From the NCBI RefSeq assembly GCF_001040845.1, contig NZ_CP011941.1, positions 1,649,993-1,713,992 of the forward strand: a stretch of 64,000 nt of DNA, read 5' to 3'. The notes under the pieces were generated by a model. It was not told the origin of the DNA. It did no database searches and saw only the letters and a program-made list of their open reading frames with translations. The stretch is from Synechococcus sp. WH 8020 (GTDB lineage: Bacteria > Cyanobacteriota > Cyanobacteriia > PCC-6307 > Cyanobiaceae). Positions 1 through 64,000 of this stretch are shown one piece after another. Every line of letters starts with the position of its first letter. Within the stretch, counting starts at the first letter, position 1. The translations under genes were made by a program, and so were the position numbers.

Positions 1-170
1 GACGGTTACGGAAGGGCAGGATGCCCTGCCACACGCAATGTAAAGCAAGATTGCGCTTTGTGTTCGATCCTTAAGAACGAGGCTCCCGTTTCGCTCCGAA
101 GCAAGCGCGACCTCGAAAGAGCAGCTTTAGAAAGGCTTAAGATTTAAACGGACCCCTCAAGGACAGTCTC

Positions 171-311
171 GTGGTTTTGATTCGATGGCTTCAGGCTGGC
201 CGGCGCACTGAGGAAACTGTTCCGGTGGCCATGGCCCGCCATCGGCGGAATGAGCTTGAAGCCCAAGGAGCGGTTGTGTACTGGAGCGAACGACTAGTCA
301 ACGCCTTCTAG
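171..311 (+). CDS. 46-aa conserved small protein (copy 1)
   Basis: Short frame opening with GTG after an AAGGAC-like ribosome site at about 159-164. It is supported by a close second copy at 23974-24120. Both share VLIRWL, AGRRTEETVP, MARHRRN and AQGAVVYWSERL and differ mainly at the C-terminus. No signal peptide or membrane helix is visible; the centre is rich in Arg and Glu. The function is unknown. Conservation of protein sequence over nucleotide sequence between the copies is the main reason to call it a gene. Confidence 0.6.
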   Translation: MVLIRWLQAGRRTEETVPVAMARHRRNELEAQGAVVYWSERLVNAF

Positions 312-343
312 CCATCCAAACTGGTTTCGTCGCAACAGGAACA

Positions 344-694
344 ATGACAATCAGCTCAAGGGCATCTCGCTTCCAAAGTGGTGTCATCACTGTTGCTTTA
401 GCAAGTTGTGCAGCAATAGCTCTCAGTGCCTGCGCGTCAAAAACGGTTCCTGTCAACAAGACCCAGAGCGAAGCGATCAATCGCTTGGAACAACGCCTAG
501 AGCAGCTCGAACGCCAAGTCGGAGAGCAGCTACCACCGCCTTCAGACAACAGCAACAAGGTTCCTGCAGGCCCTGTCAGTTCGCTCACGCTGAGGACTGG
601 AACGAGTGATGACAGGTTGAGGATTTACTGGGCTGATGGCACACGCAGTGATCTTCCCTGCACCAAAGAACAAAACACCTGGGCCTGTGGGTAG
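344..694 (+). CDS. small putative lipoprotein with coiled-coil segment
   Basis: 116 aa. The N-terminus is a lipoprotein signal: basic start, hydrophobic stretch VITVALASCAAIALSAC, lipobox LSAC with Cys30. A short heptad-like helix follows (about residues 42-65, Glu/Leu/Gln rich), then a C-terminal domain with two Cys. It would be anchored in a membrane facing the periplasm or lumen. I do not recognise the family, and no partner can be named from the neighbours. Confidence 0.65.
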   Translation: MTISSRASRFQSGVITVALASCAAIALSACASKTVPVNKTQSEAINRLEQRLEQLERQVGEQLPPPSDNSNKVPAGPVSSLTLRTGTSDDRLRIYWADGTRSDLPCTKEQNTWACG

Positions 695-783
695 AGCTGT
701 GCCTGAGAAGCCAGTCACAACCTTTGACACCTGTGACCTGTTGGAAGCCTTGAACCAGTGATTGATCGCGTCAAAATGACGGG

Positions 784-1149
784 ATGAATCAGTTCAAAAT
801 AGGGTTGGCGCTCATCAGCGGTATTTGGCTCTTCACGCCGAATGCAACGGCCCAGTCCACCAAGCCATTACCACTGGCCCAACCGAAGGCAGCCAATCTC
901 GCGCGCATGCGCGCGGAGTCTCTCAATGGGGGCTTAAGTCAATACCGAGCAGCAAGCTGCATGTACGAAACCGGTGCAGGGTCCTGTCTCGAGTCCATCA
1001 GCGATGGAGGGTTCCTGTTCCGATTCCAAGGTGGTGCTCCAGGTTGGCAACAGCAAACCCCTCCCAACCCAACCATCGAGACATCGGTGCTTGTCTCCAG
1101 AGACGGTGAGCGAATCCTTGAGGTCTCTTACAACGGAACGATCCGTTAA
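784..1149 (+). CDS. secreted protein of unknown function (tandem paralogue A)
   Basis: 121 aa with a Sec-type signal peptide ending near NATAQ. The mature part carries AANLARMRAESLNGGL, two Cys (in SCMYET and GSCLES), FRFQGGAPGW and the C-terminal EVSYNG. The next gene (1215-1583) has the same layout: AINLARNTAVAENGGL, PCMFQT, GDCLV, FQFLGGDPGW, EVIYNG. They are therefore tandem duplicates of a small exported protein with a probable disulfide. The function is unknown. Confidence 0.7.
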   Translation: MNQFKIGLALISGIWLFTPNATAQSTKPLPLAQPKAANLARMRAESLNGGLSQYRAASCMYETGAGSCLESISDGGFLFRFQGGAPGWQQQTPPNPTIETSVLVSRDGERILEVSYNGTIR

Positions 1150-1214
1150 GTGCAAAATCCAGTTGACAGATCACGTCACCGTGATTCCGATGTGGATGCA
1201 ACACATGGTTCTGC

Positions 1215-1583
1215 ATGAATCTCCATACCCTCTCGGCCATGGCCGTTATCACTGGTGCAAGCGTGATGGGCGCAACGCCTGGTCTCGCTCAAGGCACCAT
1301 CCCAGCGTCACAAGTCAGGGCGATCAATTTGGCTCGCAACACTGCCGTTGCCGAAAATGGTGGCCTCAGTGTCTATCGCCCTCAGCCCTGCATGTTTCAG
1401 ACCAGTTCTGGAGGGGGGGATTGCCTAGTGAATCAGGACGGCAACGGATACACCTTTCAATTTCTCGGGGGAGATCCCGGCTGGCCTGAGGACGGCAGTG
1501 CACCCACCACGGAAACAGAGATCCAGATTGCTCCAGATGGCCGATCTGTGAATGAGGTCATCTACAACGGATCACCCCGCTGA
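1215..1583 (+). CDS. secreted protein of unknown function (tandem paralogue B)
   Basis: 122 aa, paralogue of the gene 65 bp upstream. The signal peptide is MNLHTLSAMAVITGASVMGA followed by TPGLAQ. The conserved core matches its neighbour: NLARN, NGGL, paired Cys, GGDPGWP and the terminal YNG. Its last 12 bases overlap the end of the convergent hydrolase gene. Divergence between the copies suggests an old duplication. Probably periplasmic; no function is known to me. Confidence 0.7.
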   Translation: MNLHTLSAMAVITGASVMGATPGLAQGTIPASQVRAINLARNTAVAENGGLSVYRPQPCMFQTSSGGGDCLVNQDGNGYTFQFLGGDPGWPEDGSAPTTETEIQIAPDGRSVNEVIYNGSPR

Positions 1584-2513
1584 TAGCTGCGCTTGAAGTG
1601 CCTCTGTCCATTCCAAAGACAGAGGCCAGCACTCTCTGAGAGTGAGGCTCAACGCAATGGCCTTCTCGGCATAAGCCGCTTCGTTAATAAAGAGCGGGAT
1701 CTGGCCATCAGATCCCTCATAAACAACGCAGCTGCCATCAGCCTTCTGAAAAAGCGGATCGCCGATACGCAGGGGCTGCCAGTCCGAACCCTGCCGCCGA
1801 GGATGAAGGAAGGCGTCGGGTGAACCGGATGGGGAGCGTGGGAGATCAAGACTCCCTAGATGGCGATGAACCACCAATTGCCTTGGATAGCGGGCTCGGC
1901 AGGCCAACACATCAGAGCAGGCCTCAAGAACGGCCTCGAGAGCTAGACGAGTTTGCGTCAGAATTTTGTGGTGACGCACCATCTGAGGAACGGGCCCCAC
2001 TTCGATCACCAGGCCGCAGGGCCAACTCTCCACCAAATATCCCTGCTGAACTGGATCGGCTTCATGGAGATAAATGGGTAGGCCCAAACGTCCCTGAACG
2101 AGGGCCGCCAACGCCAAATCAGCAGGGCGACGCCCATAGACCACCAGTGAGTTACCCATCGAGGACGTGGTGGTGTGGAGATCAATCACCACCCCACAGG
2201 CATCGATGCCCCCTACTCCGTAACGGCTAACCAGATCGAAGGCACGCTGAACTTCGCGATCCACCTTGGAGGATGGAATCCGCTCTGCACCAACCTGCTG
2301 CAGAAGATCAGGCCGAAAAGAGCGATTGAGATCACGGTCGAGATAACGACAACCCTCTGCATAGGCATCGGGATTGCCGATCACCGGGAGAACCTCGCAT
2401 CCATGGGTCTGAATCAAATGCGGCTGCTGCTGCCACTGTTCCAACAGCCAAGGCGCATTGATCTCATTCCCATGGGTTGCGGCCACTACAAGCACTCGAG
2501 GGCTTGGCATCAA
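1572..2513 (-). CDS. aspartoacylase/AstE-family zinc hydrolase
   Basis: 313 aa. The family (succinylglutamate desuccinylase/aspartoacylase, M14-like fold) removes acyl groups from N-acyl amino acids using one zinc. Visible zinc ligands are His14 and Glu17 in ATHGNE and His113 in VIDLHTTTSS; Arg64 in DLNRSF fits the substrate carboxylate binder. Length matches cyanobacterial 'probable aspartoacylase' proteins. Two ATGs stand in tandem at the start. The gene is convergent with the secreted paralogues and divergent from the GST gene 52 bp away. The true substrate is not shown by the sequence. Confidence 0.85.
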   Translation of the reverse strand: MMPSPRVLVVAATHGNEINAPWLLEQWQQQPHLIQTHGCEVLPVIGNPDAYAEGCRYLDRDLNRSFRPDLLQQVGAERIPSSKVDREVQRAFDLVSRYGVGGIDACGVVIDLHTTTSSMGNSLVVYGRRPADLALAALVQGRLGLPIYLHEADPVQQGYLVESWPCGLVIEVGPVPQMVRHHKILTQTRLALEAVLEACSDVLACRARYPRQLVVHRHLGSLDLPRSPSGSPDAFLHPRRQGSDWQPLRIGDPLFQKADGSCVVYEGSDGQIPLFINEAAYAEKAIALSLTLRECWPLSLEWTEALQAQLSAG

Positions 2514-2565
2514 CTCTCAGCAGCCACAAACAATCTGAAGGAAGATAAGTGGAAATGGAAGAACG

Positions 2566-3558
2566 ATGGCGATCCATCCACTGATTGTGCGCGGCGCTCG
2601 TGAAGGATGGCGCTGGCAATGGCTCCGCTTGATGGGAGGCCTAGGCCCTGCCGATCAAGAGGGCCACTATCGGCGCCCGAACAGCACGCCGATGCAAACC
2701 CTCGTCTTGGAGAAGAAGGCGCTCGAAGCGAGAACCAGCACGACCAAACCCCATTTGATTGTTGGCCGAAGTTGTCCATGGGCCCATCGTGTCTGGCTGG
2801 TGTTTCAACTGAGAGGACTCAGCTCAAGCATCAACCTGTTGAAGGCCGAGGCCAGTCACGACGAAGGGCGTTGGCGATTAGAGCCGACCTGGCTTGGTTG
2901 CAAGAGCCTGCTTGATCTTTACAAGCGGTGCGGCGCACCTCCCAGCTACCGAGCCACGGTGCCAGTCCTGGTTGATCCAGGTGCAAGCCCATCCGATCAA
3001 CCCCGATTGCTGGGGAATGACAGCACCCCCCTCAGCGCAGCGCTGTGTTCATGGCCAGCAGAGGAGACAGCCCTCAATCTCGCCCCAAGGGACTTGAAAC
3101 CTGCCATCGAGTCCTGGCAGGAATTGATCCAACCCTCGATCAATGACGGCGTGTATCGATGTGGATTTGCGCGGAACCAACGCGCCTTTGATCAAGCCAG
3201 CCAAGCCCTGTTCTCCGCTTTGGAGCAAGTGGAGGAGAGCTTGCAAGCCAAAGGGCCATGGCTCTGTGGCGAACAAATCACGCTGGCGGATGTCCGTCTT
3301 TTCCCCACGTTGATCCGTTGGGAACTGGTCTATGCCTCGCTCTTCGGCTGTAGTGCCAAACCGCTTTGGATGTTTCCAGCACTGTGGAGTTGGCGTCAAC
3401 GCTTTTTTGTGCTTCCTGGGGTCCGTGAGAGTTGCGACAGCAAAGGGTGGACACAGGATTATTTCGGAGCACTCTTTCCCCTCAACCCCAGCGGAATTGT
3501 TCCAGATAGCCCTGACCTGAGCAGACTGATAGGGGCGGGAGTGGCACAACCGGAATGA
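2566..3558 (+). CDS. glutathione S-transferase family protein (ECM4/YqjG-like)
   Basis: 330 aa. A thioredoxin-like N-domain contains GRSCPWAHR at about residues 67-75; Cys70 in CPWAHR is the catalytic signature of the glutathionyl-hydroquinone reductase type of GST. The all-helical C-domain shows WLCGEQITLADVRLFPTL (about 230-247). Likely a cytosolic reductive thiol transferase acting on quinone conjugates (family inference). It is the first gene of a coupled run: its stop overlaps the next start in ATGA. Confidence 0.8.
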   Translation: MAIHPLIVRGAREGWRWQWLRLMGGLGPADQEGHYRRPNSTPMQTLVLEKKALEARTSTTKPHLIVGRSCPWAHRVWLVFQLRGLSSSINLLKAEASHDEGRWRLEPTWLGCKSLLDLYKRCGAPPSYRATVPVLVDPGASPSDQPRLLGNDSTPLSAALCSWPAEETALNLAPRDLKPAIESWQELIQPSINDGVYRCGFARNQRAFDQASQALFSALEQVEESLQAKGPWLCGEQITLADVRLFPTLIRWELVYASLFGCSAKPLWMFPALWSWRQRFFVLPGVRESCDSKGWTQDYFGALFPLNPSGIVPDSPDLSRLIGAGVAQPE

Positions 3559-4217
3559 CAACCAACATCAATGCAAGAGCAGATCAATCAGAACCCTGTT
3601 TTGAAGGGGTCTATGGCACTTATTGCATCACCCTTCAGGATCAGCAGGAGGTTCAGCGCTACCGAATCTGCTTGCTGATCTGTGGCCTGAGCTTCAGTGC
3701 TGGACTCGGGCAATGGATCCTGGTAGGGCCCCAACTGGCGCCCCTATGGCTATTGCCCCTGGCCCTCTCGCTAGGCCTGGCCTTGCGCTGGATTCACATC
3801 TATTTGCGCCCTCTCCATCAAGCCCTTCAATTGTTTTGGGCTGCTGGATGCATCGGCTGGCTGGTCTTAGCCATCCAGTCAGGTCCATCTGAGGTTTTCA
3901 ACGCAGTCGAGAGCCAACCGCTATGGACCCTTGCGATTGGTCCACTCTTTGCAGCCCTGGCAGGCATCGGCTTCAAGGAATTCTTTTGCTTCAGACGCCC
4001 AGAGGCCATCGGACTCACCCTGCTTCTGCCAGTGGCACTCCTTGGTCATTTGAGCGGCCTGCTTGCGGGTCCTGCAGCCATGAGCATGATGGCGATTTGC
4101 TCAGCTCTTCTCGTGCTTCTTGCGTTGCGCAAATTCGGAATGGAAGCCGCTGCCGACGTTGGAGATAAGAGCGTATTTGCTTATCTGGAAGATCTGCGTA
4201 AGGCCAAGAGCACGTGA
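3555..4217 (+). CDS. DUF2301-like integral membrane protein
   Basis: 220 aa with a soluble N-terminal stretch (YGTYCITLQDQQEVQRYRIC) then about six hydrophobic segments from residue 38 to 200. It resembles the cyanobacterial COG5413/DUF2301 membrane family from its N-terminal motif and layout; that assignment is from memory. It overlaps the GST stop by 4 bp and the ABC-F start by 4 bp, so the three genes are translationally coupled. The function is unknown. Confidence 0.75.
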   Translation: MTTNINARADQSEPCFEGVYGTYCITLQDQQEVQRYRICLLICGLSFSAGLGQWILVGPQLAPLWLLPLALSLGLALRWIHIYLRPLHQALQLFWAAGCIGWLVLAIQSGPSEVFNAVESQPLWTLAIGPLFAALAGIGFKEFFCFRRPEAIGLTLLLPVALLGHLSGLLAGPAAMSMMAICSALLVLLALRKFGMEAAADVGDKSVFAYLEDLRKAKST

Positions 4218-6133
4218 GCCTGATCAGTCTTGTCGATGCATCCAAAGACTTCGGCATCCGCACGCTGTTTGCCGACCTCACCCTGCACATTCGCGATGGC
4301 GACCGTCTTGGACTGATTGGCCCTAATGGGTCAGGCAAATCGACCTTACTGAAAGTGCTTGCAGGAGAGGAGCCGCTTGGGGAAGGAGAACGACGTTGCT
4401 CGTCGCGGTTGAGCGTTGAGCTCGTGGGTCAAGAGAGCAGCGTGGACCCAGGTCTCACCGTCTTGGAACAGGTGTTGGCCGGATGTGGGGAGAAACGAGA
4501 CCTGCTTCTGCGTTTCAGTGAACTCAGCGAAGCCGTTGCCGACAATCCAGACAACTCAACGCTCCTGGCTGAGCTAGGCGTACTCAGTCAAAAAATGGAT
4601 GAATCCGAGGCGTGGAGTCTCGAACAACAGTGCCAGGAAGTCTTGCAAAGGCTTGGAATCACTGATCTTCATAGCCCTGTGGAAGCGCTGTCAGGGGGAT
4701 ATCGCAAACGGGTTGGACTGGCATCGGCCCTTGTGGCTTGTCCTGATGTCCTTCTTCTCGATGAGCCCACCAACCACCTCGATGCCGCAGCGGTGGAGTG
4801 GTTGCAAAGCTGGCTGGATCGCTACCCAGGAGCGGTCGTCCTCGTCACGCACGACCGCTATGTCCTGGATCGCGTGACCCGCAGGATCGTGGAAGTTGAG
4901 CTGGGGGAAGCACGGAGCATCGACGGCAATTACAGCGCTTATTTGCAGCGAAAAGCCGAACAAAATCTCGCCGATGCCGCAGCTGCTGCCAAATTCAAAA
5001 GCGTGCTCCGACGCGAATTAGCTTGGTTGCGTCAGGGGCCAAAGGCCCGTAGCACCAAACAAAAAGCGCGTCTGCAACGCATCGACGACATGCGGACCGC
5101 GCCTACAAAACAGAGCCGCGCTCAGCTGGAGATGGCCAGTGTGAGTCGTCGCATCGGGAAAGTCGCGATCGAGGCTGAGCATCTCTCCGTTTCGGCTAAT
5201 GGCAACAAAGACGGTCCGTTTTTGCTCTCAGACTTCAGTTACAGCTTCAGCCCAGAAGACCGTGTCGGAATCATTGGTCCCAACGGCAGTGGCAAATCAA
5301 CCCTGCTGGACCTCATTGCGGGACGGCGTCAGCCAACCTGCGGGTCCCTTCAGATTGGAGAGACCGTTCATCTCGGATATCTCGACCAACACACCGATGT
5401 CCTCAGCGATGGGAAAGGGTTGGAGCGCAAAGTGATCGACTTTGTCGAGGAAGCGGCATCCACGATCGACCTAGGCCATGAGCAGCTCAGTGCCTCCCAG
5501 CTCTTGGAACGGTTTCTCTTTCCGCCAGCTCAACAACACAGCCCCCTCAGCAAACTCTCTGGCGGAGAACGAAGGCGCTTAAGTCTTTGCCGCATGTTGA
5601 TTCAGGCACCCAATGTGCTGCTGCTCGACGAACCAACCAACGACTTGGATGTCCAAACCCTGAGTGTGCTCGAAGACCTCCTCGAAGACTTCCGTGGCTG
5701 TGTTGTCGTCGTGTCGCACGATCGGTATTTCCTGGACCGTACCGTCGATCGTCTTTTCTGTTTTGAAAGCGGACGCTTACAGCGTTTTGAAGGAAACTAC
5801 AGCGAATTTCTTGATCACCGTCGCGATCTGGAGAAAGCGCACAACGAAACACTGGCAGCGCAGGAAACAGCCCAACGCCCTGCAAAATCAGCCTCCAAAC
5901 GGGTCTCACTTCAAGACAACAAGCCGAAACGGCGCACTTTTAAGGAATCGAAGGAGTTGGAGCGCCTCGACAGCAACCTACCCGCGCTCGAGGAGAGAAA
6001 GCAGGAGCTGGAACAGGCCATTGCTAGCGGGAGGGGAGATCTCAGTTCTCTGAGCTTGGAACTCGCAGCGTTGTTGGACTCGCTTCATGCCAGTGAGGAG
6101 CGCTGGCTGGAGCTCAGCGAACTGGAGCCATAA
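4214..6133 (+). CDS. ABC-F family ATPase (Uup-like)
   Basis: 639 aa starting at GTG. Two ATPase domains without membrane segments: Walker A GPNGSGKST at about 36-44 and again near 355, signatures LSGGYRKR and LSGGERRR, Walker B LLLDEPTN in both. A charged linker (RQGPKARSTKQKARLQ) separates them, and the C-terminus is a Lys/Glu-rich coiled coil, as in Uup. ABC-F proteins act on ribosomes or nucleic acid, not transport. Last gene of the GST-DUF2301-ABC-F run. The exact subfamily is inferred. Confidence 0.88.
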   Translation: MSLISLVDASKDFGIRTLFADLTLHIRDGDRLGLIGPNGSGKSTLLKVLAGEEPLGEGERRCSSRLSVELVGQESSVDPGLTVLEQVLAGCGEKRDLLLRFSELSEAVADNPDNSTLLAELGVLSQKMDESEAWSLEQQCQEVLQRLGITDLHSPVEALSGGYRKRVGLASALVACPDVLLLDEPTNHLDAAAVEWLQSWLDRYPGAVVLVTHDRYVLDRVTRRIVEVELGEARSIDGNYSAYLQRKAEQNLADAAAAAKFKSVLRRELAWLRQGPKARSTKQKARLQRIDDMRTAPTKQSRAQLEMASVSRRIGKVAIEAEHLSVSANGNKDGPFLLSDFSYSFSPEDRVGIIGPNGSGKSTLLDLIAGRRQPTCGSLQIGETVHLGYLDQHTDVLSDGKGLERKVIDFVEEAASTIDLGHEQLSASQLLERFLFPPAQQHSPLSKLSGGERRRLSLCRMLIQAPNVLLLDEPTNDLDVQTLSVLEDLLEDFRGCVVVVSHDRYFLDRTVDRLFCFESGRLQRFEGNYSEFLDHRRDLEKAHNETLAAQETAQRPAKSASKRVSLQDNKPKRRTFKESKELERLDSNLPALEERKQELEQAIASGRGDLSSLSLELAALLDSLHASEERWLELSELEP

Positions 6134-6201
6134 GCCCTTGTGGCCAATGATTCAGGGAGGGGTGGTGTGTTGTTACGGAAACTATTTCGCCTACAAGATC
6201 A

Positions 6202-6221
6202 CTGGTTTTAGAAGAAACCAG
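6202..6221 (+). promoter_or_regulatory. hairpin in the cp12 5' region
   Basis: Perfect 7-bp inverted repeat CTGGTTT-(6 nt)-AAACCAG directly before cp12. If translation starts at 6268 it lies in the leader; if at 6229 it ends 8 nt before the start codon. There is no T-run, so it is not a terminator. It may be an RNA structure or an operator; the role is inferred only. Confidence 0.35.
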
Positions 6222-6267
6222 CCGTAAAATGGTTGTATCGCAACTGGCTTCACGAGCCGCCGATTCC

Positions 6268-6486
6268 ATGAAATCCATCGACGAGCACATCAAGAAAGAT
6301 CAGTCTGAGATTGAAGCCGCTCGTGCTTCAGGCGACGAAGCCAAGGTGCGTCACCTGACAGAGGAACTGCATTCACTTGAGGAATACAAGGAGCACAACC
6401 CTGGGGACAAGCACGATCCAACCTCTCTGGAGCTTTATTGCGATGCCAACCCAGAAGCCGACGAGTGCCGCGTCTACGACGACTGA
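6268..6486 (+). CDS. cp12: CP12 Calvin-cycle regulator
   Basis: 72 aa from MKSIDEH, which matches the usual start of the family; an upstream in-frame ATG at 6229 would add 13 residues. CP12 bridges GAPDH and phosphoribulokinase into an inactive complex in the dark. The conserved C-terminal half is visible: LEEYKEHNPGDKHDPT and the redox Cys pair in YCDANPEADEC that docks on GAPDH. The N-terminal Cys pair and the AWD_VEEL core of longer CP12s are absent, so only one disulfide can form. A strong terminator follows. Confidence 0.9.
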   Translation: MKSIDEHIKKDQSEIEAARASGDEAKVRHLTEELHSLEEYKEHNPGDKHDPTSLELYCDANPEADECRVYDD

Positions 6487-6510
6487 GCCACTAGGGGCTG
6501 CTTGGTGATG

Positions 6511-6537
6511 AACCTGCCCATAAGGCAGGTTTTTTTT
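6511..6537 (+). terminator. Rho-independent terminator of cp12
   Basis: AACCTGCC-CATAA-GGCAGGTT hairpin followed by eight T residues, 25 bp after the cp12 stop. Confidence 0.85.
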
Positions 6538-6563
6538 ATGCACTCTCGATCCGGCGGCAAGCC

Positions 6564-7553
6564 CTAAATCCCCAATTCGCTCCAGACACGATCCAACATG
6601 TCGTCCAGTCCGCGGCTCATCGCCGCCGATATCAAAAGAGGCGTGCGTCCACTGGCCTCAGTCAGGGCGGAAACAATCCCGTCAAGATCCTCTTCCTGGA
6701 TGAGCTCCTGTTTGTTGATCACCAGAATTCTTGGACGCTCCACCAGCCCATGTCCATAGGCTTCAAGCTCTTTTTCAACTACGCGAAGATCGAGCAAGGG
6801 ATCTTCGGCACCGCCATCCACGAGGTGAATGAGTAGTCGCGTGCGTTCGATATGGCGAAGAAAATCATGGCCCAACCCCGCGCCTTGGGCTGCACCAGCA
6901 ATCAAACCAGGGATATCAGCGAACACCGTGCCGTCTCCTGTCGGGCGGCGCACCACCCCAAGATTCGGAATCAGGGTTGTGAACGGGTAATCGGCAATTT
7001 TGGGGCGGGCGGCAGACAAAACGCTGATCAGGGTGCTCTTCCCTGCATTCGGGAGCCCAATAATCCCAACTTCAGCGAGAAGCTTGAGCTCCAGCTGCAA
7101 CGGCCATTCTTCGCCGTCGCGACCCTCCGTACATTTTTCGGGAGCACGGTTTCGATTGCTGAGGTAGTGGGCATTGCCCAGTCCTCCACGCCCACCAAAC
7201 GCCACGGTGAGGCGTTCTTCATGGGTGGTGAGATCCCCGAGCACGATGCCCGTACTCAGATGTCGGACCTCAGTGCCACAAGGCACCTTGATCACTAGGG
7301 GCGGACCTGACGCTCCAGTGCAGCGATTGGGGCCTCCCCGTCGCCCATCAATCCCCGCGAACAGACGCTTGTATTTGAAATCCAAAAGGGTTTGCAGGTT
7401 GGAATCGGCCTCCAACACCACATCCGCGCCCTGGCCTCCATCACCACCGGAGGGACCTCCCGCTGGGACATATTTTTCTCGACGGAAGGCCACGATGCCA
7501 TCGCCACCACGGCCACCCCGCACGGATATGCGCGCTTGGTCGATGAACTGCAC
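6564..7553 (-). CDS. obgE: Obg/CgtA GTPase
   Basis: 329 aa from a GTG start ([14 protein letters not shown]); the frame stays open further upstream but that part is non-homologous. The Obg fold is glycine rich ([26 protein letters not shown]), followed by a G domain with G1 GLPNAGKS, the switch-I T at DYPFTT, G3 DIPG and G4 NKQE. Obg is an essential GTPase linked to 50S ribosome assembly and stress control. Length is exactly that expected for cyanobacteria. It is transcribed away from the ABC ATPase gene with 60 bp between the starts. Confidence 0.93.
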
Positions 7554-7613
7554 AGCAAGCCTCAGTTGGGGCCAATTCCCAACCCTAGGATCGAAGAGTA
7601 CGAGGACAAGAGC

Positions 7614-8846
7614 TTGGCCGGGGTTCGCTTCGAAGCACTCAGCAAGAACTATCCCGGCCGTGGGGGGGGCGAGCCTATTGAGGTCATTCGGGATCTCTCC
7701 CTGAGCATCGCTGACGGCGAATTTCTGGTGCTCGTTGGCCCTTCTGGCTGCGGCAAAAGCACGCTTCTTCGACTGATGGCAGGCCTGGAATCCCCCAGCT
7801 CTGGAGAGATTCTGGTGGGGAACCAACCCGTGTCTGGACTGAGGCCAGCGAAGCGCAATGTCGCGATGGTGTTTCAAAGCTATGCGCTCTATCCCCATCT
7901 GAGCGTTCGCGACAACTTGGCCTTCGGTCTTAGGAGAAGCCAGCAGCGCACGCGTTTGCAGCAGCTCCAGGACCAACTTCACCGCAACACACGCCGTCTC
8001 CCCGCCGCTCTAAGAATTCCCTCGCATCGAGAGCAGCAGCTCGAGAAACGCATCCAGGATGTGGCTCAATCTCTTGAATTGGATCAACTCCTCGATCGCC
8101 GCCCCAAAGAACTCTCTGGTGGACAAAAACAACGGGTAGCCCTGGGCCGGGCCATGGCCCGCAAACCAGAGGTCTTTCTCATGGATGAGCCGCTGAGCAA
8201 TCTCGACGCAAAATTGCGCGGAAGCACTCGCGCGCGGATCGTTGACCTTCAGCGGCAACTCGGGACCACCACCCTTTATGTCACCCATGACCAGGTGGAA
8301 GCGATGACCATGGGCCACCGGATCGCCGTGCTCAATCAGGGACACCTCCAGCAACTGGGCACTCCGATGGAGCTGTACCGCTGGCCATCCAATCTGTTTG
8401 TGGCCCAATTCATTGGCAGCCCACCGATGAATGTGCTGCCCGTGCATGTTGGACCTGGCGCCACGTTGATGCTTCAGGACAAACGCCTCAACGTGGAGGG
8501 TCCCACTAGGGCCTTGCTGGAGACCCTTGAAGGTCAACAGATCAGCGGAGGGATCCGTCCGGAGCAGCTTCATGTTGCACCCGCAACCAACCGAAACCTC
8601 GCAGCGGAAGTGAGTCACAGTGAGGTTTTAGGGAACGAACAACTGCTCACCTGCCGCCTACTAGACGGGGACCATTTAGTACAGGTGAGAGCCGATCCAA
8701 GCCTCAACGTTTCGATTGGAGGATCGATTCATCTAGAAGCCGATCCAGATGGCTGGCGGTTATTCGATGAGGCTGGGGACGCCATTGCTTTACCAGAGCC
8801 CCCACCAGCCGATACCGATGAACCTCAACTCCCCCTGCTGAGCTGA
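7614..8846 (+). CDS. MalK/UgpC-type ABC transporter ATP-binding protein
   Basis: 410 aa from a TTG start preceded by GAGGA at 7602-7606; the frame is open upstream into obg, but similarity starts at [10 protein letters not shown]. It has Walker [11 protein letters not shown]-loop [10 protein letters not shown], signature LSGGQKQR, Walker B VFLMDEP, H-loop YVTHDQVEA and a C-terminal TOBE/MalK regulatory region. An unusual 30-40 residue Arg/Gln-rich insertion ([16 protein letters not shown]) lies before the signature. It energises an importer, likely of sugars or osmolytes; no permease genes are adjacent, so the substrate is unknown. Confidence 0.88.
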
Positions 8847-8855
8847 ACAAAGCGA

Positions 8856-11273
8856 TCAGCGCACCCAAACAACGCTGCAACCTGGACCACCATCTCCCTG
8901 ATCGGCATCACCAACTCGTTCCACATAGGGAAGGGAATCAAGCCACTGACGCAAGCCGCGCTTGAGGCGACCAGTTCCGATCCCGTGGATGACCCAAACC
9001 GGACCATTCGCTCCACGAAGCAGCTCTTCCACAGCCGCTTCCGCTTCATGCACTCTCTGGCCGCGAACATCCACCGTGTTCCGAGCCGTACGCACCTGGG
9101 AGCCACCCACTCCTCGCCGCGCTTTCACCTGAACCACAGGCTTTTCAGAGGGTGCAGCTCGGCGGCCATCCAAGCTTTCCACCGACTGAAGGTCCACCAT
9201 GCTGCGCATCACGCCACAACGGACACTCAGCTGCTGACCATCGTCTGATACCTCCAGCACCTCGGCCGCTTTGTCGAGGGCAAGCAAGCGAATGCGTTCT
9301 CCCACAGAGGGCCGCCATTCCGGATGAAGGCGACGCTCAGGAGCGGAGCGATGCTTGGATTCCAGTTTGCGCAGGCGCTGACCTGCACGGCGAGCGGTTT
9401 CACCATCGGCCTTCTGATCCCGCAATCTGCGAATCAGATGGCGCACTTCTTTTTGCCCATCTCGAATCGAGCTCTCCAAACGCTGACGTCCCAACTCCTG
9501 CTGCTGAGCGGAGTTTTTGCGTTGCTGCTCCCACCGCTGAAGGAGCTCCTCATGCAGCAATTCAGTCCGAGCCAAGAGTGAAGCCGCATCTTCAGCTGCA
9601 GCCTGTTGGCGTTGCCGCTGCTCCTCTAAGCCACGGATCACAGCGTTGACATCGCCATCGCCACTGGGCTTAAGCAGTTGCCTGGCTTGTTCGATCACGC
9701 CGCTGTCAAATCCAAGACGTGTCGCAATCGCCAACGCATTGCTGCGTCCTGGAATCCCCCAAAGCAGCTGATAGGTCGGCGACAGGGAGTCGCTATCAAA
9801 GGAGACGGAGGCGTTTTCAAAGCGTGAATCGCTGTACTTGAGTGCTTTGAGCTCCCCAAAGTGGGTTGTAGCGATCGTGAGTCGGGCGCAATCGGCCAAT
9901 TTGCGCAGCAAAGAAATCGCCAAGGCCGTGCCTTCACTGGGATCTGTGCCAGCGCCCACCTCATCGAGCAGCACTAACGCCGGCGACGGTCCAGAGGCAA
10001 TGGATTGAAGGATGCTGCCGATTCTTTTCACATGACCACTAAACGTGGACAAACTCTGCTGAAGCGATTGTTCGTCGCCGATGTCTGCAAGAACCTGCGC
10101 GCACCAAGGGAGTGAGGGACTGCCGTTGCAGGGAATCCACATACCGGCTCTGGCCATCAATGCCGCCAAGCCAATGCTTTTCAAGGTCACTGTTTTTCCA
10201 CCGGTGTTGGGTCCAGTGATGGCAACAACCCGCAGCTGCTCCGACACCTCGACGCTCACAGGCACCACAGGAGCGCCGCCCTCCTTGCGCTGCTGCCAAA
10301 CCAGAAGTGGATGGCGCAACTCCAGAATGTGGAAGGATGCATCCGCTTCAGCTTCAAGCCGAGGTGGTACGGCACCGAGCCATTGGCCATAACGGCCTCT
10401 TGCCAAGGCCAGATCTAACTTCAACAGCACGGCCATCAAGCGATTGATCACATCGTTTTGCTCTGCGACGGCAGCACTGAGCTCCGCTAGAACCCTGCGC
10501 TCCTCGTCTCTGATCCGGCCATCGAGAGCCGCCAGATGATTGCCGAGACCGATCACACTCTTCGGCTCAATGAAGACAGTATTTCCAGACGAAGAACTGT
10601 CGTGAACCATGCCCGGACATTGAGACGCAGCACCAGCCTTCACCGCCAAAACCGGACGATCGTGGCGTTCCGCGATCACGGTGTCTTGCAACAGAGTCGC
10701 CCAACGCCGCACGACCGCCTGTAAACGATCACGCCTCTCCTGCCGTGCGAGCTGCCATTGGAGACGCAACTCTTCCAACGATTCACTCGCTCGGTTCGCA
10801 ACGCGCCCGCCCTCTTCCAGCGCAAATTTCAAACGCTGCTCGAGCTCCGGAAGCGTTGCCACGTTGTCCAGCAGAGCTGAACAGCGAGGTCTCAAGTCAG
10901 GGTCATCGATCTGACGGCGAAGGCGCCGGGCTGCAGCGAGTGTGTGCGCCACAGACAACAACTCCTCGCCTGAGGCTGTTCCGCCTTTGCAACAGCGGAG
11001 CAAGACCATCTCGAGGTCATACACCCCTTGAAAACTCAATCCGCCGTCAAGGAGCCCGTCCAGACTGGCGAGCTCCATACTCCTGGATTGATAGGTCAGC
11101 GTGGTTTCCAGGTCAGCTGGCAGCTGCCCCATTAAGCAGTGCTGGCGCCCCTGTGGGGTGCTCGCAAATGTTGAAAAGTGCTGGCACAACCGCGGCCACT
11201 CCAGCAATTCCAGGGTCTCTTCCAGAATCGAAATCGAAGGAGATGCCGATGTCGCACGGGGTTCGGATGTCAT
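8856..11273 (-). CDS. mutS2: MutS2 endonuclease/ribosome-quality-control ATPase
   Basis: 805 aa. Helical core and clamp, then a MutS ATPase with GPNTGGKT, Walker B LVLLDEVGAGTDPSEG and TTHFGELK, then a long coiled coil (about 520-640). The C-terminal Smr domain (about 730-805) carries VDVRGQRVHEAEAAVEELL and HGIGTGRLKRGLR. It lacks the MutS1 mismatch-recognition domain, so it is not a mismatch repair MutS. Family roles are suppression of recombination and splitting of collided ribosomes. Its ATG overlaps the stop of the upstream VOC gene. Confidence 0.93.
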   Translation of the reverse strand: MTSEPRATSASPSISILEETLELLEWPRLCQHFSTFASTPQGRQHCLMGQLPADLETTLTYQSRSMELASLDGLLDGGLSFQGVYDLEMVLLRCCKGGTASGEELLSVAHTLAAARRLRRQIDDPDLRPRCSALLDNVATLPELEQRLKFALEEGGRVANRASESLEELRLQWQLARQERRDRLQAVVRRWATLLQDTVIAERHDRPVLAVKAGAASQCPGMVHDSSSSGNTVFIEPKSVIGLGNHLAALDGRIRDEERRVLAELSAAVAEQNDVINRLMAVLLKLDLALARGRYGQWLGAVPPRLEAEADASFHILELRHPLLVWQQRKEGGAPVVPVSVEVSEQLRVVAITGPNTGGKTVTLKSIGLAALMARAGMWIPCNGSPSLPWCAQVLADIGDEQSLQQSLSTFSGHVKRIGSILQSIASGPSPALVLLDEVGAGTDPSEGTALAISLLRKLADCARLTIATTHFGELKALKYSDSRFENASVSFDSDSLSPTYQLLWGIPGRSNALAIATRLGFDSGVIEQARQLLKPSGDGDVNAVIRGLEEQRQRQQAAAEDAASLLARTELLHEELLQRWEQQRKNSAQQQELGRQRLESSIRDGQKEVRHLIRRLRDQKADGETARRAGQRLRKLESKHRSAPERRLHPEWRPSVGERIRLLALDKAAEVLEVSDDGQQLSVRCGVMRSMVDLQSVESLDGRRAAPSEKPVVQVKARRGVGGSQVRTARNTVDVRGQRVHEAEAAVEELLRGANGPVWVIHGIGTGRLKRGLRQWLDSLPYVERVGDADQGDGGPGCSVVWVR

Positions 11274-11674
11274 CAGGAGAGACCCGCTGATGCCTCCATC
11301 TGGTTAGAGGGGATGCCACCAGGAGGTTCATACAGCATCTCGAGCCAGTTCCCATCTGGATCACGGAAGTAAAAGGAGGCTGTTCCATCTCTGTGGTCAT
11401 GCACCGCTCCAACGCTGACCCCAGACGCTTTGAGGTGGTCATGAACCACATCAACCTCAGCGCGATCGCGAAAGTGAAAGGCAAAATGCGGCCCAGCTGC
11501 TTTGTAGTTGGGTCCCAGAAGAGCTAACCCATCTCGGCCCTCTCCCGCCTCGAGATAGCACCAGTCATCCGCCTTCCAGACCAAGCGCATGCCGAGATCA
11601 CAGTAAAAAGCGATCGCACGTGACATGTCCTGCACACGGATGGCGACGTGGCCAAGGCGCTGTACCGCTGGCAT
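11273..11674 (-). CDS. VOC/glyoxalase-fold protein
   Basis: 133 aa with two beta-alpha-beta-beta-beta modules: HVAIRVQDMSRAIAFY at the start and ASFYFRDPDGNWLEML at the end. His9, a central His and the C-terminal Glu fit metal ligands of the glyoxalase I/dioxygenase superfamily. The substrate cannot be assigned. It overlaps mutS2 by the ATGA junction and lies 90 bp downstream of hemB, all on one strand. Confidence 0.8.
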   Translation of the reverse strand: MPAVQRLGHVAIRVQDMSRAIAFYCDLGMRLVWKADDWCYLEAGEGRDGLALLGPNYKAAGPHFAFHFRDRAEVDVVHDHLKASGVSVGAVHDHRDGTASFYFRDPDGNWLEMLYEPPGGIPSNQMEASAGLS

Positions 11675-11764
11675 AGAGGCTGCGAAAGAAGACGGTCATT
11701 CTGGTCTGTCAATCGCCATCTGTGAGCGACTCCACGACCGAGACCGTCTATGGCCTAGTCGTCT

Positions 11765-12766
11765 TCAACGCGTTCGTAGCCACTCGGCGGCATCACAAGC
11801 GTGATACGTGAGGATTAAATCGGCACCCGCCCGCTTGAAGCTCAGCAAAGTCTCGAGAACCACGGCACGTTCATCAATCCATCCCCGTTCTGCGGCCGCT
11901 TTCACCATGGAGTATTCGCCACTGACGTTGTAAGCAGCGATCGGAAGCTCTGACTCATCCCGCAGGCGGCAGATGATGTCCAGATAAGCCAAACCTGGCT
12001 TCACCATCATGATGTCGGCACCTTCTTGCTCATCAAGCTGGGCCTCAGTGATGGCCTCGCGAGCATTGGCCGGGTCCATTTGATAGGTGTCTTTGTTCTT
12101 AGGGATCACCTTCTCAGTCGTCGCGCGAGGAGCGGAATCCAGCGCCTCGCGAAACGGGCCGTAATAAGCGGAGGAATACTTTGCGGTGTAGCTGATGATG
12201 CCGACGTGCTCGAAACCGGCGTCATCAAGCGCTTCACGTATGGCGCCAACGCGACCATCCATCATGTCGCTAGGCCCAATCAGATCAGCCCCGGCCTCCG
12301 CCTGCATCACAGCCTGCTTGCACAACTGCTCGATGGTTTCGTCGTTCAGCACGACACCTGCCTGGCTCACAATCCCGTCGTGGCCATCACAGGAGTAAGG
12401 GTCGAGGGCAACGTCGGTCATGATCGCCATCTCAGGGATCTCTTGCTTCAACTGACGGATCGCACGCGGGATCAGACCGTTCTCGTTGAAGCACTCAGCA
12501 CCGTCTTCTGTCTTGAGCCCTTCAGCCACCTTGGGGAAGAGCACCACGCAGCGAATGCCCAGATCCCAGGCTCGCTGAACTTCAGCACTCAAGCGATCGA
12601 GGCTCCAGCGACTTGCGCCTGGCATGGCGCCGATCGGTTCAACCTCAGCACCTTCGTGCACAAATAGAGGATAAATAAAGTCGGATGGGAGCAATTGGTT
12701 TTCGCGCACCATGGCCCTGATGGCCGGAGAGCGACGCAAACGGCGGGGGCGATAGGAGATATCCAT
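11765..12766 (-). CDS. hemB: delta-aminolevulinic acid dehydratase (porphobilinogen synthase)
   Basis: 333 aa from MDISYRPRRLRR; the open frame extends upstream without homology. HemB condenses two 5-aminolevulinates to porphobilinogen, feeding chlorophyll, heme and bilins. Both Schiff-base lysines are visible (SYTAKYSSAYYGPFR and IMMVKPG), as is the family segment ALDPYSCDGHDG; its Asp/Ser/Cys-spaced site is not the classic four-Cys zinc site, which suggests a magnesium-type enzyme. Downstream of dnaJ with a 43-bp gap, likely co-transcribed. Confidence 0.95.
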   Translation of the reverse strand: MDISYRPRRLRRSPAIRAMVRENQLLPSDFIYPLFVHEGAEVEPIGAMPGASRWSLDRLSAEVQRAWDLGIRCVVLFPKVAEGLKTEDGAECFNENGLIPRAIRQLKQEIPEMAIMTDVALDPYSCDGHDGIVSQAGVVLNDETIEQLCKQAVMQAEAGADLIGPSDMMDGRVGAIREALDDAGFEHVGIISYTAKYSSAYYGPFREALDSAPRATTEKVIPKNKDTYQMDPANAREAITEAQLDEQEGADIMMVKPGLAYLDIICRLRDESELPIAAYNVSGEYSMVKAAAERGWIDERAVVLETLLSFKRAGADLILTYHACDAAEWLRTR

Positions 12767-12809
12767 TAACAAGGGTCTGACTGGAGATGTTGAAATCGTA
12801 AATCCCGCC

Positions 12810-13799
12810 TCAAAGGCTGGCGTTCTGCATCCACTGTTGACGAAGGTCTCCGTCTCGGCTGCTCTGTAGCTGTTCAAGCAGCTGACGCTGTTTGTCTGAC
12901 CACTGCTTCGGCCATTGAAGATCAAGGGTGAGCAACAGATCTCCACGGCCAGACTTTCCTGGCCAACCTTTTCCCCGTAGGCGAAGGCTCTTTCCTGGAG
13001 CAGTGCCAGGGGGAATGGTGACATCAGCTTCACCATCAGGCGTCATGACCTTGACCATTCCACCTAGAGCCAGTTCGTCGAAAGCAACAGGCAATTCAGC
13101 ACGCAACTGATCGCCATCCAGAGTCCAGATCGGATGCGCTTGAACCTCAATCACGAGATAAAGATCACCGCGACGACCAGTCCCCGGTTGAACATTTCCC
13201 TTGCCCTTAAGCCGAAGCTTCGAACCACTTTTCACGCCAGGAGGGATCCGGACCTGAACCCGCTCATCATTCACAGACAAGGTGCGCTCCCCACCTCGAA
13301 AGGCTTCCGAGAACGTCACTTTGACCGCTGCTTCTGCATCAAGATTGAGGGGTGCTCTCGATCCACCGCGGGGGAAGCCGCCTCCAGGGAAGCCACCGCC
13401 GGGGAAACCTCCGCCGTATCCGGCGGGACCTGTGCCACCTCCAGCCCCACCACCAAAACGGCCCAGGAGGTCATTGATGAAGTCGTCAAAATTGCCGTAG
13501 CGGCCAAAGTCAACATCAACTCCTGCGGGGCCTGAGCCACCGCCAGGCATTCCTGCCTGGTTCCAATATTGGCCAAATTGTTCGTATCGACGGCGTTTCT
13601 CAGGATCAGAAAGCACCTCATAGGCTTCGCTCACTTCTTTAAAACGAGCTTCAGCGTCCTGATCGTCCGGATTCACATCGGGGTGATATTGACGCGCCAA
13701 CTTGCGAAAAGCACGTTTCACCGTGTCGGCGTCTGCACTGCGTTCCACACCCAGCACTTTGAAGTAATCGCGGTAGCCACTGCCGGCCATGGAATTCAT
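12810..13799 (-). CDS. dnaJ: DnaJ/CbpA-type Hsp40 co-chaperone
   Basis: 329 aa. N-terminal J domain ([12 protein letters not shown] at about 39-41, [13 protein letters not shown]), a Gly/Phe-rich linker (about 86-145, repeats of GGGFPGG) and the two C-terminal substrate-binding beta domains. There are no CxxCxGxG zinc repeats, so it is a class II (CbpA/DjlA-like) DnaJ. It stimulates Hsp70 ATPase activity. First gene of the leftward cluster dnaJ-hemB-VOC-mutS2. Two Met are possible starts (residues 1 and 4). Confidence 0.9.
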
Positions 13800-13905
13800 C
13801 AGCCCTTAAAGCTGCGTATCAGATCCGAAGCACAGTTTCGTCCGTGGATGCGGACCGGAGCAATGGCGGGATGCCCGAACGGCTCCCCGTTCTTAGATTT
13901 AGACA

Positions 13906-14274
13906 ATGGTTGAACTCAGCAAACTGTTGCCTGTATTGGCATCCCTGGCAGCGCTCGCGCTTCCATTTCATGCAGAAGCATCACCCGATCCGGCAGAACT
14001 GGCTGACCATCTCAGGACAAGCAAGGCGATGTACTACGGATCTTGGCGTTGTCCTGCCTGCATCACGCAAACCAAGTTGTTTGGCGATGCAGCCAACAAA
14101 CTTCCATACGTGGAATGCGCAAAACCCAAGGAACTTCCAATTCAGGCAGCAGCCTGTCAAACAGCCGAGATTCGGGCCTATCCCACCTGGATTCTTGAAA
14201 ACGGCGAGCGACGCGAAGGAGTTCAAACCCTCGAGCAACTCAAGGCATGGACATCCATGCCAGCCCGTCCTTAA
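13906..14274 (+). CDS. exported thioredoxin-like protein (CPAC motif)
   Basis: 122 aa with a signal peptide ending near FHAEA, then a compact thioredoxin fold with GSWRCPAC (Cys49, Cys52), Cys in YVECAKPKEL and cis-Pro region AYPTWIL. It resembles the thioredoxin domain that cyanobacteria fuse to VKOR and to lumenal thiol oxidases, so a role in lumenal or periplasmic disulfide exchange is inferred. It ends 3 bp before the bicA-like gene and is probably co-transcribed with it. Confidence 0.8.
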   Translation: MVELSKLLPVLASLAALALPFHAEASPDPAELADHLRTSKAMYYGSWRCPACITQTKLFGDAANKLPYVECAKPKELPIQAAACQTAEIRAYPTWILENGERREGVQTLEQLKAWTSMPARP

Positions 14275-14277
14275 TCC

Positions 14278-15924
14278 ATGGCGCGTCAACGACTTGCTTT
14301 CGTGCACGGCTTCAGCTGGAGACACTGGAGAGGCGATTTACTAGGCGGCCTCACGGCAGCCGTGGTGGCCTTACCCCTAGCCCTTGCGTTTGGGAACGCA
14401 GCACTGGGTCCTGGCGGAGCGATTTACGGGCTATACGGAGCGATCATTACGGGCTTTCTGGCCGCTCTCTTTGGAGGGACACCTGCACAAGTCTCAGGTC
14501 CTACAGGCCCGATGAGCGTCACCGTTGCCGGGGTGATTGGAACACTCGCAGCCGTTGGGATTTCTCGGGAACTTGGGAGCAATGAGCTACTCCCACTCGT
14601 CATGGGAGCCGTGTTGATTGGCGGGCTCATTCAGATCCTGATGGGAGTTCTGCGGCTCGGTCGGTACATCACCCTCGTTCCTTATTCCGTGGTTTCAGGC
14701 TTCATGTCTGGAATTGGGGTGATTATTCTCTGCCTACAAATAGGACCCTTATTAGGAATCAAAAGCCAGGGCGGAGTTATCACCTCGCTCGGGACTGTTT
14801 TTAGTCAATTTACACCTAATACAGCTGCATTACTGGTTGGCGCATTGACATTGGCAGTGGTTTTTTTAACACCCAAGAGAATCAGCACCTGGGTGCCATC
14901 GCCACTCATTGCCTTGGTGATTATTACACCTCTTTCAATGCTGTTATTTCAAGACGGCATACCCCGAATCGGAACCATTCCGGAAGGGGGGTTGAATTTC
15001 AGCATGCCTAATATCAGAGAGCATTTTCCCGTCTTATTACGCGCTGGTCTTGTACTTGCGGTGCTTGGTGCCATTGACTCGCTGCTCACATCACTTGTAG
15101 CTGACAACATCAGCCAAAGTCGTCACCACTCCAACAGAGAGCTGATCGGGCAAGGGATTGCCAACAGTGTGGCTGGTCTTTTCAACGGACTCCCAGGAGC
15201 TGGAGCAACGATGCGAACGGTGATCAATATCAAATCAGGAGGCCGAACTCCCATCTCAGGGATGGCGCATTCAGTGTTTTTACTTGTACTGCTCCTGGGC
15301 GCTGGGCCGCTTGCCGAGGGCATTCCAGAAGCATTATTAGCCGGAATATTAATCAAAGTGGGCCTGGACATCATCGACTGGGGATTCCTATTAAGAGCTC
15401 ACCGTCTCTCCATCAAGACAGCACTTGTGATGTGGGGCGTTTTACTGATGACCGTGTTCTGGGATCTCATCGGCGCGGTCCTTGTTGGCATGTTCGTTGC
15501 CAACCTTCTGACCATTGAATCAATTACAACGCATCAGCTGGAAAGCATGAATTTAGAACACAGTTCTCAGCTCGATCAAGAAGAGCAACATCTCCTCAAT
15601 CGTTGCGGAGATGCACTCATGCTGTTTCGCTTGCAGGGACCACTGAGTTTTGGGGCAGCGAAAGGAATCAGCGAACGCATGAACCAAATCAGGCAATACA
15701 AAATACTTTTACTCGACGTGACAGACGTTCCGCATCTTGGAATTACGGCCACGTTGGCGATCGAAAGAATGGTGGAGGAGGCAGAACACCATGAACGCCA
15801 AGTTCTGATCGCAGGCGCCAACGCAAAGGTCAAAGCGCGACTAGAGCAATTCCGAATCCATGAGCTAACCGGAAGCCGAAAAGAAGCCTTGGCGCATGCC
15901 GCTCATCAACTCAATCCGAACTAA
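14278..15924 (+). CDS. bicA: SulP-family anion transporter, BicA-like bicarbonate uptake
   Basis: 548 aa. About 12-14 membrane helices (residues 18-415) then a STAS domain (about 435-545). Family motifs include GDLLGGLTAAVVALPLALAF, SGPTGPM, VSGFMSGIGVIIL, NRELIGQGIAN, GAGATMRTVINI and VGLDIIDW, which resemble BicA, the low-affinity sodium-dependent bicarbonate transporter of cyanobacteria, more than sulfate permeases. It would feed the CO2-concentrating mechanism. Substrate is inferred from similarity; other SulP anions are possible. Confidence 0.8.
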   Translation: MARQRLAFVHGFSWRHWRGDLLGGLTAAVVALPLALAFGNAALGPGGAIYGLYGAIITGFLAALFGGTPAQVSGPTGPMSVTVAGVIGTLAAVGISRELGSNELLPLVMGAVLIGGLIQILMGVLRLGRYITLVPYSVVSGFMSGIGVIILCLQIGPLLGIKSQGGVITSLGTVFSQFTPNTAALLVGALTLAVVFLTPKRISTWVPSPLIALVIITPLSMLLFQDGIPRIGTIPEGGLNFSMPNIREHFPVLLRAGLVLAVLGAIDSLLTSLVADNISQSRHHSNRELIGQGIANSVAGLFNGLPGAGATMRTVINIKSGGRTPISGMAHSVFLLVLLLGAGPLAEGIPEALLAGILIKVGLDIIDWGFLLRAHRLSIKTALVMWGVLLMTVFWDLIGAVLVGMFVANLLTIESITTHQLESMNLEHSSQLDQEEQHLLNRCGDALMLFRLQGPLSFGAAKGISERMNQIRQYKILLLDVTDVPHLGITATLAIERMVEEAEHHERQVLIAGANAKVKARLEQFRIHELTGSRKEALAHAAHQLNPN

Positions 15925-16039
15925 GCCCATCGAAACAGCAGGCAGGTGGCAGTATTTATACCCAACAATCTGAAGTTGTAGCCATCAACACGCGGCGAAG
16001 AGCGTTTGCCGGCAAAGTGTAAAGAAGATTGAACGTCCC

Positions 16040-16135
16040 ATGGAAATCCTCACCGCACTCGCTGTTGCCCCATTCCTAGCTGCTCTCGTACTCGGAGCAA
16101 GAGAAGCTGAGCTCGAAGAACAAAACGATCGATAA
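16040..16135 (+). CDS. possible 31-aa single-helix membrane peptide
   Basis: Short ATG frame MEILTALAVAPFLAALVLGA followed by an acidic tail REAELEEQNDR. One hydrophobic helix then a charged end is the layout of small thylakoid subunits, but I do not recognise it as a known Psb or Pet protein. The ribosome site is weak (AAGAAG). Confidence 0.4.
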   Translation: MEILTALAVAPFLAALVLGAREAELEEQNDR

Positions 16136-16469
16136 AGACAACGATAGCTAGCGAAAGAGCAAACAATTAATCAATCGACTAACCAATTACAATCAAACCC
16201 ATTCAATCCATCTGAAATCCTCGAAAGATTGCCATATTTATTGTTGGCTTACATATTTCAACTACATATACCTTGCAGGCATCAATACCCAAACCGCCCA
16301 CACCCTTGATTACCACCTCGAGCTTCAACATCAAACAAATCCCATCTTTATTTCAAACTTATTCCTGCGCTTTTCCTAGTAGTAACCATGAGCAGACAAG
16401 TGGCTTTCAATACTGCACGAATCAACGGTCAAAACCACCAGTATTTTGAGACTTGCCACGAAACAAGAA
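16136..16469. other. AT-rich intergenic stretch, no gene seen
   Basis: No convincing frame, terminator or RNA found. It marks the change from dense core genes to the sparse island. Confidence 0.5.
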
Positions 16470-16652
16470 TCAAAAGAAAACTTGACCGGAAAGCCAGTGG
16501 CCGTAGGGCCTCGACGAAGCCTCAGCGAATGCCAAAAAGATCGTGATCCCAATACCGAGAAGGGTGATGGAAATACCACCCGTAATGGCAATATCGTATG
16601 AAGCACGTATCGCAGAAGAGCTACGGCCAGGAATGGAGGAACGTTGAGCCAT
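16470..16652 (-). CDS. 60-aa single-helix membrane protein
   Basis: Basic Ser-rich N-terminus (MAQRSSIPGRSSSAIRASYD) then one hydrophobic helix AITGGISITLLGIGITIFLA and an aromatic C-terminus. The composition is typical of a real inner-membrane or thylakoid micro-protein; the opposite-frame alternatives lack such structure. The function is unknown. Confidence 0.5.
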   Translation of the reverse strand: MAQRSSIPGRSSSAIRASYDIAITGGISITLLGIGITIFLAFAEASSRPYGHWLSGQVFF

Positions 16653-16929
16653 TCAACTAAACAACAAGCTTCACATCAGTTATGAAGCAACTGAGACAAG
16701 AAAACAGTCTGCATTGATGAAGCTCATCATTTCGTTTCATGGCGCAACATCCATTAACTCCTATTGCTGACCAGAACGGTGAGGTTAGGGGAGGACTCGA
16801 TCTGGTAACGGTAATTTCAAATATGACCTAGCCAAGAAACGAATCCTGCGCATACAACTATCAGAAACCAGGTGGATCCCAACATTGAACCGAAGCTTGA
16901 ATCACCGGAACCCGAGATCAGACTTTCTG

Positions 16930-17202
16930 CTAACGAACAGGCGGATAACAGCGCTGCCAACCTGCCTCACGCATGGTATCCCAGGTGTCGACCGCCTGAT
17001 GACGCAGCATCCGACGACGCGAAAGAGGAACTGGAGGATAGGGTGGCTTCCATTGAAACGTCCTCAACGCGATCAATTCGCCTTCAGCAGAGTTGCCAGC
17101 AGACTGAAAATGCACCAGTTGCTGTTGAAGCTCATTGGAGAGCCACCCCTCTCCACCAGGGATATCAGGCAGGCGTTTTGAATCGGGACGTAGTCGTGGC
17201 AT
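16930..17202 (-). CDS. DUF1651-like small protein
   Basis: 90 aa. GEGWLS near residue 18, then PPVPLSRRRMLRHQAVDTW and REAGWQRCYPPVR at the C-terminus. This pattern (GWL...R/F...PLxxRRxLxRxxAxxxWxxLxxxGWxxxxP) fits DUF1651, a family I know from marine Synechococcus and Prochlorococcus; the match is from memory. A frame on the other strand (16872-17243) overlaps it but has no recognisable features. The function is unknown. Confidence 0.6.
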   Translation of the reverse strand: MPRLRPDSKRLPDIPGGEGWLSNELQQQLVHFQSAGNSAEGELIALRTFQWKPPYPPVPLSRRRMLRHQAVDTWDTMREAGWQRCYPPVR

Positions 17203-17338
17203 ACGCGAATCATGACAGCCTCAAGCGAAAACGGCTGGATTAGTAATGAACAACAGATATTTGTACTGATTCGGGAAGCACCCAACTAGGCCACAGAAAG
17301 CAGTCGCTAAGCAAAAGCGAACTGAGTAGCAAAACGCC

Positions 17339-17827
17339 TCATCGAATCACAACAGGAGTGCCCACCTCAACCTGATCAAAGACTTCGATGACGTCACTGT
17401 TCAGCATTCTGATACAACCCAAACTTGCAGCCGCACGAAGGTGAACCCACCTTGGCCAAGCCGTGCCATGGACGGCATAAACCTTTCCATCTTCTGCCGA
17501 CTTGAAGTAAGGCATAAATCGAACGCCAACGGGGTCATTCGGCCCCGCAGGGAAAACTTTATGATGAGACTTTGAATAATAGGTAGGGTCTTTTACTTTT
17601 TTCAAAATGCTATAAACACCGGGCATTGTGGGTGATTCGGGTGCACCGATCGCAATTGGATATCTCTTAACAACAGCTCCTGAGTCTTTAAGCCAAAGGT
17701 AGCGTTCCTTGAGGCTTACCTCGATCTCAATCTCAGCTTTAGCCTCTAAACAAGCGACACAGGTCAACGAAACCCAGCCAAAAGAAGCCGCCAAAACAAC
17801 TTTCGCAAGAGGCTTTAGCTTGAACAT
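17339..17827 (-). CDS. L,D-transpeptidase (YkuD/ErfK family)
   Basis: 162 aa. Signal peptide MFKLKPLAKVVLAASFGWVS, then a YkuD domain with HGTAWPR (His120) and SLGCIRM (nucleophile Cys138), the usual HxxxxxxxxxxxxSxGCxR layout. It forms 3-3 cross-links in peptidoglycan or attaches proteins to it, in the periplasm. It stands alone at the left of the island, followed by a gene-poor stretch. Confidence 0.85.
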   Translation of the reverse strand: MFKLKPLAKVVLAASFGWVSLTCVACLEAKAEIEIEVSLKERYLWLKDSGAVVKRYPIAIGAPESPTMPGVYSILKKVKDPTYYSKSHHKVFPAGPNDPVGVRFMPYFKSAEDGKVYAVHGTAWPRWVHLRAAASLGCIRMLNSDVIEVFDQVEVGTPVVIR

Positions 17828-18224
17828 CGAATGAATTAAATTTCAAAGCACCCTACATCAATTAACAGTCAAAAGAAGCCCCAAGGAAACCACAAAAGGC
17901 TTGCAACGCGAGAATGCAAGGCTCAGCCGCTTGGAATCTTCAAGCTCTTTAGCAATTCCTTTCTGGCTTGCTGAAACAAGAACGAACTAGACGTCAACCT
18001 TTTGCATCATCGACCAAGTGGACAGGGACCAGAACACTGCCAGCAAATGCAGTTTGACTGAAGCCAGCCAAAGAGAAGGCTGCAGCCTCAACCATGGATC
18101 AGAGCTGGCCAAAGATGACTACAGAGTTTTGTTGAAATAAAGACTCAAATCATGCCCTGCGTAACGCTCATACAAGCTGCATCACCTGCAGCGCAGTTGA
18201 GGAATCAAAAATGGGCAGTTATGC
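17828..18224. other. 397-bp stretch without a recognisable gene
   Basis: No convincing frame on either strand and no clear terminator. It contains the promoter region of the L,D-transpeptidase at its left end. Confidence 0.4.
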
Positions 18225-18488
18225 CTATCGCCGTAGGGATACTCGGCTCATTAGAACAATTAGGTGATACTTCCATGCAATGAAGCTCGATAGTGCCAAC
18301 GCCCATCCAATGGGAAGCCTGATCCATGATGGAATCCATACCCCTTTCCACGCCTTGGCCTGCCCCCTGAATCCACGCATGGTGCGAATTGGGAAAAAAA
18401 GATAGGCGGCCAAAAAAGCAGAGAACCCTATTGCACTCAACAAACCACAGGGTTCCTCAGCTAAACCGTCGTTGTCGGCAGATTGCAT
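18225..18488 (-). CDS. possible two-helix membrane protein
   Basis: 87 aa from MQSADNDGLAEE; the frame is open upstream but crosses a terminator hairpin at 18557-18580, so the shorter start is chosen. Two hydrophobic segments are seen: LLSAIGFSAFLAAYLFFPI and IGWALALSSFIAWKYHLIV. Not recognised. Confidence 0.4.
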   Translation of the reverse strand: MQSADNDGLAEEPCGLLSAIGFSAFLAAYLFFPIRTMRGFRGQAKAWKGVWIPSWIRLPIGWALALSSFIAWKYHLIVLMSRVSLRR

Positions 18489-18556
18489 GCAAAGCCTTCG
18501 GAAAGCAGAACTTCTTTGGCGCAATGCCGCCTGAGGGCTGGCTGAATTGATCAGAC

Positions 18557-18580
18557 AAAAAAACCCCGCTGAATGCGGGG
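18557..18580 (-). terminator. Rho-independent terminator after small gene 18605-18751
   Basis: On the minus strand ACCCCGCATTCAGCGGGGTT then a T-run. It lies 25 bp past the stop of the leftward 48-aa gene. The sister gene at 27843 has an equivalent terminator. Confidence 0.75.
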
Positions 18581-18604
18581 TGGATCTCAGAAATCGACGC
18601 GAAG

Positions 18605-18751
18605 CTAACTGCCGATGGAAGCAAGCTTCGTGGGAGAAAGGTGCGCAGAGGTGTAATCGATGCCCTCTGAATGGGCAGCAAAACAACGCTGAGCATCCTG
18701 TAGGCGTTGTGCCTTCAGCTCTTTCTCTTTGATCAGGAGGAGGGTGTTCAT
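18605..18751 (-). CDS. 48-aa small protein (paralogue of 27843-27989)
   Basis: Reads MNTLLLIKEKELKAQR, LQDAQRCFAAHSEG, IDYTSAHLSPTKLAS. A near-identical copy of equal length lies at 27843-27989, with the same downstream terminator type. DNA similarity continues about 80 bp upstream of the ATG, where the frame also stays open (QFDLKQATGFEALS), so an upstream non-ATG start is possible. Amphipathic and cytosolic by appearance; the function is unknown. Confidence 0.6.
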   Translation of the reverse strand: MNTLLLIKEKELKAQRLQDAQRCFAAHSEGIDYTSAHLSPTKLASIGS

Positions 18752-19079
18752 GGGAACGACCGACAGCGCCTCAAACCCCGTTGCTTGTTTGAGATCGAAC
18801 TGCGTCCCCTTCTGGGGACCAACGTCTCTTAACTATAGGGGACTGAACACGAATCGAACAGTCATCAACCGAATGCCCGATGGCGTAACAACCGATCCTT
18901 TGTCACGCCACAGGGCTCCGGGCCATCACAGCCAACATCAGTTAGAGCAAGGCGGATCAAAAGCAAAGCCCAATGAGGTCAAAGCGAAGCGAGAGAGGTT
19001 CTGGACTGCAGGCACACACAATCTGTGAAACGTGAGCTGATCCCTGAGATACTGGGTAATGAAGGAGGGCGCACCTCTC

Positions 19080-19451
19080 ATGGCAGGAAAGTCTGGCTTC
19101 ACTCCAAGAGAATTTGAAGAGATCAAACGCCTCTATGTTGAGGAAGGAAGAACCTATTCTCAAATCGCCAAAGTCATCGGCAAAGGCAGCGAAAATTCAG
19201 TACGGAACTCCCTACTAAAAGCACGAGTTAATCGAGCATCTCTTGGAGACAAAAAGCTCAAAAGATTTAAATCGGGACAGAAATATGGGAGGATTACTCT
19301 GCTCACAAGACTCACAAAATCAAAGAAGCTCAGGTACCACGTGGCATGTGATTGTGGTTATGAATTCGATATCGACCCATATTTCCTCACACTTCCCGAT
19401 GGCCATAAAAACAACATCTCACAATGCCAGAGATGCAGAGAAGGAAAGTAA
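19080..19451 (+). CDS. phage-type DNA-binding protein with HTH and zinc-ribbon-like end
   Basis: 123 aa from MAGKSGF (an in-frame ATG at 19059 adds 7). The N-half looks like a helix-turn-helix (PREFEEIKRLYVEEGRTYSQIAKVIG, residues about 8-35). The C-half has GQKYGRITLL, HVACDCGYEFDID and SQCQRCREG, resembling the small Cys-motif domains beside AP2/HNH domains in phage proteins. Probably a mobile-element remnant or regulator; the role is inferred. Confidence 0.6.
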   Translation: MAGKSGFTPREFEEIKRLYVEEGRTYSQIAKVIGKGSENSVRNSLLKARVNRASLGDKKLKRFKSGQKYGRITLLTRLTKSKKLRYHVACDCGYEFDIDPYFLTLPDGHKNNISQCQRCREGK

Positions 19452-19512
19452 AAACCAATTCAGGGCAATGTCTTAATTCAATATGGGCACAACATCGCGT
19501 GATGCAATTAAA

Positions 19513-19776
19513 TCACATCAAATGAAGGCGGAATGTTGCCCGATCAACCTGACGGATATTGGCCTCAATCGTTTTCCTGCCAAGACGCTTATGTGCTGTG
19601 TATCGATGGCAGCCATTAAATCCATAGTACTTGCCCTCAAACTCGATAAGGTCGACAGGCTCTTGAAGCCCAATCTCGCTAATACTTCTCATTAGTTCAT
19701 CCACTTTGTCTTCATCGATCACGCTCTCATGAGGGCGATTAATAGACTCAATCGGCACAGTGACTCGTTTTTTCAT
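19513..19776 (-). CDS. srx: sulfiredoxin
   Basis: 87 aa. ParB/Srx fold with the signature GFNGCHRYTAHKRLG; Cys56 is the catalytic Cys (the usual motif is G-G-C-H-R; here the first Gly is Asn). SEIGLQEPVDLIEFEGKYYGF also fits. Sulfiredoxin uses ATP to repair over-oxidised (sulfinic) 2-Cys peroxiredoxins, and cyanobacterial versions have this length. ParB nucleases lack the Cys. It stands alone between unknown small genes. Confidence 0.82.
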   Translation of the reverse strand: MKKRVTVPIESINRPHESVIDEDKVDELMRSISEIGLQEPVDLIEFEGKYYGFNGCHRYTAHKRLGRKTIEANIRQVDRATFRLHLM

Positions 19777-19865
19777 AGTTCAGCCCTTTGTTGCGATGAA
19801 GTTATCCATTACGCACAAGAAAAGAAACCAAGCCATGAGACTAAAGTTGCCATCTGGGAGGGCCA

Positions 19866-20111
19866 TCAACGCCAAGATCGAGCCAATACAAACAGATTAC
19901 GGGCTTTGTGGAGCAACTGCTGAACAAAACTGCGCTGCTGAGGATCACTGGGTCGTTGTAAGACGATGGAGTCCAGCACTGGCCCTGCGGATTTAAACCC
20001 ATCGAAGGCCGTCATGGCTTCCCCAACCCCTTCCAGGTCATGCTGAAGAATTCGCTGAGTGACCTGAGGACTTTCGACTGACTGCGAGCGGTTGCGAGCG
20101 GAAGACATACT
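19866..20111 (-). CDS. possible 81-aa hypothetical protein
   Basis: From MSSARNRSQSVESPQ; soluble, helical-looking, with FDGFKSAGPVLDSIVLQRP and QQRSFVQQLLHKARNLFVLARSWR. The frame extends 16 codons upstream to another Met. A frame at 20038-20241 overlaps it and is an alternative. Not recognised. Confidence 0.35.
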   Translation of the reverse strand, partial: SMSSARNRSQSVESPQVTQRILQHDLEGVGEAMTAFDGFKSAGPVLDSIVLQRPSDPQQRSFVQQLLHKARNLFVLARSWR

Positions 20112-20592
20112 CTGCTCCTGAACTGACTCCTTTCTGACCCAACGGGAAGGGAACGGCAAGCGGATCGAGACGCTTCTTTAAATCAAATACATTCACCGAT
20201 CCGATTGGCAAGTCATTCAAAATGGTGGTGAAAAGCATCACAGACCAGCACGAGCTCTCAACCTCGCCTCACCCCTTTTCCATGAGCTGCTGATGGAACA
20301 TCTCGATCGATTACACCAAGAGCGTTAGGCTTAACGAGACATAAAGCGATGACTGCTGTTGTGCCTGAAGCATTATGGTCTTGAAGGTTTTTGAAAATCT
20401 AACTGCGTCTGCCCTGCTTATTACAAGCAATGCCCTGAATCAACAACCTCAGGTTTATAGGGGAGGTTGCTGCAGCGCAAACGGCATTGCATTCATAAGC
20501 ATCATAGAAACTCTTTTCTATATGAACAGCTAACACTCTTAGAACGAATCACGAAGGAGACTCGCATACTTTTAAAGGGAAGAAGCCAAGCA
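20112..20592. other. 480-bp stretch without an assigned gene
   Basis: Part of an alternative leftward frame (start near 20241, MMLFTTILNDLPIGSVNVFDL) covers its left end and could be a short gene. The remainder shows no coding signal or structured element that I can support. Confidence 0.3.
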
Positions 20593-20943
20593 CTATCTAC
20601 CCTCCAGGTCTGCCAAAATGCGATTGTGCTGCCGCCCTAAATCCCTAATCTCAGTAGCCATCTCACGGATCGCAGACAGGGTTTCCCTGTCAGTATCAGC
20701 CTGTTGGACAGCTACTTTCCCTTGTATATTTTGACCAACAATAATTATTGGAAGCAAAACAAGCTGCAAGAATGTTTGAGCAATCCAGGAAACAATTTTA
20801 AGTGGGTCATGACTCATAGCCGCCTCAGGGAATGAGATCAATGCCAAGACGACAAACAAATAGGCACAACCCATTGTCCCCACCTTGTCAGTGATCAGCA
20901 AGGCAATTTTTCTATTTACCAGTTGTAGCTTCCGCGCCAGCAT
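20593..20943 (-). CDS. two-helix membrane protein, DUF1003-like
   Basis: 116 aa. TDKVGTMGCAYLFVVLALISF and IAQTFLQLVLLPIIIVGQNIQ form two helices, followed by a soluble coiled helix (DRETLSAIREMATEIRDLGRQHNRIL). The helix pair plus a 'QN' turn resembles DUF1003 membrane proteins; this is a resemblance only. Confidence 0.6.
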   Translation of the reverse strand: MLARKLQLVNRKIALLITDKVGTMGCAYLFVVLALISFPEAAMSHDPLKIVSWIAQTFLQLVLLPIIIVGQNIQGKVAVQQADTDRETLSAIREMATEIRDLGRQHNRILADLEGR

Positions 20944-21204
20944 TTTTAAAACAACAACACAGTCGGAGCATAAGCGAAACCAGGCGTCTATCTAGCCGCT
21001 CTTGCGTCAAACCAGATTTTGCAACCAACCAAGACGAGCACCGAAATGTTGCTATATGCTGACAAATGATCAGGGAGTGGCATTCAAGCCCCCAGCCGTT
21101 CGGAGGATGATATACGCAAAGATCACAAATAAAGATGAACGCATCCATCTGTACCGCCACAAACAACTCAACTGGCTATAGGTACATCAAGACGTCTAGA
21201 TTCA

Positions 21205-21402
21205 ATGACGAACAATAACAAAGCTCCTATAAATTCCATTGCAGTGGCACTAATGGCATTAGCTGTCATTTTTCTTGCTATTAAAGAGCCACGTTGCAAC
21301 TGCGATCAAGAAGCAGCATCAGCGGAAACACCAACCCCTCCACAGTCTTCTGTACCAGTTAGATCCAGGACTCAGATCCAACGTGAACTAGGAAAGTTCT
21401 AA
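21205..21402 (+). CDS. 65-aa membrane-anchored small protein
   Basis: One helix (INSIAVALMALAVIFLAI), two Cys right after it (RCNCD), then a Pro/Ser/Thr-rich tail ending SRTQIQRELGKF. Could be a small anchored periplasmic or cytosolic peptide. Not recognised. Confidence 0.45.
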   Translation: MTNNNKAPINSIAVALMALAVIFLAIKEPRCNCDQEAASAETPTPPQSSVPVRSRTQIQRELGKF

Positions 21403-21513
21403 TCTCAGACCCATTCTCAATTTAGCCCCGGCAACTTCTGCAAGTGAAGGTGTTAGAGCGTTAAAACGAGTTGTCAATAAATTCCCCCCTACAAAACATC
21501 ATCTCTTGCTCAG

Positions 21514-21547
21514 CAGACAAAAGAAATCCTCACCAAAGGTGAGGATT
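21514..21547 (-). terminator. strong hairpin, probable terminator for the 21767-22393 gene
   Basis: Perfect 10-bp stem AATCCTCACC-TTT-GGTGAGGATT on the minus strand, followed by TTCTTTTG. It is 220 bp past the stop of the leftward repeat-protein gene. Confidence 0.6.
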
Positions 21548-21554
21548 GATCAAC

Positions 21555-21662
21555 GTCTCCCAGAGCATGTTGCCTCGTTTTTACTCCGTGAAGAGACCCT
21601 CCTCATGAGCGAATCATGCCTGAGGGATCTCGTCAAACAGGCGCCCTCGTATCAGTTCATTG
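21555..21662. repeat. dispersed repeat, related to 39530-39632
   Basis: Shares TGTTGCC, CTCCGTGAAGA, CCCTCCTCA, CCTGAG/CCTCAG and a final CAGTTCATTG-like end with 39530-39632. Both copies lie just beyond a leftward terminator. The leftward reading contains EEG(L/F)FTE in both copies, so it may be an eroded short coding repeat. Confidence 0.45.
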
Positions 21663-21766
21663 ACCGACGAACAGTCTCCTCAGACTATGAGCAAAGAAGG
21701 CTCGATCGCCTTCTTTGTTGATGCCTTAGCTCACTCCAACTTTGGAGCTAGTCCCGCGGTGACGAT

Positions 21767-22393
21767 TCAGCCTCCATCGACTTGGCATCCCACCAGTGCG
21801 CCTGCAGCTCCACCAAGAGGCACTCCAACCCAGCGTCCCTCTCCTCTTGATAAGACCGCTCCGAGGCCAGCACCGATTAAGCCGCCCAAAACGCTTCCCT
21901 CAACACAACTATTGGTATCAACCTTGCTCATCGTTGACGTTTTTGGTTCTGACCATTGGCGCCTTCTGATTGGTGTCCTGTAGTCCGTCACAATCTCTCT
22001 CTCAAAGGGTTGCTCGTAAGTCCTGACGACCCTTCTCTCGCCAGGTCGTCTGTAGCGGCTGACCACTTCTCTCTCGTAAGGTCTTCTATAAGTCCTAACG
22101 ACTCTTCTCTCGCCAGGACGCCTGTAGCTCGTGACGATCTCTTCCTTGAAAGGTCTCCTGTAAGTCCTAACGACTCTTCTTTCGCCAGGACGCCTGTAGC
22201 TCGTGACGACCTCTTCCTTGAAAGGTCTCCTGTAAGTCCTAACGACTCTTGTTGAATTGGGTCGAGAAGCTCTCTTCTTATCCACCCTGTTGTGGTGGGT
22301 GTAATAGGGCTCCCACTGATGACGATGGTGTGCCATCGCAGGTGTTGCTGAAGAAACCAGCAGCAGAAACAACGTGAGGATTCTTTTGGTCAA
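21767..22393 (-). CDS. exported basic repeat protein with glycine-zipper C-terminus
   Basis: 208 aa. Signal peptide MTKRILTLFLLLVSSATPAMA, a His-rich start, then about four tandem 24-residue (72-bp) repeats built on RRVVRTYRRPFKEE and VTSYRRPGE. The C-terminus (about 160-205) has GGLIGAGLGAVLS and PLGGAAGALVGC, a glycine-zipper pair typical of outer-membrane or envelope 2TM domains. The repeats alternate Arg and Glu and could bind polyanions. No family name is claimed; envelope location is inferred. Confidence 0.72.
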   Translation of the reverse strand: MTKRILTLFLLLVSSATPAMAHHRHQWEPYYTHHNRVDKKRASRPNSTRVVRTYRRPFKEEVVTSYRRPGERRVVRTYRRPFKEEIVTSYRRPGERRVVRTYRRPYEREVVSRYRRPGERRVVRTYEQPFEREIVTDYRTPIRRRQWSEPKTSTMSKVDTNSCVEGSVLGGLIGAGLGAVLSRGEGRWVGVPLGGAAGALVGCQVDGG

Positions 22394-22500
22394 GGCTTAT
22401 TTGCAAGCTCCACTGGAGACTGCCGAAATTGACCGACGCGTAGGCAACTCAATCTCTTCTTGATGCAGCAAGATATGACTGCTCTCATTCCAAAGAAGGT

Positions 22501-22938
22501 TTAATCAGCCACCGCTTGAAGAGAGTGATGTTTCACCACAGCCAAGCAGTGAGCGAGATAGTCCTCGGCGCTCATGTCGCCCTTTGCATCGTTGGTTTGC
22601 CAGCTAACGATCTGAAAGTCACAGACCGGCTCAGCATTGCGATGACCGACTGTTGGGAGCCGGTAGAACTCTCGTCTGTAAGCAGCATCCAACTCTTTGC
22701 TCCGAGCGTTCTCGTAGACACCAAGCAGCTCTGAATCCATTGCTTGCCCGTCATAAGGGTCAATTCCGTCTGACCGATGCATTGCTTCATGGATGGCATC
22801 CATGGCTTCTTTCACCCGATAAGTCCCCCCTCTCTTGCGGTCGCGCTGCATCAATGAGTTGGCTTTGCGGTTGAGCCAACGCTTGTACGAATCAGAACTG
22901 CTCTTGACCCATCCAGGCGGGTCGTATGAAGTTGCCAT
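22501..22938 (-). CDS. conserved protein, possibly HNH-nuclease related
   Basis: 145 aa, soluble. Contains WLNRKANSLMQRDRKRG, GIDPYDGQAMDSELLGVYENARS, REFYRLPTVGHRN and FQIVSWQTNDAKGDMSAEDYLAHC. I recall stand-alone bacterial proteins with this DP(Y)xG...LPTVxH...W(R/Q)TNDAK order; the spaced His and Asn suggest an HNH-like fold, which is inference. Island gene without partners. Confidence 0.6.
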   Translation of the reverse strand: MATSYDPPGWVKSSSDSYKRWLNRKANSLMQRDRKRGGTYRVKEAMDAIHEAMHRSDGIDPYDGQAMDSELLGVYENARSKELDAAYRREFYRLPTVGHRNAEPVCDFQIVSWQTNDAKGDMSAEDYLAHCLAVVKHHSLQAVAD

Positions 22939-23028
22939 ACCTCAATGATTCAGCGGAGCTCGCGTCCTTTCGGGTGAGTGGAGTTCCCAGCTTCGGTTGA
23001 AGCATCGATCGATCATGTTCTCTTGCGA

Positions 23029-23529
23029 TTAGTGACCCATTACCTCAAGCAAGCGTTTTGGAGCGTTTGGATCAATAGGAAGACCCTGGGGATTCAACAG
23101 CCCGAGTTGAACAAGCAGTCCAGCTTGATCCCAATAAATATGCTCATAGGACACCTTTCCGTCTTGGAGGCCCACAATCACCACCACAGCCATCGTCACT
23201 TTCCGCCCGGTGGGTTCCACTGCAGGCAGTAGGTGTCCGATTTTCCGGGTATGCGTGAACATAATGACGACTTCATCGACTAGGCGCTCACCATCAATTG
23301 TTCGTGAAATTGGTACGAACTCTGCATCCGGTGGAAAGAACTGTCCTATGAGCTGTTCCGCATAAAACTGACGCACACCTTCATGCCCGACTCCACCTGT
23401 GCCTGACCCAAGACTGATGAGGTGAGGGTTCTCAACCATCGTTTCCATGGTGGCGTCCAAATCGCCGGCCAGCTCTGCCTGCATGTGAGCATCAAAAAGC
23501 TCAGAAGCATGGGTGTGAGCAGTTTCCAC
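23029..23529 (-). CDS. SnoaL/NTF2-like fold protein
   Basis: 166 aa. Helical start (HASELFDAHMQAELAGDLDATMETMVENPHL), VGHEGVRQFYAEQ, then beta strands with VVVIVGLQDGKVSYEHIYWDQAGLLVQLGLL. This is the pattern of SnoaL-like ester cyclase/steroid isomerase-type NTF2 proteins. The final His/Asp (HIYWDQ) fit a pocket acid-base pair. The substrate is unknown. Confidence 0.75.
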   Translation of the reverse strand: METAHTHASELFDAHMQAELAGDLDATMETMVENPHLISLGSGTGGVGHEGVRQFYAEQLIGQFFPPDAEFVPISRTIDGERLVDEVVIMFTHTRKIGHLLPAVEPTGRKVTMAVVVIVGLQDGKVSYEHIYWDQAGLLVQLGLLNPQGLPIDPNAPKRLLEVMGH

Positions 23530-23853
23530 AGATTTTCTTACATCTCCATCAAGGATAGGAACTCAAAGACGTTCCGCAAATCAATGAAAGCGCCAACAGA
23601 GGACACATCTCATGAGCAATTTTATAGAGCGGTGATCTAACCCGAAGCATGTCGCCTGCGCCATGACCTCAGTTAAACTATGCGCAGCAATTCATGAGCC
23701 GGTCAACTACAACATACCAGATACATTCACTCCAAATAATTACAATTAGCCTCTCAGGTCAATCTGCCAAGAGCCTCTCAAGTGATTCAGATAAAAGATG
23801 CTGTATAGGGCTGCAAGCACCCATCCATGTAGACCAAAGAGCCAATGAATTTT

Positions 23854-23970
23854 TGAGGTCTTGCGAGTATCTGTGTTTTTGAAGACAGCGAACCTTGCAT
23901 CGAGCCACTCTGAGCAGGAGCCAACGTTGAGGGGTAGTGGCTTAAAGCTCACACCAAAGACAGAGGATTC
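23854..23970 (+). repeat. about 115-bp dispersed repeat, copy A
   Basis: Shares GAGGTCTTGCG, CAGCGAACC, GAGCCA, GGAGCCAACG, GGGG..AGTGG, CTCACACCA and AGACAGAGGATT with copies B (29690-29824) and C (42145-42260). In this copy the 3' end runs directly into the start of the 48-aa gene at 23974, so it may serve as that gene's leader. Confidence 0.6.
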
Positions 23971-23973
23971 ATC

Positions 23974-24120
23974 ATGTCCATGGTTTTGATTCGATGGCTT
24001 GAGGCTGGCCGACGCACTGAGGAAACCGTTCCGATCGCCATGGCCCGCCACAGGCGGAATGACCTAGAAGCTCAAGGAGCGGTTGTGTATTGGAGTGAAC
24101 GACTCGAGGACGGCTGCTAA
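23974..24120 (+). CDS. 48-aa conserved small protein (copy 2)
   Basis: Paralogue of 171-311: MSMVLIRWLEAGRRTEETVP, then MARHRRND, AQGAVVYWSERLEDGC. ATG start, two residues longer at the N-terminus. It sits immediately after dispersed repeat copy A. Preservation of the frame in both copies supports a real gene; the function is unknown. Confidence 0.6.
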   Translation: MSMVLIRWLEAGRRTEETVPIAMARHRRNDLEAQGAVVYWSERLEDGC

Positions 24121-24295
24121 AAAACAAAATTGCTGTCACCCATAGGCGATACAATTACAACGAAGGAAAACATTAAGTTTAGAACGATCAGACTGTTAAC
24201 TGAGTTTGGCCTTTTTGCTGTGGAGAGATGTCACTTACCGCTGCTTCCCAAATGCGTTGTGAGTAGCTAGACGTTGACAGTGTTCTTCAAATCCT

Positions 24296-24496
24296 ATGAA
24301 AACCACACTCACCACACTCATCATTGCTTGTGCAGCACCCATAGCTGTTATGGCTGTCCCTGGGGTGCCTGACAATGTCATGAGTGACATCACTGAGAAT
24401 TGCCTCGAAAACGTTGCTGATGATGATCAAGAAACAGAATCTGATGAAGATTGCATTGCAATAGCTATAGAGAATTACAAGAAGGCGAGCCCTTAG
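24296..24496 (+). CDS. 66-aa exported acidic protein
   Basis: Signal peptide MKTTLTTLIIACAAPIAVMA, then a 45-residue mature part with two Cys (ENCLEN, EDCIAI) and a run of acidic residues (DDDQETESDED). Probably periplasmic with one disulfide. Not recognised. Confidence 0.55.
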   Translation: MKTTLTTLIIACAAPIAVMAVPGVPDNVMSDITENCLENVADDDQETESDEDCIAIAIENYKKASP

Positions 24497-24941
24497 ATCG
24501 ACCTCTCAACAGCTGGTTCAAGCAAACCAGGAATACCGAGAAGAACGAATCTCTCAAACGCGGACATCGCCGCAAAACCTGTCACACCCGCAACGAAAGC
24601 TTCAGAGCCTGGTAGCAAGCAAAGCCATAGCTACGCGCTGCAGTTGAATTCTTTTTCAACTCTGCACCCAATTCTCTCAAGGGGATGAACCATTCCAGAG
24701 GCGACGAGAGAAGGAAAGTGTCATCTGACATGAGAGAAAAATCAATACCTCTAGTTGCTCCCAATTGAAGACTTTCCCGATTATCGATGGTGCACTTACT
24801 TAAAACACAAAGCTATCTTGTAGGCCGCATGGATAATTGTTATGCTTTGCGTAGCAGCCTACTGTCCAATGAAATATTTAACAAAAGCCAGGAATTTTAC
24901 CCAGGACAGGCTCCATCGGGAACCCATCCACATTTGATTTA
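24497..24941. other. 445-bp upstream region of the P450 gene
   Basis: No gene I can support; a 60-codon leftward frame (24582-24764) has weak coding character. The P450 promoter should lie at the right end. Confidence 0.35.
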
Positions 24942-26351
24942 ATGAGTCAATCATTGATTGAAGGCGATTTTCAAAACGCCCAGGGAATGGCCATTCCGAC
25001 ATTGCCAATCGCTCCTCATTGGCAAATGCTGGAGGCAATTCTCAGACCAATTGCCTACTACCGACGCTGCTTTCTCCGCAACTCTGGTGTCGTTCGCGTG
25101 AAAATGTCTCCCACTCTGCCTCCCCAGCAGGTGCTCATCAGCGATCCATCTGTGATTAAGGAGCTGATTAACGAAGATGGTGGTCGCTGTATCAGTGCAC
25201 CAGGTGAATTGAACGGATTGCTGTCTCAGGTTTTAGGCAAACACTCCATCATTTTGCTCGCACCAGCTACGCATCGTGAGCGAAGGAAGTTGCTTACTCC
25301 TGCATTTCATGGAGAGCGTCTGAAGGCCTATGGACAGTTGATTTCCGCCTTAGCCAAGAAAGCCCTGATGGACCAAAATGTTGGCGATGTCTTTGACGCA
25401 CGCGAACAAATGCAGGGCATCACCATGCGGGTGATTCTCACCGCCGTTTTTGGGCTGCATGAAGGGGATGCTTTCCGACGAATTGAACGGTCACTCGCCT
25501 CGAGCATCAGCATCCGTTCCAGTCCACTTGGGTCTCTCCTGTTGTTCTTCCCTTTTCTGCGCAAGGATCTAGGAAGATGGAGCCCAGGAAGACGAATCAA
25601 AGCAGCAGATGCCACCATCAGGCAGCTGTTGCTCGCACAGATTGCCTCACGACGGAAAGCCGTCGAACGGGATAGTGCTGAGAACCTTTCACCCGACATT
25701 CTCAGCCTATTGCTGTCCTGCAAAGATGATGAAGGCCAGGGGCTCAGTGACGATGAATTACACGATGAATTGCTGACGCTTTTGTTTGCAGGTCACGAAA
25801 CAACTGCTACAGCTCTCACTTGGGCTCTCTACTGGATCCATCGGAATCCGTTGGTCCTAGAGCGGTTGATGGATGAACTCAATGGGTTACGGGATCACTC
25901 CGATCCCGAAGCGATTACAAGACTCCCTTACCTATCAGCAGTCGTGAATGAAGTACTGCGCATCCATCCGGTCGCGATGCTGACGTTCCCTCGTCGCATC
26001 GAAGCCCCCATCACATTGGGAGGGTATGCATTCCATACTGGTGATGTGGTGTTGGCTTGTATTCAGGCCGTCCATGAACGACCTGATCTTTACCCCAAAC
26101 CGACACAATTTATTCCCGAACGTTTCATGGGTCGGACCTACGGTCTGCATGAATTTCTTGCTTTCGGCGGAGGCTCTAGACGCTGCATTGGCGCAGCTCT
26201 CGCTCTCTATGAAATGAAATTAATTTTAGCCGAATTACTCCGTAATAATCAATTCAAACTGACTCCCAACAGTAATCGTGAGAACAAACCACGTCGGCGC
26301 GGCTTCACACTTGGACCTTCGATTCCGGTGAGGTTAGAGATCTTGTCATGA
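24942..26351 (+). CDS. cytochrome P450
   Basis: 469 aa. I-helix oxygen-binding motif FAGHETTAT, ExxR in NEVLRIHP, PERF (IPERFMG) and the heme loop FGGGSRRCIG with the thiolate Cys. No membrane anchor. It resembles the cyanobacterial CYP110/CYP120-like group, probably hydroxylating a fatty acid or terpenoid; the substrate is not shown. No ferredoxin or reductase gene is adjacent, so it would rely on the photosynthetic ferredoxin system. Lies within the island. Confidence 0.93.
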   Translation: MSQSLIEGDFQNAQGMAIPTLPIAPHWQMLEAILRPIAYYRRCFLRNSGVVRVKMSPTLPPQQVLISDPSVIKELINEDGGRCISAPGELNGLLSQVLGKHSIILLAPATHRERRKLLTPAFHGERLKAYGQLISALAKKALMDQNVGDVFDAREQMQGITMRVILTAVFGLHEGDAFRRIERSLASSISIRSSPLGSLLLFFPFLRKDLGRWSPGRRIKAADATIRQLLLAQIASRRKAVERDSAENLSPDILSLLLSCKDDEGQGLSDDELHDELLTLLFAGHETTATALTWALYWIHRNPLVLERLMDELNGLRDHSDPEAITRLPYLSAVVNEVLRIHPVAMLTFPRRIEAPITLGGYAFHTGDVVLACIQAVHERPDLYPKPTQFIPERFMGRTYGLHEFLAFGGGSRRCIGAALALYEMKLILAELLRNNQFKLTPNSNRENKPRRRGFTLGPSIPVRLEILS

Positions 26352-26497
26352 TGTCCTTCATTGCCCGACATACCCTTGCCAATCACTTTCTCTGATCGAC
26401 AAAGTCCCATCCTCGACAATATTGACTGTTCCCTGATCAGCATTCTCTACTGGCAACGATGCCCCAGGTGCTCGTGAGCCTTTCTTTGTGAGCGGTG

Positions 26498-26617
26498 ATG
26501 AAGAGCCAGACGCGTGAACGCATGGGTCGGATCACGGGATGGGATCTGCAGGCTGAGGAACTTGAACGAGAGGCAAGAAGCTTTGAGTCAATTGCATTGA
26601 CATTGGCTATGACTTGA
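26498..26617 (+). CDS. possible 39-aa small protein
   Basis: ATG frame MKSQTRERMGRITGWD, then LQAEELEREARSFES: charged, helical, no signal. Only composition supports it. Confidence 0.3.
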   Translation: MKSQTRERMGRITGWDLQAEELEREARSFESIALTLAMT

Positions 26618-26651
26618 GGACAATTCGAATATGTACATTAATTGAGGTTCA

Positions 26652-26828
26652 GTGAACAAGAGCATCAAGAACTGGATTGTTAAGCCCATTCGCGCCACTG
26701 TCTTCGCGGATAGAGACGCTTACTACTGGATTCAAAGCAAGCTTGGACTAGGCAACTATCAGATGGCAGCTCTTGTATGGGCCAAGGGGCTAATCATTGG
26801 CTTGTTAATCGGTGCTTTCTTTCTCTGA
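26652..26828 (+). CDS. 58-aa small membrane protein
   Basis: GTG start preceded by GAGG at 26644-26647. Polar N-half (NKSIKNWIVKPIRATVFADR, DAYYWIQSKLGLGNYQMAAL) and one C-terminal helix (KGLIIGLLIGAFFL). Good codon structure and a plausible ribosome site. Not recognised by function. Confidence 0.55.
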   Translation: MNKSIKNWIVKPIRATVFADRDAYYWIQSKLGLGNYQMAALVWAKGLIIGLLIGAFFL

Positions 26829-26876
26829 TTTCAAGCATATAGCGATCAATAAGAGCATGACCGATGCCCATAACGA

Positions 26877-27059
26877 GTGGATCTAGACATAATACAGATA
26901 ACATTAAACCAATTGAACGAACAACTAAAACCCGGCCCAAAGATGGCTCTCATTGAAGACCAGAACTCAGAAACCTTGACGAAAACGGGGCACCAGAACA
27001 GATCGAAAGGATTAAACAGTACAGCAAAGATTAATGTTGACATCCTAAAGCTAACTTGA
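26877..27059 (+). CDS. doubtful 60-aa frame
   Basis: GTG start; VDLDIIQITLNQLNEQLKPG then polar residues. AT-rich and low complexity. The opposite strand also has a long frame, so coding is uncertain. Confidence 0.25.
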   Translation: MDLDIIQITLNQLNEQLKPGPKMALIEDQNSETLTKTGHQNRSKGLNSTAKINVDILKLT

Positions 27060-27161
27060 CAGAAGAAACTGAAACCAACTGAGTCATTCTCTAAATGAAG
27101 GCTTAACCGAATGCTAGTTAGCCTATTGTTAGTCAGCCCTGCTAAATCCTGGGATCTCAAC

Positions 27162-27183
27162 AAAAACCCGCTCGAGGCGGGGC
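27162..27183 (-). terminator. terminator of the leftward secreted gene 27293-27625
   Basis: Minus strand CCCCGCCTCGAGCGGG then TTTTTG, 110 bp past the stop. Confidence 0.7.
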
Positions 27184-27292
27184 ATGATGATTTCACCAGG
27201 AAGGCTAAGACCATGGAGGACAGACCGAAAGATAGACAACACCCACAAGGAGCACAGGAAGCTGCCTGCACTGAATATCACAACTAAGAGAT

Positions 27293-27625
27293 TTATTTAC
27301 AGGGGAAAGCCAGTACGTTTCCTTTCCATGCACTTTTCCCAGTGGGCTTGTAAAGGGGAAGATATGTGAGCATCACCTTGGGATTCTTGGCCGCCTTAAA
27401 GTTTTTATAACCCTTTTCTTTCGCAAGATTGTTCCACAAAGCATAGGCTTCTTTGACAGCTTTGTGAGGTTTATTAGAGACGGCTCCACGATTAAGAATT
27501 TTACTGGCACAAGCCGAAGGATTGGTCACTTTTTGGATGGATTGAGCATTTGCAAATGTTGCACTTGTAATCACACAAACAGATGTCACTGCAACAGCAA
27601 TTCCGCTTAGCTTTGGCGTTTTCAT
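27293..27625 (-). CDS. 110-aa exported protein
   Basis: Signal peptide ending TFANAQ, then a basic soluble domain: NPSACASKILNRGAV, KAVKEAYALWNNLAKEKGYKNF, YLPLYKPTG and a final Cys in AFPCK. Two Cys could pair. Lys-rich mature part. Family unknown. Confidence 0.6.
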   Translation of the reverse strand: MKTPKLSGIAVAVTSVCVITSATFANAQSIQKVTNPSACASKILNRGAVSNKPHKAVKEAYALWNNLAKEKGYKNFKAAKNPKVMLTYLPLYKPTGKSAWKGNVLAFPCK

Positions 27626-27639
27626 GGATTTAGGGGGTG

Positions 27640-27720
27640 GTGGAAGCTTTCGCCTCCGGTGAACTCACCATCTCCGAATTCAGCAGTTCACTCGATAACC
27701 TGGCTCAACAGTGGCTGTGA
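27640..27720 (+). CDS. possible 26-aa peptide of the SLD_LAQQWL family
   Basis: GTG frame ending ISEFSSSLDNLAQQWL. The same C-terminal peptide with matching nucleotides (SLDALAQQWL then stop) recurs near 48340-48400. Tiny and without a strong start, so it may be a fragment carried on a repeat. Confidence 0.3.
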   Translation: MEAFASGELTISEFSSSLDNLAQQWL

Positions 27721-27791
27721 TTTCGCTCACAGGGTTCCTGTAGCTGGCTGCATTGGGCAGTTCTAGCTTTACTGGCAAGTCAGTAGGTCAT

Positions 27792-27815
27792 AAAAAACCC
27801 CGCACCTGCGGGGGT
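27792..27815 (-). terminator. terminator of small gene 27843-27989
   Basis: Minus strand CCCCGCAGGTGCGGGG then TTTTTT. Equivalent in position to the hairpin at 18557-18580. Confidence 0.75.
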
Positions 27816-27842
27816 TAGCGTTGCAACTAATTCAGCTAATGC

Positions 27843-27989
27843 TCAGCTTGCACGTGAAGCAAGCTTGGCTGGTGACAGATGAGCAGACGTGTAATCGATG
27901 CCCTCTGAATGGGCAGCAAAACTCCGCTGAGCATCATGAAGGCGTTGTGACTTCAGCTCTTTTTCTTTGATCAGAAGGAGGGTATTCAT
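27843..27989 (-). CDS. 48-aa small protein (paralogue of 18605-18751)
   Basis: Reads MNTLLLIKEKELKSQR, LHDAQRSFAAHSEG, IDYTSAHLSPAKLAS. Most differences from the copy at 18605 are single substitutions, and the length and terminator are conserved. The frame stays open upstream (GTQFDLKQATGFEALS) inside the shared DNA, so an upstream start is possible. The function is unknown. Confidence 0.6.
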   Translation of the reverse strand: MNTLLLIKEKELKSQRLHDAQRSFAAHSEGIDYTSAHLSPAKLASRAS

Positions 27990-28454
27990 GGGAACGAACG
28001 ACAGCGCCTCAAACCCCGTTGCTTGCTTGAGATCGAACTGCGTCCCTTTTGGGGGACCAACGTCTTTTAACAATACGGCAAGTTCTTGTATCGCAGAGAG
28101 TAGGAACCGAATCAGGGCTGGCGAAACAACCGAACTCAATCCCAATCAGAGCTCCGATCGAGGGCCAGACCGGCCGGGAAGTCGACAAGAACTGGATCAG
28201 GAACCATGGCTGAGATCCGCGGCAATGGTCCGATCACTTGGGCGTCTACCGGAAACATTGGAAGCGGAACCAGAGCAATTAACAGCCGCATCGCTTGATC
28301 AAGGATGGGACTGATGCAATCAGCTGGAATGAGGTGATCGGCATGAACTGACGGCTTCAAGTTCAATCAAACCATCGCCCGCCTTAACTGATATGAACAA
28401 CATCTCATTGCCCCTTGAGATCCCAAACGGAAATGAGGACACAGTTCTCAAGTA

Positions 28455-28712
28455 ATCGACGTTTGATCTATCGGTTGTGTGACCAAGGGATCACGCCAAA
28501 GAGCCCGATAAAGAGCCCACTGCGCGAGAACAGATAATCGTTTTTTCAATGCACTGAAAAACACTGCTTAGAGGTCGGGGCACCGTAGCTTCGAGACCAA
28601 ATGTGTACACGGCAACCACAAAGCAATCAGAATTAACGAGCAAGAAAGATCTTCCTAGCAAACGCTATATATGGGGGCCGAAGGTATCAAGAAGGCACTT
28701 AATATGGTGCAT
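28455..28712. repeat. 260-bp repeat, degenerate copy of 40208-40470
   Basis: Shares CACGCCAAAGAGC, AAAGAGCCCACTGCGCGAGA, ACAGATAA, TTTTTTCAATG, GAAAAACA and ATATGG blocks in the same order as 40208-40470. The short peptide frame present in that copy is broken here by stops. Confidence 0.6.
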
Positions 28713-29689
28713 AAAAGGGGCGAAAACAAGAATAAGCGCAGTGCCGAAAGATCTCGGCTTGGCCGCTTCCGACACTTGCCTGCTGAACGTTTGTCCCATC
28801 GATGAACAAGCTCGGGGGCGCCTAAACAAGCCAGCCTGATCTAGTCGCAGGTGGTTTTGGTGCAGCTCCGCGGTGAGGGCCAAAGCCCCGAAAAGCATCT
28901 AGACCGCCAGCCATATCGCGATGCATCGATGTCGCATCAGTCGTGCTCTACAACCGAGCTTGAGCACACCATTCCCACTATTGGTGGTTTTGCCATGGAA
29001 GGCAATGCGCGATTTGACCGATGGCAAGAAGCGTTCAACGGATAGAAAATGTGTGCATCGAGATCGGAGGAGCTAATGACAGTCGACACTCCACCAGCGC
29101 AGATCGCAGAAGCAGACTGACTTTCTGGCCCCTGCTCCAACAGTCTCAACAATGACCTGGGTTGGTCGATTGGTAGGTACACATCAGATACGTCACGCCA
29201 TCGACGCTCCGCTTGCACCGCCCTAGGTGCCCTAGGAGAAACAGACCCAACACCTAGAGCAAATGGCCCCAGGACGCCTCTAGCCAGATGCTTCGACCCC
29301 TCATCTTTTCCGTAGTGATGGGTTGATCCATGCATAAACGAGCGAGTTAGGCCGTCTTTCCACTCGGAAGGGCGGCCTTCCTCTTGGCTTGTTGCGCTGG
29401 GGCTCTGTCACGTTGTTGGAGTGGAGCTCTTACCCTCTTCATCAGGGTGTGATGCTCAACGCCGAGTGGATTGAAGGCAACGATCTGCTCTGGATCCACG
29501 CGCTGAAAAGGTCTAGTGGAAAGGAGAAGGACACAATCAATATTGGTGCCAGGACACCTCCTGCAGAGGCTTGCTGACCTCAGATCGGTTGAAGGGCACT
29601 GATGAAGAAACGGCTGTGGGAATTGATTGCTGCCCCGTTTAGCGAGTCAAGCCGTACCAGCGAACTGAGGGTCCGGCGCATGGAGGGTT

Positions 29690-29824
29690 TGAGGTCTTGC
29701 GGCAAACTGCTCTTCGAAGGTCAGCAAACCAGTCATGGAGCCATCTTGAAAAGGAGCCAACGCTGGGGAGCAGTGGTTCAACCTCACACACCAAGGCGGA
29801 GGACTGGAGAACCTCTGCTTTTTT
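29690..29824 (+). repeat. dispersed repeat copy B with its own terminator
   Basis: Matches copies A and C: GAGGTCTTGCG, AAGGTCAGC, GAGCCATCTTGAAA, GCCAACGCTGGGGAGCAGTG, GTTCAACCTCACA. It ends in a hairpin GCGGAGG-(9 nt)-CCTCTGC with six T (29796-29824), so a short RNA from this unit would terminate cleanly. Confidence 0.65.
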
Positions 29825-29915
29825 GTGTTTGAGTGGTTTGGCGGAAATGCGTTCAACTGTGTTCTTTATTGACAATGATTTAATACATTCCATTCTTATA
29901 GTTCCCCATCACCCA

Positions 29916-29947
29916 CCCCGTTAGGCATCTGCCCTACGGGGTCTTTT
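29916..29947 (+). terminator. orphan Rho-independent terminator
   Basis: CCCCGT...ACGGGG hairpin with nested TAGG/CCTA pairing, then CTTTTT. No gene ends just before it. The sequence after it (TTTTTATGGCTCAAC) recurs after the hairpin at 42357-42394. Confidence 0.65.
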
Positions 29948-30356
29948 TATGGCTCAACATAGTGCTCCGCAGCAGCGCATTGAACAGCAACTCAACTCAC
30001 CAAACAAAAGGAAGTACGAAAACCTTGGGATTTGACAGACCTATGGGACAACCTTTGAAGGAAGCAAGACAGGACAACTGAAATTCGACCCCCATTAGCG
30101 GCATTACAGCGATGGAGCTCCGATCCAAGGGGCTGTATTTGAGCAAATGCACGCTGACCAGATGGAGCAACCACTGGGGACTGACGGCGAGCCCCAAAGA
30201 AGAAATAGAAGTCGCCATATCACTTTGCCATTAATGTTATCGAGGCTTGCAGTACACGAATTCCTCCAAGCAACTTTAATCAACTATGAATAAATCATTT
30301 ACCTAGATAGCGAACAGCCCAGACCTGAGTAATCTTAAAATAACCAAGAGCTTCAA

Positions 30357-31433
30357 ATGCCCTACCAATTGCGCAAGATATTGACTCTTGCCTTGCTTGC
30401 ATGTGGCGCTGGAGCGATTTCGCTGGCTGCTCCAGCTCATGCTGAATACTGCAATTACGAAGGGAAGGAGGCTTGGTGTGGCGGCGGTAGCACCGCAGGG
30501 AATGTTATTGATCAAATGAGTTGCTCACCATTTGCTTACAAGCCTTGGTCATACAATAATGCAAAAGGGCTCGGAAAAAACAATAAAAATAGTTTTTGCA
30601 CGTCAGATACGGTCAAAGAAATAGCTGGCGGGCCATATCAATCTCAGGCCTGGATGTATCAAAGGGGTGATCGTCAGAAAGACACTAGTTATTGGGTATT
30701 TCACGGCTGCGATGGAGCCGGCATTATGCCTGATTGTAAAGGTGATGTTCTGTTCTTAGAGCGTTTTTACGGCTGGGCAAAAGACCAATCAACAGTCTGG
30801 TGCCAAGGTGAAAACGGTGGACAACCAATCAGGATCGACCAAGTGGCTTCGCGAACAAACGAGCCAAACTCCAACCGCAGACAATGTAAGTTCAAGCATC
30901 CAGGGACTGGCCATATTTACGAGAATTACGAAGCTGGCATGTGGCAATGGGGAAATGGTTCAACTCAAATCGATTTGAGTAATTTTACATCGGCGGCAAC
31001 AGGAGGTTGGTCTCAACGTGCAGAGAATGCAGTTACCTCCGTTCGAAATCCTTTTCCTAACAGCAAAGGGCCAGTTCTTTATATGATGACATTTCCTTGG
31101 GTATGCACAGGAATCGACAAAGGAGGAGCCAGGCAAGGCGAAGGAGATGCGACTAATGGCTTGTTTACGCAAACCAATACTGCCGGCGTCAAGTGCTACT
31201 GGGACAATGAAAGCGGGGCCCCTGGTGAGGTCGAAGACAAGATAAAAAGTACTGGAAACAAATCATTACTGGACCCATATTGGCCACCACAAATGAATCT
31301 TTATTGGATGAATCTCATAACAGACAACGGCAAGAAATATCTTGACGTCAGAGGCTATACCTTAGACAACAACAGCATGACAATGAGATCATTAGGCCAA
31401 TGGACCCTAGAGCCATACGGAAGCCCTTGGTAA
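30357..31433 (+). CDS. 358-aa exported Cys/Trp-rich protein
   Basis: Signal peptide MPYQLRKILTLALLACGAGAIS to PAHAE, then a mature protein with at least ten Cys and many Trp, Gly and Asn (EAWCGGGSTAG, WVFHGCDGAG, FPWVCTGID, VKCYWDNESG). C-terminal YLDVRGYTLDNNSM. No transmembrane helix after the signal. AT-richer than the core. It does not match a family I know; composition suggests a secreted, disulfide-stabilised surface or extracellular protein. The next rightward gene is also secreted and Cys-rich. Confidence 0.7.
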   Translation: MPYQLRKILTLALLACGAGAISLAAPAHAEYCNYEGKEAWCGGGSTAGNVIDQMSCSPFAYKPWSYNNAKGLGKNNKNSFCTSDTVKEIAGGPYQSQAWMYQRGDRQKDTSYWVFHGCDGAGIMPDCKGDVLFLERFYGWAKDQSTVWCQGENGGQPIRIDQVASRTNEPNSNRRQCKFKHPGTGHIYENYEAGMWQWGNGSTQIDLSNFTSAATGGWSQRAENAVTSVRNPFPNSKGPVLYMMTFPWVCTGIDKGGARQGEGDATNGLFTQTNTAGVKCYWDNESGAPGEVEDKIKSTGNKSLLDPYWPPQMNLYWMNLITDNGKKYLDVRGYTLDNNSMTMRSLGQWTLEPYGSPW

Positions 31434-31678
31434 AATGAAAATCAGATAGCAATGAAGTCCAGATTCCTAGAGAAAGAAATAACCCAAGAGATTTTTACAT
31501 TTAAATAGCCCCCTCCCCATAATTGATCATTGACTGTTTGTCAAAGAACACTTGAACGTTCAAACCTTGAATTTGTCATATCGATTAATACGAATCATCT
31601 CAACAAGAAGCTCCTCCTAACTGTTCCATTATGCGCCTATAAAATAGGTAAACTATTGGCAAAATCTTGGTTAGCTCA

Positions 31679-32386
31679 ATGCGATCGATTCCTTTAGCGG
31701 CCTGCTTGGCTCTTGGCATGTTCAGCTTCACAGCAAGTCCCAGGGCTTCTGCCGAAATTGGAATTGATTTAAAGCTTGGAGGAGGGAAGCCTAGGCTTGA
31801 AATCAAAGATGACAATTCAGACTCAAACCTAAACAACGATAATTCGTACTCAAACTCGAACAACGACAACTCAAACTCGGGTTCGAATGACGACAACTCT
31901 GACTCGAACAACAACAACTCGAATTCGGACTCAAATGACGACAACTCTAACTCCAACAACTCATCTGCGGATGGGAATTACGACCCATGCTTCATACATA
32001 CAGACTGCAAAGCTGGTGCTGGATATAGCAACAATACGGACAACAGCATGGGAGTGGGTTGGTATTGTAAAGACGGAAAACCCGTCAATACAAATACTAG
32101 TTTTGATAAATGCAATATTCGCAAGGGCTGTACAAGCGACAAAAACTATGTCGGCTATGTAGCGGATAGCAAAAGCTGGGAATGCCTAGAGAAGGCATAC
32201 ATCCACAAGGGTTGCTCTAGCACTCCAGGATTTTCAAGCGAAGGCTCGTTAGGTGCAGGGTGGTATTGCAGTGACAAAAAGCAAGTTAATCAATCAACTC
32301 AATTTGATCCAGCTGCGATTAAAACTGGCTGCTCCGAGCAAGGTTCAGGAATTAAATTTACGGATGGAATCTGGCGATGCAATTAA
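31679..32386 (+). CDS. exported protein with Asn/Asp/Ser repeat and Cys-rich domain
   Basis: 235 aa from MRSIPLAAC (an ATG at 31667 adds four). Signal peptide to RASAE. Residues about 45-100 are a low-complexity run of NDNS/SDSN units. The C-half has repeated Cys modules: GVGWYCKDGKPVN, IRKGCTSD, LGAGWYCSDKKQVN, IKTGCSEQ, showing an internal duplication. Secreted, probably extracellular or cell-surface; the acidic linker could bind calcium. Family unknown. Confidence 0.7.
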   Translation: MRSIPLAACLALGMFSFTASPRASAEIGIDLKLGGGKPRLEIKDDNSDSNLNNDNSYSNSNNDNSNSGSNDDNSDSNNNNSNSDSNDDNSNSNNSSADGNYDPCFIHTDCKAGAGYSNNTDNSMGVGWYCKDGKPVNTNTSFDKCNIRKGCTSDKNYVGYVADSKSWECLEKAYIHKGCSSTPGFSSEGSLGAGWYCSDKKQVNQSTQFDPAAIKTGCSEQGSGIKFTDGIWRCN

Positions 32387-32705
32387 CCCCTCTGCCTTCT
32401 TGAGCAATGGCAGCAAGAGCAATTGCAGAAGCCAAGATCCCTGAAGAGAAACAATGCAGCATAAAATTTAGGAGTTGCTCTAACAAGCCCCGCTCTTTGC
32501 TTTGTGGGTGGCCACTCACTGATGCCATTGGTTAGTCTGGCCGCCTGAAATAGCGGTTAGCTAGCCGAATGACGACTACCGTCTATTACACCCGAAGGAG
32601 CTAAATACAAGTTTCCATGCCCGCCCAAATTTCAGAAGATTGGCATCAAGTAGCGCCAAGTTTAAGAAGAGCTAACGGCATCCGTAAGAGACATGAGTGT
32701 TAAAC
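32387..32705. other. 319-bp intergenic, no gene seen
   Basis: Lies between a rightward and a leftward gene end. No clear terminator pair or frame identified. Confidence 0.4.
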
Positions 32706-33440
32706 CTAATCTGCAGAGTCAAAGTTTAGGCGCAGCCAATCATTAACCAAATTGGAAACCATTAGTGGTCGCTCCCAAATTAAATTATGACCACATGAGT
32801 CGACAATCACTGTTTGGAATATGACCTGGTCTTCCAATAATTTAAATTGATCAACTGGAGTTAGTAGTTTGTCTAAGGCCCCTGCAATCGCAAGTGAAGG
32901 GCATTGAATATCAGGTATACAGTGACTTACATTTGGGTTTTCAAGGATGGCGTTAGTTTGCCTAAGGAAGATCTCAGGACCTACACGATTAGCCATTGAA
33001 ACCCAGCGATCAGCCATGGCATCTTGTGTTTGCTGACGTATAAATCCTTCAGCCACAATTGACCTTAGTGAATCTAATGTTTGACCAGACTGAATTTTTT
33101 TGCGAAGACTTTTGATGACCTCAAGATATTGAGTAGGCGCCTCTGTCCATGAAGAAATCAGAATCATGCCCTTAAGGTTAGATCTCAACCGACTTGCCAC
33201 TGCCTGTGCAACCCAGCCTCCCATTGAAAAACCAACCAAAAGAAGTTCTGAATCCTGAAATTTATTCTCGATTTTGTGAACCATTTCTTCTAATGAGGTT
33301 TCTGTCGTGAATATCATGTGCTTCGTATGCTTAATGCATGGATGACCATTTAGAGCATTATCTAATTCCAACATAGAATCAAGATCACAGCCAAATCCAG
33401 GCAGCATTAGTGCTATTAATTCGGAGTCGCACGAGACCAT
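32706..33440 (-). CDS. alpha/beta hydrolase
   Basis: 244 aa. LPGFGCD oxyanion region, nucleophile elbow GFSMGGW, Asp in AGALDKLLTP and His in DSCGHNLIWERP give a full catalytic triad. Close in layout to BioH/MenH-like esterases. No signal peptide. The substrate cannot be predicted. Divergent from the decayed permease at 33699. Confidence 0.82.
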   Translation of the reverse strand: MVSCDSELIALMLPGFGCDLDSMLELDNALNGHPCIKHTKHMIFTTETSLEEMVHKIENKFQDSELLLVGFSMGGWVAQAVASRLRSNLKGMILISSWTEAPTQYLEVIKSLRKKIQSGQTLDSLRSIVAEGFIRQQTQDAMADRWVSMANRVGPEIFLRQTNAILENPNVSHCIPDIQCPSLAIAGALDKLLTPVDQFKLLEDQVIFQTVIVDSCGHNLIWERPLMVSNLVNDWLRLNFDSAD

Positions 33441-33698
33441 CTCAATTCAATCCTATAAAAAAGACTATTGTGATACCCATGCCAGCAGATAACTTCCAAA
33501 GTGCAGCATCTCTATGCTACATAACAAGAGCTAATGCACATTGATACGGCTAAAATTGTGAGCTTAATCGTACCAAGCATTCGACGAGCAATGTCAAGCA
33601 CTACGGAGCAACACAATGAAGATGGAATTGATCGCTGCGAATTAGCCAAAAACGACTGATTTTGCTAATCAATAGGAGGACACCACTACGTTGGCATC

Positions 33699-34449
33699 AT
33701 GAGTATCTTGGCGATGATTTCACTATTGGCAGGTGGTGCCATTGCTGGAGCGCTGAACACCCTTGCGAGCAGTGGGTCAGCTATTACTCTGCCACTCTTA
33801 ATTTTATTGGGGATTCCACCTGGAATCGCGAATGGAACTAACAGGTTATCAGTTTTGTTAGGTTCATTGTCAGCTGTGTTGAGTTTTCAGCAGACTAGAT
33901 CTATCCCTTGGAAGAAAACATTTAGACTGTCAGTCCCCCTTGCAGCAGGTGCAATTCTCGGGGCTGGCTTTGCAACTCAACTGAATGACAATAAAATCCA
34001 AATGGTCATCAATGTTGCGATAGGGCTTGCATTGGTTGTTCTTGTCATTGGCTCTAAACGTTTTATCAGCAAAACCAGTACAAATCAACAGCCAGAAAGT
34101 CTTTACATAGCTCCTGCTCTTGCTTTAGTTGGATTTTAGACCGGATTTATAGTTCTAGATTCTGCCACATACATGATACTTGCATTGGTAATACTTGGGT
34201 CAATGGATGTCACTCAAGCCAATCCAATCAAGGCCGTATTCTTATCAATAGCCTGTATGCTGTCCATACCAATCTTTTTTTTTGCAGGGGCAAATTGCAT
34301 GGGCTCCTGGAATCGTTCTGGCCATCGGGAGCTCTGCTGGCTCATGGTGGGCAGCCAGAATTGCCATTCAGCCATGGATTAAGCGATGGGTGTATTTACT
34401 ATTAGTCGGGATAGTAATCCTTGAATTAACTGTAATGGTCGCATTGTAA
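33699..34449 (+). pseudogene. TauE/SafE (UPF0721) sulfite-exporter-like permease, inactivated
   Basis: The first 147 codons give a good N-half (GGAIAGALNTLASSGSAITLPLLI, NGTNRLSVLLGSL). Codon 147 is TAG at 34137-34139 where the family pattern GFxTGF expects Trp (TGG). The same frame continues (TGFIVLDSATYMILALVILG) until a nine-T tract near 34275-34283. One base too many there breaks the frame; removing one T restores FLQGQIAWAPGIVLAIGSSA to the stop at 34447-34449. Two lesions make a functional product unlikely. Confidence 0.85.
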
Positions 34450-34684
34450 TCAATGCATCCAATCTATGGACAAATCACTATTCAACCGACTAGAAAATTT
34501 GAAGCCGTTGAGAGCAATCATGGGGTTCCAGAACATCATTTCTTAAAATACAGAACACTTCTAATGTTGATTGAAGTAGCCCTTGCAGGCCGCTATCGTC
34601 GGCCATTAGCCGGAGGCAGTAGGGGATTAACTTAATTTCTGAAAGCAATGCTTAGGGCAAACGGCGAAACGATTGGCGCAGTCC

Positions 34685-34813
34685 GTGAATGCAAGTGTTG
34701 AGGCTGAGAGCAAGATCGCTGGGTTCTTCATGGAGACAGCTGATTGTGCTCGCTGCGGTTCAGACGATGACATGGATTCTTCCACCACAGTGGTAACAGG
34801 TCTAAGCACCTAG
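34685..34813 (+). CDS. possible 42-aa small protein
   Basis: GTG frame VNASVEAESKIAGFFMET, then ADCARCGSDDDMD: an acidic peptide with a CxxC-like CARC. Weak support. Confidence 0.3.
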   Translation: MNASVEAESKIAGFFMETADCARCGSDDDMDSSTTVVTGLST

Positions 34814-34820
34814 ACCGCGG

Positions 34821-34925
34821 ATGAGGGGGATCGTGAGATACGACGATCTGGCGGACGAGGCTCAAGACCGGGATTGGTGGATGGGTCACGGATCCCAGCA
34901 TCCACAACCTCTGTCAAATGGCTGA
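34821..34925 (+). CDS. possible 34-aa small protein
   Basis: ATG frame MRGIVRYDDLADEAQD, then RDWWMGHGSQHPQPLSNG; alternative GTG at 34833. Soluble and charged. Support is compositional only. Confidence 0.3.
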   Translation: MRGIVRYDDLADEAQDRDWWMGHGSQHPQPLSNG

Positions 34926-35020
34926 TGTGGACTACGCTGCGATCCGATAGGTCAATACCGACCTTGTGACCCAAATTCTTCCTAGTTGCTATAACTATTG
35001 ATAGCGCTGGCTTTTAAGAC

Positions 35021-35227
35021 ATGAGTGGCTATTGGACAAACCGCATGACCGTTCCTGTCGTACGTGCGAAAGAGTTTGCAGAGCTATCAGCTTGCTATCA
35101 AGAAGCACTGAAGGACCGAGGTGCACTGGATTGCACCTATAAGCTTTGGTCTGAAATGACTCCTGCCGAGAAAGCCAAAGTCACTAAAAATCTGCCGAGC
35201 ACAGCTAATAACTGGTATGTGAATTGA
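35021..35227 (+). CDS. 68-aa hypothetical protein
   Basis: ATG start; MSGYWTNRMTVPVVRAKEFA, LSACYQEALKDRGALDC, WSEMTPAEKAKV. Soluble and helical with two Cys. Not recognised. Confidence 0.5.
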   Translation: MSGYWTNRMTVPVVRAKEFAELSACYQEALKDRGALDCTYKLWSEMTPAEKAKVTKNLPSTANNWYVN

Positions 35228-35559
35228 TTGGATAGCTACAATCTACTAGTTCTGGTAAAAGAAGGAAGACTGATTATTATATCCTTGATAGTTCACCTAT
35301 GTCATACTTACAGGACGAGAAAAGATCCTAAACGATTAACCATTGATTAATACACAAGGCAGTGGTCTCCCTGTTGATTTTTGTGCTTCCCGAAGACAAC
35401 TGGCACGATGAAATCAACAAAGAGCCTGAATGTCATCAATAGGCGACGACTACTGAAGCGACCCCCCACTTTCAACAAAATCCCCACTCGTGGGCATGTC
35501 AATAGATATTCGAACTGGGAGGTTGATATTGATTGGAATTATATCAACCTCTTAAAAAA
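35228..35559. other. 332-bp stretch with fragment of a coding repeat
   Basis: Contains a rightward frame from ATG 35408 (MKSTKSLNVINRRRLLKRPP) that may be a short gene. Its SLNVINRRRLLK segment recurs as SISVINRRRLLK near 36360 and as AISVIS near 45800. Confidence 0.35.
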
Positions 35560-36108
35560 TCAAAAAAGCTTGATATTAATAGAAGGCTTGGATGGTGCCG
35601 TCTTGGCAGGAGGATTGGAACCTTGACTTGGATTGCCTGTTTTCTTGGATGAATCCTGATAACAGCTTGTGGTGACAGCTTGATCTCCAGCCAGTACATC
35701 ACGGAAACTAGTATTTAGATTGATTGTTGAGGGATCAAGCATTACAGCTTGAGTTGCAAGTACTGCATATTTTCCTTTTGGTGTGCCATCTACGATTGTT
35801 CCTTTGGGGGGAGCCCATGTGGCCGAAAATGTTCCACGGGTTACATTAGTTCGAATAGGTTCTTCGCAATATCCTGCTTTTGTAAGGTCGGCACGAATCA
35901 TCGACAAAAGGCTCTCTAACGTTGTTTTCTTATATTGACTATTGAGCGAAAGTTGTCCAACCGTATTGGCACTAAATATGGTTTGAGAGTTTTTCTGTAA
36001 AGACGAAGGCAGGGTATTCAGAAGACTCTTAGCTGATTCGGCGTGAGCTACAGGTACAAAACCAAATGAAGCAGCAAGAAAAGCAAGAAGAGTCGCTCTT
36101 TTCATCAT
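35560..36108 (-). CDS. 182-aa exported protein
   Basis: Start chosen at MMKRATLLAFLAASFG, whose signal peptide ends at VAHAE; the frame continues 36 codons upstream. The mature part has SLLSMIRADLTKAGYCEEPIR, NVTRGTFSATWAPPKG and a second Cys in TTSCYQDSSK, then a Pro/Ser-rich tail. Periplasmic, unknown family. Confidence 0.6.
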   Translation of the reverse strand: MMKRATLLAFLAASFGFVPVAHAESAKSLLNTLPSSLQKNSQTIFSANTVGQLSLNSQYKKTTLESLLSMIRADLTKAGYCEEPIRTNVTRGTFSATWAPPKGTIVDGTPKGKYAVLATQAVMLDPSTINLNTSFRDVLAGDQAVTTSCYQDSSKKTGNPSQGSNPPAKTAPSKPSINIKLF

Positions 36109-36525
36109 CAGCCCAATGCAGACCTTTTTTGTAGCCATGACTGACAAAAGAGTCACTAGACAAAGACCATTTTTAAGACGATCAACATGGTGAGTCATGG
36201 CTGCTCTATCCCCCAAAGGAGTAGAAGCTAACGGCCAGCTGCCAAGCCATCAGCCTGCCCCTCTTCAATTCAACCAATAACATCACCATCCACTCAGATT
36301 CGACCTCTGTAACGGCATCCATTCCAAGCTCTTCAATCACGAATACAAGCCAAGACTTGTATCCATCAGCGTCATCAATAGAAGACGACTGCTAAAAGAA
36401 TTTGCCATTCAGCAAACACCCCAATCAAGCAGGGATGAAATCTCCATCGCTGCCCTCTTAATCTACTAATCTTATTTATCTAATTGCTGCTCTAGTGCTC
36501 TCAATCCAGCAATAATCAGCTTTGA
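36109..36525. other. 417-bp stretch without a full gene
   Basis: Rightward frame fragment YKPRLVSISVINRRRLLKEF lies near 36337-36400 and matches fragments at 35420-35460 and 45780-45815. Nothing else identified. Confidence 0.35.
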
Positions 36526-36987
36526 TTAATCAATGAACTGTGTCGTAGGCATACCTTCAACAGAAGCAACTGTGACCCAAATAACTGTTGGCTTTTCGCC
36601 TACATTCTCAACAAAGTGAGGCTCATTAGCACCTTCCACAAAAGCCTCACCTGGCTTAAAAACAGTTTTAATCTCACTTCCATCTGGCTTTACCCGGGTA
36701 TTGAGCAAAGAACCAGACTCGACACCTTGCACATAAACCATCATGGGCGCGGAATGCGTATGAAGGGGAATTGTTCCACCAGCAGGAATTTCAACACGGT
36801 AAAGACGCAACTCAGGCTTACCATCTGGGTACTTGATAGGAGTTCCATTCAGCGTTTGAGAGCTTTTGAAAACTTCCTGAATGACTGGCTTGACTGACGT
36901 TGCGGAAGGATCAATTTTCTTGTCAGGACTGCAAGCAGTTATGGCTAAAGCGATTGTGCCCAATGCACATAGGCGCTTCATAGACAT
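36526..36987 (-). CDS. cupin-domain lipoprotein
   Basis: 153 aa from MSMKRLCALG (an ATG nine codons upstream is possible). Lipobox LAITAC. A cupin barrel follows: PAGGTIPLHTHSAPMMVYVQGV (HxH and the beta-turn glycine) and GEAFVEGANEPHFVENVG with a His; these can bind one metal. Membrane-anchored, facing the periplasm. Probably a sensor, stabilising or small-molecule enzyme; the substrate is unknown. Confidence 0.72.
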   Translation of the reverse strand: MSMKRLCALGTIALAITACSPDKKIDPSATSVKPVIQEVFKSSQTLNGTPIKYPDGKPELRLYRVEIPAGGTIPLHTHSAPMMVYVQGVESGSLLNTRVKPDGSEIKTVFKPGEAFVEGANEPHFVENVGEKPTVIWVTVASVEGMPTTQFID

Positions 36988-37048
36988 GCCATGTCTCATA
37001 ACTGTTTGGCTCAATTCATCGCAACTCTACTTACGACAGAACTGGTCA

Positions 37049-37415
37049 TTAACCCAGCCGCAAAGAAGAACTGTGACCAAGCTCAGCAGCAACGTCATGA
37101 CCTGTCGTCCCAGATGAACTCTTCGAGGGTTGCTTGAAACGTGAAGACATCGACACCTCTTCTGATCGCATGGCTGGCGTGGGCACTGCTGCACCGGTGC
37201 AGCCCAACCACTCGAATAGCTCCAGCGTTGCGAAGCTGACGCGGATGGTGCGGGGCTTGTTGCCCTTCCCCAAGAGCCGAATGTCCTCGCGATCCTGCAA
37301 CCGCTCAATGAGCTGCCAACAGAGGCGGCAGAACTCAAAGACGTGTCACCCTAACCAATAAGACTCACGCACGATCAGATAGTCCCACGCCGCGATAGCC
37401 GAACCATTTACCTTA
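37049..37415 (-). pseudogene. tyrosine recombinase (integrase) remnant 1
   Basis: Leftward frame reads WDYLIVRESYWLG, then TGA at 37346-37348, then HVFEFCRLCWQ and DIRLLGKGNKPRTIRVS, the conserved core of XerC/phage integrases around the first catalytic Arg/Lys strand. A large part is then missing: a SHAIRRGVDVFTFQATL segment follows in another frame, and a frameshift leads to HSSSGTTGHDVAAE and SSSLRLG at the end. The position of the nucleophilic Tyr (usually TTGHY) is Asp. Premature stop, deletion, frameshift and lost nucleophile make it non-functional. Confidence 0.75.
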
Positions 37416-37656
37416 ATGAAACCAATTACCCCAAGAATTGATGTCAGATCAGACTCAAATAGCGGCTTGGCCAGCTTTGGTCCCTACCGTCCTGTTCTTC
37501 GGGGGATTGGGTTCCGCAGCTCTCCTGACACAGCTCATCTCTTAGCCTCGCGAGGCCAAGCGGCAGAATGTGCTTTGAAGGCATCGGTCTTGTTTGGTAA
37601 GACCTGTGTCTATCTATTCATCCCTAAAAAGCCCACTAAGCGCCGAAAGTAGAGCG

Positions 37657-38052
37657 ATGAAACTCGAAGCCTCATTTTTGGAAGATGCTTACCCAGGTGT
37701 TGACTTCTGGGAGATTGACAAGGCCTTTGAACTGAAGGTCAGGGTGATCGCTGAGGCTGAGACGCCAGAAGAGGAGCCATCAGTCTCGTTTGCCAGAGCC
37801 GTGCTTGATAAGAGACTGATCGGTGATGTCGAGTTGCCGGGCGAGGTCAACCGATGGCTTGCAGACTATTTCAAGCGGCATCCAGAAGCAGCAGATGTCT
37901 TTGATGAGATGTGCAAAGAGCTGGTGTTCAAGACCGGTGGCAAAATTGCCGTGGATGGAGCGACAAAGGGATCAAATAAAGCCATTGAAGAAAACGACCG
38001 CATAAGCCTCAGGCTCAAAGCCATGGGTCTTGATGGTGGTGACGACGGATAA
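37657..38052 (+). CDS. 131-aa hypothetical soluble protein
   Basis: From MKLEASFLEDAYPGVDFWEI, then AFELKVRVIAEAETPEEEPS, EVNRWLADYFKRHPEAADVFDEMC and RISLRLKAMGLDGGDDG. Acidic and mostly helical, no signal. The start with ATG at 37657 gives a clean N-terminus; a non-homologous extension is open upstream. Not recognised. It follows the integrase relic. Confidence 0.55.
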   Translation: MKLEASFLEDAYPGVDFWEIDKAFELKVRVIAEAETPEEEPSVSFARAVLDKRLIGDVELPGEVNRWLADYFKRHPEAADVFDEMCKELVFKTGGKIAVDGATKGSNKAIEENDRISLRLKAMGLDGGDDG

Positions 38053-38168
38053 GAGTTGAGAGGTGGACTGCCGCCTAGATAAGATTATTGGAATTGTTTT
38101 AATTAGACGGCTGAGTCTGCAATACAAAAACCCACTCGAAGCGGAGCGAGTGAATAGCTGGTCCGAAG

Positions 38169-38477
38169 ATGAAGGTGGATAATCGACCTCATCCTGGATC
38201 AATGCAAAGGCTTAGAAGCGGCACCGTAAGCAACAACAAAAAATCAAGCTTCTTTCGCCACCAACCAGTAAAGCTGATCGATGCAAGAGGAATGATTCGT
38301 TATTTGCTTGGTATTTCTCCACACTTGATTGAAGATAGTCCAACACCTTTCGCGCTCCATGACCCAGCTATCCTTAAGTTGCTGAATATCAATACACCAA
38401 TGTTTACTATTTTGTTTTTCGCCTATCTCTCTTCGGTTATTGTGATTGGATATATTTTCTCAAAAGTAATGACCTGA
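38169..38477 (+). CDS. 102-aa membrane-anchored protein
   Basis: Basic N-half with KLIDARGMIRYLLGISPHLI, then one C-terminal helix MFTILFFAYLSSVIVIGYIFS. An internal ATG (residue 12 or 42) could also start it. Unknown function. Confidence 0.45.
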   Translation: MKVDNRPHPGSMQRLRSGTVSNNKKSSFFRHQPVKLIDARGMIRYLLGISPHLIEDSPTPFALHDPAILKLLNINTPMFTILFFAYLSSVIVIGYIFSKVMT

Positions 38478-38636
38478 AGCAAGCTGATGACATGGCATGA
38501 AAAGTTAAAGACGTACTCTGGTTTAGAGGATTACTTGAAATGAAGGTTGACTGCTCTTAAACTTGTGATTCAGCAAAGCTGGGTGAGATTGGTCGACGGA
38601 TCGGGTGAACTGAATGGTTGTTGACATCAGATCGAA

Positions 38637-38903
38637 TCAAGCTTCAGCGTATTGACGGCAGAACTCTTCTAACACCGCAAGAAATTCCGATTCCTCTGGT
38701 GGATCATCAAACCGTGTAGCGCATTGCACACAAAACCTGATCCAGGTATTGGCTGGTGTATCGCCTGCAGCGATGACCAACGAATAGGCCTTGTCGAATT
38801 CGGCACCATCCTTCAGAAGCTCCCCGATGCATTGATAAAGCACCTCCATACAGTCGACTTGTGGATCAGCGAAAACAGCGCGAATTTTTTGTTTAGTTGC
38901 CAT
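38637..38903 (-). CDS. 88-aa hypothetical protein
   Basis: From MATKQKIRAVFADPQ, then MEVLYQCIGELLKDGAEFDKAY, WIRFCVQCATRFDDPPEE and LEEFCRQYAEA. Acidic, helical, with five Cys. Soluble. Not recognised. Confidence 0.5.
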   Translation of the reverse strand: MATKQKIRAVFADPQVDCMEVLYQCIGELLKDGAEFDKAYSLVIAAGDTPANTWIRFCVQCATRFDDPPEESEFLAVLEEFCRQYAEA

Positions 38904-38982
38904 TGATGTGATGCTGAAAGAACGCTGATTAAGCCTTTGCTGGACTACACGGCCAACAGGCATAGGCATTAATTAGCAATGA

Positions 38983-39351
38983 TCAATAACCTCCTGGCTC
39001 ACGGGCTGGCTTCTGCCAGAACACGTTCAGGGTGTATTGACCCTCTCGCGTGAAGGAGATGCGCTCTGACTTGTTATCGCGCTGGTAGGTCTTGCCCTGC
39101 TCAGCAGCTGGGAAGGCGAACTTGTAATAGTTGAAGTCGTCCACGTAAACGTTTCCTTGGTACTGACTGAAGGTGCAAGGGCCCTCGATCATTGGCACAG
39201 CCATGTGCATTCTTTTGACGGTCTCTTCATGCCAAGCCAGGGTGCAATAGGCCTTGGTGCTATCAGCCATGGCGACTGGCGGATCAAATGGCTCACTAAT
39301 TGCGAAGAGCGCAGCAGCTGATGCAATGCCAGTGAATGTGGTGCGGATCAT
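38983..39351 (-). CDS. 122-aa exported protein
   Basis: N-terminal signal MIRTTFTGIASAAALFAI to VAMADS, then a small beta-rich domain with AYCTLAWHEETV, GPCTFSQYQGNVYVDDFNYYKFAFP and YQRDNKSERISFTREGQYTLNV. Two Cys form a likely disulfide. The gene starts 269 bp left of the next small membrane gene. Unknown family. Confidence 0.65.
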   Translation of the reverse strand: MIRTTFTGIASAAALFAISEPFDPPVAMADSTKAYCTLAWHEETVKRMHMAVPMIEGPCTFSQYQGNVYVDDFNYYKFAFPAAEQGKTYQRDNKSERISFTREGQYTLNVFWQKPAREPGGY

Positions 39352-39490
39352 TGTTGTGGTTATGAGTCATCTAGTCCATGGCCACTGATTGGCGTATCGC
39401 CAATAGACCTGGGTATGTATCGCCGCCGTAGCAACTGCTGATCGCGACCACCGGCCAGCACAGGGACGACTGTAAACGGCACAAACAAAG

Positions 39491-39513
39491 AAAACCCCCG
39501 CCGAAGGCAGGGG
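39491..39513 (-). terminator. terminator of the leftward small membrane genes
   Basis: Minus strand CCCCTGCCTTCGGCGGGGG then TTTTC; lies 112 bp after the stop of 39625-39810. Confidence 0.6.
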
Positions 39514-39529
39514 TTCCTGGCTTCTTGTT

Positions 39530-39632
39530 AGGAGTGTTGCCTAGTTTCCACTCCGTGAAGAAGCCCTCCTCACGATTCAATCATCCCTCAGAAATTCCAC
39601 TGAGCAAGGCCCTTTTGCCTGAGTTCATTGTT
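39530..39632. repeat. dispersed repeat, related to 21555-21662
   Basis: Same block order as the earlier copy (GTTGCC, CTCCGTGAAGA, CCCTCCTCA, GAGTTCATTG). The leftward frame has EEGFFTEWKLGN here and EEGLFTE then stop in the other copy. Confidence 0.45.
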
Positions 39633-39810
39633 TAATACGACCTATCTCGTAACCGACTACCAACCCAATGGCGCCGCCAAGAGTGCCAGCGCTCAGCGAA
39701 TCGATATTGTCATTATTGAGAGATTTGATCATTGGGAGCAGAAAAGAAACAGCAACCAGTGCAACAATGCCTATCAGTACTGCATCTAAATGCGGCTGCT
39801 TGCGATTCAC
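39625..39810 (-). CDS. 61-aa two-helix membrane protein
   Basis: GTG start (VNRKQPHLDAVLIG); first helix LIGIVALVAVSFLLPMI, second helix AGTLGGAIGLVVGYEIG, ending RIKQ. The frame is open upstream in a polar region but overlaps the preceding 46-aa gene. Probably co-transcribed with it. Unknown function. Confidence 0.5.
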   Translation of the reverse strand: MNRKQPHLDAVLIGIVALVAVSFLLPMIKSLNNDNIDSLSAGTLGGAIGLVVGYEIGRIKQ

Positions 39811-39854
39811 TCTTGCAATGCGACTTTCTTCTGCGGGTGGCGCAGCTTTTGCAT

Positions 39855-39995
39855 TCAGCCGCTCTTCATTGCAAGGAATGCACAAACCGAAGCACCTATT
39901 AACCAGTACCACTGTCCTGTTTGACCAGTTGCAGCACCAAAGAGTCCGCATCCAACCCACAGCCAAGTCTTTCTGCGACTTGTTGTCTTGCTCAT
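39855..39995 (-). CDS. 46-aa small membrane protein
   Basis: ATG frame MSKTTSRRKTWLWVGCG, then LFGAATGQTGQWYWLIG and ASVCAFLAMKSG: basic start and two short hydrophobic segments. Located 44 bp before the start of the next leftward membrane gene. Too short for most gene finders, but composition is convincing. Confidence 0.5.
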   Translation of the reverse strand: MSKTTSRRKTWLWVGCGLFGAATGQTGQWYWLIGASVCAFLAMKSG

Positions 39996-40207
39996 TGGAT
40001 TGACCTGACTTGCCTCAAGCTTGCCCAGTAGGTGCCCAGAGCTTGCAAGTGTTGGTCAGGTTCTGCCCCTACTGGAACCACTGAGCCTGCCTCCATGGAT
40101 CTTGGTGTCCAGCAATCATCAGATCATTCAACGCTGCAGTGGTGTTTTGCTTGTCGTCGCGTTTTCACTCAAAGAGCCTCTGGATGAACTTGTAGGCGGT
40201 AACCCCA

Positions 40208-40470
40208 ACGCGATCGATGTTTGACCTAGCGATTGTGTTAATAATGGATTACGCCAAAGAGCTTGACAAAGAGCCCACTGCGCGAGAACAGATAACTGTT
40301 TTTTTCAATGAATCGAAAAACATTGCCCACCGAGAGGGGGCACTCAGCTTCAAGACCCAACATGTCCAAAACAACCAAACAGCAACCAGAATTAATCACC
40401 TGGGAAGAGCTATTCGGAAAACGCTAAATATGGTGCCTGAAGGTGATGAGGAAGTACTAAATATGGTGCT
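40208..40470. repeat. 260-bp repeat, better preserved copy of 28455-28712
   Basis: Aligns with the 28.5-kb copy over its whole length and contains the intact peptide frame at 40362-40427. The copies differ by scattered substitutions and small indels, so the duplication is not recent. Confidence 0.6.
40362..40427 (+). CDS. possible 21-aa peptide MSKTTKQQ...EELFGKR
   Basis: ATG frame reading MSKTTKQQPELITWEELF and ending GKR before TAA. It looks like a compact natural peptide (polar start, WEELFG end). In the sister repeat at 28.6 kb the frame is broken. A longer frame over the same DNA (40217-40510) is an alternative. Confidence 0.35.
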   Translation: MSKTTKQQPELITWEELFGKR

Positions 40471-40586
40471 TACAAGTCAAATGTCATCGCCTCCCTTGCC
40501 TCTGTTTTGATTGCCTCCTGCTACGGCGGCGACACCTGTCGCAGCAACACCGGATAAGGCATCAAACGAATCACGGCAGACCGCCG

Positions 40587-41849
40587 CTATGGCCGCATCG
40601 TGGCTGAGCTGTTTGTGGATGGCTCAACCGTGCAGTGGTCGTGAATCAAGTTTTCGGCAATTCTTGATGGACTGCTTCCAAAGGCGATCATCCGCGCTGG
40701 CACATTCCGCACAACTGGGAATTTGAGCAAGATGCGAAGCAGCAAAGGCAACCTGAAGGGTTCGGCACCGTTGAGAGCGCTCTTAATGATGCGGTTCTGA
40801 ACCATGGTCTGGAACCCCTGAATCGTGTGAACGGGCCCCTCCCGCTGCAATTGCACAGTCGCCAACTGATCTAAACCGATGGATTCCCGTCTCAGCGGTT
40901 CTGTCAGCAGATTTGCAGCCGAGATCGCATCCTGAATCGCCACATTGATTCCTACCCCTCCGATTGGAGACATCACATGGGCAGCATCGCCGATCAGCAG
41001 AAGCCCTGGCTGATGCCACGTCTTCACGACACTGGATTCAACGGATAAAACCACAATCTGTTTCCAGGTCTGCAGCACATGCACCCGATCTGCAAGCCAG
41101 GGCACGTGGCGACTCAGATCCGTGCGGAAGGCGTCAAGCCCAGCGGCCTTGGTGGCCGCGAACTGTCCTTTTAAGAGCACATAACCCACCTGCCACTCCT
41201 GGGCACGTTCCAGAAGCACAACCAAATGCCCTCCGCCAACATGGAAGCGGAACTGATCATGGGGATCGTCTGACCTGCGAGGCACACGAAACCAAAGCAC
41301 ATCCATCGGTGGTGAGGTGCTCTGCAATTCAGCACCGCAGAGACTGCGAACCTTGGAAAATCGTCCATCTGCTCCCACCGTGAGAGTGGCACGAACCTCA
41401 TGCAGTGCATGCTGCCGATCCCTGTAGCGCACTCCATGAGTGGAGCCTCTCTCCTGAATGAGTTCCTCGACCCGAGCCCCCATGACCAGCTCGAAACCGG
41501 AATAGCGGCTGGCCTCCCCAGCGATGCATTGAAGAAACTCAACTTGCGGAAGCACCGCGACAAACGGGTAGCGCGTGTTCAGGCGACGAAAATCGGCCAA
41601 ATTAGTAAGGATTCCCTCAGAACACAGCTGGGCCAACTCCATTCGGCCATGTGGAATCTCAAGAACACGATCAGCCAGGCCGATCTGATCGAGGGCCTCA
41701 AGAATCGCGGGGTGAATCGTGTCTCCACGAAAATCTCGATCGAAGTCGAGCTGCGACTCCAACACCGTGACCTTGATCCCCTGTCGAGCCAGCAAAAGAC
41801 CAAACATCAGTCCGGCAGGCCCGCCCCCCACAACGCAGCAATGAGCCAT
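40587..41849 (-). CDS. FAD-dependent monooxygenase (PHBH/UbiH fold)
   Basis: 420 aa from MAHCCVVGGG (an ATG nine codons upstream also fits). Rossmann motif VVGGGPAGLMFGLLLARQG with Glu40-like VLES, a DG region VGADGRFSKVR and the second FAD motif LLIGDAAHVMSPIGGVGIN. It hydroxylates an aromatic or related substrate with NAD(P)H and O2; the substrate is not evident, and no quinone-biosynthesis genes are adjacent. Higher GC than its neighbours, so it may belong to the core or have arrived separately. Confidence 0.88.
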   Translation of the reverse strand: MAHCCVVGGGPAGLMFGLLLARQGIKVTVLESQLDFDRDFRGDTIHPAILEALDQIGLADRVLEIPHGRMELAQLCSEGILTNLADFRRLNTRYPFVAVLPQVEFLQCIAGEASRYSGFELVMGARVEELIQERGSTHGVRYRDRQHALHEVRATLTVGADGRFSKVRSLCGAELQSTSPPMDVLWFRVPRRSDDPHDQFRFHVGGGHLVVLLERAQEWQVGYVLLKGQFAATKAAGLDAFRTDLSRHVPWLADRVHVLQTWKQIVVLSVESSVVKTWHQPGLLLIGDAAHVMSPIGGVGINVAIQDAISAANLLTEPLRRESIGLDQLATVQLQREGPVHTIQGFQTMVQNRIIKSALNGAEPFRLPLLLRILLKFPVVRNVPARMIAFGSSPSRIAENLIHDHCTVEPSTNSSATMRP

Positions 41850-42070
41850 GCGATGCTCGATGACGTTGTGACCCATGCCAAATCGATCAACTCACAACTG
41901 CATCATGAGCCGAAAACTTGCGGTGGAATTTTGCCAATTGCTCAGGTCATCCGTTGATTCAATGCTGAATCCATCTGCCGAGTCATATTTGGCAAGACCC
42001 TCTCAGCCTTCACTCAGGCGCAATGCGTTCTAAACAAGTGAAAATTGAGACGTCGAAAGCAAGACACCTT

Positions 42071-42098
42071 GGGAGGAGTTAGCACCCTCCCATTTTTA
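42071..42098 (+). terminator. orphan Rho-independent terminator
   Basis: GGGAGG-(agttagca)-CCCTCCC hairpin then ATTTTTATG. The nearest upstream gene on this strand is far away. Confidence 0.65.
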
Positions 42099-42144
42099 TG
42101 ACCGTCAAACCGTCGTTAAAGATTTGCGGGATTGCGTCTAACTG

Positions 42145-42260
42145 CGGGTTCAAGGTCAGCGAACAATCACCCGAGCCATCTTGAAAGTGAGCCAACGCTG
42201 GGGAGCAGTGGTTCAAACTCACACCACCAAGACAGAGGATTAAACCCCTCTGTTTTTTAT
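42145..42260 (+). repeat. dispersed repeat copy C with terminator
   Basis: Contains AAGGTCAGCGAAC, GAGCCATCTTGAAAG, GAGCCAACGCTGGGGAGCAG, TGGTTCAAACTCACACCA and AGACAGAGGATT, as in copies A and B. Ends with hairpin AGAGG-(8)-CCTCT and six T (42234-42258). Confidence 0.65.
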
Positions 42261-42356
42261 GGCCTTGAACGAAGATGAGTATGTATCACTAGGGACAGAG
42301 ACGCACTCACACGCTTGTATTGGCGAGGGTCAGGATGTTGGGAGGCATCCTATGTT

Positions 42357-42394
42357 GAACGGTCGGCTGCAGGGGCGGGCGTCCGTTCTTTTTT
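42357..42394 (+). terminator. orphan Rho-independent terminator
   Basis: GAACGG...CCGTTC hairpin followed by six T and ATGGCTCAACG. The trailing ATGGCTCAAC matches the sequence after the 29916-29947 terminator. Confidence 0.55.
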
Positions 42395-42462
42395 ATGGCT
42401 CAACGGCATCACCGCACACAGGTATCGCCTGTCTTCGGCTGCCATCGGCCTGTCGCCATGAA

Positions 42463-42488
42463 AAAGGCCCCCTTGCGCGGAGGCCTTT
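42463..42488. terminator. bidirectional terminator-like hairpin
   Basis: AAAGGCC-(cccttgcgcgga)-GGCCTTT inverted repeat, with A-run on the left and T-rich right side. Confidence 0.5.
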
Positions 42489-42604
42489 CCTTTGCGGATC
42501 CTGCTCAAAGGTCGCTTCAATTAACTTAATACCCTGGTAACGGTTTGTAAAGCCAGCGTTTTCAGCGGGTTCCTCCCCGAGCAATTGGCGCTGTTGTGCT
42601 GCTC

Positions 42605-42633
42605 AAAAAAAAGGGCGGCTTCCCAGACCACCC
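42605..42633 (-). terminator. leftward terminator
   Basis: Minus strand AGGGTGG...CCGCCC with one G-U pair, then eight T. It probably ends transcripts of the leftward genes at 42736-43433. Confidence 0.6.
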
Positions 42634-42735
42634 TCTTCTGCGACGCATCACCAAGGACCACCTCCTTGGATGCGGAGACTGTCACGCAGCCTCACGATTT
42701 TTTTTGTAGGAATAATTACCTAAACCTCCTCGAAG

Positions 42736-42879
42736 TCAGTGGTTCAAAGCAATCGATCCAATGACCGCAAGACCTGCGTTATTGCATTTCCACTGCCCCA
42801 AGAGATTCACCCGACATCCACATTTGAGACCTGAAACAGCGAGTTCAGTCGTTGATCCCTTAGGCGATAAAGCAAACAT
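42736..42879 (-). CDS. possible 47-aa Cys-containing protein
   Basis: From MFALSPKGSTTELAVSGLKC; CGCRVNLLGQWKCNNAGLAV holds three of its Cys. Lies just before a leftward terminator, which supports a transcript. Unknown. Confidence 0.35.
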   Translation of the reverse strand: MFALSPKGSTTELAVSGLKCGCRVNLLGQWKCNNAGLAVIGSIALNH

Positions 42880-43058
42880 CACGATCAGAAAAGGGGCGAT
42901 CTGAAAATGTGGCGCCTTTCTCAATCCGCCATAGCAGTAAAAGCATGCCGACGAAGAGAGTGGCGAATGGCGCGAGATAGGAGAAGAAATCCGGAACAGG
43001 CCCAATCATCCTCAAACGTTTCAACTTTGTTGCCAATACCCACCTTCACAGCACAATG

Positions 43059-43433
43059 TCAACCCATTCCCGCAATGCTGAAGAGACCTTTTGACACTAC
43101 AATTAAAACAAAAACAGAGGTGAATAGAATCAGATTAATACCAGCTAGATCAAAAATTTTCGGGCTATCCCGAACTTCAATCGCTAATTCATTTGGCTTA
43201 GGCTCACGATCCCAATAACCAAAGACAAAGCCACGTTTGGCATAAAATTTTCCTTTCGATGGCTTAACAGAGACGTATCCGTGTTGCTCTATCGCTAGAT
43301 TTTGAGTATCGATTTTGGATGATTCATTGTTTAGCAAATCTTGAATCCACCTTGCGTGCGCAACGGCTCCTATGACGACCCAGAAAATTAAACTTGAACC
43401 CGCCAATCCAGAAAGTAGCTCAATTGCACCCAT
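43059..43433 (-). CDS. 124-aa two-helix membrane protein
   Basis: N-terminal helix ELLSGLAGSSLIFWVVIGAVA, a polar middle with GYVSVKPSKGKFYAKRGFVFGYWDREPKPNE, and C-terminal helix INLILFTSVFVLIVVSKGLF. The middle domain would be on one membrane face. Not recognised. Confidence 0.6.
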   Translation of the reverse strand: MGAIELLSGLAGSSLIFWVVIGAVAHARWIQDLLNNESSKIDTQNLAIEQHGYVSVKPSKGKFYAKRGFVFGYWDREPKPNELAIEVRDSPKIFDLAGINLILFTSVFVLIVVSKGLFSIAGMG

Positions 43434-43678
43434 AACTGCATGCTTGAATTAGTCATGCAGTATGAGCTGGGAACCACCAGCAGTATGTTTATTTTTTACT
43501 AGGCATGTACGTGAAATGAACATATTGCGAATTCAACCGCTCACGATTCCACGATTGCATGAATTGCTCATTAATTCGATTCATTTGTCATCCTGTTTTG
43601 TAAATCGTGGAGAGATTCAGATCTAATTCGCTCCCCCCCATTCATGGCGGTTTTTATTGCTATGGTCTCATTAGCAAA

Positions 43679-43774
43679 GTGAAATCATTTAAAGCAATAC
43701 GACGCGCATTTGTATTGCCATTCTCAGCCACTTACGTGCTGTTGCTTGCGCTGGGATCAGCTCTCCCCTCTTGA
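43679..43774 (+). CDS. possible 31-aa membrane peptide
   Basis: GTG frame VKSFKAIRRAFVLPFSATYV then LLLALGSALPS: basic start, one hydrophobic helix. Located between two leftward features. Confidence 0.35.
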   Translation: MKSFKAIRRAFVLPFSATYVLLLALGSALPS

Positions 43775-43775
43775 T

Positions 43776-44213
43776 TCATTCATTGACTGGTCCAGTCAAC
43801 CCTCTCATTGGCAACACCGTCTCGACAAAAGAGAACCCCTCAACAGCGCTTTTTGGGTTTGGAGAGCGGGCTCTAGTTGATTTGACTGAGTGAGTTGTTG
43901 ATGGAGGAAGGCTTTTTATTCGATATTCATTCCATCCAACTGACTTATTGGATGGCACTTGACAGTTCGATGATGCGTTCGCAGCCACTTGCCCCCTCGC
44001 TTGTGGCTTTTTCTTGTCTTCTGTCATGACTGATCCCAACTGGTCCAACGCCCTCCTCATCGTCTCAAGATCCCCCGAGCCATAGACACCATTGATCGAT
44101 GTCTTTGAGGGACTGTGACCAAACAGCTTGCAGATGGTCCTCTCGTTGATGCCCTTTCTGCGTAGACAGGATGCTGCCCAGTCACGTGTCGCCTTCGAGC
44201 TGACACCAATCAC
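43776..44213 (-). pseudogene. tyrosine recombinase remnant 2 (C-terminal part only)
   Basis: The first 60 residues read SSKATRDWAASCLRRKGINE, RTICKLFGHSPSKT and NGVYGSGDLETMRRALDQLG. This is the C-terminal third of an integrase: the region before the second catalytic His, the GHS box and a candidate nucleophile Tyr in NGVYGS. The catalytic core upstream is absent (a stop lies directly before the frame), and the last 80 residues are unrelated polar sequence. It cannot be active. A short regulatory protein derived from it is possible but unlikely. Confidence 0.6.
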
Positions 44214-44545
44214 TCAGGAGCAGGGAAGAGAATCACACCACCTGGCCTGCTTCTCTTAGCAAACCCAGGGGAACATCAAGCCTGAGTTATCGGCAGCACG
44301 GGAACCCTGGTCGGTTCGCTTTAGATCGCAACGAACAGCTCTTTGACCCGCGTACAAATATAAATATGCGAGCATCTAGACAGTTCCATGAGGCTCAAGG
44401 ATGAAATGCTTGGGGAGCTTTCAGCAACGGATCATACGAACAATTCATGAGGAGACAGATGCAACATTGAGATTGAGTTATTAGACAGAATGCAGATTTG
44501 ATCTAAGCTTGAGTCGAAAGAAGGAACACACCCATCTGCATTAAA
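44214..44545. other. 332-bp intergenic, no gene seen
   Basis: AT-rich, lying between the integrase relic and the DUF3764-like gene. No frame or hairpin I can support. Confidence 0.4.
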
Positions 44546-44821
44546 ATGACAACTACAAGCACAATCCAGGTTAAGATTAATGTTCCATTCAGCGAATGGG
44601 TCAAAGAATTTGATTCTGAGCTAACACTAGAACGCCACTCAGAATTTGGTATTCAGCCGTTGTTTCGTGGTGTGAGTCAATCAGATCCCAGTCAAGTCTT
44701 GATTGTTCACCAGCACCCCGAGGGGGCAGCAGAGAAGTTCATGGCTAAGTACGCAGATTGGATTGCAAGCCATGGCGTCATGCTTGAGACAGCAGAGGTT
44801 TCTACATGGTCAGCAGAGTAG
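44546..44821 (+). CDS. DUF3764-like small protein
   Basis: 91 aa. INVPFSEWVKEFDSELTLERHSEFGIQPLFRGVSQSDP, VLIVHQHPEGAAEKFMAKYADWI and a final SAE. The pattern of a small ferredoxin-like alpha/beta domain with FRGVS and VxHxxxxG fits DUF3764, known from marine picocyanobacteria (from memory). The function is unknown. Confidence 0.65.
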   Translation: MTTTSTIQVKINVPFSEWVKEFDSELTLERHSEFGIQPLFRGVSQSDPSQVLIVHQHPEGAAEKFMAKYADWIASHGVMLETAEVSTWSAE

Positions 44822-44946
44822 AAACTTTATTCAATCCTAGAAAGTTAAGGCGGCAATATTTAAGCCTTTTTAGCAATGGCAGCTATCAGCCGTTCATCTA
44901 ACGATAGCTGTCTTTTTGATGTGGCGGCGTCGATTTTCATGATGGT

Positions 44947-45186
44947 TTAAATGACGCATAGTTTTATCTTGAGCCTCCAGCACCGCTCAACAACACACGG
45001 CCAATCGATGAGAGGCTTAAAGAGCTTGCAAGCATGAAGAACATAAATACATGTTTTATGATTAACAAATCCAAGATCTCCACGCACGTCAACCAGTGAT
45101 CCTGATTCAATCAAATCCTGGGTAATTCGTCTTGAAACAAGCATTCTCTTACGCCTGCGTCGACGACGAGTTAGAGTTTCACTCAC
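44947..45186 (-). CDS. possible 79-aa basic protein
   Basis: MSETLTRRRRRRKRMLVSRR, then IESGSLVDVRGDLGFVNHK and a Cys-rich end. The Arg run could bind nucleic acid. AT-rich context; coding is uncertain. Confidence 0.35.
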   Translation of the reverse strand: MSETLTRRRRRRKRMLVSRRITQDLIESGSLVDVRGDLGFVNHKTCIYVLHACKLFKPLIDWPCVVERCWRLKIKLCVI

Positions 45187-45469
45187 TAGCTTAATAATTC
45201 CTGGCGTATTGCAATTAAATTATTCCGCAAATGCTTCAACACCTTCCTCATAAGAACGTCGTACTCGCTATTGAGCTGATCGTGTTGTGAACTGAAAGTG
45301 CTCTCCCTCAATAAGATCCCATTCGTCCTTGTCGTCTAAGTCACAGAAATCGACAGTCTTGTAAAGGGTATTGATTCGCGTCCCAAGAATCCGTGCAGTG
45401 GTACAACAATGGATTTATACGATGACACCACCGATGGGGACAGCACCGCCAAACATCTGGAGTGAATCA

Positions 45470-45766
45470 GTGAAACAACTTCTGATACCTGCAGCATTTT
45501 CTCTGTTGGTTGGCAGCCTTGGGACCACAGCGGTGCATGGTGGCACTTTGTCCGCCTGCGGTTGGCGAGGCACTACCGATCTGCGTTGTTATGAGGAAAC
45601 CAATGGCTGCTTCAACTTCCAACACGAAACAACGGGCACCTGCCACAAGGAACGCTATTGGTCAGGTGGAGTGAATGAAGCTCGTTCTTGGTGCCATAAA
45701 AATGGCGGTGTATGGCTGACAGCTGACCAGTCACGCCAGCTAAGCGAACGCTGTTCGCTGCGTTAA
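45470..45766 (+). CDS. 98-aa exported Cys-rich protein
   Basis: GTG start chosen because VKQLLIPAAFSLLVGSLG to TAVHGG is a good signal peptide; the frame is open 33 codons upstream. The mature part has six Cys (LSACGWRG, LRCYEETNGCFN, TGTCHKERYW, RSWCHKNGG, SERCSLR). A small secreted disulfide-rich protein, family unknown. Confidence 0.55.
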   Translation: MKQLLIPAAFSLLVGSLGTTAVHGGTLSACGWRGTTDLRCYEETNGCFNFQHETTGTCHKERYWSGGVNEARSWCHKNGGVWLTADQSRQLSERCSLR

Positions 45767-45966
45767 CTGCTTAGGTAAACAGAAGCCTCGTTTTGTAGCC
45801 ATCAGCGTCATTAGCCCTTAGTGCCATCAGCAGCGAAAGCAGGATTCTCATTCACCTCCCTTTCAGCGAGAAACAATAACAACTTAGTTTATGGCGAGCT
45901 AATAACTACTCACTTGGCAGGAAAAGATGTTTTTTTCCAGTCTTTATCCGAATATGACTTAGCGGA

Positions 45967-47322
45967 TTATGCAAAAGCGGATGGAATGACTAATCCATCT
46001 TTGACTTCGAAACTTGTTGTCTCTGATAATTGAAGTAGATCCGACTTGCCGGTTTCTCTACCTCCATACAATTCAAAATTAGTGACAGTCATCAATATCC
46101 CGTTACTACTTAAGACATTAGTGTCAAAATTAAATCTATATTCTCCGTCATCCAAGTAAAGTGTATCTTCACCTGCACCTCCATCTGCAGAAATTCCGCC
46201 AAATCCAAACAACTGGTCATTATCACCGCCTAAATCAATCTCCCCTACTCCATCAAAACCACCAATTGCATTAATAGTGTCATTGCCAAAACCCGTAGTA
46301 ATGAGTGAATCTGCACCAACAAAAATGCCTGTACCTGAAAGCGCTTCTCCAGTAACTATATCTTTGCCATCCCCAAATTCTATATTAGAATCAAAAAGAA
46401 ATATTCCATACCCTTGATCACCATTAGCAGATGCAGTCACTTTATTGTTGCCATCCCCGAATTTCATGAAATCAGCTTGACTCATAAATATTCCAATACC
46501 GTCTAGACCACCAGATGCAGTCACCTTATTGTTACCGTTCCCAAATTTCATTGAGGATCCAGTTCCAGAAAGATCTATTCCATACCCTTCATTACCACTA
46601 GCGGATGCAGTTAGCTTGTTATTTCCATTTCCATATTCCATTGAAGAAGAATTACTTATAGCTATTCCTCTGCTTGACCCAGAAGCAACCACCTTATTAT
46701 TGCCGCCACCAAATTTCATTGAGGATCCAGATCCAGAAAGATCTATTCCATACCCTTCATCACTACTAGCGGATGCAGTTAGCTTGTTATTTCCATTTCC
46801 ATATTCCATTGAAGAAGAATCACTTATAGCTATTCCTCTGCTTGACCCAGAAGCAACCACCTTATTATTACCGCCACCAAATTCTATCAGAGAATTAATA
46901 ATTAGGTTTATTCCAGTCTTCTCGCCTTTACCAATCAACTTATTGTTACCGTTTCCGAAAGCTATTAAAGCGTTACTCTGAAGGATAATTCCCGTATCTA
47001 AGCCTAAAATATTCAACTTGTTATTGCCATTTCCCAAGACCAAAGCTCCATTATTATTCCATAATCCATAATCTTCATTTCCTTTTATCTTGATTGCATT
47101 ATTCCCGCCAAACGTGTTGACCGTAACGACTGGCGGCTGGATTGTTATAACAGCATCATTCCTGCCTAGGTATAAAGAATTTTTAGTTTTCAAAATATTA
47201 CTACTGCCGTCCCAGAAGGGGGGGAATCCATTGAGCGGAAAACCTAAATAAGCCATTAGGGTTAGAGCTTTCTGAAAGATTAATGTCCGACTAAATAAAA
47301 GATCATTAAAAACATCCAGCAA
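45967..47322 (-). CDS. RTX-like repeat protein (GNGNNK repeats)
   Basis: 451 aa. From about residue 70 to 390 it is built of repeats centred on FGNGNNKLTAS or GGGNNKVVASG, spaced 24-31 residues, like calcium-binding beta-roll or beta-helix proteins. A 59-residue unit (GGGNNKVVASGSSRG to EGYGIDLSG) is duplicated in tandem with few changes. The C-terminus has GGAGEDTLYLDDGEYRF and lacks a Sec signal at the N-terminus, as in type I secretion substrates. Probable extracellular adhesin or surface protein (inference). No ABC exporter gene is adjacent. Confidence 0.7.
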   Translation of the reverse strand: MLDVFNDLLFSRTLIFQKALTLMAYLGFPLNGFPPFWDGSSNILKTKNSLYLGRNDAVITIQPPVVTVNTFGGNNAIKIKGNEDYGLWNNNGALVLGNGNNKLNILGLDTGIILQSNALIAFGNGNNKLIGKGEKTGINLIINSLIEFGGGNNKVVASGSSRGIAISDSSSMEYGNGNNKLTASASSDEGYGIDLSGSGSSMKFGGGNNKVVASGSSRGIAISNSSSMEYGNGNNKLTASASGNEGYGIDLSGTGSSMKFGNGNNKVTASGGLDGIGIFMSQADFMKFGDGNNKVTASANGDQGYGIFLFDSNIEFGDGKDIVTGEALSGTGIFVGADSLITTGFGNDTINAIGGFDGVGEIDLGGDNDQLFGFGGISADGGAGEDTLYLDDGEYRFNFDTNVLSSNGILMTVTNFELYGGRETGKSDLLQLSETTSFEVKDGLVIPSAFA

Positions 47323-47337
47323 TTCAATGAGAAAACG

Positions 47338-47523
47338 ATGAGTGCTCGATTAATGCTTCCTGGAACTATTACCTCTTTGCTTGGCTATTCCCTGTGTAAT
47401 CCTTATCGGCCTCAGTCTGATCTTTGCGAAACTAGTAAGTATTATTTAATCAGCTATATCAATAGAGCAATAGCCAAAGCAATGTATACACCGCTTAACT
47501 TGCTGGCGCCAGATGATGATTGA
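47338..47523 (+). CDS. possible 61-aa hypothetical protein
   Basis: MSARLMLPGTITSLLGYSLC, then LCETSKYYLISYINRAIAKAM. It begins 15 bp from the divergent repeat-protein start, so it may instead be that gene's promoter region. Confidence 0.25.
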   Translation: MSARLMLPGTITSLLGYSLCNPYRPQSDLCETSKYYLISYINRAIAKAMYTPLNLLAPDDD

Positions 47524-47578
47524 GCCTTCTGACGCCTCACACACGCTTGAGCAGGAAGGACCCAATTAATTAAAAAAT

Positions 47579-47602
47579 AAAAACCCCGCTTGTGGCGGGG
47601 TG
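47579..47602 (-). terminator. terminator of the PDPLTKI-repeat gene
   Basis: Minus strand CCCCGCCACAAGCGGGG then TTTTT, 73 bp after the stop. Confidence 0.75.
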
Positions 47603-47674
47603 GTCTCGGCCTGATGTCCATAACCCTGATCGCTTAATCGAACGGGTTCGCTGTAACTCATCAATGAACTGGTG

Positions 47675-48226
47675 TTACCTCCCCGTGCGCCTGGAGCTGG
47701 AAGAGGAATAACAAACAGCAGCGCCGTAACGAGGGAAATAGGCGTCGTTCGCTAGATCGTCGATTCCAGGTTGGCTGTCATCCATAGGTTCTCCTGCCAT
47801 CGTCACGGTCGTGCCATAGCCAGCCAGCATTTCAGGCATGGGTTCATAGGTGATGACTGCGTCAGCGCCCGTGACCAGCATCAAGTCTTCAATTCCGCCA
47901 GGCCGGGATGGATCTGGCTGCGGTGGACTGGTGTAGTGAGCGATCTTGGTGAGTGGATCGGGTGCAGCACCTACACCTGTGAGGTCATCAACAGCACCAG
48001 GCATCGATGGATCTGGATTCGGTGGACTGGTGTAGTGACGGATCTTGGTGAGTGGATCGGGTGCAGCACCTACACCTGTGATGTCATCAACAGCACCAGG
48101 CAGCGATGGATCTGGATTTGGTGGACTGCTGTAGTTACGGATCTTGGTGAGTGGATCGGGTGCCAGTGGATTGACTACTTTTGCAATGGCCATGACTTCA
48201 CTAGCGGCGGACAGAACTGGCAGCAC
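47675..48226 (-). CDS. 183-aa protein with three PDPLTKI tandem repeats
   Basis: Starts at GTG 48226 (an ATG at 48193 is also possible). The N-terminal hydrophobic run VLPVLSAASEV may be a weak signal. Three in-frame 33-residue (99-bp) repeats follow: APDPLTKIRNYSSPPNPDPS and two close variants with HYTSPP, GAVDDLTGVGA. The C-terminal part is non-repeated and ends in YSSSSSRRTGR. Pro- and Asp-rich, probably extended in structure. Not recognised; low-level variation among the repeats shows recent expansion. Confidence 0.6.
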   Translation of the reverse strand: MLPVLSAASEVMAIAKVVNPLAPDPLTKIRNYSSPPNPDPSLPGAVDDITGVGAAPDPLTKIRHYTSPPNPDPSMPGAVDDLTGVGAAPDPLTKIAHYTSPPQPDPSRPGGIEDLMLVTGADAVITYEPMPEMLAGYGTTVTMAGEPMDDSQPGIDDLANDAYFPRYGAAVCYSSSSSRRTGR

Positions 48227-48607
48227 CAGGACGAGGGGCTGTATCCCTCTATACCCACAACTGATGAGGGGGTTGTGAGAGGTGGCTGAGAAATTGTGAG
48301 AGGTTGCTGAGAAATCAGCACTTCTCTGTTCCTGGTTCCATCAGCTTCTCTGGATTCAACAAATCACTCGATGCCCTGGCTCAACAGTGGCTGTGATTTT
48401 GCTCACAAGGTTGCAGAAAGCCAGCTGCAGTGATCAGACGAGGGCATGGCGGTCCACCCTCGAATACTGCTGAGCGAAGTCAAATTCTCAATAAGCGGGC
48501 ATCTGGATACAGCCATTGAGGAGATAAGAGCAAGACGCTCGTTTGTCGCGAAAAGGAAGGGGAAATCCCTGTTGTCACGAATTTGTCACGCGGGCCCTAA
48601 GAAATAA
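48227..48607. other. region between repeat gene and ssrA terminator
   Basis: Contains a second copy of the SLDALAQQWL peptide end (rightward, about 48340-48400) and a 53-codon rightward frame (48446-48607: MAVHPRILLSEVKFSI to SRICHAGPKK) that runs into the ssrA terminator. Either may be an island-border fragment. No attachment-site repeat was found by eye. Confidence 0.35.
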
Positions 48608-48633
48608 AAAAGCGGACCCTTGAGATCCGCTGT
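48608..48633 (-). terminator. terminator of ssrA
   Basis: Minus strand AGCGGATCTC-AAG-GGTCCGCT hairpin then TTTTTTA. Confidence 0.75.
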
Positions 48634-48639
48634 CCTGGA

Positions 48640-48922
48640 ATGGTTTAAGGGGGCATTCCACCCCCACGAGTCACTTGGGTGATAAGGCTGACTTCACCCC
48701 ATCTCCCTTAAAAGGGTCAGGCAGCAACAGGGGCTGCTTGACGGGAGAAACGTACGATGTTGTTCGCAGTTACGGGATTTGCTCTGACCGAGCAGGCTTC
48801 AGTCACCCTCCTTATGCCCCGTCGAAACCATTGCAGCCCCGAAGGGAGAATGGAGCTGAGCGGAATCGAACCGCTGTCCGAAACACCGGTGTGGACCACC
48901 TAGTCCGTTCAAGAACGGACTT
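48640..48922 (-). ncRNA. ssrA: circularly permuted two-piece tmRNA
   Basis: On the minus strand the acceptor piece comes first (T-arm AGCGGTTCGATTCCGCT and acceptor CAGCTCC, ending at 48852). A short spacer follows, then the coding piece beginning GGGGCTGCAATGG at 48840. CAGCTCC pairs with GGGGCTG. The tag frame starts at GCG, reads ANNIVRFSRQAAPVAA and stops at 48717-48719. A pseudoknot-like GTGGGGG...CCCCC follows, and a perfect inverted repeat (48902-48921) marks the 5' end. It rescues stalled ribosomes and tags proteins. Permuted, two-piece tmRNA is known in this cyanobacterial lineage. Confidence 0.92.
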
Positions 48923-48924
48923 TT

Positions 48925-49269
48925 TCATTCTGGCATCAAGAGCGCAGCAATGCTCGACCAAGCGATCCTCAGATGCAACAAGTTATTGCACAAAACCTTG
49001 AGAGGACTATCAAAAAGGCACTGAAACCACTTCATAGATCCCTGCTGAATCGGCACGAACGCCTGCTTCCCTCTTAAGGAATAAGGAACGTTTAACTGAT
49101 TACCACCAACCACCAACGAAGAAGCTTTGGACATGGAAACTTGCCAGCGACTAGAACCAATAGTGACCTCCCCTCGAATCACCTTGGCCACCTTCACGGA
49201 ATCACCATAAAAAACAAACAAAAAGCCAATAATGAACTTTATCGAGCCCGGCAACGCAGCAACAAACAA
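48925..49269 (-). CDS. possible 114-aa hypothetical protein
   Basis: MFVAALPGSIKFIIGFLFVF helix, then VAKVIRGEVTIGSSRWQVS and RGKQAFVPIQQGSMKWFQCL. It ends next to the ssrA 5' end. It could be a small membrane protein, or just upstream DNA; codon signal is weak. Confidence 0.3.
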   Translation of the reverse strand: MFVAALPGSIKFIIGFLFVFYGDSVKVAKVIRGEVTIGSSRWQVSMSKASSLVVGGNQLNVPYSLRGKQAFVPIQQGSMKWFQCLFDSPLKVLCNNLLHLRIAWSSIAALLMPE

Positions 49270-49467
49270 CGATAGTGGCTCAGCATTTGCATGAAAGAAT
49301 ATGAGGCCAGCAAGAAAACATCAAAACCAAACCATATCAATAAAATCAAACCAAGAGTGTCGCCGAAAAGCAGCAAAACACCTGGGCAACACACAAACTA
49401 GAAAATCCAAAGAAAATCCCAAAAGGAGCTCACTACTAAAAGCAAGTGACTACTCTAAAACCACTGA

Positions 49468-49950
49468 TTGACAACGGATTTGGCCAAATTCAACCAAGTC
49501 TCTCTAAGAATCGTGATTTGGCTGATGGGGGCTGGTTACCTCTTCATTGAAGCCCGCGAATTCGTAGCCACTAAGCAACTCTCAAACATAGCAATATTTG
49601 CCATTTTGTTCATCCTAGCAAGCTACCAATCAAGCGTTTCGCGACTTTATATCTCTCTCAAGAAATTCGCGCCAGCATGTCGCTGTTACCGGGCATCAAG
49701 CCTGATGTTTACAGCTTCATTAATGGCAGTATTCGATGCTTCTCTTGACTTTTTAAAAAGCTCCATCTCACCCGAATCCCTCGCACCGATCGCCCTTACC
49801 TTGCTCTTCATCCTGGGGTGGAGTGTGAATTTAACGGCAGTTATCTTCACCCTGATCTCAATGGAATTGTTTCTCCCGATCATCATCTCTGGACCAAGCA
49901 CGCAACCTGCCGATTGGGATTCGAATACCGTTTCAAACAGTGGTGATTAA
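49468..49950 (+). CDS. 160-aa integral membrane protein
   Basis: TTG start, which is doubtful. Four hydrophobic segments (LRIVIWLMGAGYLFI, SNIAIFAILFILASY, LMFTASLMAVFDASL, IALTLLFILGWSVN/AVIFTLISMELFLPII). Looks like a four-helix membrane protein of unknown family. It ends 12 bp before the methyltransferase gene. Confidence 0.55.
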   Translation: MTTDLAKFNQVSLRIVIWLMGAGYLFIEAREFVATKQLSNIAIFAILFILASYQSSVSRLYISLKKFAPACRCYRASSLMFTASLMAVFDASLDFLKSSISPESLAPIALTLLFILGWSVNLTAVIFTLISMELFLPIIISGPSTQPADWDSNTVSNSGD

Positions 49951-49962
49951 GCAAAAAACAGA

Positions 49963-51114
49963 GTGAAGAAGCAAGCAAGATCTGAGCGCATCAAAGGCGT
50001 TTCCGTACTCCCTCAAGGATTAGAGGAAGCTGGAGTGGCTGAGCTCGTGGCTCTCGGAGCCAAAGCGGTCAAACCACTACGGAGAGCGGCCACGTTTGAG
50101 GCCGACATGGCTTGCTTCTATCGGCTTCATTTGCAATGCCGACTTCCTTTTCGATTGCTTCGAGAAATGGCTCGTTTCCGATGCGATGGCCGCGAGACGC
50201 TGTATTCAGGGATTCAGGAAGGACTGAACTGGGAACGTTGGCTGCATCCTTCGATGAGTTTCCGGGTGGATGTCACCGGCACGGCTCCCGGCCTCAATCA
50301 CAGCCACTACACCGCACTACAAATTAAGAACGCGATCGTCGATCGACAGCGCGACATCTGGGGGCAACGGTCCTCAATCGATCTCGAAGAACCCGATGTT
50401 TCCCTGCATGTGCATCTCGATCGAGAGGGTGGGGTCCTGAGTCTCGATGGATCAGGCGGCAGTCTCCACCGCCGCGGCTACCGCGCAGAAATGGGGGAGG
50501 CTCCGCTCAAAGAAAATCTTGCTGCTGGTTTGATCCGCCTGAGCGGATGGACAGGAACAACGCCTCTGGTCGATCCGCTCTGTGGCTCAGGGACGCTCCT
50601 GATCGAAGCGGCCTCCTTGGCTGCAGGCCATGCCCCGGGACTGAACCGCAGCTTTGCCCTTGAAGGCTGGGCTGATTTTGATGACGACCTTTGGAGAGAA
50701 GAAAAAGAGCGCGCGCTCAACCGCCAAGAGCAGGGCCAATTCCAGCCGATCATCATTGGCTGCGAACAGGATCCATCGATTGCCAAACAGGCTCGCAACA
50801 ACGTCGAGGCCGCTGGTCTCTCCCACTTGATCTCCATCCAAACGGGAGATTTCAGAGATCTCAAACTTCCAGAAGGACCAGGAACGATCGTTTGCAATCC
50901 TCCTTATGGATTACGTGTCGGAGCCGATCAGGATCTTGAGGCGCTGTATGGCGATCTCGGTGGCATGGTGAAAACCCAGGCCTCAGGATGGGACTTCTGG
51001 TTGCTCAGCGGCAATGCTGGTGTCACGGGAGCCCTCCGGATGAGAGCGTCCCGACGTATCCCGATCAACAATGGTGGGATCGACTGCCGCTGGTTGCACT
51101 ACCAGGTGCGTTAG
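49963..51114 (+). CDS. rlmL: RlmL/THUMP-type RNA methyltransferase
   Basis: 383 aa from GTG. THUMP-like N-part (GLEEAGVAELVALGAKAVKPLRRAATFEAD), then a class I SAM-methyltransferase with motif I DPLCGSGT (about 204-211) and catalytic NPPYG (about 312). This is the N6/N2-guanine family of 23S rRNA methyltransferases (RlmL/RlmK-like) without the second RlmK domain. Substrate is inferred. Core gene marking the right edge of the island. Confidence 0.85.
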   Translation: MKKQARSERIKGVSVLPQGLEEAGVAELVALGAKAVKPLRRAATFEADMACFYRLHLQCRLPFRLLREMARFRCDGRETLYSGIQEGLNWERWLHPSMSFRVDVTGTAPGLNHSHYTALQIKNAIVDRQRDIWGQRSSIDLEEPDVSLHVHLDREGGVLSLDGSGGSLHRRGYRAEMGEAPLKENLAAGLIRLSGWTGTTPLVDPLCGSGTLLIEAASLAAGHAPGLNRSFALEGWADFDDDLWREEKERALNRQEQGQFQPIIIGCEQDPSIAKQARNNVEAAGLSHLISIQTGDFRDLKLPEGPGTIVCNPPYGLRVGADQDLEALYGDLGGMVKTQASGWDFWLLSGNAGVTGALRMRASRRIPINNGGIDCRWLHYQVR

Positions 51115-51124
51115 CCGCAATCGA

Positions 51125-51523
51125 TCAACGCCCCATCACAGCACGGGTGGTTTTGGACAAGCCTTCAAGGGTCTGCGGCAAATAAGGACCCTTCGCCAGC
51201 TGTCCTCCAATCCGCAAGCTCGCACCAGCAAGCACCACATTCAACACAGCAAGGGTGAGCAACGACTGCATCAAGGTCCAGTTGAAAGCGGTTTGCGACC
51301 AAACAACAAAAGCAGTTTCAACAGCCACAAGAGCCAGGAGCATCAAGGTTCCGCCCATGGCCAAAAACACTCCCCCGCTGATCAGGCGACGCTTCTCGCG
51401 ACCGACCTCCTGCAACGCAATTCGCACATGCAGGTCCATCACCGAACCAGCTAAAGCTGTCACTCGAGCCGCAGCGCCGAATCCCCTTGGGCGGCTCTCT
51501 TGAGATCCTGGAAGTTCACTCAT
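51125..51523 (-). CDS. phage holin-X/DUF1469-like membrane protein
   Basis: 132 aa. VTALAGSVMDLHVRIALQEVGREKRRLISGG, then two helices (GVFLAMGGTLMLLALVAVETAFV, SLLTLAVLNVVLAGASL). This matches the actinobacterial/cyanobacterial holin-X-like family; despite the name the role is probably a small envelope protein, not lysis. Its start overlaps the stop of the preceding gene, so both are coupled. Confidence 0.72.
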   Translation of the reverse strand: MSELPGSQESRPRGFGAAARVTALAGSVMDLHVRIALQEVGREKRRLISGGVFLAMGGTLMLLALVAVETAFVVWSQTAFNWTLMQSLLTLAVLNVVLAGASLRIGGQLAKGPYLPQTLEGLSKTTRAVMGR

Positions 51524-51948
51524 CAGGAACGACGACCTCCAGTTAGCAGGGCACCCACCAGGACGCCAACGCCAGCAGCGATGGCCAACGCCATCAGCGG
51601 CCGCTCCCGCACGGGACGTTCAATCTTGGGTCGCAAGGTGGCATTGAGATCATCAAGCAGCTGCTCGAGTTGCTCCTCGAGGGGCTCAAGCGTGTCCGCA
51701 AAACGACGCACACCATCACCGGGCTGATGCATCAGATCTTCCAGCTGTTGCTGCACGGTTTGCACCGCTCGATCGCCTTGGGAGGCAATCAATTGCACAA
51801 CCTCATCAAAACTGCCCCGGGTGGCCTCTAAGGCTTGATGCGTCACCTCGGGCCACCGACGCTGGATCTCAGGGACGAGAGACTCAAAATGATCCCGAAA
51901 CCGTTGCGCAAAATCCTTGTCTTCCTCTTGGGATGGAGCTGAGTCCAT
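51523..51948 (-). CDS. DUF883/YqjD-like membrane-anchored coiled-coil protein
   Basis: 141 aa from MDSAPSQEEDKDFAQR (a longer start exists upstream). Long helical part with LEATRGSFDEVVQLIASQGDRAVQTVQQQLEDL and LEEQLEQLLDDL, then a C-terminal glycine-rich helix PLMALAIAAGVGVLVGALLTGG. YqjD/ElaB-type proteins bind inner membrane and ribosomes; assignment is by layout. Coupled with the holin-X-like gene. Confidence 0.68.
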   Translation of the reverse strand: MDSAPSQEEDKDFAQRFRDHFESLVPEIQRRWPEVTHQALEATRGSFDEVVQLIASQGDRAVQTVQQQLEDLMHQPGDGVRRFADTLEPLEEQLEQLLDDLNATLRPKIERPVRERPLMALAIAAGVGVLVGALLTGGRRS

Positions 51949-51993
51949 GGATAGGGGTAACGCCTTTCTCAGCCTAGAGATGGTGTCCAGGAG

Positions 51994-52416
51994 ATGACAC
52001 CCATCACCGTGCAACTGTCTCGATACCTATTCCTGGAACACACGAATGCTCCAGATGATCCGACCTGCCGACATGTGGATTTACTCCTGGAAGATGGCGC
52101 AAGCTGCCGCACCTGGCGTCTGAGCAGTGTGCCCCTTCCCAACGGCCCCAGCCTCCAAGCAATCCCCTTGCCAAGGCATCGCCTGATCTGGCTTGAGCGA
52201 ACGTCAGCGGCAGTGTCTGGAGGACGCGGCTGGGGACGCCGCATTGTGGGAGGTGCTTTTCAAGGGGGCTTGCCCGACAACCCAAAGGAGCCGATCAAGG
52301 TTGAACTACTTGGCACTGCCGCTCTCCACTTACCAGACCCCTTAACCCTTGAACTGGCCAATGGCGAATGCCGGCTGCACACATCGGCTCATAACGGTCC
52401 AGCACAAAGCCCTTGA
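51994..52416 (+). CDS. LigD-phosphoesterase-like small protein
   Basis: 140 aa. RYLFLEHTNAPDDPTCRHVDLLLEDGASCRTWRL, PLPRHRLIWLERTSAAVSGGRGWGRR. The order H...D(L)LLE-DG..TWRL then HRL, SGGRG resembles stand-alone proteins related to the 3'-phosphoesterase domain of LigD; His15 and His26 are candidate metal ligands. The match is an inference from memory. It could act in nucleic-acid end processing. It lies directly upstream of smc on the same strand. Confidence 0.6.
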   Translation: MTPITVQLSRYLFLEHTNAPDDPTCRHVDLLLEDGASCRTWRLSSVPLPNGPSLQAIPLPRHRLIWLERTSAAVSGGRGWGRRIVGGAFQGGLPDNPKEPIKVELLGTAALHLPDPLTLELANGECRLHTSAHNGPAQSP

Positions 52417-52466
52417 GCTTTTCAGAAGCTTCGCTAGTTTTGATTTGCTGACAGCTGTGTCACCTG

Positions 52467-55400
52467 TTGGTCCATATCAATCAGGTCGGACTGACCCATT
52501 TCAAGTCCTTCGGTGGGGCGATGACCATCCCCCTCGAGACCGGGTTCACTGTGGTGACCGGTCCAAATGGGTCTGGAAAGAGCAATATTCTTGATGGAGT
52601 CCTTTTTTGTCTCGGCCTAGCCAATAGCCGAGGGATGCGTGCCGATCGCTTACCCGATCTGGTCAACAGCGGCATGCTCAAAGCTGGCAAGTCGGCTGAG
52701 ACCACTGTCAGCGTGCGTTTTGACCTGAGCGACTGGCAACCAGATGCAGCAGAAGAGGGGATTGAGCCCCCTGAAGAGGGTCCCTGGATTCAAGCTGATG
52801 CCAATGAGTGGACGGTGACGCGCAAGCTGCGCGTGATGCCTGGAGGCTCGTACAGCAGCACCTACAGCTCAGACGGTGAGCCATGCAATCTGCAGCAGTT
52901 ACAAACCCAGCTGCGCCGATTACGCATCGATCCTGAAGGCAGCAATGTCGTGATGCAGGGCGACGTGACTCGGATTGTCTCGATGAGCAATCGGGACCGC
53001 CGCGGCCTCATTGACGAGCTGGCGGGTGTGGCACTCTTCGACACTCGAATCGAACAAAGCCGCCGCAAGCTCGACGATGTGCAAGAGCGGCAAGATCGCT
53101 GCCGCATCGTTGAACAAGAACTGCTCACAGCGCGACAACGTCTTGAAAAGGACTGCGCGAAAGCACGGGCCTATCAAGATTTACGCGATCAGGTTCAGCG
53201 TGGCCGACAGCAAGAGCTGGTGCTGGCCTTTGAAGCAGCTGAAGCGCAGCTGAAGCAGCTCAAAACCCGCCAACAACACCTCAGCGAACAGGAGGTCCGC
53301 GACAGCGCAGCAATCAAGGAGAAAGAGAGCAGCCTGTCGGAGCAGGCCACACGCCTCCAAACCCTTCAAGACAGCGTGAAAGCTCTAGGCGAAGACCAAC
53401 TACTCAGCGTGCAGGGTGAATTGGCCGGTCTCGACCCCCAGAACCGCGAACTCGAACGTCAAGCCACGCAACATCAGCAGGAGGGCGAACGCTTACAAGG
53501 ACTGCGACACAACCTCACCAGCCGCCGTCACCAACTTCAAGCAGACAGCGAAGGACTCAAACAAGCCAACAACCCAGAGGTCCTCCAGGCAGCAGAGCAA
53601 GCCTGCCGCGATGCCGAAGCTGCGGTTGAAATCTCGCGCAGACGCCTCGGCGACGTGGCCGGGCGATCTGGAGCCTGGCTGGATGAGCAACGTCAAAGAG
53701 CAGCACGCCGCTCAGACCTGCAGACCACGCTCACTCCTCTTCAAGAGGAGCAACAGCAATTACAAGAGCGTTTGCGTCAGGACGAAGCCCGTCAATCCGA
53801 GCTGCAGCTGGAACGAGACGAAGCCGGCGCAGAAGACCGCGAAGTCCAAGACCAGCTGGAACAACTGGAACAGGAGTGGCAATCGCTTCTGGAAAGCCTG
53901 CGAAGCGGCAAAGAACAGCTTCAAGAACGCGCTGAAGCCGTTGCGATCCAACAACGCACCCGCACCAGGCTTGAAGAGGAGCAAACCCGTCTGGAGCGGG
54001 AAATTGCCCGTTTGGAGAGTCGACGAGAGGCCTTACAGGAAACACGAGGGACGGGAGCCTTGCGCCTCTTGCTGGAGGCGGGGCTGGATGGAATCCATGG
54101 AGCGGTGGCCCAACTTGGCGAAGTGGAAGATCGTCATCGCCTGGCCCTAGAGGTGGCAGCAGGAGCACGCATGGCCCAGGTGGTCGTTGACGACGACCGG
54201 ATCGCAGCCCGTGCCATCGACTTGCTGAAAAGCCGGCGTGCAGGCCGTTTAACGTTTTTACCTCTCAACAAGATTCGATCCCAAGCCGCCGGTGGTGGCG
54301 CGGCGATGGCCCGTGGCCGCCGACCGGAGGGTGGCAATGGCGACGGCCTCATCGGTCGAGCGGTGGAGCTGATCCGCTACGAACCGATCTACAGCGACGT
54401 ATTCGGGTATGTCTTTGGCGACACTCAGGTGTTCAGCGACTTGGGCAGTGCTCGGCAACAACTCGGGCGTTTCCGAGCTGTGACCCTCGAAGGCGAACTG
54501 CTCGAGAAAAGTGGCGCGATGACGGGGGGAAGCTTCAGCCAACGCAGTGGTGGACTGAGTTTTGGTGTCAGCAGTGACAGCGATGAGGCCGAGCCCCTGC
54601 GGCAACGGTTGCTCGAGCTCGGCGAGACCCTGGCGGCTTGTCGACGTGAAGAAAACCGGCTGCTTCAATCTCTCGAGCAAGAACGACCACTCCTGCGTCA
54701 GCTGGAGCAGAGGCAAGCGGCTCTCGATGCGGAGAGAACGGCAGCCAAGCGAGCCCATGGACCATTGCTGGAGCGTTGCCGCCAACGCAGCGAACGTCTC
54801 CACAGCCTTCAAGTCAACCGCACGGAACAGGAACAGCGGCTCCAAGTTCTCAAAACCACCATCAACCCTCTGCTGGAAGAACTCGAGAGAATCTCCACCG
54901 AGGAACAAAAAGTGCAAGCCGAGGCCGATGCCGGGAATTGGCAACAACTCCAGGCCGAACTCGAACAGTCGGACAACGCCCTCGAACAGGCCCGCCGCCA
55001 TCGTGATGAGCGTCTTCAACATCAGCGTGAACGCGAGCTCGCACAAACCCGCATCGGTGACCAGCAACAGGCCATTGAAGAAGAGGAAAACAGTCTTCAA
55101 CTAGCGGTCACAGCACTCGCTGCGGCACATCAACGCTGGCGGGAGGAACAAAAGGAGTTGGAGGAACGCCGTCAAACTCTGGAAAACCAGCAACAAATCC
55201 TCCAAACCAAGTTTGGAGAGGAGCGTCGCGCTCGGGATGCAGCGGAAGCTGCCGTGGCCGAATTGCGTCAGAACCTCCAGCAAGCCCGCTGGGAACTTGA
55301 ACGGTTACAGGAGGAGCGCCAAGCGATTCAAGAGCAACTGCGCAGCGGTGGAATCCGACTCGAAGAGCTCAAGCCAACACTGCCCAACCCCCTTCCCGAG

Positions 55401-56072
55401 ATCCCAGAAGAGATTCGCCATGCCGGGCTTGAGGCACTGCAAGACCAGCTGCAGCAACTTCTAAAACGGATGGAAGCCCTCGAACCGGTCAACATGTTGG
55501 CCCTCGAGGAACTAACGGCCCTGGAAGAAAGGTTGGGAGACCTGGGCGAACGCCTGGATGTGCTCAGCCAGGAGCGCGAAGAACTGCTCCTGAGGATTGA
55601 AACCGTGGCCACACTCAGGCAAGAGGCGTTTATGGAGGCCTTTCAAGCCGTCGATGGACATTTCTCAGAGATTTTTGCAAGCCTCTCCGAAGGCGATGGC
55701 AAGCTGCAACTGGACAATCCGGATGACCCCCTCGAGGGAGGGCTCACCCTGGTTGCTCACCCAAAAGGCAAGGCCGTGCGCCGCCTAGCGGCCATGTCTG
55801 GTGGTGAGAAGTCCCTGACAGCACTGAGTTTTCTGTTTGCACTGCAACGCTTCCGCCCCTCACCCTTTTACGCCCTTGATGAGGTCGACAGCTTCCTCGA
55901 TGGCGTGAATGTGGAGCGGCTGGCCGCGTTGATCGCCCGTCAAGCCGAACAAGCCCAATTCCTTGTCGTGAGCCACAGGCGACCGATGATTGGCGCCTCT
56001 CAGCGCACCATTGGTGTCACCCAGGCTCGTGGCGCTCACACCCAGGTTGTGGGATTACCCGATGCAGCTTGA
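52467..56072 (+). CDS. smc: SMC chromosome-condensation ATPase
   Basis: 1201 aa from a TTG start. Walker A GPNGSGKSN at 32-40, then coiled coil (about 165-500), a hinge near 510-640 (RLLLEAGLDGIHGAVAQLGEV, GYVFGDTQVF), a second coiled coil to about 1050, and the C-terminal signature MSGGEKSLTALSFLFALQ and Walker B FYALDEVDSFLD. Two such molecules join through hinges and the ScpAB kleisin to organise chromosomes. It follows the 140-aa gene at a 50-bp gap. Confidence 0.95.
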   Translation: MVHINQVGLTHFKSFGGAMTIPLETGFTVVTGPNGSGKSNILDGVLFCLGLANSRGMRADRLPDLVNSGMLKAGKSAETTVSVRFDLSDWQPDAAEEGIEPPEEGPWIQADANEWTVTRKLRVMPGGSYSSTYSSDGEPCNLQQLQTQLRRLRIDPEGSNVVMQGDVTRIVSMSNRDRRGLIDELAGVALFDTRIEQSRRKLDDVQERQDRCRIVEQELLTARQRLEKDCAKARAYQDLRDQVQRGRQQELVLAFEAAEAQLKQLKTRQQHLSEQEVRDSAAIKEKESSLSEQATRLQTLQDSVKALGEDQLLSVQGELAGLDPQNRELERQATQHQQEGERLQGLRHNLTSRRHQLQADSEGLKQANNPEVLQAAEQACRDAEAAVEISRRRLGDVAGRSGAWLDEQRQRAARRSDLQTTLTPLQEEQQQLQERLRQDEARQSELQLERDEAGAEDREVQDQLEQLEQEWQSLLESLRSGKEQLQERAEAVAIQQRTRTRLEEEQTRLEREIARLESRREALQETRGTGALRLLLEAGLDGIHGAVAQLGEVEDRHRLALEVAAGARMAQVVVDDDRIAARAIDLLKSRRAGRLTFLPLNKIRSQAAGGGAAMARGRRPEGGNGDGLIGRAVELIRYEPIYSDVFGYVFGDTQVFSDLGSARQQLGRFRAVTLEGELLEKSGAMTGGSFSQRSGGLSFGVSSDSDEAEPLRQRLLELGETLAACRREENRLLQSLEQERPLLRQLEQRQAALDAERTAAKRAHGPLLERCRQRSERLHSLQVNRTEQEQRLQVLKTTINPLLEELERISTEEQKVQAEADAGNWQQLQAELEQSDNALEQARRHRDERLQHQRERELAQTRIGDQQQAIEEEENSLQLAVTALAAAHQRWREEQKELEERRQTLENQQQILQTKFGEERRARDAAEAAVAELRQNLQQARWELERLQEERQAIQEQLRSGGIRLEELKPTLPNPLPEIPEEIRHAGLEALQDQLQQLLKRMEALEPVNMLALEELTALEERLGDLGERLDVLSQEREELLLRIETVATLRQEAFMEAFQAVDGHFSEIFASLSEGDGKLQLDNPDDPLEGGLTLVAHPKGKAVRRLAAMSGGEKSLTALSFLFALQRFRPSPFYALDEVDSFLDGVNVERLAALIARQAEQAQFLVVSHRRPMIGASQRTIGVTQARGAHTQVVGLPDAA

Positions 56073-56090
56073 ACAGCGAGCTCCCGGGTC

Positions 56091-57335
56091 TTGCGTCAAA
56101 ATGAGTCGAATTGCTCCGGCAGAGGCCTGCGTTTGAGCTCGTCCCCGTCCCCCAACGACCCACTGGCAACCGTCCCCAGCGACAGGCTGTGGCTTCGGTC
56201 GGAATTAATGGGGACCCAAGTCATCACCCGCGACTCAGGCAGACGCTTGGGTGTGGTCGGCGAAGTGGTGGTCGATATCGACCACCGCGAAGTGGTTGCC
56301 CTCGGATTGAGAGACAACCCGCTCACCCGTTTCTTACCGGGACTTCCCCGTTGGATGCCCCTGGATCGCATTCGCCAAGTGGGGGACGTGATTCTTGTTG
56401 ATTCCGCAGACTCCCTAAGCGAGGCCTTCTCTCCAGACCGCTACAGCCGAGTGATCAACTGCCAGGTGATCACAGAATCGGGGCAAACCCTCGGCCGCGT
56501 GTTGGGCTTCTCCTTCGACATTGAGACAGGCGAACTCAGCTCGCTTGTGATGGGAGCCGTTGGTGTTCCCCTTCTTGGAGAGGGCGTGCTCAGCACCTGG
56601 GAAATTCCTGTCGATGAAATCGTTAGCAGTGGCGCCGACCGAATCATTGTTTATGAGGGTGCCGAAGACAAACTCAAACAACTGAGCAGTGGGGTGCTGG
56701 AAAAACTAGGAGTCGGCGGACCGAGCTGGGAAGAGCAAGAGCGGGAGCGATACAGGGTGAACATCGTCCCTGTCGAAAACCAGCTCAGTTCAGGGCAAGC
56801 GGTGGAAGAGGCACCACGAATGCTGGAAGCCTCAGAATCACAACGCTTCGAAACGGAACGGGAACTCGAGTACGTCGAACTGGAAGATCGCCGCAGTGAC
56901 AACACGCGTGAGCGTCGCTACCTCGATGAAGCACCGATGCAGGAGCGAGAGAACTCCTATCGAGAGCCCTATCGCGAACCCGAGAGATACAACGAGCCCC
57001 CGTTGTATCGAGAGCCCCAACCGTTCAATGGACGACGGTCGGTCGATGAGAGACAGCCGCTGGATGAGCCACAACGATTCAATGAGCAACAGCGCTACAA
57101 CGAATCTGACCGGTTTCGCGAACCCCAGTCTTTCCAGGACGAAGACCGCTATCAAGCCCCTCAGCGCCCATCACAGCCACCTCAGGAACTCGATGCAGCT
57201 CCACGCTTCGAGCAACGTCCAAGACCGGCGTCTCGTCGTCCGATCGAACGGCCAGGCGAACCCCTTGATGTTGAACCCATCGAGCTTCGCTCTCCTCAAG
57301 ACCAGGAGAGCCAGCCCCTCGATGATCCCTGGTAA
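56091..57335 (+). CDS. PRC-barrel domain protein with acidic-basic repeat tail
   Basis: 414 aa from TTG (an ATG at 56208 would cut 39 residues but removes LWLRSEL upstream of the first barrel, so the long form is preferred). Two PRC-barrel units: about 40-110 (GRRLGVVGEVVVDIDHREVVALG) and 115-195 (GQTLGRVLGFSFDIETGEL). From about residue 260 the chain is low complexity: Arg/Glu/Pro/Gln units such as YREPYREPERYNEP. PRC barrels occur in photosynthetic and RNA-processing proteins; the role here is unknown. 18 bp downstream of smc. Confidence 0.78.
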   Translation: MRQNESNCSGRGLRLSSSPSPNDPLATVPSDRLWLRSELMGTQVITRDSGRRLGVVGEVVVDIDHREVVALGLRDNPLTRFLPGLPRWMPLDRIRQVGDVILVDSADSLSEAFSPDRYSRVINCQVITESGQTLGRVLGFSFDIETGELSSLVMGAVGVPLLGEGVLSTWEIPVDEIVSSGADRIIVYEGAEDKLKQLSSGVLEKLGVGGPSWEEQERERYRVNIVPVENQLSSGQAVEEAPRMLEASESQRFETERELEYVELEDRRSDNTRERRYLDEAPMQERENSYREPYREPERYNEPPLYREPQPFNGRRSVDERQPLDEPQRFNEQQRYNESDRFREPQSFQDEDRYQAPQRPSQPPQELDAAPRFEQRPRPASRRPIERPGEPLDVEPIELRSPQDQESQPLDDPW

Positions 57336-57361
57336 CTCCAGGGATCAATCCACACCTCAAC

Positions 57362-57787
57362 TCAAGCGGTGGCTTTCTTTTTGAAGTCGAGGGAAGCACT
57401 GTTCGTGCAGTAGCGCTGACCTGTAGGTGCCGGTCCATCGTTGAACACATGTCCTAGATGGGCATCACAACGTGCGCAAAGGATCTCTGTTCGCACCATC
57501 CCATGGCTTCGATCCTCATGGGTGCGAATGGCACCCTCGGTCACACCATTCCAGAAGCTTGGCCAGCCGGTGCCCGACTCATATTTTGTGCTGGAGCTAA
57601 AGAGGGGTGCATCACAACAGACGCAGTGATACATGCCGTCTTCCTTGTGATTCCAGTAGGCACCGGTAAAAGCAGCTTCAGTACCGCCCTGACGCGCCAC
57701 TTGAAACTGGGTGGGGCTGAGTTTCGCCTTCCATTCCTCAGGAGTGCGTTCCACCCGATCACCACCTGCTATTGGCGCACTCGTCAT
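57362..57787 (-). CDS. msrB: peptide-methionine (R)-S-oxide reductase
   Basis: 141 aa. Reduces methionine-R-sulfoxide. Zinc Cys pairs CVCCDAPLF and [33 protein letters not shown] with catalytic Cys in [10 protein letters not shown]-terminal extension of about 10 residues. Cytosolic repair enzyme. A neighbouring gene starts 26 bp upstream on the same strand. Confidence 0.95.
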
Positions 57788-57813
57788 GACTCAAATTTGA
57801 ACTGGCAGGGACG

Positions 57814-59100
57814 CTAGTCGGAAAGAGCTAAGGGCAAGAGTCCCTGAACTTCCTCAGCAAGTGCTCTAACAGCACCAGGTTCACCGCGAAGGCCGCGCAA
57901 ATCATCGCGTTGCCCCTGCAACCTCTCGGGTGTCGCGAGCCAGGACTCAGCCTCAAGGGCAATTTGCTCAGGCGTGATCGGACCCACGCGTTCAGGAACC
58001 ACCATGCGACCAGCGCTGATGTTTGGCCAAGCCATGAATCCATGGTTTCGGAGACGCCAAGCGCTCAGCAACAAGCCGATCAGACGCCGCAGACCAGGCA
58101 GACGGGCCAAGAGCCCGAGCCAACCATCCCAAGCCTGCATCACACCCAGATGCTGGGTGGGAACCAACACGATCATGGGCACACCCAGAGCGCCAAGTTC
58201 AGCCGTGTTGGCTCCCACGGTGGTGAGCGCAAGCTTGCACTGGCTAAGGGCGCCGTGGGCTGGAGGATTTTCCTGCAAGTGAATCTCCGTGCCATTGCGC
58301 GTCATCAAGCGCCTCAATCCCTCGCCGGCACGAGCCGGTTCAATCGAGGCGACATCGGTGTCGTAGGAGGCAGCGATGGGATTCGAGCAACTTGCATAAC
58401 GTTCCAAGTCTTCGACGGAGGTGGTAGGTGCCACCGGCAACAAAAATCGGCAGCCAGGGCGTTGAGCCGCCAAACGGTCTGCAGTTTCCAGCAGAAAAGG
58501 AACACCCACGCTGAGTTTGGCCGGTTTCGATCCCGGTAACAAAGCCACCCACTCCCCCGATGGCAGCGGGGCCTCTTCTTTGGCATGGCTGGACAGATCC
58601 GCCATCAAGTCACCCACCACGCGGCAGCGAGAGCGAAAGCGTCTGGGCAGCTGGTCTCGCACCGTTGGGGCCATAGCGGCGATCCGATCGTTCCAGCGCG
58701 GCCAACGCGCCACCCACTCGGCGTAGGTGATGTGGCGATAGCCCAGCCGAGCTGATAACAACACACTCCAAAATTGATCCCCACCCAAAAAGACCACCAC
58801 ACCTCGGTCTGGCCAGCTCCCAAACCGAGAAGGCTTCAACAGCAGCAACCAAAACTGCCGGGCCAGAGTGATGCGATCAAACAATCCCCAACGGGAAGCT
58901 GCGGCGGCTTCCGTGCCAGTGGCATTGGGACAAGGGACCAAAACAAGCCGCAGGCTCAACAACGAGCCAGGGGCTCGAGGCCGCATCAGCAGGCGTCGAT
59001 GCAGACGCTCAGCAAGGGGACGAACCCAGGTCGTGAGTTCACCAGGGCCGTTGGAAACGAAGACCACAGCCAGGGTTTGGTCCTTGGTGGGTGACGTCAC
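57814..59100 (-). CDS. LpxB-like glycosyltransferase (lipid-A-disaccharide synthase-related)
   Basis: 428 aa. N-terminal SNGPGELTTWVRPLAERL, VFLGGDQFWS, LLPGSKPAKLSVGVPF and C-terminal GALSQCKLALTTVGANTAELGALGVPMIVLVP, which fit GT-B-fold enzymes such as LpxB. Cyanobacteria keep an LpxB of the classical type elsewhere, so this is probably a divergent relative; acceptor and donor are unknown. It ends 27 bp before the msrB start. Confidence 0.7.
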   Translation of the reverse strand: MTSPTKDQTLAVVFVSNGPGELTTWVRPLAERLHRRLLMRPRAPGSLLSLRLVLVPCPNATGTEAAAASRWGLFDRITLARQFWLLLLKPSRFGSWPDRGVVVFLGGDQFWSVLLSARLGYRHITYAEWVARWPRWNDRIAAMAPTVRDQLPRRFRSRCRVVGDLMADLSSHAKEEAPLPSGEWVALLPGSKPAKLSVGVPFLLETADRLAAQRPGCRFLLPVAPTTSVEDLERYASCSNPIAASYDTDVASIEPARAGEGLRRLMTRNGTEIHLQENPPAHGALSQCKLALTTVGANTAELGALGVPMIVLVPTQHLGVMQAWDGWLGLLARLPGLRRLIGLLLSAWRLRNHGFMAWPNISAGRMVVPERVGPITPEQIALEAESWLATPERLQGQRDDLRGLRGEPGAVRALAEEVQGLLPLALSD

Positions 59101-59129
59101 TCAGTGCCGGTGGGGCTGGAAAAGAATGA

Positions 59130-59211
59130 TGCGGATGGCGAGACTTGAACTCGCAAGGCCGAAGCCACACGCTCCTTAGACGTGCGTGTCTACCAATTCC
59201 ACCACATCCGC
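59130..59211 (-). tRNA. tRNA-Leu (apparent anticodon AAG)
   Basis: 82 nt. Acceptor GCGGATG/CATCCGC, discriminator A, D-arm GGTGGAATTGGTAGAC, anticodon stem CACGT/GCGTG with loop CTAAGGA, a class II variable arm GGC-TTCG-GCC and T-arm GCGAG-TTCAAGT-CTCGC. Long variable arm and D-arm are typical of Leu. Loop positions 34-36 read AAG (CUU), an A34 that would need deamination to inosine. CCA is not encoded. Confidence 0.88.
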
Positions 59212-59311
59212 GTGGCGACGTTGCCGATAGGGCTCGTCGATGGATGAGTATACCGACAGGCAGAAAAGTCCTAACCGCTGATACGATCCGCCCTGGCTCT
59301 GATGCTGCGGA

Positions 59312-60655
59312 ATGCCCATCGGCAAGGTGCTGATCGCCAACCGCGGCGAGATTGCCCTAAGAATCCTGAGAAGTTGCCGTGAACTCGGCATCAGCACAGT
59401 TGCGGTGTACAGCACCGTGGATCGCAATGCACTGCACGTGCAACTCGCTGACGAGGCGGTCTGCGTCGGCGAAGGCCCCAGCAACAAGAGCTACCTCAAC
59501 ATCCCCAACATCCTGGCCGCAGCGACCTCCCGCGGTGTGGATGCCATTCACCCCGGCTATGGGTTTCTGGCAGAAAACGACCGCTTCGCCGAGATGTGCC
59601 GTGACCACGGCATCACGTTTGTCGGTCCGTCTCCCCATGCCATCCGCTCGATGGGAGACAAGTCAACGGCGAAAGCCACCATGCAGGCTGTTGGCGTGCC
59701 AACGGTGCCTGGGAGCGAAGGCCTCCTACCCAACCCGGAGGCAGCCGCTGAGCTCGCTGCTGCCATGGGTTATCCCGTCATGATCAAGGCCACCGCTGGA
59801 GGCGGCGGCCGTGGGATGCGGCTGGTCCCCAGTTCTGATCAATTGGTAAAGCTATACAAAGCGGCTCAAGGGGAAGCCGATGCAGCGTTTGGGAATCCAG
59901 GGCTGTACATGGAAAAATTCATCGACCGCCCCCGGCACGTCGAAGTACAGATCCTGGCGGACCGTCACGGCAACGTGGTCCATCTGGGAGAAAGAGACTG
60001 CTCGATCCAACGACGTCATCAGAAACTTCTCGAAGAGGCGCCAAGCCCGGCCCTTGACCCTGAGCTGCGTCTTCGCATGGGAGAAGCGGCGGTCGCAGCG
60101 GCGCGCAGCATCGATTACGAGGGTGCCGGCACGGTGGAATTCCTCCTGGATCGAAATGGTGGGTTCTATTTCATGGAAATGAACACCCGCATCCAGGTGG
60201 AGCATCCCGTCACGGAAATGGTGACGGGGATCGACCTGATTGCTGAGCAGCTACGCATCGCCGGCGGGGAACCGATCAGCATCCGCCAAGAAGACATTCA
60301 TATGAACGGGCATGCGATCGAATGCCGAATCAATGCCGAAGATGCGCAGCACAATTTCCGGCCAGCCCCCGGACGGATCACGGGTTGGTTACCCCCTGGA
60401 GGCCCTGGGGTACGCGTCGATAGTCACGTGTACACGGGCTACGACATCCCGCCCTTCTATGACTCCCTGATCGGCAAGCTGATCATCTGGGCTCCCAATC
60501 GCCCAGCCGCACTCGAACGCATGAAACGAGCGCTCAACGAGTGCGCCATCACAGGGATCCCAACAACGGTGGACTTCCATCTGCGCATGCTCGACCGCCC
60601 TGAATTCCAAGCGGGCGACGTGCACACCAAATTCGTTGAAGAGGAGATGCTCTAG
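59312..60655 (+). CDS. accC: acetyl-CoA carboxylase biotin carboxylase subunit
   Basis: 447 aa. ATP-grasp enzyme that carboxylates biotin on AccB. Motifs: [33 protein letters not shown], the glycine-rich ATP loop [12 protein letters not shown] (about 152-163), [31 protein letters not shown] and [14 protein letters not shown]. Length is exactly typical. First committed step of fatty-acid synthesis. Stands alone between the tRNA and the convergent YggT gene. Confidence 0.96.
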
Positions 60656-60694
60656 ATCAGCGCAACAAGGATGCCCAGTGCTCTCCAAAAGCTC

Positions 60695-61015
60695 TTAGGC
60701 AATGGACTGGGCGCGGAGCAGCACCAGGGAGAGCAAACCCTGCTGACCCACCAACAGCTCCCGAAGCAAACTGAGCAGCCCAACCCAGATCACAGGAGTG
60801 ACATCCACGCCCCCGATCGGAGCGATAACTCGGCGGGTCAACCCCAAAATCGACTCAGTGGGCCAGGCCACAAGGGGCCAAAAGCCTTTGGACAGATCCA
60901 CTTGCGGGTACCAAGTGAGCACGATGCGCGCGAGGAATGCGAGGGTCCATGCAGCCAACAGCAAACCAAGTGCCAAGTTGAGAGGCGGAAGGATGGCGAC
61001 AAGCGTTGGCGTCAC
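60695..61015 (-). CDS. YggT family (Ycf19-like) membrane protein
   Basis: 106 aa. Helices LNLALGLLLAAWTLAFLARI and IGGVDVTPVIWVGLLSLLRELLV, with LTWYPQVDLSKGFWPLVAWPTESILGLTRRVIAPIGG, the diagnostic YggT/Ycf19 segment. Associated with cell division, chloroplast shape and thylakoid nucleoid organisation. Starts 100 bp before psbX on the opposite strand. Confidence 0.85.
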   Translation of the reverse strand: MTPTLVAILPPLNLALGLLLAAWTLAFLARIVLTWYPQVDLSKGFWPLVAWPTESILGLTRRVIAPIGGVDVTPVIWVGLLSLLRELLVGQQGLLSLVLLRAQSIA

Positions 61016-61114
61016 AAAGCCCTAAGCAATGGTGCCGTCATCGTAGAAACTTGACCTTGATCCCTAAAATCGCAGCGAATCAGGCCTCGCTGAACGCATT
61101 CGGTCCTAACCCCT

Positions 61115-61237
61115 ATGACGCCTTCCCTCTCCAATTTTCTGACCAGCCTCGTTGCTGGTGTCGCGATCGTTGTGATCCCTGCATCTATTGGACTCTTTTT
61201 TCTCAGCCAAACCGACCAGGTTGATCGCAAACTTTGA
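61115..61237 (+). CDS. psbX: photosystem II protein PsbX
   Basis: 40 aa: MTPSLSNFLTSLVAGVAIVV then IPASIGLFFLSQTDQVDRKL. One transmembrane helix and the family end SQxDxVxRK fit PsbX, a low-mass PSII subunit near cytochrome b559 and the QB site. ATG start after a short leader; divergent from the YggT gene. Too short for many gene finders. Confidence 0.9.
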   Translation: MTPSLSNFLTSLVAGVAIVVIPASIGLFFLSQTDQVDRKL

Positions 61238-61317
61238 AGACCCTTTCACGCTCCGTAGACTGAGCTCACTCGACCCGAGCTTCGGTTCCACGCAGGTCGT
61301 TATCAGAGAGCTTCACT

Positions 61318-62289
61318 GTGGTTAATGCCAGTCTGAATTGGGCCAGCATTGTTGGCATTGTGCTGGCTGTAGGTGGGGCACTGCTCTACTTCATGCGCAG
61401 TTTCAAGCCTGCTCTCGCCCGTGATTACGACGTATTTTTCGCGGCAATCGGCTTGCTCTGCGGAGGAATTCTTTTCTTCCAGGGCTGGCGGCTCGATCCA
61501 ATTCTCCAGTTTGGGCAGTTCTTGTTGGCAGGAACCACCGTGTTTTTTGCCTATGAAAGCGTTCGCCTTCGGGGGATTTCAGCGGAACAGGCAAGACGCT
61601 CCGCCTATTTCGATGACGAGCCTGAAGCCAACAGCCCCGCTGGAGGTCTGCGCGGTGGCTACGACGATCCCTACGACCGCTTCGACGAGCCCCAGCCGAT
61701 TCGTCGGCGATTTGGAGGCCAAGGCCTGGATGAAGACGAGAGGCCTGAACAAGATTTTTATCGCCCGCGTCGCACCTCGCGAGCTGCAATCCCTGAACAG
61801 GCAGCGAGTCGGAGCCGTCAGCGTTCCGATCCCGCCTCCGATTGGTCAGACAGCAGCGAACGAGATCGACGCATGGCTCGGTTCGGTCGCAGTGAGGACT
61901 CTGCACCGAGTGGCCCAAGCTTTGGAGAGCGCCGCAGCCAACGCCAGGATCAGCGCAGAGGGTCCAGGCCTACCGCAGTTGCGTCATCAAGGCCTGCCCC
62001 CTCATCCCGCCCCTCTGATGGGGCGGCTGGCTTAAACCAGCGCGCTCCAGGGTCAGCTCGGAGCGGTAGCGGCCTAGATGGGACACCTGGCATTCCTCAA
62101 GGCAGCCCACTGCGACGCGAGCCCGAAGATGCCGCTTACTCCCCAAGCACGCGTCAAAACGCCTCCACTCCTCCCGTGAGCAGACGCAATTCCCCTCCTG
62201 AAGACAGACCTGCAACGGCTAGGGACACCAATCGCACCCCTCCCCGCAGTTCCCGCCCAAGGGACAACAGTTCTCGCTTTGACGACTGA
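61318..62289 (+). CDS. ycf66: Ycf66-family protein with long disordered tail
   Basis: 323 aa from GTG. Residues 1-85 form the Ycf66 membrane domain with three helices (WASIVGIVLAVGGALLYFM, DVFFAAIGLLCGGILFF, LLAGTTVFFAYESVRLRG). Residues 95-323 are a low-complexity Arg/Ser/Pro/Asp tail (RRSAYFDDEPE, SRSRQRSDPASDW). Ycf66 is conserved in cyanobacteria and plastids but its role is unknown. The start lies 80 bp after the psbX stop. Confidence 0.83.
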   Translation: MVNASLNWASIVGIVLAVGGALLYFMRSFKPALARDYDVFFAAIGLLCGGILFFQGWRLDPILQFGQFLLAGTTVFFAYESVRLRGISAEQARRSAYFDDEPEANSPAGGLRGGYDDPYDRFDEPQPIRRRFGGQGLDEDERPEQDFYRPRRTSRAAIPEQAASRSRQRSDPASDWSDSSERDRRMARFGRSEDSAPSGPSFGERRSQRQDQRRGSRPTAVASSRPAPSSRPSDGAAGLNQRAPGSARSGSGLDGTPGIPQGSPLRREPEDAAYSPSTRQNASTPPVSRRNSPPEDRPATARDTNRTPPRSSRPRDNSSRFDD

Positions 62290-62312
62290 TCAGGCTGAGC
62301 ATTCACTCCGGT

Positions 62313-62840
62313 ATGACCCGACGCCTCCTATTTGTGCTTCTTGCACTTGGACTCGTCGCTTGTGAAGGTCGCTCGACCCGAGCACCATCTGGCCTGCTTT
62401 CACCACAACAACAAGACCCTGCTCTCAGCGGTAATGGTCGATTGTTAGCCGTGATCGAAGACCAAAACGGACGACCGACCGTCCAATTGCGCTACATACA
62501 AGGAGGGGGCTCATTGCGTTTGCGCCATCTCTCACGTCATCAGCCCCACAGCTCACCGTCCTTGAGCTGGAACGGCCGTTATTTGGCCGTGATTACCCAA
62601 CGCGGCAACCACAGGCTGGTCTTGATTGAAGACCGCCTGAGCGGCAAAGCCCACCCCTTGCCCTTGCCCTCCGGTCGAGATCCTGTTCGAGTCAGCCTGG
62701 CTCCGGATGCACGCAAACTCGCCATTCAAACTGCAGATCAAGGACGTTGGCGCGTCGAAGTGATTGACCTGAGCGGATTGCTGGAACCCGACGGCCCGGG
62801 AGGCCAGCGACGCACCACACCCAGCGAAGCCGACCGATGA
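62313..62840 (+). CDS. TolB/beta-propeller-like lipoprotein A
   Basis: 175 aa. Signal and lipobox MTRRLLFVLLALGLVAC (Cys17). Repeated propeller-blade strands: LSGNGRLLAVIEDQNGRPTVQLR, SWNGRYLAVITQRGNHRLVLI and APDARKLAIQTADQGRWRVEVIDLSG. A second, related lipoprotein follows, overlapping by ATGA. Membrane-anchored in the periplasm; the partner is unknown. Confidence 0.72.
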   Translation: MTRRLLFVLLALGLVACEGRSTRAPSGLLSPQQQDPALSGNGRLLAVIEDQNGRPTVQLRYIQGGGSLRLRHLSRHQPHSSPSLSWNGRYLAVITQRGNHRLVLIEDRLSGKAHPLPLPSGRDPVRVSLAPDARKLAIQTADQGRWRVEVIDLSGLLEPDGPGGQRRTTPSEADR

Positions 62841-63322
62841 GACAGCGATTCATCACATCGGCCCTACTGCTTTGTTTCGTCGTTTTTGGTTGCAGTCAAA
62901 ATGGCATCCGTCCCATGTCCCGGGTCGGGGCATCGCTACGTCGCAGCGCCGAGAGCAGGCGCCTTCCATCGATGGGGCAACGTTGGCTGGCGAGCCTCGC
63001 CAATCGCAACGGAAGAGAGCGCGTGGAGCTGATTGACCTGAGCAACGACACACCCGTTCCCCTGAATGGGATTGATCAGGCCGACTCCCAGACCATCAGC
63101 CTCAGCGTCAGTGGGGATGGTCAGAGGATCGCCCTGATCCGGCAACGCGAAGAACGTACCGAGTTAATGCTCTATCGACGCAATGTCAGCGCTTTGCAAC
63201 GACTCCCCATCAATCCGCCTGGTGTACCCCGTTCCGTCAGCCTGGATGGAAATGGTCGACTGCTCGCCGTTCAAGTGAGCCGCAGAGGCCGCTGGGATGT
63301 GGACTTAATTCGCCTCCCTTAG
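62837..63322 (+). CDS. TolB/beta-propeller-like lipoprotein B
   Basis: 161 aa. ATG within ATGA shared with the preceding gene. Lipobox FVVFGC. Blade-like repeats: MGQRWLASLANRNGRERVELIDLS, VSGDGQRIALIRQREERTELMLY and LDGNGRLLAVQVSRRGRWDVDLI, the same design as its neighbour. They may together form one incomplete propeller. Function unknown. Confidence 0.72.
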   Translation: MRQRFITSALLLCFVVFGCSQNGIRPMSRVGASLRRSAESRRLPSMGQRWLASLANRNGRERVELIDLSNDTPVPLNGIDQADSQTISLSVSGDGQRIALIRQREERTELMLYRRNVSALQRLPINPPGVPRSVSLDGNGRLLAVQVSRRGRWDVDLIRLP

Positions 63323-63338
63323 GCAGGGAATCAGCTAG

Positions 63339-63575
63339 TCAGGGAATCAGCCCTGCCCAATGCAAAAAGGTATCCCGACTGAGGGCTTCAGTGAGCAAGA
63401 CAGCTAAAAATCCGATCATGGCGAAACGTCCATTGATCCGCTCCGCATAGGCGCTCCAACCAAAGGCAGGCAGATCTTTGGTGGTGGCACTGGTGGTGAC
63501 ACTGGCCTTTCGAGCGGTCGACACCTTGGAGGGCTCCTCCGGAGTGGGATCAATTGGTTGATCAGATTTTTTCAT
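63339..63575 (-). CDS. hli: high-light-inducible (Hlip) protein
   Basis: 78 aa. Disordered Ser/Thr/Lys-rich N-terminus, then the single chlorophyll-binding helix AYAERINGRFAMIGFLAVLLTEAL with the ExxNGRxAMxGF signature. Hlips protect photosystems and chlorophyll synthesis in excess light. Start overlaps the stop of the ABC exporter gene by ATGA, so the two are likely co-transcribed. Confidence 0.93.
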   Translation of the reverse strand: MKKSDQPIDPTPEEPSKVSTARKASVTTSATTKDLPAFGWSAYAERINGRFAMIGFLAVLLTEALSRDTFLHWAGLIP

Positions 63576-64000
63576 GGTTGATAGCTACTGGCAGGGATCA
63601 GGCTCCAATCGCCATCCCCTCGCAGTTCAAGCACGTTGTCATGGAAGTGCTTGAGGGAAGGACGATGGCCAACACTAATAAACGAGAGATCTCGATCTAC
63701 AAGCAACTCATAAAGCTGCTTTTCCGTCTTCACATCAAGAGCACTGGTCGCCTCATCCAGGACCACAAAACTTGGCGAGTTCAACAACAACCGTCCAAAC
63801 GCCAGGCGTTGCTGTTCTCCCAGGGACAGAATTCGAGGCCAATCCTGCTTGATATCCAAGTCGGGATATCGCGTCACTAGCTTCTGCAAGCTGACTTGTT
63901 CAAGCACGCTTCGCAATTGCTCATCGCTAAAACGATTCTCATCTGCTGGATAACACAGCTGCTCTCTTAACGAGCCCAACAACATGTAAGGCTTCTGAGG
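63572..64000 (-). CDS. ABC transporter (COG4178/YddA-like), C-terminal part only
   Basis: Runs off the window; only the last 143 residues are seen. They hold LGSLREQLCYPADENR, LSLGEQQRLAFGRLLLNSPS, VVLDEATSALDVKTE and SFISVGHRPSLKHFHDNVLELRG, that is, signature (LSLGEQQR), Walker B and H-loop of a half-transporter ATPase domain. Such proteins are fused permease-ATPase exporters related to the SbmA/ABCD group. Coupled to hli by ATGA. Confidence 0.85.
   Translation of the reverse strand, partial: PQKPYMLLGSLREQLCYPADENRFSDEQLRSVLEQVSLQKLVTRYPDLDIKQDWPRILSLGEQQRLAFGRLLLNSPSFVVLDEATSALDVKTEKQLYELLVDRDLSFISVGHRPSLKHFHDNVLELRGDGDWSLIPASSYQP

Follow-up and report, generated by a model that had tools for sequence, protein, structure and literature searches.

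The DNA analysed here (the window) is a stretch of 64,000 nucleotides from the single-contig, 2.66 Mb genome of Synechococcus sp. WH 8020 (G000:C1:1649993-1713992). It contains three of the five copies (c1, c2 and c3) of a dispersed element that is probably a young small-RNA gene family, one copy of which has turned into an mRNA leader. By the established view small-RNA genes come and go quickly, and the intermediate steps are rarely caught. The family described here has multiplied recently in two species, and among its members are a hybrid and a copy that is fused to a protein gene arisen by duplication.

Copies of the element

The initial annotation of the window had described a three-copy dispersed repeat of roughly 115 bp. 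All three copies are present, and their MAFFT alignment spans about 120-140 bases. The boundaries given for the units were only partly right: the copies lie where they had been placed, but the one said to start at 42145 begins near 42121, so that its left edge was drawn about 24 bases short. The two sequence blocks described as shared are both present, with the copy at 29690 reading CTCACACACCA. A BLAST search of the whole genome with window positions 42145-42260 as query returned 13 matches at E <= 10, including five with E-values under 1e-7. For the remaining copies in the window the E-values were 1.1e-21 and 7.9e-8, and the search turned up two additional copies beyond the window, at G000:C1:1538717-1538828 (- strand, E 2.8e-35) and G000:C1:545113-545198 (+ strand, E 5.9e-16). 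The E-values of the four other copies, from 8e-8 to 5e-40, exclude chance. Copies were also scored with a covariance model, R2, which superseded a model based on an automatic structure (R1). The element is 119-142 nt long, and its five copies are as follows.

23852..23970, + strand: copy c1, leader of a 48-aa gene (R2, 95.1 bits)
29686..29824, + strand: copy c2, with ortholog d2 in genome G020 (R2, 153.8 bits)
42121..42258, + strand: copy c3, the reported copy with its 5' edge extended (R2, 143.2 bits)
G000:C1:1538717-1538854, - strand: copy c4 (BLAST)
G000:C1:545063-545199, + strand: copy c5 (R2)

Distribution and orthologs

The phylogenetic distribution of the element is narrow. R2 finds matches in 2 of 197 relatives, the WH 8020 genome included, and nothing in the other 195 at E <= 0.1 under strict filters by which weak matches may be lost; a search with the core pattern likewise gives matches in 2 of 31 genomes of the genus. 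The second genome, G020, carries copies d1, d2 and d5, which are orthologous by their flanks to c1, c2 and c5, and a degenerate copy at 1324759-1324889 (R2, 31.1 bits); no ortholog of c3 or c4 was seen in it. Weak R2 matches directly 3' of c5 (24.0 bits) and d5 (22.4 bits) suggest partial tandem copies. BLAST matches in genomes G145 and G054 were dropped as copies, being merely 24-base fragments. An exact 23-mer from the element is absent from a separate collection of genome contigs and present in G020, which is therefore probably outside that collection. A phage origin was considered and rejected: of the 25 records from a distant BLAST search, the 20 listed match 18-22% of the query and none has an E-value better than 0.1, and viral contigs gave no hit in two pattern scans.

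Identity over the element is 87% for c1/d1, 91% for c2/d2, 74% for c5/d5 and 87% for c3/c4, and it falls to 79% for c2/c3, 78% for c2/c5 and 71% for c1/c2. The 165 bases just 5' of c2 have no BLAST match at d2, and conservation between the two loci thus starts at the 5' edge of the element, which favors a small RNA. The same sharp edge speaks against a rather unlikely alternative, in which the copies are an immobile repeat, or debris left by segmental duplication, and play no role as RNA, their terminators being kept just to end neighboring transcripts. This alternative draws on the distribution in 2 of 197 genomes, which also counts against the small-RNA reading, and on the ~400 bases, in two blocks and with neighboring units included, that c3 and c4 have in common. 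Shared sequence also extends past the element in c2, c5 and d5, and part of the conservation is therefore plain segmental duplication.

Anatomy of the element

The element has a hairpin, GAGCCA..GCU-GGGG-AGC..UGGYUC, and its best-conserved stretch begins with the first GAGCCA, takes in GAGCCAACGCTGGGGAGCAGTGG and TCACAC and ends with the 5' arm of the terminator. UCACAC is invariant in all eight copies of the two genomes. The initial annotation had two copies ending in a hairpin and T-run, and these ends are borne out at 42 kb and 29.7 kb by sequence and by stems in the folds. The corresponding features of c2 and c3 are listed below.

29754..29779, + strand: GAGCCA..GCTGGGGAGC..TGGTTC hairpin of c2, GGGG at 29765-29768 (sequence, pair counts)
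29796..29824, + strand: terminator-like stem and T-run of c2 (sequence, fold)
42189..42214, + strand: GAGCCA..GCTGGGGAGC..TGGTTC hairpin of c3, GGGG at 42200-42203 (sequence, fold, pair counts)
42232..42258, + strand: terminator-like stem and T-run of c3 (sequence, fold)

The hairpin at 29754..29779 is absent from the lowest-energy fold of c2 alone. The element has two GAGCCA repeats, either of which can pair with UGGYUC, and the inner GCU-GGGG-AGC tip is compatible with both. With the first repeat 56 of 56 cells pair, with G-C, G-U and A-U pairs at the outer end; with the second, which is the choice of five of the eight lowest-energy folds, 47 of 48 do. GGGG forms the loop in only five of the eight copies, a point against the small-RNA reading; c4 has GGGA instead, and both c1 and d1 have GAGG.

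A stem and T-run occupy the equivalent place in c2, c3, c4, c5 and d2, in keeping with the small-RNA reading. Four of the five WH 8020 copies thus have a terminator-like end, and c1 is without the terminator 3' arm and T-run. The base of the stem is A-U in c3 and c4 versus G-C in c2, d2, c5 and d5. Less favorable to a small RNA are the stems of c5 and d5, each with one mismatch beside the basal pair, and the T-run of d5, which is broken (CTTCTTCTTCTTGG). A consensus terminator scanner reported neither the c2 nor the c3 stem, probably because of a 9-nt loop in one and the overlap of stem and T-run in the other.

Tests of coding potential, structure and promoters

The element is not protein coding. 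Its variable columns are spread evenly over the codon phases (20, 21 and 19, out of 34 per phase), and every reading frame is interrupted or shifted in some of the eight copies, so that none stays open in the same register throughout; this lack of a conserved coding frame is as expected of a trans-acting small RNA.

Over the whole structure 93.5% of 184 cells are paired, compared with 36-46% in controls with a slid partner strand, although the structure was picked on the same eight sequences and the pair count leans toward it. Pairing so far above the slid controls also argues against duplication debris. Relatives and compensatory changes had been named in advance as the places to look for support: the family does occur in one other genome of the 197, but compensatory changes are few, being two-sided in 3 of 25 pairs across the eight sequences, a count that 42 of 500 shuffles reach and that tells against the small-RNA reading. 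The two-sided changes amount to five cells, a number reached by none of the 500 shuffles. Folding energy passes a z-score of -2 in c4 alone (-3.18), the other seven copies ranging from -1.76 (d2) to 0.42; this unremarkable folding in seven of eight copies suits debris and is a further point against a small RNA, as is the outcome of a scan for sigma-70 consensus promoters, which covered the surroundings of c2 and c3 and found none.

The leader copy and the YWSERL gene

As had been reported, the copy at 23.9 kb leads straight into an ATG at 23974 that opens a 48-aa ORF. This ORF belongs to the YWSERL family (NF058615), of which the window contains two members.

23974..24120, + strand: second YWSERL copy, 48-aa ORF directly after c1 (NF058615, 85.1 bits, cut-off 50)
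171..311, + strand: widespread YWSERL copy, 46-aa ORF with no element upstream (NF058615, 87.8 bits)

The family occurs in 70 of the 197 relatives, with one match in each except for two in WH 8020 and two in G020, where d1 has the same layout as c1, the element lying ahead of an NF058615 gene. The widespread copy of G020 and psbA are divergently oriented and lie 198 bases apart. R2 finds no element around the widespread copies of WH 8020 and G020 (part of locus L056 being masked), and R1 likewise has no match at the 12 YWSERL loci searched in other genomes. Upstream of d1, at about 1306-1418 of locus L020, there is an insertion missing from the c1 locus; it contains a stretch that by eye resembles a degenerate 5' half of the element and ends in CCCTTTTTATG, and R2 reports nothing there.

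Homology between the two WH 8020 paralogs begins within the start codon, indicating that the gene copy took over the place of the terminator loop and 3' arm. The junction reads ACAGAGGATTCATC-ATG in c1 and ACAGAGGGTTAATC-ATG in d1, and the former terminator stem arm, AGAGG, stands at Shine-Dalgarno distance before the YWSERL start in both. From its position this arm is plausibly the Shine-Dalgarno sequence of the gene, and it may work as its ribosome-binding site. The two copies with a GAGG loop are the same two that front the YWSERL gene.

The choice first offered between a family of small RNAs and a leader element therefore does not fall to one side: by layout both apply, since four of the five WH 8020 copies appear stand-alone and small-RNA-like and the fifth, c1, is physically a leader. 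A quite unlikely alternative is that the element is throughout a cis-acting leader or attenuator, which controls the small gene just 3' of it with termination as the switch. In its favor, c1 and d1 each lie as a leader directly before a conserved ORF, and the T-run of c3 is followed at once by an ATG and a 93-aa ORF. Against this, the sequences 3' of c2, c3, c4 and c5 differ and no common ORF follows the terminator-bearing copies, the ATGGC.. found after several neighboring T-runs is the end of a convergent gene on the opposite strand (..VEP-stop), and the widespread YWSERL copy does without the element.

Neighboring units

Copies c3 and c4 sit within arrays of terminator-ended units, and pieces of the c3 array are present in 9 of 31 genomes of the genus. 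Two of these units, B and C, recur.

42044..42098, + strand: unit B, terminator-ended, common to the c4 locus and other genomes of the genus (sequence)
42274..42395, + strand: copy of unit C next to c3, with loop GTTGGGAGG rather than GGGG (R3, 98.0 bits)

Unit B combines a GCGAAAGCAAGAC-like sequence with a GGGAGG..CCTCCC stem and is also seen at loci L086, L087, L089, L090 and L093. Small ORFs on the opposite strand, at window 42393-42584 (-) and L093:1099-1350 (-), end (..VEP-stop) inside the T-run of the neighboring unit; genome G026 has an 83-aa version, and reverse-complementing this gene end gives the recurrent TTTTTTATGGCTCAAC. That convergent small genes extend into neighboring T-runs would also fit terminators kept merely to end transcripts, as supposed under duplication debris.

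Unit C adjoins c3 and also lies near c4. Searches with its model, R3, give 31 matches (E <= 0.01), spread over 9 of the 31 genus genomes, and one further genome among the 197 relatives is matched at E <= 0.001. No Rfam family matches at the 12 related-unit loci searched. The unit covaries: in a set of 23 distinct units, taken from the 24 loci, out of 30, that have a match at E <= 1e-6, 91.5% of cells pair and 9 of 13 pairs have two-sided changes, in an alignment that was fitted to its model and hence leans toward the model structure. Two-sided cells number 38 against 10.4 in shuffles, and none of 500 shuffles reaches 38.

When a stem of at least 3 is required around the loop, 10 of the 23 units have a GGGG tetraloop, five a CCCC tetraloop and eight neither. 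Three of the five CCCC units (in G007, G019 and G020) have a CTGGGGAG-bearing unit immediately 3' of them, of which the one in G020 fails the stem rule. These tandem units, at G007:C1:2028140-2028392 (-), G019:C21:3254-3505 (+) and G020:C1:982743-982995 (-), each have a separate terminator, and their loops are complementary. In the WH 8020 genome 27389-27504 is a CCCC unit C, after which comes a stretch that by eye resembles a degenerate partner.

Relation of the element to unit C

Some members of unit C resemble the element in having a GGGG-tipped hairpin followed by an intrinsic terminator. Unit C differs in its own 5' block (ATGAGTATGTATCTCTA..GACA), in its terminator sequence, in its CCCC-loop members and in its distribution, 9 of 31 genus genomes compared with two for the element. 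On the element the best R3 match has 10.5 bits (E 0.3) and covers positions 18-116, short of full length, and R2 matches some unit C copies weakly over their full length (16.6 to 12.8 bits). The top non-element R2 matches in unit C loci (21 bits) do not coincide with copies of unit C, which counts against the small-RNA reading.

A profile of the element core was compared with 25 unit C bodies from which the terminators had been removed, with 5000 shuffles as control. Eight bodies score and 17 give nothing, the latter again counting against a small-RNA family. Among the scorers seven beat all of their own 200 shuffles and one is equalled by 2 of 200; just 41 of the 5000 shuffles score at all, the highest at 6.0, and five of the eight unit C scorers lie above this. 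The two are further linked by the degenerate G020 copy noted above, a hybrid locus in which the 5' half is element-like and the terminator is that of unit C (31.1 bits with R2, 20.9 bits with R3). From these sequence likenesses the element and unit C are taken as related modules rather than one family, and the resemblance of the hairpin core to a covarying family is a third argument against duplication debris.

Proposed mode of action

If the copies are small-RNA genes, each complete one would give a transcript of ~135-140 nt, composed in order of a variable 5' half, the GGGG-tipped hairpin (GCU-GGGG-AGC inside GAGCCA..UGGYUC), the CUCACAC-like stretch and an intrinsic terminator. This RNA would most likely act in trans, with its UGGGGAG loop exposed for base pairing. 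C-rich loops are the candidate partners, for instance the ACCCCCGUG loop found in the related RNAs of unit C, of which there is one in the WH 8020 genome. The proposed seed and partners follow from the exposure of the loop, from the complementary CCCC units and from the Yfr10/Yfr2 precedent in Prochlorococcus MED4 (PMC2518516). In c1 and d1 the terminator's distal half gave way to a copy of the YWSERL gene, which would make the element an mRNA leader and leaves the purine-rich 5' arm of the terminator at Shine-Dalgarno distance.

A more speculative version, for which the odds are low, makes the element the expanded, stand-alone G arm of a so far unreported small-RNA system of marine Synechococcus in two parts. 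Its RNAs would have GGGG and CCCC loops and would in some cases be encoded in tandem; their tips would kiss, and one RNA would titrate the other in the way that Yfr1/Yfr10 and Yfr2 do through other motifs. On this view c1 and d1 would represent a small-RNA gene on its way to becoming a leader that reuses its terminator arm as ribosome-binding site.

Comparison with known small RNAs

Among the top-ranked results of a literature search, mostly outside subscription journals, no paper on the element, unit C or the YWSERL protein was found, which leaves their absence from the literature unproven. A survey of the small RNAs of marine Synechococcus was reportedly made in 2012.

Several known RNAs are found in the window: a Cyano-1/Yfr2 RNA at 39515-39579 (-), a pair of Glutamine-II riboswitch matches less than 10 kb apart at 18770-18827 (-) and 28008-28065 (-), and a cyanobacterial tmRNA at 48626-48940 (-), where ARAGORN and two Rfam models overlap. 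No Rfam family matches at any element copy in the window. Like the element, the Yfr2-5 RNAs (RF01701, Cyano-1) are multi-copy, dispersed cyanobacterial small RNAs with a 3' terminator; the sequence of the element differs from theirs. RF01701 has eight matches in the WH 8020 genome, seven over the cut-off. None of the six window matches obtained at the gathering score falls at an element copy, nor did a relaxed search at c3 find one to this family.

The CUCACAC-like stretch is common to the element and the Yfr1/Yfr10 class, and it raises the possibility, a very improbable one, that the element is a member or relative of that class, acting through CUCACAC and pairing with Yfr2. The invariance of UCACAC is in its favor, as is the CCUCACAC of c2, c4 and d2, which complements UGUGAGG at the 5' end of the WH 8020 Yfr2 copies. 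On the other side, the UCCU part of ACUCCUCACAC is missing from all eight copies, and the CUCACAC-like stretch can pair with the 5' end of the element itself. In PMC6778093, replacement of UCCU in ACUCCUCACAC abolished binding to ppa. The exact ACUCCUCACAC motif occurs twice in the WH 8020 genome (447124 and 2518274), neither time at an element copy. Yfr1, as described in PMC2190773, is 54-69 nt long, with two stem-loops and the motif unpaired between hairpin and terminator; the element has neither this size nor this two-stem-loop form, being longer (119-142 nt), without the 11-nt ACUCCUCACAC and with a stretch that may be paired to its 5' end. Full-length duplex folding with Yfr2 (slice L062) discriminates poorly, as the Yfr1 positive control was equalled or beaten by 98 of 100 shuffles.

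A parallel to the small-RNA reading preferred here is in Prochlorococcus MED4, where Yfr10, Yfr12 and Yfr18 stand in tandem with Yfr2, Yfr4 and Yfr5 and have complementary exposed motifs (PMC2518516). The tandem CCCC and GGGG units resemble this arrangement; their motifs differ, and for unit C the pairing is a prediction. Pairing of GGGG with CCCC loops, if real, would give these Synechococcus another circuit of complementary small RNAs beside that of Yfr1 and Yfr2.
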